Notes under the pieces: generated by a model
What the model was told of the DNA's origin: nothing
The model's input: only the letters and a program-made list of their open reading frames with translations
The model's database searches: none
Program-made: the position numbers and the translations under genes
NCBI GenBank assembly: GCA_001600455.1
Contig: BCKC01000008.1
Location: 1,337,345-1,401,344 of the forward strand
DNA: 64,000 nucleotides
Origin: Endocalyx cinctus
Taxonomy: Eukaryota > Ascomycota > Sordariomycetes > Amphisphaeriales > Apiosporaceae
Direction of reading: 5' to 3'
Part shown: piece after piece, positions 1 to 64,000 of the stretch
Position numbering within the stretch: the stretch's first letter is position 1
How the letters are laid out: the number at the start of each line of letters is the position of its first letter

Positions 1-622
1 GGATCAGCTGTAAAAGTTGCTGACGGACGAGGGCCCGGGAGGCGGCGAGGATAGGTAAGATGCGGTCACGGAATCGTTGCTTCTCATCTTCGGGTATCAG
101 GGGCTCGTCGGGATAGTGATCGCTTTTTGCCCATCCTTTATTCGTCCGATTCTTCAAATAGATCACGACTATATATATGGAAAAACAGCAATGTTAACAT
201 AAAAATGATTTGGTTATCTTGTTAAGGTTGGAGGGGTAATATCGAACGTACGCGATAATCGAACGGAGTCGTCATTCTCGTTGGTTACGATATCGAGAAG
301 AACATCGGTGAAGCCTGGGTGCGATTCGGCCTAAAGTTGGGGGAACATTAATACGAAATTCAGGATTAAAAGATGTCACTCAAATATATGTATATATAAA
401 TGTAACTTTTACGCCAGATTTTCACGGTTAAAAGACACGGTACAGATATCTTATGTTATAGAAACAATAATAGGAGCACTCGTATGCGTAAGGCAAGGTA
501 ACAAAAAATGGCGGTTCAGACCGATGACATACCTGTTTAAGCTCGAGTTCGGCAGCTCGTCGCACATTTGCATCAGGAGAAAGGGTGCCGACAACGCGAC
601 TCCTAATAGCCTCCGCATTCAT
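1..622 (-). CDS. Importin-beta family karyopherin (Sxm1/Nmd5 type), 5' part only
   Basis: Nuclear transport receptor; members of this importin-7/8-like branch bind RanGTP and carry cargo such as ribosomal proteins through the nuclear pore. Three exons are visible on the minus strand: 622-533, 330-252 and 168-1, joined in phase, with the gene running off the left edge. The first ATG (622-620) opens a 30-codon exon ending ELKQ before a GTATGT donor. The second exon holds PGFTDVLLDIV, and the third holds the importin N-terminal signature YLKNRTNKGW followed by the DEPLIPEDEK loop. This matches the N-terminal HEAT region of the Sxm1/Nmd5 group. Only about 110 residues of what is normally a protein of roughly 1,000 are present, so the assignment to one paralog is not certain. 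The upstream purine-rich, AT-rich stretch probably contains its leader. Confidence 0.85.
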
Positions 623-1620
623 GATCAACTCGAAATGATGTTTTTTTGAAGAGGATCAAAGGAAATAAAAGGATTGATATAAGTCAAGAAAAAGACGGGG
701 GGAAAAGAATAGAATAAATAATGGAAGGGGGGGAAAAGAAAGGTAGAGGAGGGAAGGGGAGTGGATGGGGGGGAAATTATGTGATCTGTAAAATGTTTAT
801 TTATCGTTTTATAATAGAATTAACAGAATAACAGAATCACAATAATAATCTATCCTGTCGTTTTTTTTCTTTTTCTTTTCTTTTAATACGAGGATAATGA
901 AAATTATTTTGTATTTTGTATAATATTTGATATGAAGCCCGTGGACCGGGTCAAATCAAGTGGGAGGAGGGGCAAATTTTTTTTTTTTTTAAAAAAAAAA
1001 TAGAGGGTAGTAATGTTTAAAGATTTGTATTGACAGTTCAAAATTGGTTTTGTTGGTGGTGAGTGAGGGTTCAGCTAAAAAAAAAAATAATTGTGGTGTA
1101 AATACGGAGTACGTCGCGCAGGTATACAAGCAGACAAGTAGGTAGAACCGTAGAAGGGGGGTTTAAAGTCGGTGGGGGGTTTTATTTAATAAGGGAAGCA
1201 AAGTACAACTACCTACTTAAGTACTTATACGCAAGTACTTAAGCATAGAGATAGGTACTCTCTCTTAAGCATAGTAGTGTAAAGTTTCGGTAGTATGTAG
1301 ATAGATTATTACCTATTTATCAAAGGCTACCACCTATTTTACTTATTTTACTTATTTCACTTATTTTACTTATTCTAAGTAGGTAGGCCTAATTCTAAAT
1401 ACTCACAATTATTATTGTTATTATGAACTAAAACGTGGCGTAATAGGTTAGGTTACTGAGAGAAGATTTATGGATTATGCACTATCAAATAAGAAAGAAA
1501 GTAAGGAAGAATATATACACGTATACGTGTATACATAAAATACATACCTAATCAAAATATTTACCTACGTACCTAGGTATATGTACGGAGTACTACAGTA
1601 AGTAAATACAGGAATCAATG

Positions 1621-1647
1621 GCAGAAATGGCAGAAATGGCAGAAATG
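1621..1647. repeat. 9-bp tandem repeat (GCAGAAATG)x3
   Basis: Three exact tandem copies of GCAGAAATG in an AT-rich spacer. A related G-rich minisatellite (GGGGCAGA units) follows at 1851-1890. These look like ordinary slippage repeats. Confidence 0.8.
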
Positions 1648-2158
1648 GCGGGGCAGATTCTCATACTCATACCCAGACACGATAAAAACTGCCAACTGCT
1701 GCTAATCGTTAGAAGAAAGATTACCAATTTAATTTCATGGTGGGGTTAAGTAAGTAGTTAGCATTTCTACTATAAGAGGCTAATTAGTACTCTTAGAGCT
1801 TAGTAGCGATTAAGATGTACCTGATTCACTCTGATTCTTTAAGGAAATAGGGGGTAGAGGGGCAGAGGGGCAGAGGGGCAAGAGGGGCAGATTATCTTCT
1901 ACATACCTTAGGTAGGTATACAGTACATAATAAGTTGGTGGTTAGTGCAATTTAGACTGTACAGTAGCTTTCCATGATTATAGCCCACTACATCCTTAAC
2001 TGCCAGGCTGCTTACAACTATTACGCTACAATACAAGATAACCCTGAATAAACCGAATAAAACGGTCTATCACTAAATGTTGATTGGATAGATTCTACCT
2101 ATCTCTCAGTACCTAAGTAAACCTAAGTAGATAAGTTTTATACTTGGGAAAATATGTA

Positions 2159-2204
2159 GGCTGGCTGGCTGGCTGGCTGGCTGGTAGGCTGGTAGGCTGG
2201 TAGG
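2159..2204. repeat. GGCT / GGTAGGCT microsatellite
   Basis: About six GGCT units pass directly into three GGTAGGCT units, so the second array arose by insertion of GTAG into the first repeat type. Non-coding. Confidence 0.85.
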
Positions 2205-4791
2205 TTAATGGAAACAGTTATGAATCCTTCATGAATCCATCCCTATTAGAATTCTTTTTACCTCTCCCACTCCTACCTTGTAAAACATCTTGATAGAAAC
2301 CGTTTACCCTTATGAGAGGAATAGCAATTAGAACAAAAACCAAGACAGTTGTATGTTATTTTTGGTAACTTAACCTCCCAAGTGTTTCATAGCAAACTAA
2401 CTTAAACAAAAAATAAATAAACAACGTGTGCTTGGGCTCTCAAAGTTATCGAAGTACATAACTCAAAATTCAACGCTGATCAGGCCAAGTAAATTTAACT
2501 ATCAGTTAAAGTATATTTTGTACTGCAGTATGGTTGATAATAAATAATTGTCAAAGCCAGAGAGGACAAAAAAAATAATAATAATAATAACCCAACATCC
2601 CAAGTACTCAACAAGTCAAAGACCAAACTTGCTTTCTTTTTCTCTCTTTCAACCACGTTAAACTGACGTAGGCATGCATAGATATGTAGGTAAAGTAGGC
2701 AGGTAGGGTATGCCTAAGTACGTATATTTCACGTACGCAACGCAACAACCCTTCTTCTACTTTTCTTTTCCCGTCTTGGATATTTTAAGAGGGCTAAAAT
2801 GCGGGGGGTTGTATGGTATGTATCACTAAAAGTGGTAATAGGGGAAGAAGAAAAAAAGAGGATTGATTTTGTGGCGGTTTCTAGGTCAACGTTGTCTAGA
2901 CAAACGAAACATCGTGAGCCGTCACTTCTTTTTTTTTTCTCTCTTCCTGCGGATCAGCCTCATATGAATGATAATAAATTTTTGAAGAAAATAATAATAA
3001 TATCGAACTCGGCCGCTTCCGTGTATTATTAGTCGGGAATTCCCCGAAAGGGGTATAGAAAAAAAAAGAAGAAAAAAAAAAACTCACCCTTATAAATGAC
3101 TCAGTAGATTATCCAAGACAATCAAACAACTACTAGAACCTATACCATCTTACCGTTATAGATCTGGTCTATCAACAATAACTAAATGAATATACCGCGT
3201 AAGCAACAGTAAACAGTAATATCTGGTAAAGAGACAAGTACACGTCAGACGAGCTTCCCAGTGAGACGCTCTTAAGAGTCATGCTGCCTAAACTTCTATA
3301 TGGACATGACTCAGAAATGAGAAGAATGCCTATGACCACAATAATCAGTATCAGCTCCCTTGGCGGTGATTATTTTGTCCACCGTAATGGCAGAGCCTTA
3401 CCGGTTCAAATCTTCAGGGGACATAATTCCGGGGTCGATTTCTACTTGACGAGCGAAAGCCGGTCAGACCTTCCGAGTATACTAGGGCCTCTTGTCCTAC
3501 CTCGAGCACATCTTACCTTACCCACGATAGTGGATAAACAACGCCGGCTCTAGTCTCCTTTGATCTTTTATCTCCTTACACACCGAGTATCGAACGAGCA
3601 AAAAGAGTAGACTAATTCCGACCAGCAAAAGCCGAAGGCTCGGATGTGAAACCTGAAAGCCCAGAGAGCTAAGCCGAAGAGGTGATTCTTTTTTTAAAGT
3701 AACATCCGTCTCGATGTCAACACATCCTTTGCATGTAAATAAGCAATCGAACCAGAAAATAGTGTCACGTCAAACATATAATTAACTAGGAGCACCGTTA
3801 AGAAGTGAGATTTCCATCAGTGTTGCCATTCGCTAGAAGTGTACCAAAATCGTCTTATCTCCCCAACATTGAGTTTACTAATACAATCTCCCAACTTCGT
3901 AAATTTCATGTTCCCAGAAACGCCTGTAGCAAATACAACCTAGAATCTCTGCACGACAGGAACTGTATCCCAGTCGTATCCATGCCAAACACCCGATATA
4001 AGATCGCTTCCAAAACCCGAAATACAAGAAGTCCATATGATAACATAGCTGCCTCCAATCGCCATTCCAGCCAGTAACGCATTCCCATTACTCTCCACCC
4101 ATTTCCTGTAACAGTCAGTATTCATGTCACTTTCCCGGCAGCTTTGGTAGTGAGCACGCAAATAGAGAACGTGGTTGTTGAGCGAAGTCCACGAGTGCGC
4201 CTCAAAATACTGGTTGGAGAAAGTAAAATGGAGATGGAATAGCAATCTCAGCCGTAGGGAAAACATAAGGACAGTGTGAAAGACAAGAAATATACAGGGT
4301 ATAAAGGAGCGGGACAAATAGCGAAGGTGCTGATTTGTAACAGTATAGGGGGAACGGATAGTGATAACATGCTACGGATGATACAATGAAAGGGAGGTCG
4401 GAGTGAAATAAACGAACAAAAATTAGGAGTTGAAAAGCAAAAAAGGAGAAAAATAACAAGGCGGTCGAAGGTTACTAACAAGTACAAGTGCCGGGTCCAT
4501 GTCTAGGTCCGGTGGATTGAAGTGCTAAAACAAGCTGCGGTCAAGCCGCATTATCCGTCGTATTCATCAAACTGAATTGTTATCAGGTTCTCATGTCCTT
4601 TGGAAGCCGTCCGTTATCCTGGCTTCGGTAGTGAACTGCGGACCTTGGTAGAATCCTATGGACATTTTGGTGTGGGTCCGTGATGTAAAAAACTGGGAAC
4701 TCTCACTTGGGGAGACCATATTCCTTGGAAATATCAATCCTTTAGGGTGAAGTTGCACGGGAGAGATCCGGGAGGCCGGCAGCAATCCGTT

Positions 4792-5858
4792 TTATGTGGC
4801 TTCTGGTGTGATACGGCAACATGGACAAAGTAGATTGACTGAGAGGCAGGCCATACTCATTAGAACAGAGAGAATCCGTGGCATGTCGTTGCGGCTCATT
4901 CCTGGAGATTTCCTTTGTGGGTAGAGAAGTCCTAATCTTTTTAAAATAGCGAAACCAACCGGATTGTTATTCCCGTGGTACAGGTGTTCAATACTGGTGT
5001 TGATGCTTTGGTAAGTTTCCTGTGTCAGGCTTCGACAACCAAGAAAAACCGGCATGTGTTGCACATGATCCAGGGATATTTGGGACGCTCCGCTACGAAG
5101 CAGGAATACAAATAAGACGAGACAAACAAATATGCCCAGAAAAGGAAAAATGATAGCTCCTATTCATTAGTTCGAAGTGATCAACTCCGATCAGTAGACA
5201 TTGGGTAATGGATGCTCCAGACTGATGCCACCCATTTGGGGGAAGAACTGGAGAAAACTTGCCGACGTAAAAGCACGGCAGGGCAACTATTATCCACATC
5301 TTCATTTCTGCAGAAGCGGCTCTAGTCCTTTCTGGCTCCCCGGAGGGTTGGGATTGATCTTACCAGTAATTGGGCTCAGCTGAGCGATGAATTGATGAAG
5401 CCTCTTGGGCTCTGAATAATATAGATAACGGTCCAAAGTGGCCAAAGAAACCAAGGAGGCAGAGGTCGTAGTTCCAAGTAGTCCACGGAGATTTGCAGGT
5501 CCATAATCCTTAGGCTGGTAGTGTATCCAATGGGAGGTGTCCATCCGGAATGAGTAGATTAATCCATTTGGCTGGCTTCCTGAAGATTGAATCCATCTGG
5601 CGAAGTCTGTACCAGTATGTCCTTGGGGTATGATATCTGCTTTTGTCAGTGTGAACATATGAAGGTTTGATCCACGGATATAGAAAAAGCCAGGCTTGTG
5701 TAAACATGTGATGGGCATTAAAAAACATCCTGTGGAGAGGTTCGCGTATATATTATATATACAATCCGTCGAGTGCACTCACCTTGCTGTCCGGATCCTG
5801 AGCCCTGTCTATTAGTAAATTCAACCCAACGTCTCACCAAAATGCTCATAAAATCCAT
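4792..5858 (-). CDS. Unrecognised single-membrane-span protein (269 aa, three exons)
   Basis: I do not recognise the family. Three minus-strand exons join in phase: 5858-5783, 5729-5364 and 5159-4792. The introns have good signals: GTGAGT...CACAG (53 nt) and GTAAGAT...AATAG (204 nt, with a CTAAT branch-like site close to the acceptor). The product has a short basic N-terminus, about 120 residues of polar sequence rich in Tyr, His and Trp, a clear membrane helix at about residues 149-169 (core FPFLGIFVCLVLFVFLL), and a 100-residue C-terminal tail ending with Cys residues (CPCC). The start codon is uncertain; an upstream exon is possible. For the second intron an alternative acceptor near 5306 gives a shorter, less convincing tail. 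There is no signal peptide. Its neighbour is the rfeG-like gene on the same strand. Confidence 0.5.
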
Positions 5859-6506
5859 ATACCGGCCGTGGAACCATCAGAAAAAGATAAAACTCAGGAA
5901 ACTTGAAAAAACCAGGAAACCTCCCATTGGTGGGTCGGATCCGGACAGCAGGTCGATATGCATCATCCATAACGTAAAAAAATTAGAAAAGAAAATAAAT
6001 AAAACAAATAAATCAAAGCGTATTCTTCTTTTCGTGTAACCCGTATCCCGGAAAATATGGCGATAGATAAACCAGAACTTGCAAGGAAGCTATCGTGTAG
6101 CGTAATCATCAATCAAGTGGTACGGACCACATGCATGTCGTAAGTGAAGCGTCCAATGTAGCGCCGAATCCAATCTGGCTGTGAGAGTCATGTGCGTTTT
6201 GTGTCGTGAATAAACCATGAAATGGTAGAAGTGCGATGGTTGCTCCAGGCCAGAAGGTATTGGAAGTATGATACAATCAGTAGCGAGCTTGCAACTCTGC
6301 AAGTCACACTGTCCGGGAAATCCAATATCCTGGGTTTCTATCCTTCGGAGAAACAAAAATTCCAGATGTAATACCGTGACTTCTGTCGGTAAACAAGATC
6401 CGCAAATACGGTATCAAGCAAAATGATTAGGAAGAAGTAAATGGAGGGAAGAAGCTCTCCCAAACCTGCTAACTCCCGTCCAATGGCATAAATTGGTACG
6501 GTTGAA
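5859..6506. other. Intergenic, nothing identified
   Basis: Spacer between the membrane-span protein and the 3' end of the rfeG-like gene. Minus-strand reading frames at 6356-6090 and 6538-6338 are open, but the second overlaps the end of the rfeG-like coding sequence in another frame and neither shows a recognisable motif. Confidence 0.5.
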
Positions 6507-7891
6507 TCATCGACCTGAACGATGAGTGCGGTGTCCATGCCTGGATTCGGTGTGTCGATCTATGCTATCCCGCTCACGATCTCGTCGCGAGGATCCGCTA
6601 GATGTATGCTGCGTAGTTGACGTTGTCGTCGAGGTACGCGGGTGAGCAGAAGTCTCATATTGTTGATCTTGCGACGTAACGTACGGGGTTGTGCCTGCTG
6701 GTGACGCTAAGCAATCAGAAACATGTCAGCAAATCATTATCAAGGCCGTTGTGAGTACGCACCACGCCCATAGAATGGATCCGCAGGCTGCGTCACATAT
6801 TGAGCACTGGGAGGAGGTTGGTTCTGCGAGTAGTAGTTACCGCCAGCCCCGGTCGCCGGATACGTCTGAGCTGGGGAGCTTCCCGAGGTAGCAAATACGG
6901 TCCTGCTTGGTGCCATCGTGGTAACTGGTACTCCTCTGGAATCTCTGGGTATCGGGTCGTCTCTAGCGTCCCTGGCACCATACGGATCATTGCTATACAT
7001 GGACTGCGCATCTGGACGTGCCCTAGCATTTAAATTTGCATTAACAAGGGTATAAGGAGGTTCCTGGCCGGCCTGGCCATATCCTGCCGCGGGTACTGCG
7101 TGTCCCGATTGGAAGGCACTGCCAGAAGACGACGCAAACTGTCCTGGTTGCGCCGGGTAAGGTTGGCCATACGTGGGCGATGTCGTATACTGTTGATTGG
7201 GATACGAGTTAGACGCCCCTTGGTAGACTCCTGAACCAGTTCCCGGGTATCTTGGGGTCGCATCACTATAATGGTCTCTACTGCTATCCGCTGAGGCATA
7301 TCCAGTCTCAGCGGTCGGTCCGTAGTATTGACGCGACTGATGCGTGTCTGAATTGCGGTATTGGACTACAGGGGAGTTAGAGGACTTGACAAACGCGACG
7401 TTCGACTCTCGAGAGACGTGAGTACCTCCGGCGTTACTATTCCGACTCGCCGATTGCTGCCTCCTTTCTAAATCCCACCGCGCAGAATCCGCTTTTAAAT
7501 CCTCAATCATAGCCTAGCGGGGTTAAGACGATCGGGTCAGGTTAGCAAGCGACCTAAGGACAACGAAATCGACAAGGAACTCGCTGGACAGAGACTCACC
7601 GTTGTCAAATTACGATATGCGTTGATGAAGTAGCCCTGAATGATCTGGCCAGTCTGAGGGTTCTGTAAAGGAGTCGATCGTCAGCATCGAAGCCCAACCT
7701 GACACATATACCACAAAAGTCATCGTCAATCGCACCTCATAGTTTCCAGGTCGAACCAAAGCATCGTTTCCCAGATAGCGACATATGTCAGCCGTAATGA
7801 CTTCGCGATCGATGCCGTCTCGTGGTACGAAATACTCGTTTTGCCGACCCTGCTGAGGCACGGCGCTACTCGTTGGTGCTCTTCTCGACAT
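6507..7891 (-). CDS. rfeG: RfeG-like putative transcription factor
   Basis: Fungal protein of the family annotated as transcription factor RfeG; its biochemical role is poorly defined. Four exons on the minus strand: 7891-7736, 7662-7600, 7513-6763 and 6706-6507, giving 389 residues with all phases consistent. The conserved N-terminal block is intact: NEYFVPRDGIDREVITADI, CRYLGNDALVRPG, NPQTGQIIQGYFI, then AYRNLTTAMI-DLKADSARWD (residues about 18-90). The rest is low-complexity, rich in Ser, Gln, Tyr, Pro and Gly, and ends in an Arg/His/Ser-rich tail after residue 330. Such low-complexity tails suggest a nuclear, possibly phase-separating protein, which is inference. The start is the first ATG of the conserved block. 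Confidence 0.88.
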
Positions 7892-10800
7892 ATTGCGTAA
7901 ATACGTGGGAAGGTATTAAGTAAAAGAAGAGTAAAGGGAAAGGGTGAAGAAGTAATGTAAGAAAAAGAAAAGGGGAGAGAAGTCCGACCGGACAGTAGTA
8001 AGGAAGACAAAAAGTGATAGGGATAATAAAGAGAAGATGGTAAATGGTGAAAAAGGTCAGAAGGGATGTGTTGAGTAGAAGAAGAGGGTGGTGGGGGGGG
8101 AAGAAAAGGGCCAGGCAGGCTGGGAGACGGTTTGAAGGTGGGTCTTCCTAGATGGGTAAGACGGACGATTGGGGGGGAGTGATTGAACGAAATATTAACG
8201 AGTGAAAGAATGCCTGATGGGGTCGGCGGTAGCCAGAGAAAATTTTAGTCGGTATTCTATTCAGTGGGAGAAAGTGGCCCTCTCTTTTTTTTTTTTATTT
8301 CAGGCAACTGACAAGGCACAATGCCACAATCGCGCCACTTAGGTAGTTGGTCGAACAGGGATTATAGGTTTGCCTTCAGGGCCAATCCCCTAGACGGGTG
8401 GCAACTGTGACAGCGTGCGATGACGAATGATATGTAAAAGTAATAACAGACTTGGCGAAGACAGCGTAGTATTAACAAATGTGATTCCTCGCTTTTTTAA
8501 CTTAATCAGCTGGAATGTGATTCTCTTTTTTATTTTTATTATTATCAATTTGGACCAGTTAGGGGGGGGTGTCAGATGAGGTAGATATCAATTTGAAAGA
8601 GGGTGTATGTGTGTGAGTTGAAATTATCTATCAAAAAGAACCTCTCGTGGGGTTCATTCGGCCCACCGTTCGGTCAGGTAGAAAAATAAGAGAGAGAGAG
8701 AATAAGTACAAAGATACGTATCTAGCTATCGTCTATACTCATCCCAAAAAGAAAACCAATAGAGGCGGTTTTTGTGCCAAGGGCTAGTGGAGCAGTAACA
8801 CTGTAGGAGAGAATGCGTGGGAGTGTATGGTTGGTTGGGTATAAAAACCCTTATGCGAAGGCGATATTATTGTTGATACAAGTACCAAAAGCGAATCCAG
8901 TCGCACAGATGAGCAAGGAGCCTGGCTTAAGGTAGCACGGAGCCTGCAGGCTGCTAACAGAAGGGGACAGTCAGAATGTAGCGTAGTGTCTGACGCAGAA
9001 AATATGCAGGCTGATCAAAGCGGAAGAGTAAAAATGGATGTGAATTGGATAATATCGACGAATAAAAATGTATCGACGAGGTAGGAAAAAATGAGGGTCC
9101 AAACAGCTGGGAATGATCCCCCGTGGAACCGTTGCAGCCAAAAATACAAAAGGACTCAATAAAACTCCCTAAAATATTAAAATATAGAAGGTTTAAAGCC
9201 CCGCCGAGGAAAAACAGAAAGAAAAGTTAAAAGCCACAGGGCTACACAGGCCTGACAGGGTAAAGAAGTGGCTGTTAATTCCGATTCTATTCTGTTAAGG
9301 TATCTGCTATAGGCGGTGAAAAGAAGTAATGTTTCAGCGGTCAAGAACGTCTATAGCGGTGTGGCTTAGGCGTAAACTTTTAGGCTTACGAGAATTTGAT
9401 TATAGTTTGGGCACAGAAGAAACAATCATCAAAAAGACAACAAGGAACTTCCTTCTAAGAATTATCTCTATCACAAAATAGCGCTTGCAAAGTTTCAGAA
9501 TATTGTGTTTAGTCATGAATTTATCATATAACGGTGGTCGATCATCCGTATAATTTGAGCTTCCTCTAGGTCCTTTTATTCGGGTTTCTGGATATGTTCG
9601 TGGGATATCGATTATGTTGTCGGTCGAAAAAATATTTAACGAGCCAATTAGTTTTTGTAAGGATATCTTTTCGGTGGTCCAGTCTGCCAGTGTAATACGA
9701 TTTTACTTATTTAGCTTTGTAAACTCGAAACACGCTTTAATGGAGAAGACACCTTTAACATAGACAAAAACATACAATTATCCCAGATAGTATATATAAA
9801 AGAAAGCCAGGTATATGTCTATACGTGTATCCATCGTCTTAACACTCTTTACTAGCGACACGATACTATTCAACTGGCAGACTGGGAGACTGGGCAGCTG
9901 GGTTGGGTTGTACGTGTTCAGACGTAGCACCTGGTACTTGCTTGCTTCCTGACCACTTTACTCGGTCATTGTGTTCTAGTTGTAGTCGCCCAATGCTTTT
10001 ACTAAACATTTAATGATACTGTACCTTGTGATTCAAGGGATTTCCTTGCAAATAAGAGCGAGAGAAAGAGAGAACGAGAGAAAAAAAAAAAACGAAAGGG
10101 AGAGAAAGAGAGAGCTGATTATTGTAGAAGCGAGCCATTAATCTTATCCCATTCATCTATCTCAATCCCTCATTTCTGCTAGATTCATCTCATTTGACAT
10201 CACTTATCACGGAGGCGTATTGATAGAAACCAATTAATAATGTTAGTTTACGTATCGCCGTCCAGCCGATGTTGAAGATGGTGAAACGATTCAATAATCA
10301 TCGAAAGAAAGAAAATTGGAGTCCATTAGTTTTTCGTCCCGCTCGAAACCAAAAGAGCACTAATTCTGCTTTGGGTGAGGTTGGGTATCAATGCACCTAA
10401 GCCTAGTTGCTAAAAAATCTNTTGTTGGGCAAAAAAAAAAAAAAAAAAAACTTGAAGGTCGGGCATCAGCCAATGATATCTTAAGACATTCATTCTGTGA
10501 CCATTCTGGTTTTTTCCAAGATTGAAAGTCGTGAGACCGTGAGACTTTAACCCATTAAGAGTAAAAAAAAAAAAAAAAAAAGGTACATTCTGAACATAAA
10601 AGAGAATCACGATTGGAATGGAAATTGTATTAATGCGACTTGTCCTTATGAAGCTGTAAGCTATCATATGTCCTGTACATAAGATAGCTTGCAGAACGGG
10701 TACCGGCCGCAGAAGCATGAAGCCGACAGATCTAGTTCACCCCTTCAAGACAAATATCATATATGTAGGCTTTGAATTCGTCGTATTTTTAAGCTTTATT

Positions 10801-11546
10801 CTGCCCGTAGAGAGACTGAGACTTTTATTGTAAAGCAAGTGAGTGGGGGAAAGAATACGAGTTGACGTACTAATAACCATCCCTTGGCTCCCTCGATGTC
10901 CAAGGGAGAATAAACGATGATGTCCTTAACGTAGGTAAACAATTTGAACCATACTGGCCCCCCGTTTCAAAAGCCGAATCGCAATTATCCGTTAACATAA
11001 GCGCCCGCGAGGCAGCAGACTAAGCAAATAGTATCATGTTTCGCTCTCCCTGCCTGCTTGACTTTCTGTACCTTCTGTGGGCCTGCAGACCGCTCTTGTC
11101 GTGCCAGCTATACGTACTATCAACTTCAAGCATAAGCATGCCATCATCCCGCATTCGTTGTTCATCTTATGCGGCTCGGTGATTGACACTTCCCGTTGCC
11201 TTTGCTTGAATTGCTCATGGATTCTACAGAACAAAGACTTGAGAGGACGGTGCGTTTTGCCCTAATACGACTTGACGGGCCCGGTCAAAAGTATCCTCCC
11301 GCGCTTTATAACCTCGGCGGTTAAGACAACTATTATACAGCCTTAGCGTAGAGACTGGAGAAACTTCTGGATGATAGCGATTTTTCTCGTCCTTCCTATT
11401 GATGGACGGTAAATGGAAATAATGGCCCTTCCCTACTGTAACGTATGTGCGTGAATCGGATCTAATCTGTTCGGGAGTAAAGAAGCGGCAATTGTAACTT
11501 AACCTAAGATACAGGTATCGATTTTACCTGATAGGATACGGGCCAT
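7892..11546. other. Long intergenic region between rfeG-like and polymerase eta genes
   Basis: Divided into a purine-rich part next to the rfeG-like start (7900-8100, including a G-run near 8091-8100), which is probably its promoter and leader, and an AT-rich part with several A/T homopolymers (10080-10092, 10431-10450, 10563-10580). There is one undetermined base at 10421. I see no conserved coding motif on either strand. Confidence 0.55.
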
Positions 11547-13605
11547 TCACCCGAATTTCAGTTTGCTCTGTCCGGGTTCTAGCTTCTTACTAGCAGATGA
11601 TTTCCTACTCGACGAGGATGCAGCTGCACCGTTGCCGCTCTTCTGGTTGCCTTGATTACTACATTGGACGGGTCCCGAAAGCGGTCGACTCTCTTTATCG
11701 ATTCCAGCAAATGTCAGTTTGCCACGTCTTTGACTTCTGTCCTCTTCGTCTCTTCTATTATCTTCGTCATCCTGGAGGTCTTTGGCCATGTGCCAGTCTA
11801 GGTGGTTTTGCAGCGCTTCCGCATTTTCGAGCCTTGCGTCACACCGTCGGCACATGTAGTCTGCGATTGGTCCCTGCCGAGAACCATGTCGGCTGACGTG
11901 GTATTCTTCTCGTTCATGTCCGACAGTATCACCGTCGCTGTCTCGAGTCGTCGAATCACCCTCATCTTCATCTAGCGGAGCCTCCCTTCTAGGGAAAAAT
12001 CTTTGTATACCGGGATTATCCATCCGTCGTTTCTTTCCGGGAGGTGGATCTATCGAAGAATCTCGCGAGGTTGAAGCTGTTCTTAATCCCTGTGCTTCTT
12101 CACCCTTCACGAGAAACGAACCTATCCCCATATTACCCGTCACGCCATCTTCAAACCCCCCGACGCCTAGGCTTAAGTTTGCGCAAGGCCAGACCGCCCC
12201 CTGATCCGCTATTATTTGACCCAGAAGCTTCTTGGCAAGTTCAAACATCACATTCTCGTCTAATTTCTGGGGTAAGGTACCTGACTTCGACCGCATTTGC
12301 CCTTTTTGGTGTCGATGGTGGAGATTCATAGTTTTAGGTCGACGCTTGCCCTCTAATACGCCCTCCTCGACTAATCGTGAGAAGATATCGGCCGCAAAGA
12401 TCCTGAGCCACTTCGCAGCGTGCTCGAAGTCCTTCACGCTAGGACGAAACGACTTGGCCGAAAGCATCGACTTAATCTGGGTCCTCGAGTTGACCTCGCT
12501 TGTATCGAAACCCCTGATCGTATTATACAACCATACACCAGTATCGTCTCCGAGCTTGAGCTTCATCTGCTCTATCGAGGCCAAAAGGAGTTCCTCGACG
12601 GTTTCCGTACCGAATTTCGATACCACCTGATCACCGAGCTTGCCGCCAAGATTCCGAATCTTTGTGAACTTCATATCAGATAGGAAATGCTGAATGGCTC
12701 GATTGCGTATGACGGTCTGTTGGTTGGGCTTCTTGTAACCAGAGCCCAACTTGCTGAGCATCTTGTTGCATGATATCCCCGCAGAGCACGTATACGAGAG
12801 TTTTTGACGGATCTCGGAGCGTATACCTCTTACAATATCAGACCCAACGAGGATGGCCACGTCATCCCAGTCAGGGTCATCTGCTTCGGCATCGATATCT
12901 TTCAAGTCCACGAGGTTGTCAGCTTTCCAATCGAGGGCTGTGACTGGAGGAAGAGGTAGCTTCTCCGTGGGGTCGTCGTAGGGCGGTGGTAGGGTAAGTT
13001 CCGGAAAGCGCTCTAGGAGAGCCTTATGCACTTGAGCGGATAGGTCGATGAAAACCTCGTCTATGCTCGCCTTTTCGACCTTCTGCATGTCCCGAGGAAG
13101 ACATTCTTTGATCAAAGCAAGAATCTTTCTTGATTCAAGTCTGTAAGGATCAAGAGAGACCTTGTGTGTTGCAATGTGAGAAGCGGCATCGTCGTGATAG
13201 GCCCATTTCTCGTCGCCTTCTTTCCACGTCGCGACGTGTTGCGCAATGAGCTGCGGGCATCTCTTCTTGGCCTCAATTACGTTGCAGTGGCGGTCGATGC
13301 CGAACTTGCGCGCCGGATAGTTGATAGCAATCAATCCCTGCCTGTCGGTTTCACGTGTCGGTAAGCGATTCCTGTCAAGGAAAAGAATAAGAAATGTAAA
13401 CCTACCATTGTTGAACGGCGAGAGGCTGGTCCTCGGAAATACCCAGACGAACAACCTCACATTGAGCATAGAAAGCGTCAAGGTCAATATGGGCAATAAC
13501 ACGTAAAGGTGAAGAAGTTGAATATGATGCCAATTGACCCAATTGCTTGTAAGTGAATTGTGATTTCCGTCGACCGGGGCTACACGTAGGCGAATATGAA
13601 TCCAT
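11547..13605 (-). CDS. rad30: DNA polymerase eta (translesion synthesis)
   Basis: Y-family polymerase that copies past UV lesions, acting with mono-ubiquitinated PCNA in the nucleus. Two exons: 13605-13406 and 13341-11547, 664 residues. The 64-nt intron splits the Trp codon of the conserved AVQQW-QGLIAINYPAR stretch. Catalytic acidic residues are visible: D41 in AHIDLDAFYA and D161/E162 in SIDEVFIDLS. The helix-hairpin region lies around GSGYKKPNQQT to KIRNLGGKLG. Near the C-terminus is a C2H2 ubiquitin-binding zinc finger (C564, C567, H580, H584). The protein ends in a PIP-box-like motif QSKLKFG (658-664), of the short QxxLxF form rather than the classical QxxLxxFF. Length and domain order match the family. 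Its ATG is 14 bp inside a longer open frame in another phase; the ATG chosen gives the canonical N-terminus. Confidence 0.95.
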
Positions 13606-16600
13606 ATTCCAGAATCCAAGTGGAATACAGGTTCCCGGTGGTAGATGGCTCGGGATTAGAAGAGTGGAGAGAGACTCCGTCTAAGAAGCCGAATTCTCCG
13701 TAGAATCTGACCTCATGGTCGGATAAAGAAGATAAGAAGGAAGTAATAACGTGAGGACGGATTAAACAATCATTTGTATAACGGTTTGACTAGTCGATAA
13801 ATCAATATTATTATTATTATTATTATTTCGTAAGAATCATAATAAGAGTATTTAGCTGATTGAACTTAAGAAGAAACAGAAGAATGATGAACACTTGTCG
13901 ATATTGAAACCATCGAATTTCCCCTCTACAAACTACTGCGTAAACAAAAAATAATTAGAACAAGAAAAAAGTGGAGAACCATATGAAACCAATCCAATGA
14001 CTAACATTACAAGCAAAGCTACCTAAGATTCTTCTTTTCTCCTCTTCTCGTCCCTCCTCTCTCCTTTTCCTCGCTCTGAAAATTTGCAGTTAAAAAAAAA
14101 AAAAAACATTGACGTCTTTCTGTTCCTTAATAAAAGCCAAATTTCATCAAATAAATTAACAGCGTACTTTGTGTTAGGATAAGCAGGGTTTCACTCGCGT
14201 TCCTAGATCCCGCAAAGTGACATCGGTTCAACCATCACTCCTATTCATTTTAACGGAAAGGTAGTCTTTATCCAATCATTTCGAGTAGTCCACCTACCAA
14301 ACACTTTTTCCCATGACAGTTTTGGACCGGCGAGATATTTATAAGTGAGATGTGAACTTTCATCCTCATCTTTTCAAAATTGGTAATCCTAACCGGAGGA
14401 TACCGAGTATCAGAACAATGAAGATCTCGATCATTAAGTACATACTACGTGAAGTCACACCTTTTTCACAGAATCTATACTCCAATCGTATTATATGTAA
14501 TCAATCTTCTCCGTCAATACTATTCGCTGTACGACTTCGGACCGTCCCGCGTACCTCACAGATATTGAAACACGCACGCCCTATTGTCCACCCACCTATG
14601 CAGCAGCAGGTCATACGACGCACAGCGTAGGGCTTACCAAAGACGATGACCGATTTCATCTTCGGCTGCATCTTTCTTTTGTTTATAGTAGCTTTTATCG
14701 CGCCTTGCTGCTATCCTTCTCAACCCCCCAAAGCAGTCAGCTTATCTCGGTAATTAAATGAGGACGGGCTTTCCGGTCTGAGTTGCATGTGTGCCTTCTT
14801 CCCTTGTGTGATGGAGTATAAGGTGGGCGGGGTTCGAGGCCACTATCTACCAGAAGGATCTCGCCGCAACATTACTGGAAGACGAAACATGTTCTCGAGC
14901 ATAAACCTACTTCAGTGTACCGACTCCACGTAAGCTTCTAACATCTCACACGGCCCCGATGAAAGTGGCGGGCTTAAGTGACTCGTTCCTTTTGGTGTGA
15001 TCACTCTGGTGTTACTCATAAAAAGGGGCTCAGGTAAGGCTACTATTATCCAACCTGGAAATGTTAGGAAATAAGTCTTCCGCACAGTAAGCATCATCTC
15101 TCTTGATCAAATTAGTCCACCATCTCGTTCAATCTGAATAACTCTTTCCGGTACAATATTCCGCTGCCTGCCCCGACGGTGGACCGGATTTTCGAGATAT
15201 TGGCTATCTTTGTTCAAATTTCATGAGCGTGCAAGAGGGCTTTGTCCACCAACAGCCACGCGACTCCTCCTCCGTCTGATGATTTCACACTTTCCGTGTC
15301 GTATTTGAATGCTAAAGGAACATTGATGTAGGTGAAGGTGTGACCCTCACGAAACAATGAGATTTGGGTAGGTGCTAGACAAAGCGATTTTATTTTTCTA
15401 GATGAGGAGATCAAACATGAATTTGGAAGATAGAGATATCTAAGTAGCTCAAGGGGGGATTTTCCCCTTCTAACTCTCCTATTACCCCTATAGAATGATT
15501 ACGAGAAATTCCAGTGCGAGTGTCCACGTGAAAACCTGTTCAAGAAAAGTCCCAAGCAGCTGTAGGTTCCACGACCTTGTACCGAAGGTACCCTTGAGCC
15601 TCACCAGAGGGATCCGCGTATGAAAATGGGGTGGTATAATGAATAACGCCGAGATGTCCTCGCCAGATGATAACTTACTAGATAGTAATATTAAGCCAAG
15701 GCTGGGGAATTTCCTGTACCCGGAGAAGGCCCCGAGGACGGGGAAAGACTGGAGCTCGTAAGTGCTTACCCCCCCACAATTCCGGTAAGGAAAAAAAAAA
15801 AAAAAAAGCTTACCATACTCATTACTATTAACTTATATCTATGATAATTTCTTAAGAAAAAGAAATGGTAAAGTTAGAATCGTGTGGCCGCCCCCACGAT
15901 AATTGTAGCACGCGCCATCGCGGACTCCTTTGAAAGGATCTTAACACCTGGATCCTACGAAACTGGTCTTTCGCAAACCCATTGAGTTATATTCAAGCCA
16001 GGTAGGATTGACTAGCTCTGTAGAGGATTACTTGACTAGGACAAGGGCAGGAGGAGTGTGATGTAAGTCTATGAGGCTCCGGTGTACCAGTGCAGTTCAC
16101 TGATGCAGAACCCATCTTCCGACTGCCCTCTTCAAGCGGTACAAGCTGACACACACTTTCTTCTTATTCTCAATATGAAGACTTATGATTCCCAAGATTA
16201 TAACTCATCGGGGCCTCCGGTATGGAGGGGGAGCATCGAGTCCTAGATGTCATGGAAGGAGGCTAGATGTACGCCCTCCATTAGAGAATGTGACGCTCCC
16301 TTACTCTCGAAGAGATCGTCGCATGAGGGATTCTTTTTCGAGGAATTTCGTTTCAAATCCACTTCTGCTGAAGTCTCGAACTTCTTACATCTAGTGTACA
16401 CTACGCTGAATGAGCGTAAGGCTTGGTTAGGGTGTAAATTTATCTGACGCTTATCATAATAATTATAAGCTAAGGCCGACCCCGACTCAGCCAAATTAGA
16501 TAGATGGGCTTCCTAAGAATAGATGTTGATGTAAACAGTGTGCTTAATTTGTAAAGAAATACATAAAGCGCATTTTAATGATTATTAGAATGAAGCTATA

Positions 16601-17518
16601 TAGGTTCTAGGCAGTGCTGCTTTTATGGGGATACTTTCTGTGTATCTCATAATTATATAATGCAAAGTCGCTGACTGATATTTACAGTCAATACGAGTCA
16701 TGTAAACGGAATGTAGTATCATTCATCGTCCAACTAAGCGTCCCTTATTACATACTACATCGTTGACTCGTAGGTCCCGCCGCTTTCGTCTTGTACTTCA
16801 GACGTGAGCTTGATGAAATTCGACTCGGCAGGCGGTGTAATTTGGTGATCTCCGCTGTGACCTACTAGAGACGGTACTCGCAAGAAAGGATTTGTAGACG
16901 CCTAACTTTGCCTAGCCAGAAAAAATACAAGGCTTTGCATACATGGCCCTATAATGTGTGTCTGGGACCTTCCCTTTCGGATCAAGCCCTGGGACGGGAA
17001 CCTTAGCTATAGCGAAGGGAATAATATCATATCCAAACTACTGGGTCCGCCAGTTGCCGTTCTGAGAGTCGGATCTGACAATTATTGGTCAGTTATAGTA
17101 AAGAGCCTCATAGATAGGGGCTGCTCACAGCTGAAATTATCTTCAATTTGACGTGAGTATCTGACCATTCTTCCATCCTTCCAGAAAACAAGCGTCCAAT
17201 CGAGCATACTCCGGTCTTTCATCTTAGGGACACCGTCTTGCATTTTACCATCTAATAGAATCAAAGCCATGGCTATGGTTTATGTATCATCGAAACCTCT
17301 CGGTCGCGCGATGAGAAGTACTTCCCATATGATCGCCCCCCCTACCATCCCTCAGAAAATAACCGATGCTCCCTCGAAATCTTAGGCGAGATCCTAACCA
17401 GAGTGACAGACATGGATTTCGTAGGAGCTGATAGAAGGATGAATCAAGGTGAGTGGGGGTTCCGTAACTTGATTGTGGGATATTACGACTTCACAGTGCT
17501 TCAAGTGCACTGGTGTAT
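13606..17518. other. AT-rich intergenic region, no supported gene
   Basis: Contains an ATT microsatellite (13806-13827), an A-run at 14092-14106 and another at 15791-15806. Several coding-like fragments occur without connection: minus strand 15414-15214 and 15097-14912, and opposing frames at 16185-16494. None carries a motif I recognise, and in-frame stops separate them, so they may be gene relics. Confidence 0.45.
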
Positions 17519-18065
17519 ATGAAGTCATCTGTGACAAGAGAAGAGGACTTAACATGCGGCTTTATTAGCCCATTTGGTAGGCTCCTATAGTAATATCGGC
17601 CATGCTTCAAATATTTATAAAGAGCCCTGATATCCATGTTGATACCGGTTATCTAGCATAATAACGGCAAGAACCTATTCACCAATACTCCACTCGCCGT
17701 TCCGGCTACTATTTGATACCGTTTATCTTGATTATCATATTCATTACTTGCCCAGAGATATTGATAGTCTTTCCTCCCATTCAACATACACTTTACCATC
17801 CGAATTTGGTAATAAGCTCCTGAAATGTACAGAACTTATTTCTCCTCTCTGTTATATTTTCTAACTAGTTAGTAGGTCAGATATTACCCCAATCTCAACG
17901 CCTGAACGAGGTCCAACTCCGGACAATACTTTGGAGGACACTAGCGATCAATATACATGTTCGAGCTGCGAACATGAAGATTACTTCCAACATAGCGGGA
18001 GCGAGAATGACGCAATGTGCAAGAAGTGTGGCCATGTGAAGTGTAGCCAATGTACAAAATCGTAG
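17519..18065 (+). CDS. Small Cys/His-rich (zinc-ribbon-like) protein, 139 aa
   Basis: Three exons, 17519-17589, 17657-17808 and 17869-18065, join with matching phases and give 139 residues with no internal stop. The introns are 67 and 60 nt long, with GTAATA donors and CTAG acceptors. The first 100 residues are hydrophilic with a Ser/Thr/Pro-rich stretch (TPISTPERGPTPDNT). The C-terminus carries a putative zinc-binding module, CSSC-x17-CKKCGHVKCSQC, with final spacing C-x2-C-x-H-x2-C-x2-C. A 53-residue protein 6 kb away (23734-23950) has the same final spacing. I know of many unnamed fungal small proteins with such modules but no named family. Zinc binding is inferred from the spacing. The ATG is the only one in frame in exon 1. 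Confidence 0.6.
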
Positions 18066-18807
18066 CTATTGTCTTCTTATTGTGGCCATATCAGGAGTCT
18101 GGAAGAGATCACGGTTACGATGTTATTTTTGTTGGTACTCATCAGTAACTTTGGATATTTCTAGGTGACCATTGTGTATGGATATACGATGCGTGTATGG
18201 TCAAATTCAACATCATGTATTATTTATTTACTTTTATCCTTTTTGTCAGTCAAGGTTTTGGATAAGTTGACTGGAGTCTTTTGTAATAGTGCCTGAAGTA
18301 ATATGACTATAATGTGATGTATTAGCTAGGCTGATCAACTCTGACTGAGATGATGTTTAGGCTAAGATACTGGTGCTTCAAAAATTACAATTTGAACTAG
18401 TCTGATTTCAGTTTGAGAAATGAACATAAGTTAGAGATTATTATATTTGATTCTCGTGTTCTAAGGTTATTTGTTCTCAACTGTGCTTCGCGTAGGTTGA
18501 TATTAACAAATTGTGGCTAGTGTAGTTGTGGCTGTATCTTCATTATGTACCTAGTCACATTACTCAATTTGAACATATCCAATATACCCGGCCGTGACTT
18601 AAGTAAAAAGGAGATCAAATATTTACGGATTACACTGATTATCTAGTATCTAATTATCTAATTACCACAGTATTATACATGCTATATCACCCCAAGCCCA
18701 ATACATTCCCTCCCATACAATGTAGCTCCCTGTAAGCTTTATTCCTCCGAAAACACCAGCCAATGTCCAAATGGGTATTATCATAGACTCATTAAAAGTA
18801 CGCTTTA
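18066..18807. other. Intergenic, nothing identified
   Basis: AT-rich 3' flank shared by the convergently oriented small Cys-rich gene and the pfa5 gene. It probably holds both 3' ends. No motif seen. Confidence 0.5.
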
Positions 18808-20226
18808 CTATAATTGCTTCATCTCTAGACCAGAAGAGTCGCTCTCCGTTAGCTTTGTAAGGTTATACCTCTCACGAATCTTGTCTAAGAGATCGCCCAT
18901 AGGATAAAAGCTTTCATGACTATCGTGATTTGTGAAAGGGGGTTTTCGAATGGGTAGCAGCCAATCAAGGGGATTTGTGCCCATGACTGACTGCCAGTTT
19001 CGCCACCATCCCAAATTCCACGGATTCTCTCCAGGCTCCGTCTTGACGATAGCAAATGTTCGGGTTGCCAGATCATCACGGGTGATAGGGCGCCCGACAT
19101 TGGTCTGCCCATCAGGGTGATGGTTACGTGCTGTGGCTTCATCAGCTGTCACCATCCCAGCTACCATTGTGGGACCATTCGATTGGTTGGGTTTAGGTAG
19201 GGGATAGGTCAGAACCGTATATTTATCAGTTGGGGTTGTTCCACGAGGCACTCGGATAGCCAACTGAAATACGCTAGATCGGTGTCCCAGCATATCGATA
19301 TTAGTTATATTAAGAAATGCGTATCGGGTAGCGGTAGCCGTCATTAAGGAAGAGAACAATCCGAAGAACCCTGCTATAGCAATTACTGCTATAAGGAAGC
19401 CATCCAGGGGAAGTTCTTGATTAATTTGCAGGCGAAGAGCATATATAGAAGCTGAAAGAACGACGACACAGTAAACAGAGGCATATATAACGAACTGGAT
19501 AAAGAATTTAAATGCTAAAAGGGGTTAGCAACGGTGCATTTTTGGGGTATGATACTTAAATACGGCTGATTGAAAACTTACAAGTTTCTCCAATCATACC
19601 ACCAGCCCATGGGCAGTAATGATCCATTCGCAGAACACAACGATTAATTTCGCTGCTATGATGTACTCGGTCCGCCTTCCAATAACAACACACGGAGCAC
19701 CACTTTGGTCGACCATCATCCCCGCATATAAATACGTCCTTAGTATAGAATTGTTCTAAACCAGGACTGTCAGGGTCAAGATCAGGCCCAGTCCTATGAT
19801 AGTTGGTATTGCCTTCAATATCGTATCGTACACTATTTGATTTTTGGCCATCTTCTCCCGCGCCTCGCCGCGAAATTTCCGAGGGGCCGAGAGGGGTGAC
19901 GCCGGTATCGTAGTTTGCGACATAAAGAACTCGTGAATAGGCGATTGCGAAGAGTAGGAGAAAGAAGAAATATAAAACTAGAAAAGCGATCGCGGTTCCG
20001 ACATCGTGACGGTCGTGAATGAAATAAGTAGCTAGTTACGATAAATCGTTATTAATCGGTTCTTCCCGTAGGTTCCGGCATACGTTTTTCTTTTTCGTAA
20101 GTAGGACTCACCACAAACGCGCGCAACAACAACGTAAGTCGCGAAACCAACGGCAGCAGAAATAACGACTGGAACTATGCGGGTTGTCCACCGTGTTGCG
20201 GTTCTAACACTTTCAATAGCCGGCAT
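18808..20226 (-). CDS. pfa5: Palmitoyltransferase Pfa5 (DHHC family, DHYC variant)
   Basis: Membrane enzyme that transfers palmitate to cysteines of cytosolic proteins. Three exons: 20226-20112, 20031-19582 and 19514-18808, 423 residues, phases consistent. Two N-terminal membrane helices (about residues 17-35 and 50-70) precede the Cys-rich domain, which runs from C150 (KWCSVCCYWK) through HHSSEINRCV to DHYC (175-178) followed by PWAGGMIGET. Two more helices follow (about 195-212 and 220-240). The C-terminal cytosolic part has the block WNLGWWRNWQSVMGTNPLDW, diagnostic for fungal Pfa5. The active-site motif is DHYC instead of DHHC, which is usual in this subfamily. Ser-189 is encoded across an intron. 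Confidence 0.93.
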
Positions 20227-23200
20227 TTCCCATGCATCCTGTTTTGAATGTGGCGTGGTGGTAGTGTTGATTCGAGATGGTACGGGTCAGGGTTAACTGT
20301 CACAATCTCCTTCGAATTACATGAATACCGACAGCGTAAACGAAAGAAAAGAAAGATAATAATCAGATGTATCGAATCGAAAATCCCATAAGAGCTCTGA
20401 TGCTCAAATATGAGCACACGAGATTGAAAAAGAAGGGTTGAGAGAGTGATGTTTTAAATGATGTAAACTTGTGGAAATGCTAAAAACCAACCATTGTTTA
20501 AATTACCGTTCCCTACTCCGTACTCGATGCATAATATGTCCACGGGTATGCATACTTTTAGGTACGTCCCACCTGTAATTAGTGGACATTTCGATAAGTT
20601 AGCCTATCTACTCCGTACTCCTATCCTTGTTCATCTAACTATATGTAGTAACTAAGTGCCTACTTAAGTATTTACTTAGGGATTAATTATATGACCCGGC
20701 AGCTCGGCAATCCACTAACCAAGCAGCCAAGTTCACTAATCTTTAGAAGGCTTGGCGGTATGCTCTAGTGCACGGAGTACCTAGCAGCCTAGGTTAGGTA
20801 TGTACCTAGTCAGCTAGTCATGAATCGCAAATCAAGATCATCAACTTTATTTATTATCAACCTTGTCATCTACCTATCATCTTCACTATCAGGCTCCTCA
20901 TTATTGCCCTTATTACTCCCAACGATAACGCTCAAACTTTATCTGGACGCTATATAAAACCAAAATACGAAGGAAATACGATAATGTCCCTCCACCTTGT
21001 CCAATGAGCCCCGTACATTATTGTCATCATGATAATAGCGCTTTTCTTCACGATATCGTAGGAATGTGACATGGATCGTACACCGGGAAAATTCTCCCCA
21101 GTGTAGTATTTGGATTGTTGCTAATTGTAATAGTAACGAGCTTCAATATCCTTTACACGCCTGCACGCTACACTTTTCAACAATTGAAATTCCCTACCAG
21201 GCTGTTAGGCTCTATAGTATTCTGATACGCCTTCACACCGAGAAACAAGGTTGAATAGCGACATTTGATATACATGCGTAACCTTCTCGGTATACAAACA
21301 AGTTACTAACTCGACTATCGAGAGTATCTGTGAGATCTAGATGTCCGCAGATTTTATTTATTGGTGCCTACCACTCAAAGATGGTGGTGTTGTCAATCGC
21401 CGGGTGACCTTCCTGCGAGATTCGTATATTTTTCTAGGACGTCTGTTGATGATGCAATACTGGTGGTGTCCTTTCCAACCATTATACTTTGAGTCTCAAA
21501 CGCATTCCCCCCACGTCTCCAGAATTTTTTCCAGCCCTGGGAAAGGACGTTTCCATGTCGATTTCGATCCGGAATCCTGTTCGCGCCTTGCGGCTCAAAT
21601 CGTAGCGACTTCCCTTGAGCCTGCCTGCTCGAAAGTGTCATCTAGTAAAGCGCCGATTGCCTGCTTCGGCTCTGAACGCCTTTGTTAATAGGACGCGGCT
21701 GAATCTAGAGCCTTATATGAATAAGTATCGCGGCAATGGAGGGACTGACCTTATACATGTTGCTTTGCAATCTATCTATAAGAAGGCAGCCTCTCCTCTT
21801 CGAAACCATACCAACTCATACACCTATGTATCTTTCTCCCTCATAAGACAATTCTAGTATAGGATCAAACATCCGATGAATTTATCCCGCTCTGTCGCCC
21901 ACGCAACACACGCTCATCTCGCTCGTGATATGAATGAATGTCATTTAATCATTTCGAAGATACCATTCAGTCAAATGCGACATCCGCTGAGAGCTCTTGT
22001 GTCGTGATTCTTCGCCGACGAGCATGTCTGCGGTCTTAGGTTCACGGAAGGTAGTGAAAGGAAGAAAGTTCAATTCATACAACGTACGCCGTCGTATGTT
22101 ACCATTAATCAAGATTCTATCAAGTCTGCTCATACAAAGGTCGATCTAAGGTGGCTTTGTTCCCCCTCCACTGAGCGTGTCTCGAAACGGGCGCGGTAAG
22201 TATATCACAAGACATGGTACTTCGCCTCGCCACATTTTGAGTATATGCAGCTTACTGTACATCTTACACTCTTACATTTTGGTTTAATAGTGGTAAGCGT
22301 CAATTCTATAATGATATATTTTCAAGAGTTTCTCATGATCAACCTTTCAATATAGGGATTAAATCGCCTCATGACTATGTCGCCTAAGTGGAGAGATGAG
22401 GCTCAAGACCAGAATTGGATGAACATATCTCATGTAGCATCGAGAAAGACAATTCGCTGGCTAAGCAATTCTTTTGCACAGCCTTGGGCGCAATACTTCT
22501 TTGCTATGGAGCCAATGTATGTGAAAGTTGGGCAAAGGTAAGGTATCCACTCCAGTTCACCGGAAAAATACTTGATCAGACGGTCAGATGATGGCGGTTT
22601 TCTAGGTGCTAAGATGTCGGTTAAACGATGAATTGATCTACATAAGCAATGCGGCTCTTATTATTATTATTTTTTTTTTTTTGGCAAGTCGGTTGAAAGA
22701 GTTCTGGTAAAGAGTTATTGTTCACACAATGACAATGACACTTGTACCCGCGCTGTTGCCCCGCGAAAGGCACTATATGTTAGTGATATTCGACAATTCA
22801 AGGAATAATGCGAATATATGGACTGATTTAAGCCAAGGCCACCCCCTAGGAGTATATTCAATTCGGTGACCAGCGCTCATCCTCTTCACCGGGACGTGAG
22901 CTCCACCTCGAATTATGTCTCAAATCCCTATTTACCATTTTAATCTAATGATGCGAGTAACCTAGGCAACTTTGATTACATGAATGATATATGGAAATAT
23001 TCATTTTCGTGACTGTGCCCAAGTGCTTCCCGATAATAGCTGCTTAGCAATTGGTACTGATATATACAGCCCTGATATCAGCTTGATCTTACCTCGGTTC
23101 CGGTGTGAGGTTTTAGGAGACTTGTTCGAGATGCAAGTCTAGCCTCAGTTATCCAATGCTTCGCCGGATAACTTGCCCGGTCTCTCCATCGTCACCATCG

Positions 23201-23733
23201 ACGCAACGTATGCTCGTGGCCCTGAAACATTATTCAACGATTCGAAGCTACGGGTAACTGGACAATTGAGTCACAGCATCATACAGAGATGGAATTATCG
23301 AATAGGGATTTTTCATGACCTCACCGAAACTTATATCGTAGCCATGGATCCACTTGCGATGGCCCTTGAGGTCCAAATCTCGGTCCTACGACGTATTTTG
23401 TCCTATCTCAGCAGTGGAACGAAATTGAAGACCGAGAAAATCTCTATGCCCTGGCCTGCGCCCTAGATATGATAATCATTCGTCAAACGAAGGATGGCTG
23501 AGCTATTGGGAAAGTGATATTACAATAAGGAATTGAGATCTTTTGGAATTTCTGAAGCAGCTGAGATGTATAAATCGAGAGTCCCCCAGACTCGGAAAAT
23601 GGTTCAAATTATGATCTAAGTTAGTATCATCATTCACTCTCCTACTCTCTCACTCTCCCACTCTCACTATTAAGTACGCCATATTTCACGACCGAACCAT
23701 ATATCAAGCTCTCCTCGTCAGACTTGTTTCATA
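20227..23733. other. AT-rich intergenic region with unconnected coding-like fragments
   Basis: Includes a stretch full of AAGTACTTA/TACCTA words (20560-20840). Possible small open frames: minus 21641-21393 (82 codons, Arg/Trp-rich, coding-like composition), minus 22133-21945 (62 codons) and plus 22370-22540 (starting MTMSPKWRDE, followed by a GTAAGG donor-like site). None shows a known domain and none could be joined to another exon with confidence. Confidence 0.4.
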
Positions 23734-23950
23734 ATGCCTCGATCGAGCAGAACACAATACACACAGATTTGGTATTGCGTAAGAAAAAAAAACTTTCTTA
23801 TATCCTATCTAGTATGACACTCACATTTATTAGTGTAACTGTGGTCATGGACCGATGAATGCCAGCCTCTACGCATCCTGCATGACTTGCAACCACCAAC
23901 CGTGCACGAGTTGCAACGTAGAATATATCAAGGAGATACCAGGTCGTTAA
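23734..23950 (+). CDS. Small Cys/His-rich (zinc-ribbon-like) protein, 53 aa
   Basis: Too short for routine gene callers. Exon 1 (23734-23778, 15 codons) and exon 2 (23834-23950) flank a 55-nt intron with GTAAGA donor and TTAG acceptor, both between whole codons. The product starts MPRSSRTQYT and then packs a metal-binding pattern: CCNCGHG, a 10-residue spacer, then CMTCNHQPCTSC, followed by a short tail. The final spacing C-x2-C-x-H-x2-C-x2-C is identical to that of the 139-residue protein at 17519-18065, so the two are probably distant paralogs. The pattern WYCCNCGHGP resembles many unnamed small fungal proteins. Zinc binding is inferred; function unknown. Confidence 0.6.
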
Positions 23951-26270
23951 GACTTGTTTTTGACCCCCTACGAAAGCACCAGTACCGGTACACTAGCCAA
24001 ACAACCATACCCCGGTTTGAACCCGAGTTCTGAAAAAAAAAAAAAAATCTTCCATTTGCCCCTTCGACTTCTTCGATATCTTCGATAGGATTTTGTGGCA
24101 AGTAGAACAAAAATCTGCTGCTCAGACTTTTTATACTGGAACAGTTAACATGGCCACGATAATTTGTTTTTCTTTTTCTTTTGGAAAGGCGGGAAAGGCG
24201 GGAGGGCTTCAATCGGATGGATGTTATGATGTAAAGCAGAGCACAAGAAGGGGATTATCTTTTGTTCATTTTGTTTCATTTTTGACTTATTTTACTTTTA
24301 TTACTCCCTTGTTTCCCCCCTTTGTTTTATTACCTTATAGACTGGATAGATTGATATCGTTTGGCTGGCTACGAACTCATGGGTAGATTGTTAAACGAGA
24401 CGATAGCATAAAACATTATATTTCCTTCAATCATATTTCTAAATTACGTGAGCGGTCTGCGGAAGTGACCTTGATATGTATTTTCCAACCATTGCTTCAC
24501 GCAATATTAATATTCCTTCAATACGGAAATGCCCTAAACACTTGGTTTGAGGATTGCCGGTAGTGCAAAGGGATTGTTGTGGTCCTCTTGATGTTCCCTT
24601 CTTGCAATAATAATTAAATTGAGAGCGAACCAGTCATATCCGATTCATAACCGTTCTCTCTATCTCACCGAATCCAGGTGCAGCTTGATATTAGTCGTAC
24701 AGGAAACGTGAAGTTTAGAATTATGTAACAGGTAGGTAGGTATTATCATGTGAGTGTTAAATGAAGTCTAGTATCCGGATCTATCCATGAAGTGGATGTA
24801 CCTATGTACCTGTTTGTACTTTGTATCTTATAGGGTACTTAGTAGGTCAGAGACACATCTCACCGGCAGGCCGGGTACTTGGGGTACTTCCCACAGGCAT
24901 TGATGTGTACTACTAACGGTGAACTACAGCTGTAAATCACTACAGCCGCCTTGTATCTGTGGACGTCCCACTCAAAACATCATTGCATTAAGTACCTTGG
25001 CAATTCATACATATGTGTATGTATCTACTTGGCAGCTTGGATACCTAGGTATTTTAATATTTATTTCAGAACTCCTATAGAATTATCCGATGATGTTTTA
25101 AGTATTAGCGCACGGGACCGACCGATATTCGCCTAACTAAAATGTAGTATCCCCCCCTTTTTGGGGGTTTTATTTTTAAACTGCCCAAGGAGGACAAGAA
25201 ATATTATTTCTTGCATACGCCGGGTAGGAAACGTGTCTGTGCAATCAAATGATAGTGAGTATTACTCTTGTTTACCACCTTGGTTCTTCGGTAAGACTGA
25301 TTCATTTCTCGTTGAGAGTTTGGACGAATAATGAGCAGCCGGTGTGATAGTTTCACCCGTTGATCACTCTTATAACGGGGCCAATTTGGAGACGAGATAC
25401 ATTGAAATGTGTTCATCTGATGAAAGTATGCATACAAAATTGCGCCCCCATCCTATGAAAACTTGAGGCTCATTGGGGGGCGACCGTTCTTTTGGGATAT
25501 ATACTACATGCATGATATATTATATTGTATTACCCTTCCTGTACCTTTTGAGGCTGTTTTGCAGTTTCGCATTGCCACTCTGTCACATGTTCTGTAACTA
25601 AGTACCCCATTCGTATGGATAAGTGTCACACCGCATTTATGGATGGCCGAATACAATATGTTCCGTCACTATTATCCAATATCTGTCCAGGTAAGTGTAG
25701 GGGCGAGCCATGGACTCGGGACCAATTGGACGAATGACTTGGATAGTACACTGCACGTTTATAAGAAATGCAGTCTTACCTTTCTCGAAAGATGGGAATT
25801 TACCGTTGTTGTGTATATATGGATATATGCTACAAGCCCCAACACTCCTTTTGCCCTTCGGCCAAGTCGGGCTAGGTATCCGAGGCACAGCGACCAAAGT
25901 GCCTGAATCACAAGTAACGTTAACATAAATACGTCAGCTACAATAAACTTCCATAATGCATTAATACGGTACACCGAAAAATAGAGAGGGAATTTACAAA
26001 TCCAATCGATTTACTAAATTTTATATTCTCCTTTCTAGTCACATTTGGATCAATTCACAATACGACGTATTGCCAATTCTTGTGATATCCTAAAAATGCC
26101 TTATCCTTCATCTCCTTCGTAATATATCCAATTACTTTAATAACGTAATTATTACAGCGAGAATGTCCTTTTTCCTTTTTTTTTTCTCCTTTTTTTTTTT
26201 TCCTTCAACTACCTTCGAGTAATACCCGAGGTCGTTTACCTATTTTCTTTTAACGTAATCTTCTCTTTTC
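23951..26270. other. AT-rich intergenic region, nothing identified
   Basis: Contains an A-run (24033-24047), TACCTAGGTA-type words (24730-25050) and pyrimidine tracts next to the protease 3' end (26170-26210). Opposing short frames overlap at 25637-25974, which argues against either being a gene. Confidence 0.5.
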
Positions 26271-27598
26271 CTAACCCTGAGGATTACCATTGAATGCCAA
26301 GAGATTCGGTGTGCCGTCTGGCAGACCCATTAATTTGTTTTTGATGGCAATCTCCTTAATACGATCACCCAGTTCCTGCGGTGTTCTCTTCCCTTCTAGG
26401 GTTAATAGGTACGCCGCGAGTCCCGCTACCAAGGGACTCAATGACGAAGTCCCATCCAGGATTCCCTAATTTTCCTGTCAGTTTCATGACGCAAGCAGAT
26501 ACGATTGGTAATACTGGAAAAAAAAAAAGAAAAGAAAAAGAAACACAACTTACAAGACCACCCGAAGGAGAAGGGCCTACGACGTTGACGCCAGGGGCAA
26601 AAATATCCACCGCTTCGCCGTAATTACTGAAAGAGGCGATCGTATCATTCATGTCGATGGCACCGACCGTGCACACCGTCGGCTCGGAAGCAGGAGAGAC
26701 GTCGCTAGCGTTCGCGTGAGAATTCCCCGCCGCCACCGCGACGAATACGCCCGCGCCGACCAAGCTCGCGGCCGCGTCGTTCATGGCCTGCAGGACGCCG
26801 TCGTTGCTGCTGAGGGACAGGTTCGCTACCGTCCCGTTCGGACAGCTCCGCGTGCGGACGTCCTGCTCCACGAAGTTCATGCCGGCGATGATGGTCGAGC
26901 TGTTCGCGAAGTTGGTTTCGGCGAAGATCCGGACGCTGAACAGCGACGTCTTCTTCGCGACGCCCCACGTGCTCCCGCCGATCTGGGCGGCCACGAAGGT
27001 GCCGTGGCCGGTCACGTCGGTCCCGTTTCCGCCGGCGAAGTCTTGCAGCAAGGTCACTCGGCCGCCGAATTCGGGGAGGTTCCCGGCTATGCCGCTGTCG
27101 ATGACGTACGAACATGTGCCCTCGCCTCCGGAATCGTCGTACGTATAGGTGTTGTTTATCGCGACGTTGTGAGAAATCCTAGCCAGACTCCAGGGCGCAC
27201 TAGTCTGTGTTAGGTACGTGCTAAGATATACTCTGGAATCCTGCTCGACGTATTCGACCTGATACATGAGTCAAAATACGTTTGTTGTTTAGGAAGTGAT
27301 GTTTTCTTACCTGTGGAAGATTGAGAATGGACTGGAGTCCCTCAGTGCTTAGTACACTGGTAAACCCCCTGAAACGCGAGCCGGTGTACACACGACTGGT
27401 ATTGGTTGCGTACATTTTAAGAGCCTCATAGAACTCCGAGCTAGTGGTGTTATCTCTAAACTTGACAATATACGCATCAGGAATGAGATCCGAACTTCGT
27501 ACACTTTGAAAGACCGGAGCAGGCTCACCATGTGTCCTCGTATATTTCGCAGAGGCCACAATTGTCAGATAAGTCATCAGTACTTGGATTGAGTACAT
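26271..27598 (-). CDS. Secreted subtilisin-like serine protease (proteinase K type, S8)
   Basis: Extracellular endopeptidase. Three exons: 27598-27311, 27258-26554 and 26465-26271, 395 residues, all introns between codons. The first 16-17 residues form a signal peptide, followed by an I9 propeptide (about 40-100; YIVKFRDNT, RGFTSVLS) ending near YVEQD. The catalytic domain carries D150 (YVIDSGI), H181 (GHGT), the oxyanion Asn N275 (VAAGNSHANA) and S338 (DGTSSLSP). Two positions that are nearly invariant in the family are changed: GHGTH is GHGTF, and GTSMA-x-PH is GTSSLSPL. The triad itself is kept, so activity is possible but specificity may be altered. The middle exon is much richer in G+C than its flanks. 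The 52-nt first intron separates propeptide strands. Confidence 0.93.
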
Positions 27599-30500
27599 CT
27601 TGTCTTTGTCTAGAGGTCTTCGTTTAAACTATACTTACTCAGCTCCATGATGTCGATCCCTCCATCGCCGTGGCAAATAAAACTGTTCCAAGTCATATTT
27701 ATACCAGGGAAGATCCTAGGAGCTATCGTTACGCCAAAACGGTCAGGTGTTAATTGATCTAGATAGAAGTTCATAGCCCAGTCTAGATTTCCTTGGCAGA
27801 GAGATCTGGTAACAACGTCACGCAGGTACCGGAGCCAAAGCTTTGGGTAATAAGCCATGTGCATCATATCATCGTGCCTTATATTTCAGGGCTGTAAGAT
27901 TCACGTCGCACTTAAAGGCTCCGCCGGTTGTATGCATACTCGAAATGATTCAGGTACCTGTCGGTATACGTGTAAGCAAAGATACACGTGACCATATCTG
28001 GTGCTCCGAGGTTGTTCTTCGGCACACGGAGCAAGTTTTGACTTCTATTACTTTCAATATAAATCTCTGCTTATATCTAAAAATAATTTTTTTACGGCCG
28101 TCAGGGATTTATTAATTCCTACTTTGGCATGTTTTCAACGTAGTCCGGGCATGTCCGAAATACTGCTCGGCGGTATTAAACAAGGGTGGCTATATCAGGT
28201 AGGATGACTTAATCCTTTTTTCCCCCATAACAACCTCCGTAAATTCGAGCTTCGTGACAGGTTGAGATATTTTCTGAGCTGTTTACACCTTGAAATAGTG
28301 ATACAAACTTACCTCCAAACAATCATGATTCAGATGACCTACAATGGTATGGAGGTGTTATTAACGATGATGCAATTCTACACGATGATCCAGGATGCGA
28401 TACCGTTGTGGTTTCGACGTGCGAATTTTTCATGTCTCTTTTACCCGTTAGATCAAGGGGTGGATGTGCTCAGCTCCGCACGTTTCCAGTCTCTAGTTAA
28501 GGAGACCGAAACATTTTCCGGCATCGCCGCGGGATTTTCGGGAGATAGTTTTAACGTATACGTGGCACTAAGAAAGGTTCTTAATATCAGATTATTGCTT
28601 TGTACTTGACGTTTCGTTCTTTCCACAGTAGAGGGATTGAGTATCGCCGTAATCGTGATTCGACGAGTATCGATTAGGTGGATGGTACGACATAGTGCAT
28701 CGTTGGTATAGCGATGTACACTCTTCATAGGTATCGAATATCTATTGTATCGCTTCTTTTAACGTAGATAATCATTCATGTGTATGGGAATGAGTCGAGA
28801 ATTGGGATACGTGCGGAAATGCCAGTCTGGGGATCTACACAAAACAATATATTAGCAAAAGAAAAACCCACAGGTATTCAAGTATGTATACAGCCATTAG
28901 TCTCCTAGATGATCAATCGATTTACCTAAAAAAATAAAAATAAAAATAGAGTAGGATACAATAGAAATAAATCACACGAGTAAACGAGAAGGGTTATTTC
29001 CGAGGTTACCGTTAAAATTTTTATAATTGGTCTTTTTGCCTAATCTTGATCGCCAGGTAAGGTACTTCTTACTTACTTAGGTACTAGATTACCTATGATA
29101 CATAAGTATACTACAGTACTTAAGTACCTAGGTAGTTGCCTGGGTAGTGCTGTATGTACCTAGGTAATACTTTAGTAGGTTAGATAATTGACCGGTTGAG
29201 ATCCGCTAGCTCCCCGAATTTTACTGGGTCTAGCCGGAGCAAAATTGACTTCAGCCCTCGGCTGCCCCCGAACACTATACGGCAGATATTCTGGCCCAAT
29301 TAAAACTATTCAATACAATTATAAACGTTTATTTATATATATATTATTTCTTTTTTTATCTTGCTATTTTTTTTTCGGGGGGCCTTTCAACAATACTATT
29401 AATTATGCACTTTTGCACACTTCAAACCATGTCACTTCTCCCGCTTCAATCCAACATTCTACCTGGATATCGGTGGGAAAAAGAAAACGAAATCGATCTT
29501 AGAAATAACTAGTTTCGTAGGATAATTAGATCTGTAAATAATGTATCTGATTCCGTTTACTTGTTTATCCCTAATAGTATTCAGACCCAATTTTCTGGAG
29601 CAGGGAGTACCTTACGGGTAGTTTCTGAAATATAATAGTTGCTTGAAATGCCCAATGCTATAGAAACATATAAATTTCTAAAACGAGCATAATAATTTAT
29701 AGAAGGACAGAAGTGTAAGCACTGAAATTGCAAGGACCTGGACACAAATATCACCGTAATGCCCGAAATACTTGCTTGATAGAGGCACGTTCCGATACTG
29801 TGCTAAGAAAATAATAAACATTACTATGCATATGGTTATATCTTAATAGGTAAATGTATTGTACGTGTCATACTTTTCGAATAGAAGACTCACTTCAAGT
29901 TATCTCCATAGCCTTCAGTCATCCTTTACTCTCCTAATGAACCAGATACTGAAAAATTGTATAACTAGTTAGATCTTACGATCGTATACATCGAGATTGG
30001 TCATGGAGTTTCCCTTCTGCCTGCAAAATTGTTGTATTAGAATAAATAAAAGGTGAATATTGAACTTGAAGCTTTCTTCTTTTTTGTTTCTTTCTCTTAT
30101 ATGTTATATGTCATGTTATTTAGATCTCTAGAGTATTATTGTTATCAATTGATATATCTGCATGCTTAGAAGCACCTATGACCTATCCAGCATGAAGCTA
30201 TAGATATATTCTTGGAATACTTGAAATGAGAGTCTCCTAAAGCTAATTTATGACCAATCTAGATTACTCTATCTTGTACGGGCTGAATATGAGTAGAGAA
30301 ATTGTACGTGTACCTGGGTAGTTTCTCTAAGCTGTCTATAGCATCTCCTTGTATCATTGTTACTTAATATGATTACATCACCGAAATAAATATTTCAGCT
30401 TATGGGAGTGATGCTGCACATGTAACTTCTTGGTGATGATAGGCAATGTACGGTAATCATCTTTTAGAGATCAGACTACCCATTTGGGAGTCGTTCCTAA

Positions 30501-30935
30501 CCTTATGCGGGTTTTCTTTGAAGAGTAAACAAATAATAGGCAGTATCCTAGCCAGATCAGCGGTGAGACTAACAATCTACGTGATTTCCCAACGATGTAG
30601 GTAAAAGAGGTATCCTATACTTCTTGAAAAAAATTCTCCTTTCCTAATTTGGCCGTGCTCCCTTAGGATCACAACAAATATTCTGTAATAAACAGAGTAC
30701 CCTAACCATTTTGGGAGAAAATTGCAAAGTGAATGTTTTGATTTGAGGTTAGGTGGTTTGATTTATGGTAAATCACCTCTCTTGGTGCCTCCCTTGACGC
30801 ATGAATTTCCTCTCATAAGCATATCAGAGCAATCACCTCTCATTACTAGCATACTAAACCTCTAAATGCGTAGGCTTTTCTCTTCTATTTGTTTCTGTAT
30901 ATGTTGATTCATCCGAAGAAAAGCGGGACACCTCT

Positions 30936-30939
<4 letters not shown>

Positions 30940-30967
<28 letters not shown>
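30940..30967. repeat. Poly(T) tract, 28 nt
   Basis: Uninterrupted T run about 90 bp upstream of the TATA box of the SET-domain gene. Poly(dA:dT) tracts exclude nucleosomes in fungal promoters, so it may be a promoter element as well as a slippage site. Confidence 0.7.
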
Positions 30968-31051
30968 CTATTTTATTTATTGATTTATGTTTTATTATTT
31001 TTTTTTCGTTCTTTCATTCACTGTACTGATTAGACACACCTTTCTTTCTTC

Positions 31052-31059
31052 TATATAAG
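31052..31059 (+). promoter_or_regulatory. Probable TATA box of the SET-domain gene
   Basis: TATATAAG stands in a pyrimidine-rich setting downstream of a long T tract. The following 550 bp are strongly CT-rich without ATG-led frames of note, as in leaders of highly expressed fungal genes. The distance to the ATG at 31617 implies a leader of about 500 nt. Confidence 0.5.
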
Positions 31060-31616
31060 TGCCTCTACAGAACCTGTACGCACACACTTTACCTGTCACA
31101 TCTACCACTCTCTTCTTCTACCTTCACCAACCAACATCCAACTGAATAATATTTGACCAAGACCGTTGTCGATAGAGTTCCTTCTAGTCATCTATATTCA
31201 TTCAGTAATCTTGTTACATCCTTCTTCTCTTCTGTTTACTTTGAAGCCTTACATACTTTAGGTTCATAGAATCTCAAGTGTTTCATCACTCTTTAACCTT
31301 CTTTTCTTTTCGACATTAGATTTTCTGCCTACTTCTGGACTGAGTCCATTGTTAATTATATCAAGAGAATCTTCGTATCACCTGTTTTACCTCTTTCGTT
31401 TTCTAAGATTCTCCCCTCTCGAACAAATAAAAAATACTTGTTTTTTTACGGTCGCATTTTCGCGCCCATCAACCTACTGTTCTCAGACAATCTCTGGAAG
31501 AACATCCACTCATTGAACCTTTCAATAGTAAGATAATAATATTCATTAACTCCATATGTTAATAACTCCAATTGACCAAGACACACAGTCTTTCATTGTG
31601 CTTTGCACCCGATACG

Positions 31617-33815
31617 ATGGCTCCTTACGAGTTTCCTGCCAACATTGGCGCTCATAACCTGATCCAGGATGGTTTCAAATCGCTTTTTATCGATGATTGT
31701 GAGTAATTTTCAGTTTCCTTCCATTTATTTTCTTTATTTATCTGCATGGAAAAGTTAGCAATTTCACTAACAGCAATAAGCCCCCTGTGTTGTTCGTCGT
31801 GATCTCTGGAAGTTCGTGATCAATGGCGTCTTCACCACGCGTCCAGTCAAGCGTGGTGAACTCATCTTCGAAGCCGAGCCGTGGATGACCATGACCGAAG
31901 ACGAGGAAGAGGAGTGGCTGTACGAGAAGTGCGTCGAGATGTACGACGGCATGTCTGGAAAGGATCGTACCCAATTCGACATGCTCAAGCGCTTCAAGTT
32001 CAGCCAAGAGGAACTTGACACCAAAGTCTACCCCATGGAGAACAATCTCCGGTCGGTACTGGGAGAGAAGTTCAACAACTACCAGCAGACCCGAAACCGG
32101 AAGGCCATCGCAGGCTGGTTGGCTCACAGGTTTGAAATCGAGCCTGCCGACCGGGATCCATACGAGGACGAGCTTGAAGAGGATGAGAAGCCGCCGAAGG
32201 TATATGGACTGTTTCCCCTTGTCCATTGCATCCACAACGACTGCTCGCCCAACTGCTTCCGCTGGTACGACTACATTTCCAACAAGGTTACCATTCGTGC
32301 CCTCAAAGACCTCCCTGTCGCCGAGGCAATTACGGTTGATCGCTGGGGAGACTTGCTCGAAGATCATCATGTTCGGGCAAGATTGCGGAAGATGAAGGAC
32401 CCGAACGCATACTGCGATTGCGGTGAATGTGATCCTTACGCTCCTATAAAGAGGCCTTCCCGTCAGGATCGACGCCGGATGTGTAAAGAAATGATGCGAC
32501 AAGCTGAGGCTATGGCGGACGACAAGTACCCCATGCACATCCTTCACGACATCCACACGATCGAGTGGCACCACCGATTTGTGGATCTTTTTGTTGAGCA
32601 TCTCCTCGAGGAAGAGATCCGTGGCGACGATCTCACCAGAATGTAAGTCAAGAACTACTATTCTCCTTCATTATGATATTCATTTTCACTATTCAATATT
32701 TGATTGTCAACCTTTCACAACTAACTCACCTTTAAAATACTTTTACTAACGAGTTTATTTTCTTCTCAAATAGGTACTGGTGCGGTGCCATGGCTGCCAT
32801 CATCCGCTTCGACCATGTTCGGATTGCCAAGGAGTACCAGGCCAAGGCACTCGAGAATGCCGAAGTCTGTTACGGCGATCGGATCTCCAACGCCTGGTAT
32901 GAGGACTTCAAGAAACTCGCGACGCTCATCAAGAAGGCCATCTATTTCAAAGACATGGGCTTCAAACTTTACACGCTCGAGGGCTTTACTGAAGATCAAT
33001 GGGTCACATGGAAGAAAGGCCACGGAGAGAACGCCGAGGCAGAATACGAACGCATCACCGGCATTCCGTTCAACCCATACAAAGACATCCTCGTCCCCAA
33101 GGAAATCATAGATGGTCGAGGCATGGAGGGTATGGCGGAAAGAGAGGCGAAGTTCCAGGCGGAGCTCGATGAACTACGAGCGAAAATCCTCAAAGAGCAG
33201 AAGGAAACGGGCGTGCTCGATAAGATCAACGAGACCAGAGCACTCGGACTGAGGATGAGGGAGAAGGTCGAAGAAGAAGACCGGCTCCTATACAAGACGG
33301 ATCCCAAGGAAAGGGCTCAGCAGAGGAAATGGAGAAAGGCCAGGGAGAACAAGGTAAAGATGCAAATCATGGCCGAAGACAGAGAGGACATGGCAGCTGG
33401 TCTTATTCCCTATCCCGACGACGAGCCTTTTAAGCTTCTCATGAAATCTGCTTCTCAACCCACCCCCGAAAAGGATGATCCTGAACCCATCCCCGAAGAG
33501 GAGGATGCTGAGCCCACCCCCGGCGACGATGTGGAGATGGGTGAGGAGGACGTTGATATGGACGATAACCGTCCTCTCACGCGATCAAGGGCGCGAGCAA
33601 TGAAGGCAAAGGCCAAAGGAAAGGGTAAAGCCGTGGAAAAGGGCAAAGGCAAGGCCACAGACAATGTCGCTCAAGACACCGGAGATGTCGAGATGCATGA
33701 GGACATCGGAATGGATGTAGACCGTCCTTGCACAAGCGCCCAAGCAGCCAAGGCTAGCTCTTCTCGAGCCACCGAAGGAGATGTCGATATGCAGATGGAC
33801 GTTGGTATGGAGTGA
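31617..33815 (+). CDS. Divergent SET-domain protein with acidic/Lys-rich C-terminal tail
   Basis: Related to SMYD/SET5-type lysine methyltransferases. Three exons: 31617-31698, 31781-32642 and 32774-33815, 661 residues, phases consistent. The N-terminal SET strand is seen at GVFTTRPVKRGELIFEAEP, and the C-terminal SET core at residues 175-245 with post-SET-like cysteines CDCGEC (239-244). Two signature elements are degenerate: canonical NHSCxPN reads HNDCSPN (179-185), and the expected Tyr after the EIT strand is replaced (AITVDRWGDL). Methyltransferase activity is therefore doubtful. Residues 430-520 are a charged coiled-coil-like stretch. The tail has Pro-Glu repeats, a Lys/Gly/Ala-rich basic patch (KAKGKGKA) and two copies of a DVEM/DVDM-type acidic motif followed by RPLT or RPCT. 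Probably nuclear (inferred). Confidence 0.75.
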
Positions 33816-36639
33816 TCCTTTCTGGATCTCAATGTCTGTCAAGGTTTAGACACTTCTTTCCGACCTGTACTCGTACCATGTTGGTTCGGATCATCTGTCT
33901 GCCTTTGTCACAACCTTCTCGACACCTTCCCCCCTTCTCTCCCCTAGTTGACAGCATCCATTAAAAAAGATCGGAATTCCTTTTCTTTCCTTTTCTTTTT
34001 CAGTACGGCCGCGTCTATTTTTGGCCTTGTACGCAAGAGTCATCAATCCTCGAAATTGCTGGCTATTAATCTGGTACTATATTCCGATCAAAACAATCAT
34101 GCTGCTGTCGAGTAACATACTTCCTCTTACCTTTTCCAACTCCCTCCTCCGCCTTCTCTCACATAATCCATCACCTTGTTATTTTCAGGACTTTCGATGG
34201 TGTTTGGGGGATTTTCTAGTGCGACCACCGTTGGGACGATGAGATTCCTTTCAGGCGAGAAATTCAAACCTTGTCTTTGGTGTTGGACGGAGTTTTAAGC
34301 TTGTATGACTATAACCTGGCACGAGAAAGCAAAGCATTCTCTGATTTTCTTTTCTTCCACCTTTCCCCATTTTAGTACGACCGCCTTTTGCTTTGGCTTA
34401 AGAGCGAGAGTCACCTTCTAGTTATGAGTCGGAGGCTAGCCTGGTACTGGTTCTTTAGAGATACCCCGAGGAGAGAGGAGTTTTATTGTGTTTGAATTTT
34501 AATTAGTTTTTTCGAGTATAGTTGATTTTAAAAAAGAACCGTCCCACCAAAATTAGACCTTTGACATGCGGTGACATCTTGTGGCGTGTTGTATATTCTT
34601 TGAAGACGAGCAGAGGATGATTGGGGTCGAACCATCTCGTAAAATTGAAATTGTTAATTTGAAGTCTATCGTTATTGTGTACGCTTCAATGCCACCGGCA
34701 CCTGCGTGGCGGCTATCCTTATGTAAGGTAACAAGAACGGATTAGCCACAACTTATCTCTCATGACCCTTTAAAGCGCCTCTTCTTCAATTAATGCAAGC
34801 GATCAATCCGCTTAGCTTTCACTTGATGGCGCTTCACCTCGTCTCTGAACTATCCGAGAACGGTGGTGACGAATTGATTATTGCGGTGGCTTGAAGGGGC
34901 GGTCGAACAGTACGAGCACGAGACAGACACCTCGCATCGACGGCAACACTGCCAATCGAGATGTAACGCTGATCTACTACCACATCTATATCTAGGGATT
35001 ACTGTGTACATATATGAGGTTGGAAATAAAAGTGCGGTGTAGCCATGACGGTCAACGAATTTTCGGCTGAGTGTATGAAGCCACGAAACCTCTAATTGAA
35101 GAGAGAAAAAAAAAAGTTCACCACATAAAAAAAGACGTAACTATATGCTGATTTCTGAAAGTATGGCGTATCTCCTCCTTTGCCTGCATTTTTTCACGTG
35201 TAACTTAATAACTCAATTATATGGATGTATTATATAATAAAAGAGGACAATATCTAGGTATCCACAGCTCTCATTCCTTTGCCTCGGTATTGTCAGAATG
35301 TTATACAAATCTTACCTGATATTCATACATTTGCCTAGAATTTACGCGAAATTTTGAGCCTAAAAATAAATTTGAAATAGGTGTGGTAGTGAGACATCAG
35401 AATCGCCTACAGAAGAGCCGTGCTCGTCTTACGCAAGCACAAAACGCCGAGCTGAAAAATCTCTTCCAAACTCTCTCGCCAAGTTCGAACGAATGAAGGT
35501 TCTTATTCTGGGGAGACGCGAAAGAAAAAGAAAATAAAGGGGGAAAAAAAGAAAGAAAGCAACACAAGGAAAGGCGATATCACGTTTGAGGTGGTTGGAA
35601 AAAAACAAGCACAAAAACTCGAACTTGTACGATCTATAGAGAAAAAGTTTTCATCCGACTTGTCTACACTATTGGGTGCCATACAGGGCTGTTCTGCATG
35701 TAGTATACATAAACTCATAGCCTACAGTAGCGTAGTAATTGACGAGCGGATGGCGCTGAGAAGGCGTTCCGACACCTTCTTATCATGGGTCTTTTTACGT
35801 TTCATCCCACGTGGAATCCTTCTTCTCTGTTTTCTTCGCTGACTGTTATACATGTACGTTCTCAGTCTGCATCGTATTTTTCTGTTATCCTGAGACAGTA
35901 TCAGCCAGCGTGTATCACCCTCGATCATGTTTTTTTTCTCTCTTAATGTCTGTGCATATATTGTGTGTAATTATTTTATTTTTATCAGAACATCTGTGAA
36001 GCCGTGAAATTGGAGTAGTTTAAGTCGTTGGCCTTTTATAGAAAAAAAGGTTACCCTCGCCGAGCCATCCGGTAATCTATCGAGAACTTCCTTACCTGCT
36101 GTTTGTGGACCGCTTCTGCACTTCTGCATTACATGCTTAAGGCTACCGACGCTGAGATCATATGATCTCGAAGATCGTTAATTATTATCTGAACCTACAG
36201 GATACTAATACTAAAACGGTCGCTTAGAGGATTACATCCGCCTTCTTTACGGTGATGTAATTAAAATTATCTCAAGTTGCACAACATTCATTACAAGTAC
36301 TCGGGGCTAAGAAACCCCCCTGTCCTATGCTAGAGCAGGTTCTTGTTTGCATGCGATCGCTCCGGGTTCAATGTCACTCTCATAATCTCGCCAAAATTGT
36401 AAAAAGCATCTTACACCCCAGAAAATACTCTTTCGGATTTCCTACCCTTTTCTTCCTTTACTCCCTTATCTAGTATACTCAATACTACGTGATAGATGTC
36501 TTGACAGGAACCGGTCAGGATTCTAAACACGTGGGGAAATCAATTCATCATGTGGCTGTTTCTTTACTCAGGATCCGACCATTCTTAATTTATCAGTGCA
36601 CGTCAAGGTGGAAAAAGAAATCCACCACGGTTAGCTATT
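33816..36639. other. Intergenic region with a diverged direct repeat
   Basis: Begins with the 3' flank of the SET gene. Contains a diverged duplication (listed separately) and otherwise AT-rich sequence without coding motifs. Short frames around 35429-35999 overlap on both strands and look random. A T-loop-like GGTTCAATG near 36364 is not part of a cloverleaf. Confidence 0.5.
34001..34450. repeat. Diverged direct repeat, about 78 bp, 372 bp apart
   Basis: Copy 1 (34001-34079) and copy 2 (34373-34448) share an ordered series of blocks: a pyrimidine tract, AGTACG-CCGC, TTTGGC, CGAGAGTCA (CAAGAGTCA in copy 1), GGCTA and CTGGTACT. Both follow a polypyrimidine-AG sequence resembling a 3' splice site. 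There is no open frame common to both. Confidence 0.55.
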
Positions 36640-38301
36640 ATGTCTAACTGGGTCTATTTCGACCCGATTCAGTCTGCACTGGGATTATTCATCACGGCCG
36701 TCGTCATCTACGCCTTGGTCTTGACTGCTGTGGTGCTTCGACTCACATCTCGCTTTTACATACGGGTGAGGCTAGGATGGGATGATGGATTGGTCGTACT
36801 CGCGTGCGTGGAATCGCTCGCTCAGATGATATTATATGCATTCTGTACGTCCCAGTATCCGTCCTTTTCCCCGTCTATTATTTTCAATCTGAAAAAATTG
36901 TCGCGATTCTAACCATGCACAATCTTACGAAATATAGTAACTTTTGGAGGCCTTGGCCATCATGAGAGTGATATACCGGAACCAAATCAATTCTCTCAGC
37001 CGAAGGTCAGTTTGAACTCGGTATTATCGAATAATGCAAGAGAGCATGGGATTGCATGTCCCCACGGAGAAAATATCGAGCTGATGGATTATCTGCGTGA
37101 TGAAATGAACAGATTCTCTTTTCCTTCGAAGTATTACACTTGTTGTCGCTCAACACGGCAAAATTAAGTGCTCTGACCTTCTACTCAAAATTATTCGCGT
37201 CGAAGGCGACCGACATGTCAACCCTGGTAGTGAGGGTTATCATCATCGCGTCCACGCTGGCTCTCTTGCTTTGGCAATTCTTTTTCTGTCGTCCCTTGAA
37301 CAACATGTGGGAAAAGGGGGGTCTCGAATCTTGTGGGAATCGCAAGCCGCTCTACCTGACGATAACGGCCTTCTCCATCGTTAACGATCTGCTAGTGCTC
37401 GGCGTGCCGATGCCAGTCATTTGGACTCTTAAGATGACTCGAGGAACAAAAATCCGCCTCTCGCTCCTTTTCGCCGCAGGACTGATGTAAGTTTTAGCTG
37501 CATTTTATCACTTGTAACATGATATCCACTCTGGAATTTCTCGGGAGACCAGTTTCTGGAATATATGCTCTCGATACATTTGCTGATCGATTGGATGATA
37601 TTAGTGTCACGGCGGTATCCATCTCCCGCCTGGCATTGGTTGCGGGGATAAATTACCAGCACGATTTCTCGTTTCAGACCGTCGGTTCAACCTTTCTGGC
37701 CACCATAGAACCAAGTCTCACGATCATCTGCGTCAGCCTGCCGATGATCTACTCATTTCTCACTAAATACGCAGCAAGTCTCCGCAGCAATAAAAAGAGC
37801 GAAATCACCTCCAAAAGTAGTTCGAGCACAAATGGTGGTCGAGGGCGGGTTTCAATGAAAAAGGGCGTAGCGAAGTTGCGACAGCAGCAACAGTGTGGGT
37901 GCGGAGAATGTCCCGGAGACTCGAAGGGATGGTTTCAGACAATAGACGAGGAGTCAACGACGCACGACCCGTTCGAGCTCAACAATTTATATTACCCTAG
38001 CCAGCATGTACGCTACAATGTCTCCGTGGATAAAGGTATTCCAGATTTGGAAGACAGGGGAAGGGAATGTTCCATACGCGGAAATAAAGATAGGGAAAGA
38101 AAACGGTCGAAGTCGGTATCGCGTATAATTCAGGAAATAACCTCCTCGACAAGCGACCATACGCCGCTGAGTAACAATAACTCAGAAGCGACGTTAGTTC
38201 GAGACGTAAGGGTTGGGGGTGGGAATTCGAATTCGAATGCGAATACCGTACAACACGAAGGTATCATTGTCCAGAAGGACTGGTCGGTATTGATATCCTG
38301 A
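36640..38301 (+). CDS. Fungal rhodopsin-like seven-helix integral membrane protein
   Basis: Member of the large fungal rhodopsin-domain (PTH11-related) membrane family; ligands unknown. Four exons: 36640-36844, 36938-37005, 37113-37486 and 37605-38301, 447 residues, phases consistent. Family hallmarks: an N-terminal helix followed by RLTSRFYIRVRLGWDDGLV, then FGGLGHH, a helix pair with KLSALTFYSKLF, a Cys/Trp loop (FFFCRPLNNMW), LYLTITAFSIVNDLLVLGVPMPVIW, and the last helices with VTAVSISRLALV and TIEPSLTIICVSLP. The final intron acceptor at 37604 was chosen because it restores the family sequence and has a CTGAT branch-like site; one at 37551 would add about 18 residues. The cytosolic tail (from about residue 290) is Ser-rich and contains a CGCGEC cluster. 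Confidence 0.87.
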
Positions 38302-39293
38302 ATGGTATTGTTGAATAAATATGGATTGGAAGGCATTCGTGCTCCCCCATTCTTATAGAGAGCCATGATTTTTTTTAAAAAAGAAAAGGAAAAAATAAAA
38401 TAAAACAAAATAAGCATTCAAACCTGAATTTTGAAAACAGTTCATCTACCCCCCCTTACCCCTACAACGTCAACGAGAACAATGAAAGAAGTGATTTCTT
38501 GTCTAAAGAGAGAAGAGTGTTCAATGTTGAACAAACCCGTTAAGTACTTGTACTGCATACTTATATGATCTAATATGAATATAAAAAGGACTACTCGGAT
38601 ATGTAAATATTCGCATCTTCGGATTATCATCCCCTCAGCCCCTCCCTTTTGCCCCTCCTTCGTGATAGACCACCCCACATTCTCATATTTCGGAATCATC
38701 ACCGACCACAAACATTGTACGTTATCGAAATGACCATGATCTTCTTCAATACCTATAGGCCACACAAGGGAGCTTATACCTTACCTACCATGCTTTATGT
38801 TGCAAGTGATATATATATATTCCAATCACCGTGATTGGCTACCGAAAAAGTGCTCTTTTCAGCAATGTAATGGAAAGCTACATCTTTCCCCTCCTGAAGT
38901 ATGATGACGAAACGAGCTTCGACCCTTTTTTTATTATTTTAATCCCCAGGAAAATACAAGAGGGAAATTCATGTCCCGTTATATCCCCCAATAACTGCCG
39001 ATGTATACATCATATCATAGTATGAGATTTGATATTTCCCGGATAACGCGTAAGTATAATTGGGGCTAGATGATGACCAGAGAATTACATAAGCCTTTGG
39101 CAGACGTACAAATACGCATGGGTGCGTTTTAAATATCGTCTTCGTCGCATCTAGTACTTCCTCCGCAGTCTCGGTTTTCTGCTGTCTATTTCTTTAGATA
39201 TTATACCATTATTACTGCCATTACTGCCATCTTACTACTAGATTTTCAAAGTATTTTATGTCTGTCTTTGTACGAATAATTAATTAAGTCAAA
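38302..39293. other. Intergenic, nothing identified
   Basis: AT-rich spacer between two plus-strand genes. It probably contains the 3' end of the rhodopsin-like gene and the promoter of the dioxygenase gene. No coding motif on either strand. Confidence 0.5.
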
Positions 39294-40452
39294 ATGTCGT
39301 CATCCAGCAATGCGCCGAAGCTCCTGGATCTCACTATCGATAACATCACCCCGAACACCGTTAAGATCAACTCACAGTCTAATGATCAGCGGCTTACCTA
39401 TCTGATGGAGCGTCTAGTGACGCATTTACATGACTTTGCGCGAGAGACTCGACTCAGCACCGAAGAATGGATGGCAGCCCTGAAATTCCTCGTAGGGTGT
39501 GGCCAAATCAGTACCGAAGTGCGCCAAGTGAGTTCACCTATTTATATCTCGTGGCACATACGCGATCACCCAAGCAATAAAACATGCAGAACACTTACTC
39601 CGGATTGACCTGAATTAGGAATTCATTTTGCTCTCGGATATCTTGGGTCTCTCCTTGCTAGTTGACAGTATTAACCACCCGAAACCACCAAATTCGACTG
39701 AAGGTTCGGTTTTGGGTCCTTTTCATACACACGATGCTCCCACATTACCTCACGGCTCAAACATGGCCGCAGACCCCGAGGGAGAGCCTTTACTTTGCAT
39801 TTGCACAGTTAAGGATACGGCTGGAAAGCCAGTATCAGGCGTGAAGATCGACATTTGGGAAACGGATAGCAGTGGACACTACGATGTCCAGCACGCGAAT
39901 CGTGATGAGCCAAGCGAGCGGTGTGTCATGATAAGCGATGAGGAGGGTCGCTTCTGGTTCAAAGGGATTAAGCCTGTGAGCTATCCTATTCCTCACGACG
40001 GACCTGTCGGAAAGCTTCTCGAGAGACTCAACCGACACTGTTGGAGACCTGCCCACCTTCACTTTATGTTTGAGAAAGAAGGCTGGGATCACCTAATTAC
40101 GTGAGTTTATGATTACCCCATACCTACTACTTGGTAAGTATACCTCGTGGTGAAATGTGACTAACGCGCCGACGATTCTAGATCGCTCTACATGCGTGGA
40201 GATCCGTACGAGTCCTCGGACGCTGTATTTGGCGTAAAGAAAAGCCTGATTGTAGATCTGGATAAGGTAGACAGCGCCATTGCCAAGGAGTACGACTGCA
40301 AGGAGGGAATCTGGCTACTGAAGCAAGAGTTTGTCCTGACCACGAAGGAAGAGACGGAACAACTGCGAGACAAGAATGCAATGGAAGCCCTTGCTAAATT
40401 GGGACTGAGAATGAAGCTCGTTGACCATCTTCCGGTACCCGAGTTAGATTAG
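39294..40452 (+). CDS. Intradiol ring-cleavage dioxygenase (catechol/hydroxyquinol 1,2-dioxygenase type)
   Basis: Non-haem Fe(III) enzyme that opens catechol-type aromatic rings between the two hydroxyls to give muconate-type acids for the 3-oxoadipate route; cytosolic. Three exons: 39294-39527, 39619-40100 and 40182-40452, 328 residues. The N-terminal helical dimerisation domain (residues 1-100) is followed by the beta-sandwich. Iron ligands are all visible: Y166 (SGHYDVQ), Y200 (SYPIP), H224 and H226 (RPAHLHF). The block GSVLGPFH and the stretch ICTVKDTAGKPVSG-KIDIWETDS are typical. No signal peptide, in contrast to the secreted fungal intradiol group. No other aromatic-degradation gene lies nearby, so the substrate cannot be deduced from context; hydroxyquinol is somewhat favoured by overall likeness. 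Confidence 0.93.
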
Positions 40453-41278
40453 GTCACCTATCGTCCTTGGGTAAAGTCGTGCCTGGATAACTACATGTGC
40501 ATATAATAGATCCTTTGCCAGCAAAGGGAATAAGGTGTCATCTTTACATAGTGATGGTTATTGGTTGATGGTATCATTTTGAATGTCTGCAAAATCATGC
40601 ATATAAAAGGGGTTGTCATTACGATGCCTAAATTCTAGCATAAGCTTACGAATCTTGAATTGGGGACAAGACGAATCTAAATCCTACTTTGAGAAATATA
40701 TGCAAATTTCTATGATTTCAAACACTTGATAAATAACACCAATTTGAATATACTAGATATGGAGCTTCATACCTATTTAATATGTCCCGTATAATACTTG
40801 CGTCGGAGTTTTCGCTCTCAGGGCGGGTCCAAGTTCACCCTTGGGTTCCGTTCGGCAAAGAGCGCGATCACTTAATCGTGGATTTCTTAGCCCCACCGTT
40901 GATAGAGGACCTCGTACAGACCTACTTCCTCTGAATTACATTAAAGATTTCTGAGCGAATACCGACTTGAAATTTCTAGAACAACCTGCCCAAGCAGCCA
41001 CATACTACAGGGTATTTATTTCAAAGAGAGATCTATCATGTCAGCAATGAACCCCTCACTTGGGAGACAAGAAAGGCAAGTCCGCTTTCCATTTCAAAAT
41101 GTCCGCTCCCGCCCCCTCTTGGGAGTTAATCCCTTCTACTTAGATAAAACAAGAAGAGATGAAATATATCGAACCTTGAGATGCAGAAATTTTCATAGAG
41201 AGAGAGAAAAGAAAGAAAGAAAGAAAGAGAGAGGGAGGGTATGGGGAAATAAGATATCCGGCTAACGTTTAAAAATAG
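40453..41278. other. Intergenic; may hide the first exon of the DUF3237 gene
   Basis: Contains a frame from 41038 (starting MSAMNPSLGR) that ends before the DUF3237 exons and cannot be spliced to them by a good donor. An AGAG/AAAG purine repeat (41195-41236) lies just upstream of the DUF3237 coding exons. Confidence 0.4.
41195..41236. repeat. AG / AAAG purine microsatellite
   Basis: AGAGAG followed by several AAAG units and GAGAGGG. It is probably in the promoter or leader of the DUF3237 gene. Confidence 0.7.
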
Positions 41279-41989
41279 TAGTGGTGGTCCGGCAGACGTC
41301 CCACACCCGGACGTCAGACTTCCCGTCCCGACCCTCGGCTACGAATTCCGTATGTCGGTCGAGCTAAATCCTAAGATCGCCGTGGGCGTTGTGCCGTCTG
41401 GCGGTATGCGCAATTGGATCTCCTTTTCGGGAGGTTCTTGGAGCGCTACTTGGGGACGAGGTACCGTACTCGTGAGTCCGGTTTTTTTTTTTTATTACTG
41501 ATTTTTATTCATAAACGAATTATGAAGAGAAAAGGCCTTCATTACTGGGATTTGACTGATACTAAATGTGGACATGTTTATACAATAGCCAGGTGGTCAG
41601 GATACCCAAATTGTGGATCCGGAGACCTACGTCGTGAAGATGGAGACTACGTATCTGTTACAGACGGCGGACAAAGAACCGGCTTAGTACGCTCTCTGTT
41701 TTTTTCATCCATCTTGAATATTACATCTCCCTACCCCCTATTTTGAACTCTAACGTCGTGCGAATCATCTAGCATCGAGATTCGCACGCGAGGTTTTCGG
41801 ACGGGACCTAAGGAAATTCTCGAGGCGCTTCAAGACCCCGTGAAGGCCAACGAGGTTAACCCGTCGATGTATAAGTTCAGACTTATCGCGACTATGGAAA
41901 CGGGAGACGAGAGATACTCCGCTCATGTAAACCACGCGATGTGGGTGGGTAGTGGGATGAGAAAGGGAGCTGAGGTTATTTATGAGTGA
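41279..41989 (+). CDS. DUF3237-domain protein (start not resolved)
   Basis: Small beta-barrel-type protein of unknown function, common in fungi and bacteria. Coding exons: about 41279-41471, 41589-41686 and 41773-41989, with GTGAGT and GTACGC donors and TAG acceptors; phases agree. The family pattern is clear: LGYEFRMSVEL, GVVPSGG-RNWISFSGG, WGRGTVLPGGQDTQIV, then the second half YIEIRTRGFRTGP and a terminal HAMWVGSGMRKGAEVIYE. No in-frame ATG lies before residue YEFRM; either translation starts at the ATG at 41352, or an upstream exon exists that splices to an AG at 41277-41281. It is convergent with the RNA cyclase gene. The visible frames in the introns of this gene are not exons. Confidence 0.75.
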
Positions 41990-42330
41990 GTCTTTCGCCC
42001 TTCCCAATCCTTAGTTATCCAAAACACGGCCGCTAATAAGGGTACGTAACGTTTAAACAGTGCGTACAGGATATCTTGAATTAATAGATAATTACTACTT
42101 AAATTACATCTTGTACGACATAACCTTGATGTCTCGAGCTCATAAATCTAGCTAAGATGAGTGTATGGCTTTCTATGAGACTCGCTAGTAACTACGGACC
42201 ACCCCAACCATACAGATGCCAAAAGGGAAATTTTCAAAAAGGATCTGTATAGTCAGTAATTATGTTTAATATGAACATCTCTAGGGCCTCTTTCTATTTT
42301 TCGTCTAGTATACACTGTCTACGATGAATT
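41990..42330. other. Short intergenic spacer between convergent genes
   Basis: Separates the stop codons of the DUF3237 gene and the RNA cyclase gene. AT-rich; nothing else seen. Confidence 0.6.
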
Positions 42331-43751
42331 CTATGGCGGAAAGTTAATTCCCGCTCCACGACAGATAGTCCCTTCATTAAACCACTGTACAGTAGGCAAG
42401 AGCTCGCTCGCGACCCATCTAACGGTCTTCGCGTGAGTAGATCCCTCACCAAATGGTTCATGTGTTTTATCTTTCCTCATCCTCGGTTCAGAAAACGCCC
42501 CGTCGATATCCGAGTCTTCGGCCCCTTTCGTGCTCGAGCAACTAGAATTCTCACACGGTTCTCCCGCCTTACCGTTCCTCGGGAAACTCGTTATGCCCTC
42601 GGTCAGCGCCTGAAAGACCACCAACTGATCTTGCAAGTACTCGTCCACAACGCCTCGTCGAGCCACCTCGTTGGATAGGTCTTTGCATACTTTCCGCGAG
42701 ATCTCCTCGGCAAGCTTGTGCACGCTCTTCTTCTTCCACGCGCGATCGTATAAGAAATCCCTGCCCCATCGTGTTCCCGTCCGCGATGAGCGCGCCACTA
42801 ATAACGTGTACATGCGCGCGTCGTGTCCGCTGTCCTCTTCTACTACGAAGTTTACGTCCGCGCCCGGAAACACGGTTTCCAGATCCTGTATCAGGACCTC
42901 TCGGAGTGGTTCACGCAACGCCGCGGGCACCAGGAGACTAACGTCGATGTTCTCGATATCCAAATCCGCATCATTATCATCGCGAGCGGGTTTCCTTTCA
43001 TCTCGGCCCTGTAGAAGTTTTAGTTTTTCACCCGGCCCCAACGGTCGGAATCTGAACCACAGGCAGCCCTTCCCGCTTTGGGTGCCGACCGACCACGAGC
43101 GGCCCTTAAGCTCCCTCTCGACATCGATTCCGAGCCGGTCCCGCAGCGTCGGCAGCAAGACCTGGTCCAGATACTCGTAGGAGGGCGAGAACGAGACGTT
43201 GGTGCCTCCGTGGATCTCGAGCTCGATAGGGCTCCCTTTCCCGTCCCCGGCGAACAGCAGGTACGGAAACACGGCCTGGAAGATAAGCAAGGTGCTGGCG
43301 GCGCCGCTGCTAGAGACGATACTGATTTTCCTCTCGGCAAGGCTCGTTGGAGGTATCGAAGGTCTGAATTCCAACGTGTGGCTTCCGACTTCGAGTCCCT
43401 CGACTTTGGCCGCCGTTACTTTAGCTAACCATTGGATGGATGTGACATGTTGAGCTTTAAGTCCTGTATATTCGTGTGAATATTAGTATAAGTGAAATAT
43501 TCGTTTCCTCAAATGTTGATCAAGCTCTCTCCCCTATCGTATATTCGAGAGGGAAGGTCGAACGCATAAAGGGATGTTAAGGTGTGCCTGAAATTACCTC
43601 CGCCTCGAGGCCCACCCCGATTACCCCTTACGTTCGTGATGCGGATCGGTTGCGACGTCACGGCCGCCAATGCGCACGCTAACCGGACGAGCTGGCCGCC
43701 TCCTTCGCCCGTGCGACCATCCAGTACTAAAGGGAGTTTGGGTTTCGCCAT
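42331..43751 (-). CDS. RNA 3'-terminal phosphate cyclase
   Basis: ATP-dependent enzyme that converts RNA 3'-phosphates to 2',3'-cyclic phosphates; RtcA/RTC1 family. Two exons: 43751-43598 and 43463-42331, 428 residues. N-terminal DGRTGEGGGQLVRLACALAA and RGNRGGP are family signatures, with the intron interrupting RGG-GLKAQH. Further blocks: VEGLEVGSHTLEFRP, IEIHGGTNVSFSPSYEYL and VVDEYLQDQLVVFQAL. The nucleophilic His that is adenylated is probably H395 (STHAKTVRW). Between the DEYLQDQ block and this His there is a hydrophilic, low-complexity insertion of roughly 45 residues, making the protein longer than bacterial (about 340) and human (366) members. The second exon is GC-rich. Confidence 0.92.
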
Positions 43752-44690
43752 TTGATGAAAAGTTTTTGTTTTTCTCGTTCTTATTTCTCATGTATTTCCT
43801 TCTAACAATTATTATCCTTCTTCTTTTTGGCCTTTTACCCTCAATAGAAATGAAATTATAAGAAGAGAGAATCCTTAAGGCTTTATTTAATAATTGAACG
43901 TCGTCGACAATGAGTCATATTGACTAATATAAGTTTTATTGGCCGCTTAGTGTGTGAACAGGGGCAACTAAGGCCCTGTAGATTGCCTAGTAGTTAGTGG
44001 CTTAGGCAACTGCTAAGGTACCGGCTATAACCTGTAACAACTTAGGTTAGACCGTTAAGTACTTAAACATCGTATCAGAATGAATCATCTTCTCTTATTT
44101 TTATCTTTTTTCCTCTGCCCGAATACATTGAAGTCAGAACCAAGTCCCCCTTCGCGCCCATGTTATCATAAGTTAAGAGGACGCTTAGAAAAGTAAACTA
44201 ACCGGAGATTATACTCAACTCAGATACAAAACGATTTACAGCTATTTACTTAAAATAGTTTGTAAGTGGGAAATGCGGCCGCTTAGGTTATCAGCGCCAC
44301 GAAGCCAAGTATCGTGTTGAACCAAACGATTGATTGCGCCAAGCTGTAAATCCACGTAGTATAAAGCTGACGATGATGATTTCTGTTTTCAAGATATAGC
44401 GCTGAGAAATCGTGTTTATATAAGGTCCTGTCGTCTCTGCTCTCATACTGTAGTTAATGATGTTTTTTTTTTTCTTTTAAAGATTTAGATAACATAAAGA
44501 AACATTCTTCTCTCAAGGCCAAACTTTGTTGCCTCATTCATCCAGGGTCTATACACCCCGAAGCCGTGACGTACTTAAGTCATCAGACATCGGGTATTGT
44601 TCCACGAACTCCCAAAAAAAACATCCAACATACAGGAAAATAACCCACTATCAAGAAAACGTTCCCACTACAATCACACATTCCCTCGAT
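43752..44690. other. Divergent promoter region, nothing else identified
   Basis: AT-rich spacer between the minus-strand RNA cyclase gene and the plus-strand small gene at 44691. It must carry both promoters. Pyrimidine tracts at 43780-43860 lie near the cyclase start. Confidence 0.5.
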
Positions 44691-44930
44691 ATGTCTTTCT
44701 CTTCCCTCGTAGAAGCATACAGAGAACGAAGAAGGCAGAAGGAAGCGGCCAAGAAAGTAGCATATTACGAAAAAATATACGGCTTCGTACCTAAGAACGC
44801 CATGACGGAAGCCGAATGGCGGGACGCGAGAAAGCGGATGCCGGAAAGTACAATCGAGGTTAAACCTTACGCTTGGAGGATGGAAGTCATCGAAGCCGGT
44901 AATGCAACCGGTCGTTTGGTTTATTGTTAA
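44691..44930 (+). CDS. Hypothetical small basic protein, 79 aa
   Basis: Single exon. The chosen ATG follows a CACATTCCCTCGAT context and begins MSFSSLVEAYRERRRQK; the frame stays open upstream to 44526, but that part has low-complexity non-coding character. The product is rich in Arg, Lys, Glu and Tyr and predicted mostly helical in its first half (EAYRERRRQKEAAKKVAYYE). A short motif FVPKNAMTEAEWRDARKRMP follows. No membrane segment or signal peptide. I do not recognise the family. Confidence 0.5.
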   Translation: MSFSSLVEAYRERRRQKEAAKKVAYYEKIYGFVPKNAMTEAEWRDARKRMPESTIEVKPYAWRMEVIEAGNATGRLVYC

Positions 44931-45457
44931 ATCGGCAAAAGAAAGGGAAGGGATTTTAATCATAAACTTCATATTTGGCTTGAAGCTATTTTTTTTTTGT
45001 TTAAGGGTTTTGATACAAATTACTTAACCTAGCAGGAAATGACAGTATCAAAAGGATTGTTCATTTCATACTATTTGAAAAAAAAAATCAAAGTTAATTT
45101 ACAGACCAGAGCTATTCTTTTCATCTTGAGCCATGGAATTTTCCTTCTTTGAATTTAAGCTGAAGTCGGGATTATCCCAGAACTATAGAGGGTCAGTCAG
45201 CAAGAAGTGGCTGTACAGTAATAAGGGGCAGGCTGGGAGGCAATAACGTCGCGGCTGTGCAAAATCCACCTTTGTTAATTGTTATCTAACAACTTCAACG
45301 ATCTTGCTTCAAATACTGAGCTGATAGATGCACCCGAAAGATCTCTCTCTCTTTTTTTGGCCGAGTCAATATCTTCCTAAGTATCTCCCATTTTCACGTC
45401 GGATGATCAGTTTAAAAACGAAATGCCGATTCACTCCCAAGAAAAAAATGGGTTAAT
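44931..45457. other. Intergenic between convergent genes, nothing identified
   Basis: AT-rich 3' flanks of the 79-residue gene and the DJ-1/PfpI gene. Confidence 0.5.
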
Positions 45458-46159
45458 TCAGGCAAGTCCGTAGAGCTCGGCAAACGGGTCGTCTGTCTGG
45501 TTCGTTGAAACCCACTCCATATTGATCCGGACTCTCTCCCTCTCGTCCTCCCCGTAACGGTGACCTATCCAGGCCAATACCATATCGGTACCGGCGCTGA
45601 CTCCCGAGCTCGTCCACAAGTTCCCGTCGACGACCCACCTCGCCTTCGGGACCCAGTTCACCTGATCGGAGCCGTCGACTTCCGTCGTGACCCACTCGTA
45701 AGCGGCCTTATTGGTCGTCGCGTTCCGGCCGGCGATCAAGCCCGCGCGGGTGACCAGCGAGGTCCCCGTGCACACGGTCAAGAGGTACTCGAGGCTGTCG
45801 AGCCCTGCGTTCTCCTTCAGCCAGTCCACGTGCGGCTGCGTCTCCTCGAGGCCTCGGGTCCCGGGGCCGCCCGGGACGAGGACGACGTCCAGGTCCGGGG
45901 AGTCGGCGAACGTGTGCGTCGGCAGGACCATCTGCGTGAAGTAGGGCGAGGCCGAGTCCCCGAGCATGCCCTCCGATACGCCGTCGATGATCCGCCGGTC
46001 CATGCTCACGGGCGCCATGTTTTCCGATAGCAGCGACAGCGTCATAGGTTGTTGGATGGATAGGAAATTCAGCGCGTCGAGCGGCCCGAATATATCCAGC
46101 ACCGTGAGGGCCGGGAAGAGGACGACTCCTATACGGAGCGGAGTTGTCGAGTTGACCAT
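45458..46159 (-). CDS. DJ-1/PfpI family protein (isonitrile-hydratase-like)
   Basis: Single exon, 233 residues, glutamine-amidotransferase-like fold. The N-terminal RIGVVLFPALTVLDIFGPLDAL is typical of the isonitrile hydratase/AraC-N branch, with Asp in LDIFGP. VVLVPGGPG leads to the nucleophile elbow LLTVCTGTSL (C130), and NKAAYEWVT and WTSSGVSAGTDM complete the core. Members act on isonitriles or as glyoxalase/deglycase-like enzymes; the substrate here is unknown. The gene is strongly GC-rich against AT-rich flanks. It lies at the left border of the possible peptide cluster at 45-54 kb, but involvement is only suggested by position. The start at 46159 gives the complete family N-terminus. 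Confidence 0.9.
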   Translation of the reverse strand: MVNSTTPLRIGVVLFPALTVLDIFGPLDALNFLSIQQPMTLSLLSENMAPVSMDRRIIDGVSEGMLGDSASPYFTQMVLPTHTFADSPDLDVVLVPGGPGTRGLEETQPHVDWLKENAGLDSLEYLLTVCTGTSLVTRAGLIAGRNATTNKAAYEWVTTEVDGSDQVNWVPKARWVVDGNLWTSSGVSAGTDMVLAWIGHRYGEDERERVRINMEWVSTNQTDDPFAELYGLA

Positions 46160-48332
46160 GATGATTAGGTCGATGTGCTTGTCGATACTAGAAATGGCGA
46201 GGTCAGGAAGTTTCTCCGAGTTTTACGAACTAGTACGATTGCTGGTCTAGAATGTGATGCAAGTATACTTGAATATGACGAAGCTTATATATGTATAGGG
46301 CTTGGCTGGATCAGCAAGGGTAATAATTTAGAGTTGGCATATGGGGTCTGGCGGGGAACCGATTTTCAGCGCATGGCCATTCTCTATCACTGGAATGTAT
46401 CCCCGGTGACAGGGTGAGTGAGGAGTCAACTGTCCCTCCCATCCCCACTTGAGCGCGTTAGAGCATGTTTACTCCCGGGCACGGGAAGTCCTATACTACC
46501 GCCTCTCCGCCAAGTAAGTTATTTGACGGCAAAAATATACATGTCCGTCCAGCTTGTTCCTCGTATTTCTTCAACCTCGCCGTGTTGACCCGCTCATATA
46601 GTATAGCGTGGCCAATTAAATTATTTGCCAAAACTTCTTCATTTCGAATCTTCACGTATTAGGTTTTAGAGGATTCATTATATAGCTGAGCCAAGATTCT
46701 AAGTTATCCATAAAAGCCAGTGCTGCCAGGGTCTACACATACTAGTCCGGATCCTTCAGGGCCGGAGAGAACAAGATCGGATTGATCACCATTCAGATGA
46801 AAACGTTTGCCCCTTAATTATATTAGATAAACTGACAGTATCAAAGATACATCCGGTATTCAAACTCGATAGTAAATGTATAAGAATCAAGATTTTAGAC
46901 TGAAAAATAATTATTTCCAAACGTGGGATTCTCATGGATGCCATGGTATTCTACAAAGCGCAAAATATGCAAGAGACGGACGTGTTTACAGAACGATGAT
47001 CAATGCTTATGATAGGGGGAATAATTCTTCAAGTCTGTTCTACCGTCATATACATTTCCTGGTAGATATTATATATCTTAATTCCCGTAGAAGCGGAGAG
47101 TAAGAAGAAAAGGGGTGTGAGATGAAGATACTTCTTTTATAAAATAGGCTTAACATTCTCGCATCAAAAATATTTTCCCGTGTGTGATAGTGTTCGAACC
47201 TGATATATATGGAAGTAAATGGACACGGTTTACACACATATATGTTGTTTTAAATAATGATATGTCACTCCCGTTAGTCAACGCGTACGTCAAGGGTTTA
47301 CAATGGACAACTTACGACTTGGATCTTTCGATGAACCCAATAGTTCTCGCATAGTAGGGGTTCCTTTTCATTTCTTATTCAGCAATATAGGTTTGAAGAA
47401 ATTTGCACTAATTCCACAGCTTAACATAACATCAACCGTGGATAAGTAGCATTTAAATTCGTCGGATGATATGTCACCTAGATGGGCATTGATGATCTTT
47501 CGTACACTCTTAAAATTTGCAGTCGGATAATGGTCATATTTCATGAAAATCGATAGAATTCTTCACAAACACCACCTTGTCACAAGTCTACTAAGTCCAC
47601 TTGCAAAATGTCAGGGACTTGCAGTTTTCTGAGAACGGGTCAGCTTTCCCGTGCTTCTATCATTCTCATAAGTGGATTCGCTCCAGACGCGGTACCTAGA
47701 ATTAGGGACGTGGCACAATTATTTCAATGCCAAAACAGATGGAAATAAGTCGAAATTTTGTGAAGTATACAAGTATACAAGTAGACAAATAACTTCTTCA
47801 GCAAAACAAAAAAAAGCAAAGGCTAATGTAGATAAGGGGCACAGCACATTAGCGATGTATAATTATGCTGGAATACGGCGAAATAATACTCAATTTCCAC
47901 CTGAATTATGCTATGATCCCCTATCTGAAAACAAAAGACAGCCTATCAAAGAATAAGTACTTTTGATTGTGTTCGCGTAAGCGGTAAACCTGTAATTGCT
48001 TTTCCCTACTCTGCCTGGGGTGCAGATTCGAAACAGAAGCTTTAAGTGCTCACTCCGACTGCAGCCACTGGCTTACAAATATTCTGACAAGTCGATATTA
48101 CGAAAATGTAATCAGAAAGTCCCCCAACCCCCTGTCGACGGAGAATTTGACTGCCTAGTTAGTCAATCTGCGTCCAAAGGAGCTGGAAGTGCGCATCGTG
48201 CAATTTTGTCTTACACATACCCCACCTTTTCTCATCCGTTTCTTCATGATCCCACGTGGTTTAATAATATCACGGAAAGAATATCGAGCAAGTTTGAGAC
48301 ATATCCCGCGTCTCCCAAGAAATATCAATATT
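46160..48332. other. AT-rich intergenic region, no supported gene
   Basis: About 2.2 kb. Plus-strand frames at 46876-47103 and 47672-47956 are open but of AT-driven composition (Asn, Lys, Tyr) and lack motifs. The last 150 bp upstream of 48333 form the leader of the acetyltransferase gene. Confidence 0.5.
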
Positions 48333-48944
48333 ATGGCTGACAAAGATTTCATCTTCCGCCCGGCCACGGCCGAGGACGCGGCCGAGCTCGTTTCCCTCGT
48401 CAACACGGCCTTCCTGAACGACCCGACCGACCAGGTATTCGTGACGGCCGACCGCGGGAGTGTCGTCCTGGTCAGCGAAGCCGGCATCAAATCGCAAGTA
48501 TCTCGGCCCGGGTTCGCCGTCCTCGTAGCCGCCGATCGGGAAACGGGCGCGCTCGCGGGGCACTGCACGGTGCGCAGGGTCGACGGCGAGCCAGAAGGCC
48601 AAGGCGGCGAAGGCGAAGGCGAAGGCAAAGGCGGCCTCGTCGTCGCGCGTTTCGGCATGTTCGCCGTCGACGTGCGCCGCCAGAAGGGCGGGTTGGGCAA
48701 GCGGCTTTTCCAGTACGCCGGAGACTACGTCGGCGGCGAGTGGGGCGCGAGCAGGTTGGAGTTCGACGTGGTCGGGACCCGCACCGAGACGATCGCGTGG
48801 TATATGCGCCGCGGATGCCTGCCTACCGGCGCGAAGGGCCCGTTCCCTTACGAGCATCATCCGAATTGGGAGGGGATCTTGAGGGATGATTTATATAATA
48901 TCGTCCTGGGAAAAGATTTAATTAGGACACCGGTCGCAGCCTAA
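48333..48944 (+). CDS. GNAT-family N-acetyltransferase
   Basis: Single exon, 203 residues. Transfers acetyl from acetyl-CoA to an amine; substrate unknown. The fold elements are in order: FIFRPATAEDAAELVSLVN at the N-terminus, FAVLVAADRETGALAGHCTV, then motif A with FGMFAVDVRRQKGGLGKRLF, where Q-K-G-G-L-G (117-122) is the acetyl-CoA pyrophosphate loop. LEFDVVGTRTETIAWYMRRG is motif B. An unusual GEGEGEGKG run (91-100) sits between strands 3 and 4. The frame extends upstream to 48189 without stop, but that part is AT-rich with no homology, so the ATG at 48333 is preferred. Very GC-rich. It is 0.3 kb from the reductase gene in convergent orientation. Confidence 0.88.
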   Translation: MADKDFIFRPATAEDAAELVSLVNTAFLNDPTDQVFVTADRGSVVLVSEAGIKSQVSRPGFAVLVAADRETGALAGHCTVRRVDGEPEGQGGEGEGEGKGGLVVARFGMFAVDVRRQKGGLGKRLFQYAGDYVGGEWGASRLEFDVVGTRTETIAWYMRRGCLPTGAKGPFPYEHHPNWEGILRDDLYNIVLGKDLIRTPVAA

Positions 48945-49254
48945 ATTCGGGCAGATTAATAGACTATGGACTTACGAGAATTGGAAGGTCACTTCTAGCA
49001 ACTTGGCCCTGTCAATCGCCAGCCTCTAGTTAGTATTCCAATTGATGAAAAGGGAAGTCTCTAACTTGAAACTCTACCTAGTGGCTTGGTTTATTTATCA
49101 CATAAATATAGCGGTTTAGTCCCGCAATTGGAATTAAGTAGCTAATATACGATATTACTTGAATTATGTATGTGATCCTTATAATATGCGTCCCATCAAT
49201 CATCAACAGTATGATATATTCAGGACAATTCCCTGCATCAACCCATCCCTACCC
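48945..49254. other. Short spacer between convergent genes
   Basis: 3' flanks of the acetyltransferase and the reductase genes; AT-rich, no other feature. Confidence 0.55.
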
Positions 49255-50070
49255 CTACGAATTAGATTTATTCTCTTGCTCTTTCAATAGCTCTCTTCCT
49301 CTTAGTACAATACGCGCATTCTCTATCAGGGGGTCTTCTCCTTCGCCATTAACAGCAAGATACGTCATGAACGCGCTCAACTCATCCAACTGAACACACC
49401 ATTCATCGCCCATTACTTTGGCAAAAATACCAAGGCCGATCATTTTCGCCATTACAACTCCTCCCGGCTTAACGACAAAAGTCTTCCATGCGACGGGATG
49501 TTTGTCTGCGAAGGCAAGAGCTTTGGTCTCCATGAGTCCCTAAGTTATGGTTTAGTTCTGTGCATGTAAAAAGGGAGCCGATATACTCAACCGAATCATA
49601 CCTTCAATTTCCTTGGCTTGCTTCCCCACCATAGTCTCATCTCTTGATCCTGACGTACGAATTTCCCGCTCAACAGAACAAATCTTAGGGGGGCACTTCT
49701 AGGTTTGCTTTCCAATACTTTTCCCATGCTTTCTACAAAGGCCAGGGGGTATTCATAGTCGGCTTGGACATTCCCAGTGTATGACCCAATATTCCTTCAA
49801 ACGCGGTATTAGTAGAGTATTATTTTATCTCATTGTAGGTCAAACATACCAAACCATAGCGTCCGCGTCCGCGTGTGCTTGCAATACATCTTCTGGCCAT
49901 TTAGAAAAATCCTTGATCAAGACACATTCAATCTTCGGATGCTTAGATATATCGCTAGGTAAGTCCCGCCGCCCAAAAGAAACGACTTTGGTCACGCTGG
50001 GATGGGCGAGGCAGTGATTGAGGACACCACCTCCAATAGATCCACTTGCGCCGGTGATGAGGATTTTCAT
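49255..50070 (-). CDS. NAD(P)-binding Rossmann-fold oxidoreductase (atypical SDR, epimerase-like)
   Basis: Three exons: 50070-49850, 49794-49602 and 49539-49255, 232 residues, phases consistent. The first residues MKILITGASGSIGGGVL contain the TGxxGxxG dinucleotide-binding loop of atypical short-chain dehydrogenases; VVSFGRRDLP follows strand 2. The middle exon carries the family block LRFVLLSGKFVRQDQ, and the third begins GLMETKALAFA, the region after the active site. The canonical YxxxK is not evident, as in many of these atypical members. It is on the same strand as, and 0.9 kb downstream of, the tandem-repeat precursor gene at 50972-51466, so it could be a tailoring reductase (inference). 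Confidence 0.82.
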
Positions 50071-50971
50071 GGTGATAGGTCAATCGAATCAAGTAGGCAG
50101 TTAGAAATTAGCAAGAATTATTTGAAATTGAAACAGATAAGATATGTGAAATTAGGCTCGGGATCAAAAATAAAGCTGGAGCAGCTTGCGAATATAATAT
50201 ACATGGCGGCGGAAATTTCGAGCGCAGGGGCTGTGGGATTTGGGCGAAGTTTGGCGGATTTTGAAAGTAAGTCATGCATGCATAGCGGACTTGAAAGTCC
50301 ACCACGCCGTTTGCTGAGTTGCTAAGACAATCGCCATCATCTCGTTAATAATACAGCTAATTGTGATTCTTAGTAAGGACGACTAAACACTTCGGGGTTT
50401 GACAAGTGATAAAACCATCACTAGGCAAAGTCCGAAATTGAACCCATTTTTCTTAAGAACAAGCTACTGGGCTAAATACGATCACTTTAAGTTAATACTC
50501 CGTACAGCAAACAGAAATACTTTAGACAACTCGGTAGATATTACGTCTTGGCAATATATCACGTTAGATGAAAGAGACTTCAATAATAAGGGGCTCGGGA
50601 TTCGATTCAATAACATTAAAACGAGAGGCTATATTGGAGTGCAGTATTTTTGCAACCCGGATCCCAAAATCTTCCCCGTACACGTTGCTATTCCTAGAAG
50701 ATGTTACGCCGAAACATCAACGTCCCTTAACGGGTTCCTATCATGAGACCCCAGAGCCCTCAGAATAATAGCTTTCTTCTATAGCGAGCGTTGACCCGTG
50801 CACGAAACTAACCATTTACTGATGAATCGTCACTGTGATGGAACAGGTGATGTCAGTAAAAAGAAAAATCACTTGCTTATATAGCCAATGAGTGGAGGAG
50901 AGGAATGGCGGTTTTATGTATACTTACGAGTCCTATAAGTAACCCACATCTTGCTCAGACTAGCTCACCGC
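50071..50971. other. Intergenic, nothing identified
   Basis: Lies between the reductase start and the 3' end of the repeat precursor gene, both on the minus strand. Plus-strand frame 50399-50746 is open but shows no motif. Confidence 0.5.
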
Positions 50972-51466
50972 TTAAATTTGGGCATTTTCACGACCAAGCG
51001 ATCCATCGCGGTTGAGAGCCCGGGCATTCACGCCGCCTTGGATTTCATCATCATGGGCATTGCAGCGGGCGCTAAGGCCCTCCGGGGCATCGTTATGCAT
51101 GTTGCAACGAGCGTTGACGCCTCCGCGGAAGTTGCTCTTCGAAGTTTTACGAGCATTCGCGCCGGCTGGCGATTCGGCGTGAAGGTTGTCGCGGGCGTTA
51201 ACGCCGCCGAGGGTGTTGTCATGCTCCGCCGAGTCCATAGCCATCGCGTTTTCCTGCTCCTCCGTCGAATCGATCATGTCGCGAGCGTTGACACCGCCCG
51301 CGGCAGCGTCGTTGTGCATGCCGCAGCGAGCGTTGATTTCGCTTGAGGCGGCATGATCGTGCATGTTGCAGCGAGCGTTGACGCCTCCGGGGGTTTTATC
51401 GATGGACTGGGAGGGGAGGGCAAGGGCGGTGCCGAGGAGGGTGATGAGAGCTACGGTGCACTTCAT
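50972..51466 (-). CDS. Secreted tandem-repeat protein, candidate RiPP precursor (164 aa)
   Basis: Single exon. Residues 1-17 (MKCTVALITLLGTALAL) form a clear signal peptide. From residue 27 to the end the protein is ten units of 14-15 residues starting at 27, 42, 57, 72, 87, 101, 115, 129, 144 and 158. The consensus opening is GGVNAR, kept exactly in units 1, 3, 5, 7 and 9; units 2, 4, 6, 8 and 10 are variants (SEINAR, ENAMAM, AGANAR, EGLSAR, GRENAQ). Units 1, 2, 7 and 8 continue with C-[NG]-[MA]-H and acidic residues. A signal peptide plus tandem short repeats is the layout of fungal ribosomal peptide (dikaritin) precursors and of Kex2-processed repeat effectors. Dibasic Lys-Arg sites are absent, so processing would have to be at Asn-Ala-Arg or another site. 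A UstYa oxidase gene lies 1.9 kb away, divergently. Confidence 0.8.
   Translation of the reverse strand: MKCTVALITLLGTALALPSQSIDKTPGGVNARCNMHDHAASSEINARCGMHNDAAAGGVNARDMIDSTEEQENAMAMDSAEHDNTLGGVNARDNLHAESPAGANARKTSKSNFRGGVNARCNMHNDAPEGLSARCNAHDDEIQGGVNARALNRDGSLGRENAQI
50975..51388 (-). repeat. In-frame coding minisatellite, 42-45 bp period, ten units
   Basis: DNA counterpart of the protein repeats in the precursor gene. Unit length alternates between 42 and 45 bp, always a multiple of three. The tract is GC-rich, and the coding constraint appears in that the Asn-Ala-Arg core is kept while the spacers vary. Confidence 0.85.
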
Positions 51467-53367
51467 TTTGTCGTTTTTGGGCTTACTTTTGACTTGGGGA
51501 ATAAAAAAGCTCTTTGCGTGCAGGCAAGATTTTCTTAAACTTTATAATGGGTTGGGGTTTGTCGAATAAGTAGAGTGTAAGTTGTTACTGTTGTTCTAGT
51601 ACTTAGATTTATCACGGGAGGTTATGATAGTTTTATAGTCGATAGCTTCATATTTGAGATCTAATATTTGCTCATGACGCAGCTATGAAGATCTATTCTT
51701 TTCCCTCGTCGGTATGTGTGATTTTGCTGTTACATGGCCGCGTACGGGAGTAGTGTACATCGTTTGCAAATGTAGATGCAGACTATTTCTCTTGCCATCA
51801 CTTCCATACAGACAGATATCTACCAAGCAAGGAGAGGGCGCTTGTACCATATATTGTTGGAGGATAGTAATATCGTCAAACATGATCTTGGTTTAACCAG
51901 CTCACACGTTGAACCCAGTCCACACCATGGCCTCTTAAACTTACTGGCATATATGTTAATTCATACAAGCTCGGCACTTCGTTATGGGTCGTTTATTTCC
52001 ATGGATATTGGTTGATTTTCTTTTGTTTAAGTTGCATATATAGTTGGTTATGGTGTTCACGAGATGTTCCACAAGATGAGGCCATTTCACCGAATAATGG
52101 TATCATGGTCTAGGCTCTAAGCTCATAGGCCACCTTCATATATGATCACATGGGTATCACATGGGTCAGAGGCTAGTGTAATCTGGGGAATTGGGACCAT
52201 GAAGCCGGTAGTCCCGGTAGTGTAACCTATAGGCAAGATTCTTCGGAACTATCACGGTCGATATCCACGGTAGCAGTACAACTTCGAACCTCTTCAAGGA
52301 AGCTATACCAATAATGTCTTATACCTAGGATACACTTGGTTTCTACTGCTCTTATCTAAGTTGAATCTCCAAACCAGTCTAGGCGTACAGTTCTCTTTAG
52401 GGAAGGGAGTTGTGACGTCAAAATAACCACTATACGCGTAAGAGTGACAAGATACTGGGAATATGATTTATCTCTGAAATCAGAAGCTAATTGAGAAAGT
52501 TGAGAATTCGGGTTGTCTTACCACTACATTTTCACCTATGTCTTCCTTGTATCTAGGTCTCTAGTGGAAGGTTTACATCTGTTCGAGACGACCATATTAG
52601 TCATCCCTGACAGTCGCAGGGGCTACACCAATTTTGAATAGTTTTGAAAAGCTGTCTATGGTAAACTGGTGTAGATGTCGCTGTTTTATAAATGTTCTTA
52701 CATGAAGCGAGGGTCGCGGCGCCGCGTTTGGTATCAGATAAGGATAACAGTTTTATCTCGAGTCGCCACTTGCTCGATTCTGAAGTGCCGCGCCTATCTT
52801 ATAAGTTTGGCGTATGAAAAGGGATGGGACTTGCAGCAGAATCAGCGAACAGAAGCAGTAATAAATGGGAGTTAAGGGGCATTTCCAATGTGTTCTCATG
52901 ATCAATTTTCAAAAATAGTTTGTGCCTACAGCTAAAGCGTACTCATCTGATTTAGTCCAGTTGGTGAGATTAAGCGAAATGGGGTAGCGTTTATAGTCAG
53001 GGACATCATATCTACACGAGAGCATTATTTGAATAGTGTAGTGAATAGAAAGCTATGATCACGCGCCTTCACACCCTCCAAGCTGAAAGTTAGAGAATAA
53101 CGGCAATGCTCCATTAGTTTTGCGAGCGGGTTTGACTTCATTGCCGTAAGGGATGTGATCTTTCTCTTCGCATCGGTACGTAGATGCCGACTAGGTGTCT
53201 ACTCGGTTTGGATTGCTATACTTTAACTAGATCCCTCGACTGGTTTCAATTTTCATCTCGGAGAGAAGTATTTGAATTGAGTCTGAAGATCTTTCATTTC
53301 TTTCTTAGCATCGATCAGGGCCCAACACACTATCTCTCCAAGTTCCTCGATTAACCTAAATATCAGA
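51467..53367. other. Divergent intergenic region between precursor and UstYa genes
   Basis: About 1.9 kb, AT-rich. It should contain the promoters of both genes and is the place to seek a shared regulator site. I see no further enzyme or precursor gene; the frames at 51714-51896 and 52675-52875 lack motifs. Confidence 0.5.
51541..51546 (-). promoter_or_regulatory. Probable TATA box of the repeat precursor gene
   Basis: TATAAA on the minus strand, about 75 bp upstream of the precursor ATG at 51466, in a suitable position for a fungal core promoter with a short leader. Confidence 0.45.
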
Positions 53368-54359
53368 ATGTCCAACTCAGAAAAGAAATATTCCCGCCTT
53401 ATAGACGCGGAAGAAGAGTCACTCTCCTTTATCACCCAAGAGCAGGAAGAATGCCAATGCCAGCACCACCACCGCATATCCAGTCGTCATCATTACAAGC
53501 TTTTGATTGTTCCCTGGACCACGACATTCGTGTTTATTGGCTTTAGCTTGTATCTTCTATTCCTTCTTAGTTGGATGCCCGTACGGCTCGGTCCCTTCAA
53601 CACCGACCTCGCGGACGCCCGGGGCGCCGTCTCTTATGACGAACATAGCTTCTCGGGCCAGCTGGGTTGGGATGACGAGAAGGAGATCATCTATCGCGGA
53701 CTGGAGCCAGGCGAGCCACGGTATTTTGGCGAGCCCGAAGAGAGTATTGATTTGGCGTGGGAAGAGTTGTTAAGAGGTAAATATCTATCTTCCCATAGCC
53801 AACTCTTATAATTTACTTTGATGAAACGCCGATTGACTTCTCCTAGGTAAATTCATGTTTATGAACGAAGACGAGGTAGCCGAGTACATGGCCCCTGACT
53901 TAAAGATGTACGATGATGGAAAGTACTATTTCACGTGAGTCCAAGCAAGCAGCTCCCCATCAACCCATTTCTCCCTCCATAACCAGCTTACCGACTTCGA
54001 CGCGTCACCTCAGGCCCGAGATGTTCCACTCTCTCCACTGCCTAAACGTCATCAGGATGACGCTCGACTCGTCGTACTACGCCCTTCAGCCCACGCGACA
54101 CCGGCACGGTAACATGAGCCAGTACCTCCTCCACCAAGACGACTGGGAAAGGATCCACAGAGATCACTGTCTAGATCAGATCCGGCAGTCGATCCAGTGT
54201 TTCGGGGACCTGAGCCCCGTGCCCGTCTACGAGTGGGGCGGGATCCCCGTCGGGGTCGGGGTCGGAAGGACGCATACCTGCCGGAAGTTGGAGCCTATCC
54301 GGGAGTGGATGTTCGGCAGGGGTCGGGAAGGGGGGCTGCAGTTGCAGGAGCAGTGGTAA
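53368..54359 (+). CDS. UstYa-type oxidase (DUF3328), candidate RiPP-modifying enzyme
   Basis: Membrane-anchored oxidase family whose members UstYa/UstYb cyclise or oxidise dikaritin peptides. Three exons: 53368-53776, 53847-53934 and 54014-54359, 280 residues, phases consistent. A cytosolic N-terminus of about 45 residues with a His-rich stretch (CQCQHHHR) precedes one membrane helix at 46-69 (VFIGFSLYLLFLLSW). The luminal domain carries both catalytic metal-binding signatures: HSLHC (171-175) and HRDHC (214-218), followed by LDQIRQSIQCFGD, the usual family context. The tail is Gly/Val-rich with a basic end. The last exon is GC-rich. It is transcribed away from the tandem-repeat precursor gene and is followed by ATP12. 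Similar genes also occur outside peptide clusters, so its partner is inferred from position. Confidence 0.92.
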
Positions 54360-54780
54360 CCAGTAAAAATAATGTTTGAAGGTAAAGAATGGATTTTTAT
54401 GCTGCAAGGAATAGGTTTTCTTGATGTGAGTCTTTCAGTACGTGTCAATTTGCGTTTCATTATTTGTCTGCCGCGGGAAGGAAATACTACATACGAGATC
54501 GAAAGGACTATGATTAAACAGAAACGGGCTTATCCCTTTAACATCAGCTTAGTATCTCTAGAGTCCGTTTATTTCCAATAATATATGCTTATATGCTACG
54601 TTGTATCCCTGTGAATTGTAGTCAAAATACTTCACGCGAACCAAATGCAAGTATTAGGTAAAAACTTTCGAATTTTACACTTCGATATAGTACATGTGCG
54701 GATATATATACACAGTTTTTGTGTTTTCCTCCTACACACCAGCATCAAATTTACCTATCTTGATTCCTTTTTTTTTTCTT
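54360..54780. other. Intergenic between convergent genes
   Basis: 3' flanks of the UstYa-type gene and ATP12; AT-rich with a T run near 54769-54778. Confidence 0.55.
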
Positions 54781-56013
54781 CTATTTCTTCCCCGTCCCAG
54801 TAACAAGCAAGACCACACTTCCAAACTGTCTCCTCACGTCCTCCTTCTCCACGTCATGCGTATCTTCGACCTCGCCCCATCTCCCCGTCTGCCAGTCCAC
54901 CTCGATGCTAGCCGTCCTGGCCGCCTCCTCTATCCCGAACCTCTTCCCGCCCTCCTCGTCCCGGCCCGGACCGCGACCGACGTACCCCTCGCTCCACTCG
55001 ACCACCAGCCTCGCCGCGGCCAGGACGCCCTTCCCGGCCAGCACGGCCCTCTCCATGCCCGCTATCTCCCAGGGCGAGAGGCCCATGATCCAGCCCTCGA
55101 TGATCCTCCTCGTCTCCTCCGGCTGCGGCTTGGGAAAGATGCTATCGGCGTCCAGGACCGGCTCGATCTTGATCCCCGGCCACACTTTGGCCGCGAGGTA
55201 GCCGACGACCTCCTCGGCCGCCTCCCTCTGCAGGTCCCGGAGGGTCTTTTTCCCTTCGACCCTATCCGCCTCGTCCGCCTCGGGCGCCCAGCACAGCAGG
55301 GAATCGGTATCGAGGTACCTCATCAGCGTCTTGGCCACCACCGCGCGGATCCTCTCCCCGCCCAACCCGGCGCCCGTCTCGGCCGCGTCGTCGGCCGCGA
55401 TGTCGAGCGCGCGGCAGACCAGGCTCGTCAGCGGGATCAGGTGCTGGCGGGTCGCCTGCTGCACGTTCGCGAGGAGGTCCCACTCGAGCGCGAGCGCGCC
55501 CGCGAGGGCCGGCTTCGACGCCGGTACCCGGACGATCTCCTTGGTCGTCGGGTGCCGCAGCGGCCGCGCGTCCAGGTGCACTTCCAAGGCGCCGTCGACC
55601 TCCCGCACGTGCACGTCCTTCCAGAAGCGCTTGCGGGCTAAGGCGGGTTTCTTTTTCGAGGCGCTATTACCAACACCACTACTGCTGCTGCCGCCACCGC
55701 CGTTATCCGGCGTCGTTGCTTTTCTCGTATTTGTATCCGCGCGGGAAGAAGACTCGGACGATAATCGATCCTGTAATTTCTTGCGTCGTTCAAATCGAGA
55801 AGTAGCGCTATCTGCCGCGGGACGAGGCGGTTTGGGAGGCGGTCCCGAGGCGTGGATGGAGGATACGGTCGCTGAGTTCGCGGGCGTATAATGAATCAAA
55901 CAGGACTGGGTTTGGTGTACAGTTTTTATTATCGCGGACCTCGGCGAGCATGGAGGAAATCCGAGACGAGAGGCTCTAGCGAGCTGTAAAGGTATCCGCG
56001 TTGGTGGTTTCAT
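54781..56013 (-). CDS. atp12: Mitochondrial ATP synthase F1 assembly factor Atp12
   Basis: Chaperone that binds free F1 alpha subunits in the mitochondrial matrix during ATP synthase assembly. Single exon, 410 residues. An Arg-rich N-terminus without acidic residues (MKPPTRIPLQLARASRLG) is a mitochondrial presequence. Residues about 60-125 form a low-complexity linker. The family core begins KRFWKDVHVRE and includes VHLDARPLRHPTTKEIVRVP, ALALEWDLL, HLIPLTSLVCRALDI, LMRYLDTDSLLCW, GLSPWEIAGMERAVLAGKG and VEWSEGYVGRG. It ends with QTGRWGEVEDTHDVEKEDVRR, all as in fungal Atp12. Very GC-rich. The long plus-strand frames across this gene are antisense artefacts. Confidence 0.95.
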   Translation of the reverse strand: MKPPTRIPLQLARASRLGFPPCSPRSAIIKTVHQTQSCLIHYTPANSATVSSIHASGPPPKPPRPAADSATSRFERRKKLQDRLSSESSSRADTNTRKATTPDNGGGGSSSSGVGNSASKKKPALARKRFWKDVHVREVDGALEVHLDARPLRHPTTKEIVRVPASKPALAGALALEWDLLANVQQATRQHLIPLTSLVCRALDIAADDAAETGAGLGGERIRAVVAKTLMRYLDTDSLLCWAPEADEADRVEGKKTLRDLQREAAEEVVGYLAAKVWPGIKIEPVLDADSIFPKPQPEETRRIIEGWIMGLSPWEIAGMERAVLAGKGVLAAARLVVEWSEGYVGRGPGRDEEGGKRFGIEEAARTASIEVDWQTGRWGEVEDTHDVEKEDVRRQFGSVVLLVTGTGKK

Positions 56014-56851
56014 TTTGATATTATTATATTATATGAATAATTGTATATAATTTCGCAAAGGGTATTTGTTTTTAAGACATCTGGTTTGATTCGCTTGAGG
56101 TGGGAGAATTGGCAAAGAAAAAGTAGCAAAATGTACGGACTGAGCTCCCTTGCGATCAATGACGACCGATATTGAGTTCTTTTTCTCTTATCGATTATCT
56201 CCATATATCGAGATGACTAATCAGCCCAATATCATATTAGGACTCGCCTCCTCCAGGGAGTAAATATAATATTGAGATGGAAAAAAGAAAAAAAAAAAGT
56301 CAATTCGAGAATCCTTAAAATATCTGCTTTTTTTAATCCATAACTAAATATCTCTCTATTTGCTACTAAACTTCTTGCCTGCTAAGTACCAAAAAACCAA
56401 ATCTGAGTTTTGTCAACGTACCCATGCTTGAGGTAATAGATACAGCGTCTCCTTTTCTTTCAAAAAAACAAAATTTCGCAAAAAAAATAACTGAGATAGT
56501 ACATATAAACATTGATTAACCTGCCTCTTCAATTCCGGTAGAGTTGCCTCGTGATGCTTCCCTTTATCGAAACTCTAGTTTCGTGCTCCGATTTACCACC
56601 CTCGTTCATCTCTATGCTGTTGTTCACACCAAGTGCTTCATGTTCATCTCATAAACTAAATCAAAAAACCAAACACGTCGATCTCATCTTCATAAATCTT
56701 ACACAGTCCAAATTCAGAGATCAATACTTTGGACCAGAAAAGTCGTGAATTTCGAAGCACAAATGTAAGCAAGATAAATTTTGTATCCCGCTCGCCGCTT
56801 CCGAATTCCACGGAATGTTACACTAGATCGTGCATTGTAGACGCGCAGGAT
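56014..56851. other. Intergenic, nothing identified
   Basis: Upstream region of ATP12 and 3' flank of EFR3. AT-rich with A runs; no motif. Confidence 0.55.
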
Positions 56852-59800
56852 TTAGTAGGGGGGCCGCGTGAGATTACCAACAGTACCTTGACGGGATTTA
56901 CTATCAATGCCTTTGAGCAATGATTGTAAATCCATGCTGGCAGGGCCCGAGTCGGTGAAAGTGCTCGAAAGGATGCTATCACCACCACGACTTTTGATAT
57001 TTCGTTTAGCTGGCGATACTTTCGCGGGAACATGGTCATGTACCGCGATCTTGGAGAGCCTGTCACCCAACGCCGCATCGGGCAACGGTGCCTTTCCTAT
57101 TACAGAAGTAGGAAGGGGAGGCACTGGCGGAACCGCATCGTCATCCTCGCCATCATCGGTGGTAGTAGGGTGAGAAGTCAACGGGCCGCCCAAATCTCCG
57201 GAAGCCTTGCGTTCACGCGATTTAGACCGGGCTCGTAGCGGATCGGTGCCTTCGCCCCCTTCGGTACCTTCGCTATGGTTCGGGTTGAACGACAGTTCGG
57301 AAAGCGTAATATCGTAACTAACCATGCTATCGCTACTATTGTCGTCTTCCTGAAGAGTCCGGAAAGTTGGTGGCCTTACAGGATCGCCTGAAAGGACAGA
57401 CTTGAGCTGATCGACGGATGCGACAAAGCCTCGGCTTGATGCGCTCTTGCCGGAACCTCGGCTTTGTAAACTTGACTTCCGTAAGGCGCCGGCGTTGGAC
57501 ACCGGGCGAAGGCCATTTTGGTGAGTCGAGCCTGTTCGGGTGGGGCTATGGCCATTGACTCCATTCACCGTAAGACGATTGCCTCTAGTGTATGTGGTAC
57601 CCGTTTTTGATCCACTCAAGGATGCCGACTTGCTACCAGCTTGAAGTGCGGCAATGGCGGCCTCCCGAGTCCATTCAACCAGCATTTCTTCTTTGAACTT
57701 AGCAGGTAATTCGCCATCTTCCCCAACGAGGGGTATAGTGTTCAACGCAGAACTCAAGATGGGCTGCGAAAATGCGCGACCGGGCGACGCTGAAGGGCTC
57801 ACGGGCGGAGAGATGGCAGTTCCTTGATAATTGTTGCAGATCAAGTCTACTAACGCTGAGCGGTCGTCAAATGGGAGAAGAGCTTCCGACTCGACCTCTG
57901 TCGTGGGAATTTTAGGCTGGGATCGGGTCGTACCGGGAGCAGGAAGCGACTCTACCGACGGTGGAGGGATGCGCACGTTATCGATCCAGAAATGTTTACT
58001 TCTTCTCCTGCTAATTTCATTGTGTATAGCCCGGCCAATAGCAGAGCCTTCAAAGTCAAAATGTTCACTGAGAGCCCAAAAATAACCGTGGCAGAGACAG
58101 CCGAGTTGTACTTTGCCAAGCGGAGTCTCGACTTCCTGGATATCCTCCTGGAGACGGAAGATCATGGGCAGTCCAAATCTTACCGCATTTACTCCAAGCT
58201 TGAACACAAGCTTCAGTAACAACGTGTGAAGCAAACTAATATCGGCGTCAGACTCGGGACTTTGAAGAGCGTTGTCGTAAATAGCAAGATGCAAGTATTG
58301 CAAAAAGTGAGATCGGTGCATTCTGGTAGGACGTTCCTTGTTCGAGGCGCTCGATACCGCACGACGAGCGGGGGTCGCCGGAACAGCTTCTTTATTACTA
58401 ACTCGGGGCGCCTTAACATTTATATCATCTCGAGCCTTCAGGTCAGCCCCCGAGGTCTCACGATCAAGCCAAGTAATGACAGCATCGGCATAAGCCTGGC
58501 GCACCAACCCATCAGGATCTCGCAGGAGCCAGTGGGTGGATTCCCATACTTGAATCGAAACTTTGTTTCTGGTTAGACTAACGTTGCCGCTTATCTTGGT
58601 CTTGGGGTTAGCGACAAGGAGGATGGACTTGATAGCCTTGAGGGCGGCCATCTTCGCTAAATCCAAAGCAAAGAAACTGTCGAGATGATATTGATCCTCG
58701 GAGATATTTCCTGTCGAGGCTCCCGGGGCTACCATAGCCTCGGACTTCTCTGGCGGAGGCGAAACGTTCGCGGCGCTCGGGTGAGGCTTTAGACGTAAAA
58801 GAATGGCTGATATCATATCTGATATTTGGTCAGCGTAGTAGACGTGCGTGGCGAGATCGCCTAAGCACTGTTGGGTTCGTTCCAACAGCTCCTTGTACTC
58901 GGGAGGCATAGGATTCGAGGTATCAATCGTGGGTAAAGGTCCATCATCTCCGGACGCAACGGCGCTGTCTCTCGACACGCTGGAATGCTTGAGAATTCGT
59001 TTCATGTGCTGAATCAGACCTAGAAGAACATCCATCACGCTTAGACCTATTAAGTTAATATCAGAGCGTAGCAAGCATCCCATCACAGCCGTGAGCACGA
59101 TTTGCTCCGCGACGTTTTCCTTGGTAGGATGGGTCTTAAATAGAGTGTCGGCCATCGTGACGATTATGACGTAGCGATCTTGCACGGGAGCCCATCTCGC
59201 TACGAGATCAAAAATCTTCACAGCCCAGCCCGAATCCTGACGCGGACTTGCCCCGGGCGTCATAACCACTTCTTTCTCCTTCATACGTTCCCGAATAAAA
59301 GTCAACAAGGCCAGGGTGGCACTATGAAGTTGGCTCCTGTTGGGTATGACAAAGATCTGCTTAAGGCACTCCATCGCCACCACGCCGATATCTTCTTCGG
59401 CTAATTTGTCTATGTCTCCAGAAGAACCGGAAATAGCGATGGGGTTTGTATCACCCCCCGTCTCGGCAGTTCTCACCGTCGAAATGCTCGTCCTCCGGCG
59501 TAAAAGAGCGGCCGAGTCAACCTTGTGTTCCATGTGCACGCGTTGCGACAGAACTTCCAGAAAGTCATCATTATCGGTCCAAAGATTCTCCAATATCATA
59601 GGCACTATAACGTCCAACTGTCGTCCGGCTACAGATGACAAGGCGTCGGACTGCGCAATGCTACTAATAGCCTCCAGTCCGGCATTTCTCCATCTAAGAG
59701 CTATCGGCTTGCTGACGGTGCCCTTGCCGGGAGTTTTGCGGGTCGAAGCAAATGTCGCGTATGTACGTACTACCTCCTCGTATTGTTGTAAATATAACTG

Positions 59801-60316
59801 ATCGGCGAAGAGAGAGGAAACATCGTGATGCTCGCAAAAGGTGTCGAATGTCGGGAGAGAAGCTTCAACCATAGTAATATCGTTCGAGCGCAGGACTAGA
59901 CTTAGTATTTTGAGGACATTCTGGGCGAATAACGGGAGATCTTTCGGGGACTTTTCGATCAAGGCAGCTAGGATCTGTAAAGTGACCTGAACATTTCTGT
60001 GAGGAAGGTAAGGAGGTCGAAGTTAGTATTTCGCGAATTTAGAGATGGGCGGAAGAAATGCGACGAGGATAGAATAAATAAAAGGGAGGTATATTATTTA
60101 CCCGATACGCGCCCTCCAAACATCGCTAGCAGTCTTTTTCTCGAGGAATTGGCAAACTTTTTGTATTTTGGAACGTCGCGAGGTAGCGTAGAATAATAAA
60201 TAGCTAAGTTCGCTGGAGTTTGGCTTGACGTCGACGGCACCTTTGGTGGTACGAGGATAACATTTAAGTACCAGGACTTGATGTTTCGGGCGACATTTTT
60301 GCTGTATGGCATTCAT
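56852..60316 (-). CDS. efr3: Efr3, plasma-membrane anchor of the PI 4-kinase complex
   Basis: Recruits the Stt4/PI4KIIIalpha complex (with Ypp1/TTC7) to the plasma membrane. Two exons: 60316-60102 and 59996-56852, 1,119 residues; the 105-nt intron splits the codon after DVWRARI. The conserved N-terminus CRPKHQVLVLKCYPRT and the block TSRRSKIQKVCQFLEKK mark the family; a Cys and basic residues there serve for membrane attachment in known members. Armadillo-like helices fill the next 700 residues (VTLQILAALIEKSPKDLPLF, FDTFCEHHDVSSLFADQLYL). The last 300 residues are a disordered Ser/Thr/Pro-rich tail ending LLKGIDSKSR and GNLTRPPY, as in other filamentous fungi. The start was chosen at the conserved MNAIQQKCRPK although the frame is open 21 codons further. 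Confidence 0.93.
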
Positions 60317-63300
60317 CGCACGGCAGATATATACAATTGCGCGAGGAAGCTGGGGCAATGTCGATGAACGGGTTCCCAAACAAGTTTGTAGCTGATTATC
60401 AAATTATCGAGTTATAGCAAAGCTGACGAGTTAGGATAGATGGATTATCGATAGAAGAAGAATGAGAATGGCGATATTGGCTTGATTAGTATTATCAAAG
60501 TGTGACCTTATGACGAGGCCATGAGGAAAGGAAAGACTTTTTTTGTGGTATGAAGTAAAATCAGAAAGTTAGACAAGGTTTGAAGAGAGGGAAATTATTA
60601 ATTTGTGTTGTGGTTCGGATTCCCGGTACGATGGACTCTCAATATGCAAGGGTAGAAGAGAGATGTACATATATGTACTATGTACTATGTAAAGTTGCTG
60701 CCAGATTTACAGATTATTTGGGTAACGGTCTGCTTATTATTATTTTATTAGGATTATTATTTATTTTATTATTGATGACGATGAACTTTTAAGCAAAGCT
60801 GAATACATACTAACTAAGTACTACGTAAGTACTTACTCGGTACTTTATAGGGCGACTGGGCGAGTGGGTTCCTCTGATTAAATGTCCTAGGTACGGTAGA
60901 GATGCCTACTTAAGCGGTACTTTGCAGCGGTAGCGTGCGTTACTCGGTACTTGCTCGGTACTTAGTACGTTGTTAGTACCCAATACCCACTAAGTAGTAC
61001 CTATTAAGTAGCACCTTTTAGGGTATTAACGATACAAAATGAAAAAAGGAGATGATTCCCCTATTATCTCTTGTCTCGAATGTATACTTGTATATATACA
61101 AAGTATAATAATGAATAACTTGGTTTAAAGTCTAAATTGAGTCCTTTAATTTTGATTCTTTATCACTAGAGTACCGAGGTCAAGTAATTTTTTTTTGTTG
61201 AATCCTTTTTTTTTCCCTTTCGTAGTAGATCTTTTAGAATTTGGAATGGGAAAGACGTAAGGCGCAGAGGCGTAAGGCATGTATACGCAGGATGCATCTG
61301 GGCATGTTTAAAAGAAGATGGGCTTAGCCAGCTATTATAAATTGAGGTTAGTGTAGATGTACTACGCCGAATATAGTCGACTAAAACTTATGTCCTTGCG
61401 TCATCAAGCATTGCCAACTACGCATAAAACGTAGGAAATTCCAGTTTTATTTATATATTTTTTTTCTATCTTACGTCTATCAGCTGTATTTCCCTTCCAA
61501 TATTTGAACTTATGCGCCGCCAGAATAAAAGAAAGAAAATAAAAGAAGAAGAGAGAGAAACGGATAGAATAACCAGTATCTTTCGTTCAACTAGTATACT
61601 ACTTACTTTACTTAAGTATACACTATTATCATAAATAAACACTGGTCCTCCTTAAGTACTCTCCGAACAAACACTACCTAATCATTCAGACCCTATCGTA
61701 ACCCGTGACAGGTAAACCATTCCGAACCGTCTTGTTTACGTGGATGTAAATAATAAATCAGAAAAAGTGGTTCAATTGACATGTGCTTCCAACTTGCTTC
61801 CAACTTGCTCTTAATCCCCATATTTGTGTGTCACCTCAACGTAGGTATTCATATCGAGCAGTACAACTTAGGAGTCTCCAAATTATCATAGGGCTCTCTA
61901 TATTGCAGCTCAATATATATACTTATTTATTTAATGATGCTTTGTTTCTTATACCTTCCTTCATCTGTAGATCATTTGCCCCGTCGCGTGCCGACCCGAC
62001 GCCATTTTCCCCTTTTGTTGGGAATCATGCAGGTCTGCCTTCTGATTTAGGGTAGTATGGAAGCATCTGTATCAAATATCCATCGGATCTTATGTTTCAT
62101 TTTCATCTACACTGCCTTTTTTTTTTTTTTGTCGAGTCCCTTTTTTTTTTTTGTCATATTNTTTNTTTTCCCTTTCCCGCTCTATCTCCCTCGATACTCG
62201 CCTTTCGCTCAGTATCTTTTTTCCGCACCCAAAGCTCCAAACATTGTTTCCTCATCTTCTGTGTCGTTGTCTGTCGTATCTAGCGGTTGAAGTCTGGCAG
62301 CTTGGCATTTTATGCAGCTTGGTTTCTTTTTGCCAGCTATCTCCCGGTCAAACAGTTTGACATCCACCCCATTCCAAGGCAGAAAAAAAGGTCAGTAATG
62401 ATGCGCCCAATCATCGGCCGGGTCAAAAAATCAATAAGAGAAAATTCATAGCATTCACCTTCGACTCAAGAGAAGGTCATTCTTTCTCAGGCCGCATGCA
62501 TAGTCCAAGTTGGGTCTGTTTCGTCTCCATTACCTGGGGGGTTCTATAGCAAAGGACTCCAATTTCCATTCCAAATGATTGGTTTGCACGTATGATAATG
62601 TATATTTGTCCTACAAAGTAATTTTTACTTGCATCCTATTTCCTTCAACTCTCCAAGTACCCGAGGCATGGTGGAATAGCTTCAAGACTTCAACCTAAAA
62701 TTTTAAGATTGGATCGACTGAATCTATATTATCATTTCCACGGCGTTTCAAATACGTCGATGAAATAAATTTACGGTGATTATGCCCAGGCAGTATCAAT
62801 GATGAATCAGTACCCATTACTGAAAGGGCAGATCGAGTAATTATAAGAGAATAGGGGCATGTTAGAGTATAGGCCAGCGCAGTTATGTGGACGGAGCTTA
62901 GTAGTAAAATAGGGGTATAGTTTAAGAGTCGAATAATTATTACATTAATTCTTAACTTTCTATTCTAGCTATTCGGGGCGGGAGCTCTCCCTTATATGTA
63001 CGTATGCTGCCGGGGCTAACCTCCGGGTAGCCGTAGACACGCACCGTAGTCCCCGTGATAATTACCTAGGTAAGGCCCTAACATTAAGCTCTAAGTGAAT
63101 TGATATCTTACGCTTCAGTTTGCTGATGAGAACACTAAATATAATATTACGTAATTAATTATTAACGCATCGTAAAATTTTCTTATAACGTTCTTGCATG
63201 TTCTCATAAATGACCTTATTTATGAAGCTTCCTCGAGAAAGGCTCAACGTAATAAATCATCAGTCAGATATTATGGCATGAGTCACCTAGAGTAAACCAT

Positions 63301-63709
63301 GTATATCGAAGTCCCATTCCTAATCTAACTTCCCACCTAGTTACTTTTCTTGATTCACGTAATAATACGTGATTACTTATTACTGGTATTGTTTTGAAAT
63401 GGTGGCCAGGAGGACACCCAGAACATAGATACCAACCATCAAAAGATTAAGACGACCCAAACAATAAGCCGGACTATCAATGCACTACAAAGAACTCTGC
63501 ACAGACAAGTGGCATACACATATAGGCGACACTTGTAGAAGTGAGCTATTTCCCCCTATTTTATCACCTATTTAAAGGTTATCCATAAAATCATTGGGAA
63601 GTCAATAAAGCAGTTAGAAACAAATCTCATGGAGGAGAAAAGACAATAAATATTAGCAAAGACAAATTATATGGTTATTTGAAAATAGGATAACATCACA
63701 GAGGTCGAC
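60317..63709. other. AT-rich intergenic region, nothing identified
   Basis: Starts with the EFR3 promoter. Has numerous GTACTTA/TACCTA words (60800-61020), homopolymers, and two undetermined bases (62161, 62165) beside T runs. No conserved coding motif in any frame. Confidence 0.5.
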
Positions 63710-64000
63710 TTAATGTAGTATCGACAAGTCGTCAACGAAGTGCTCCTGACACTGCAAAACGTCACTAATAGCCAAAAGGTGAAGATAAATTGGAGAAACC
63801 CCGTAACTCCGCATGATACCCTGTTTCATGATCTCTACGCCGACATCTACATACAATTCACTGAGGGGGATTAAGTGACTAGAAGAGTATGACGTTGGTG
63901 ATGATAAACTGTCCAGCGAATAGGTTTTACAGCCCTTATCAAATGTCCGGGCAAGAGGTTTCGTTGGAATATAAATACAACGTGAAGAAGCCGTTTCGGA
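63710..64000 (-). CDS. Possible partial exon at the right edge, unrecognised
   Basis: A minus-strand frame is open for 96 codons from the window edge to a TAA at 63712-63710, without needing a start. Its composition is coding-like (PLSELYVDVGVEIMKQGIM, SPIYLHLLAISDVLQCQ), but no family is recognised and a chance open frame cannot be excluded. If real, it is the last exon of a gene extending to the right. Confidence 0.3.
   Translation of the reverse strand, partial: SETASSRCIYIPTKPLARTFDKGCKTYSLDSLSSPTSYSSSHLIPLSELYVDVGVEIMKQGIMRSYGVSPIYLHLLAISDVLQCQEHFVDDLSILH

Follow-up and report, generated by a model that had tools for sequence, protein, structure and literature searches.

A probable secreted peptide precursor with single-arginine sites beside a UstYa gene in Endocalyx cinctus

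The window analysed here, a stretch of 64,000 nucleotides from the fungus Endocalyx cinctus, carries a single-exon gene for a small, putatively secreted repeat protein, divergently oriented to an intact gene of the UstYa (DUF3328) family (Table 1). A first-pass annotation made from the sequence had pointed to a secreted repeat ORF at this place, and it is real: its location, its length and its predicted signal peptide hold, and its repeats lie beyond every shuffle. The self-similarity of the encoded protein is 80 for the best diagonal and 337 for the five best, versus maxima of 66 and 183 in 1000 same-residue shuffles, and NAR or SAR occurs 8 times, whereas 20,000 shuffles average 0.34 and never exceed 4. 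The raw self-similarity score is unspecific, as an antisense frame of low complexity, rich in Arg and Pro and running from 55173 on the plus strand of the window, reaches 93 for the best diagonal against the 80 of the precursor. The signal peptide is presumably cleaved after A-L-A, as predicted by the -3,-1 rule. The gene is single copy in a search of the genome, and TRF detects part of its array only (51281-51382, period 45).

Table 1. Features of the window (window coordinates) and precursors at the other UstYa loci (positions by locus)
Feature	Position	Strand	Description
Precursor ORF	50972..51466	minus	single-exon, 164 aa; secreted repeat precursor (ORF list, unit and codon listing, shuffle and codon tests)
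Predicted signal peptide MKCTVALITLLGTALA	51419..51466	minus	from sequence; passes hydropathy filter
Repeat region, residues 27-164	50975..51388	minus	eight [NS]AR and two degenerate sites
Divergent intergenic region, precursor to UstYa	51467..53367		1.9 kb; from gene coordinates
UstYa (DUF3328) family gene	53368..54359	plus	exons 53368-53776, 53847-53934, 54014-54359; 280 aa
NAD(P)-binding (Rossmann) gene pieces, nearest gene on the other side of precursor	49258..50070	minus	Pfam matches below curated cut-offs on first exon; exons by eye
L017 precursor	405-727		dibasic, DVADAFKR
L020 precursor	2856-3153		mixed: VAPR and KK; repeat DNDEIWLW
L032 precursor	ORF start 2424	minus	canonical KR; repeated APLIYGYGYDKR units beside UstYa; partly reads N
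L037 precursor	7191-7482		mixed: ITAR, LMR, one RR
L039 precursor	3087-2820	minus	dibasic: KR, RR
L042 precursor	7216-7454		dibasic: KR
L044 (= L002) precursor	6368-6672		dibasic: KR
L048 precursor	7939-8265		no KR/RR/KK; EIDAR/VLQANYSADEYDTPDVAPR/VLQANYSADDYE
L049 (= L013) precursor	7382-7753		no KR/RR/KK; GEDGIVAR/NPQCTYSAEDYD...GEDGVVAR/NPQCTYGAADYD

Cut after each [NS]AR, the precursor falls into a 32-residue first part, from the signal peptide to PGGVNAR, and pieces of 15, 15, 30, 14, 14, 14 and 15 residues that end in SEINAR, GGVNAR, GGVNAR, AGANAR, GGVNAR, GLSAR and GGVNAR; a final piece then follows that ends in ENAQI, a degenerate unit, and the 30-residue piece consists of two units joined at a degenerate ENAM. 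The ten units first counted are therefore eight clear, Arg-terminated ones, seven with NAR and one with SAR, plus two that are degenerate, and the unit size of 14-15 residues is borne out. KR, RR and KK are absent, so that the reported lack of Lys-Arg stands, with the correction that one basic pair is present, an Arg-Lys at NAR/KTSK. Aromatic residues after the signal peptide amount to one Phe, with no Tyr and no Trp. The five exact GGVNAR copies differ pairwise by one to five bases, and the six variable DNA columns are all third codon positions, which indicates that the peptide and not the DNA is conserved, as expected under peptide selection. An antisense frame of 135 open codons (50939-51343, plus strand) runs across the precursor and probably results from the codon usage of the latter. 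Repeated words after a single Arg prove nothing by themselves, since a scan for them is also positive elsewhere in the window, in frames of low complexity or other kinds (from 26940 and 55173, plus; from 48724, minus), and antisense to the precursor. Over the remaining 59 kb or so of the window, a separate scan for internal repeats returned weak rows with at most 4 word hits, compared with 17 for the precursor; these rows and the antisense frame with the higher best diagonal are too few for a background rate.

A regular array of this kind could belong to a secreted protein that is never cut, whether wall-associated, metal-binding through C-x-M-H, or folded as a beta-solenoid. Such a protein would fit the lack of KR, RR or KK between units, the Cys, Met and His within them, and a single-sequence AlphaFold2 model in which eight short strands recur at roughly the repeat spacing, but the model (mean pLDDT 52.7, pTM 0.43) is too poor to be trusted, large hydrophobic residues are scarce in the mature part while Ala, Asn, Gly, Asp and Ser abound, and the strictest residues of the array form a protease-like motif. 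We consider an uncut protein quite unlikely.

The UstYa gene is recognised by its last-exon ORF (Pfam UstYa, E 1.7e-23), the first exon falling below the cut-off. In the three-exon gene model two HXXHC motifs are found, HSLHC at residue 171 and HRDHC at 214, and the N-terminus contains what appears by eye to be a hydrophobic helix. The 25 homologs retrieved all carry PF11807; the best, from Xylariaceae sp. FL1651, is 56% identical, followed by two more from Xylariales and then by proteins from Aspergillus, Penicillium and other or unnamed sources. A PDB sequence search with the last exon gave weak matches only, the best (E 0.033) to a ribosomal protein, and these were disregarded; an AlphaFold model of the UstYa homolog P0001 has a mean pLDDT of 58.1 and is, like that of the precursor, of too low a quality to be compared with known folds.

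The idea that the repeat protein is the precursor of a ribosomally synthesised and modified peptide (RiPP) had been tied to linkage with a UstYa gene, and at this locus the linkage is found, UstYa being the next gene found, 1.9 kb away. From the 31 UstYa loci in 44.76 Mb of genome, the chance of a UstYa gene lying this close to the precursor is about 0.3-0.4%. The region between the two genes is a possible shared promoter. On the other side of the precursor, the later pieces of the NAD(P)-binding gene have no Pfam match, and it is uncertain whether that gene belongs to the cluster; a GNAT acetyltransferase gene also lies on that side, and ATP12 and EFR3 genes lie past UstYa. Among the window ORF pieces scanned against Pfam, which are a part of the ORFs, there is no tyrosinase, P450, RiPP-type methyltransferase or transporter, and the precursor and UstYa look like a minimal two-gene locus. 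A subtilase gene (Peptidase_S8, E 1.8e-18) lies about 24 kb from the precursor, at 26368-27628 on the minus strand, and we found no reason for a link.

Homology searches with the precursor itself returned 555 candidates, none at E <= 0.01 or even E <= 10; these E-values are for 5.8 billion sequences, and as short repetitive proteins also score poorly, the missing homologs are weak evidence. The same database does contain fungal proteins, as the UstYa matches attest. Pfam, NCBIfam and PDB sequence searches with the precursor gave no match, nor did GGVNAR in a literature search confined to papers open without subscription; among the literature matches listed, within the same scope, we recognised no monobasic or otherwise non-canonical dikaritin precursor.

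The genome itself offers a wider comparison. A PF11807 search of the whole assembly gave at least 48 exon matches, which were merged within 10 kb to define the loci. The flanks were read at 19 loci with about 3.5-5 kb or more per side (the window, L032-L043 and L044-L049; less for L033) and at 12 loci with 1.5 kb, and scans for internal repeats revealed a secreted repeat ORF at no fewer than 10 of the 31 (the window, L017, L020, L032, L037, L039, L042, L044, L048 and L049). Seven of the ten precursors have KR, RR or KK among their repeats. The remaining three, those of the window, L048 and L049, have none, and show a single Arg ahead of the repeated segment, mostly as [V/I]-x-[A/P]-R. In eight of the ten the signal-peptide exon and the repeats may be separated by a GT-AG intron (61-87 bases in the first-listed models); the reading frames of the window gene and L032 run through without one. 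The L048 and L049 precursors resemble that of the window in being secreted, UstYa-linked and devoid of KR, RR and KK, with [VI]-x-[AP]-R ahead of what is repeated; unlike it, each has two exons, two repeats and a pair of UstYa genes, and their cores, VLQANY and NPQCTY, contain Tyr.

These loci bear on whether the peptides are modified at all, since a repeat protein could be processed by the Golgi kexin Kex2 and release its peptides unmodified, for linear signalling or defence, with the nearby UstYa serving some other purpose. Among 7878 Kex2-processed repeat proteins (KEPs) surveyed, 22% have a DUF3328 neighbour, so that most do not (PMC7329392), and the window repeats are devoid of Tyr, which is the cyclised residue of ustiloxins, phomopsins and asperipin-2a. 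Yet UstYa is adjacent here, nine other UstYa loci of the same genome have comparable precursors, and Tyr is also absent from the repeats of L017 (DVADAF), L020 (DNDEIWLW), L037 and L042 (DPD and Phe). Release of unmodified peptides is, in our estimate, unlikely.

The kinship of the UstYa genes gives a mixed picture of how the three loci without KR, RR or KK are related. In tblastn against the fetched loci, the window UstYa best matches a UstYa of L048 (identical with the L007 gene), then L046 (= L005), then L049, so that of its three best paralogs two neighbour precursors lacking these pairs. In a tree of 31 of 39 stitched gene pieces, kept by coverage, and 7 of the 25 homologs, the window UstYa falls among proteins of Xylariales, Aspergillus and Penicillium, apart from the genes of L048 and L049. 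The latter, two at each locus, pair mutually, by which the two clusters look like old duplicates. All five UstYa genes of the three loci come together as a clade in 24% of 200 bootstrap replicates. The absence of KR, RR and KK maps onto the tree with two changes, a number as low being reached in 20 of 500 shuffles, a result aided by the paired duplicates. The three loci may or may not share one origin.

All eight [NS]AR sites of the window precursor have Ala at P2 and an aliphatic residue at P4 (V, I, V, V, A, V, L, V), these sites being repeats and hence not independent; as background, among the long ORFs of the fetched DNA, Val, Ile or Leu stands at P4 in 25% of 95 AR sites and 12% of 67 PR sites. 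Kex2 is described as favouring Leu or another aliphatic residue at P4 and Arg at P1 with a variable P2, although a figure legend of the same source leaves Ala outside its five top-ranked alternative P2 residues (PMC8528282), and AR, ER and PR are also cut by Kex2p at lower efficiency (PMC13404059). By these accounts all eight positions have the sequence of an extended Kex2 site, with Arg at P1, an aliphatic P4 and a tolerated P2. Other published material points the same way: homologs of the K74 killer toxin have a monobasic, LKAR-type site in 12 cases versus a dibasic one in 20 (PMC13211469), and KEPs expressed in Pichia gave peptides apparently ending at a single Arg (PMC9769878). Just after cut sites, acidic and small residues (Ala, Val, Leu) are over-represented and basic ones under-represented (PMC2515848); the residues that follow Arg in the window precursor are C, C, D, D, K, C, C and A, of the favoured kinds in three of eight cases and Lys in one. 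Some single-Arg sites of the comparison precursors fit poorly, namely TCAR, twice in L049, KLMR in L037, and IDAR in L048, with its unfavourable Asp at P3. For the window, L048 and L049 we favour a monobasic Kex2 site, as published Kex2 specificity allows Ala or Pro at P2 and an aliphatic residue at P4. Cleavage after a single Arg, one of several options first put forward, has become likelier with the two further precursors and this specificity.

The cutting enzyme could still be another one, such as a monobasic aspartyl protease of the yapsin type, and a monobasic-specific yapsin is indeed cited (PMC2515848). The aliphatic P4, however, agrees with the preference of Kex2 (PMC8528282), and Kex2 alone would then suffice for the dibasic as well as the monobasic precursors in this genome, which leaves a different enzyme very unlikely. 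The kexin P domain, PF01483, matches at one place in the genome only, with two neighbouring matches on contig C5 that we take for a single gene interrupted by an intron.

In the segments that follow the Arg, five of eight are of a [CD][NG][MLA]H type (CNMH, CGMH, DNLH, CNMH and CNAH), and three, DMID, KTSK and ALNR, are unrelated. The order in L048 and L049 is Arg, a short segment (VLQANY or NPQCTY), then small and acidic residues. The conserved part of the unit is presumably the recognition sequence. By analogy with these two precursors the CNMH-type segment would be the core; the early proposal that the released peptide is what follows NAR is supported by this analogy only. The segment contains no Tyr, Trp or Phe. 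Tyr occurs in 65.6% of the repeats of DUF3328-linked KEPs, and two abundant types have di-His (PMC7329392), so that about a third lack Tyr and a Tyr-free core is less common but not unheard of.

Taken together, the observations make it probable that the gene encodes a multi-core, dikaritin-type ribosomal peptide precursor, cut by Kex2 at monobasic sites and modified by UstYa in its core. The signal peptide would route the precursor into the secretory pathway, where Kex2 in the Golgi may cut after the Arg of [V/I/L/A]-x-A-R, the aliphatic P4 compensating for the missing basic P2, and the carboxypeptidase Kex1 would remove the terminal Arg. The oxidase encoded next door, probably membrane-anchored, may then modify the post-Arg segment, most plausibly C/D-N-M-H. 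Candidate segments between the NAR arginines are CNMHNDAPEGLSA(R), CGMHNDAAAGGVNA(R), CNAHDDEIQGGVNA(R) and CNMHDHAASSEINA(R). The residues that UstYa would link are, like any bioactivity of the product, a matter of inference. More tentative, and on balance doubtful, is the combined proposal that monobasic [V/I/L]-x-[A/P]-R precursors make up a sizeable share of UstYa loci (3 of 10 here), invisible to dibasic surveys, and that the window UstYa links or desaturates non-Tyr residues of a Cys-Asn-Met-His core. If single-Arg precursors exist, the number and chemistry of fungal RiPPs would be underestimated; the KEP survey of PMC7329392 requires dibasic sites, and such precursors would be absent from its counts. 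A Tyr-free precursor beside UstYa also raises the question of what UstYa enzymes can do to Cys, His, Asn or Met.

Among known systems, the closest are the dikaritins and the DUF3328-linked KEPs, with which the window shares a signal peptide, tandem units of similar size (typically 13 residues for ustiloxin, 14 for phomopsin and 8 for asperipin-2a; PMC7329392) and a UstYa gene beside the precursor. A DUF3328/UstYa gene with two HXXHC motifs is class-defining for dikaritins (PMC12048977), and the locus has such a gene, together with repeated core units behind a signal peptide, the latter by hydropathy only. Dikaritin units are described as separated by dibasic KR, RR or KK (PMC9769878), sites that the window precursor lacks. 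The locus is therefore dikaritin-type by the enzyme-based definition and not by the dibasic one, and the new class once suggested gives way to a dikaritin architecture and neighbour enzyme with a different cleavage site, single-Arg [VILA]-x-A-R instead of KR, RR or KK, and different core residues, C/D-N-M-H without Tyr. What we call new relative to the dikaritins is a UstYa-linked multi-core precursor whose sites are monobasic and which is nearly free of aromatic residues. Nearly all ust-RiPS precursors of Aspergillus carry Kex2 sites (PMC6339444), a wording under which a few exceptions may already be known. KEPs are defined by at least three repeats of at least 8 residues between KR, KK, RK or RR (PMC7329392), and the window precursor, with its single RK pair, falls outside. 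Alpha-pheromone precursors combine KR sites with Ste13 dipeptides that follow them (PMC6339444), and here there is no KR and the post-Arg segments start with CN, CG, DM, DN, KT, CN, CN and AL. Monobasic Kex2 sites are known from the killer toxins K1, K2 and K28, from K74 homologs and from effectors with an LxxR pro-domain, which, like the window sites, have Arg at P1 and a non-basic P2, and the aliphatic P4 is likewise common to the window and the LxxR and LKAR sites. In the toxins and pro-domain effectors, however, these sites are boundaries, whereas the window motif punctuates the repeats of a UstYa-linked precursor.
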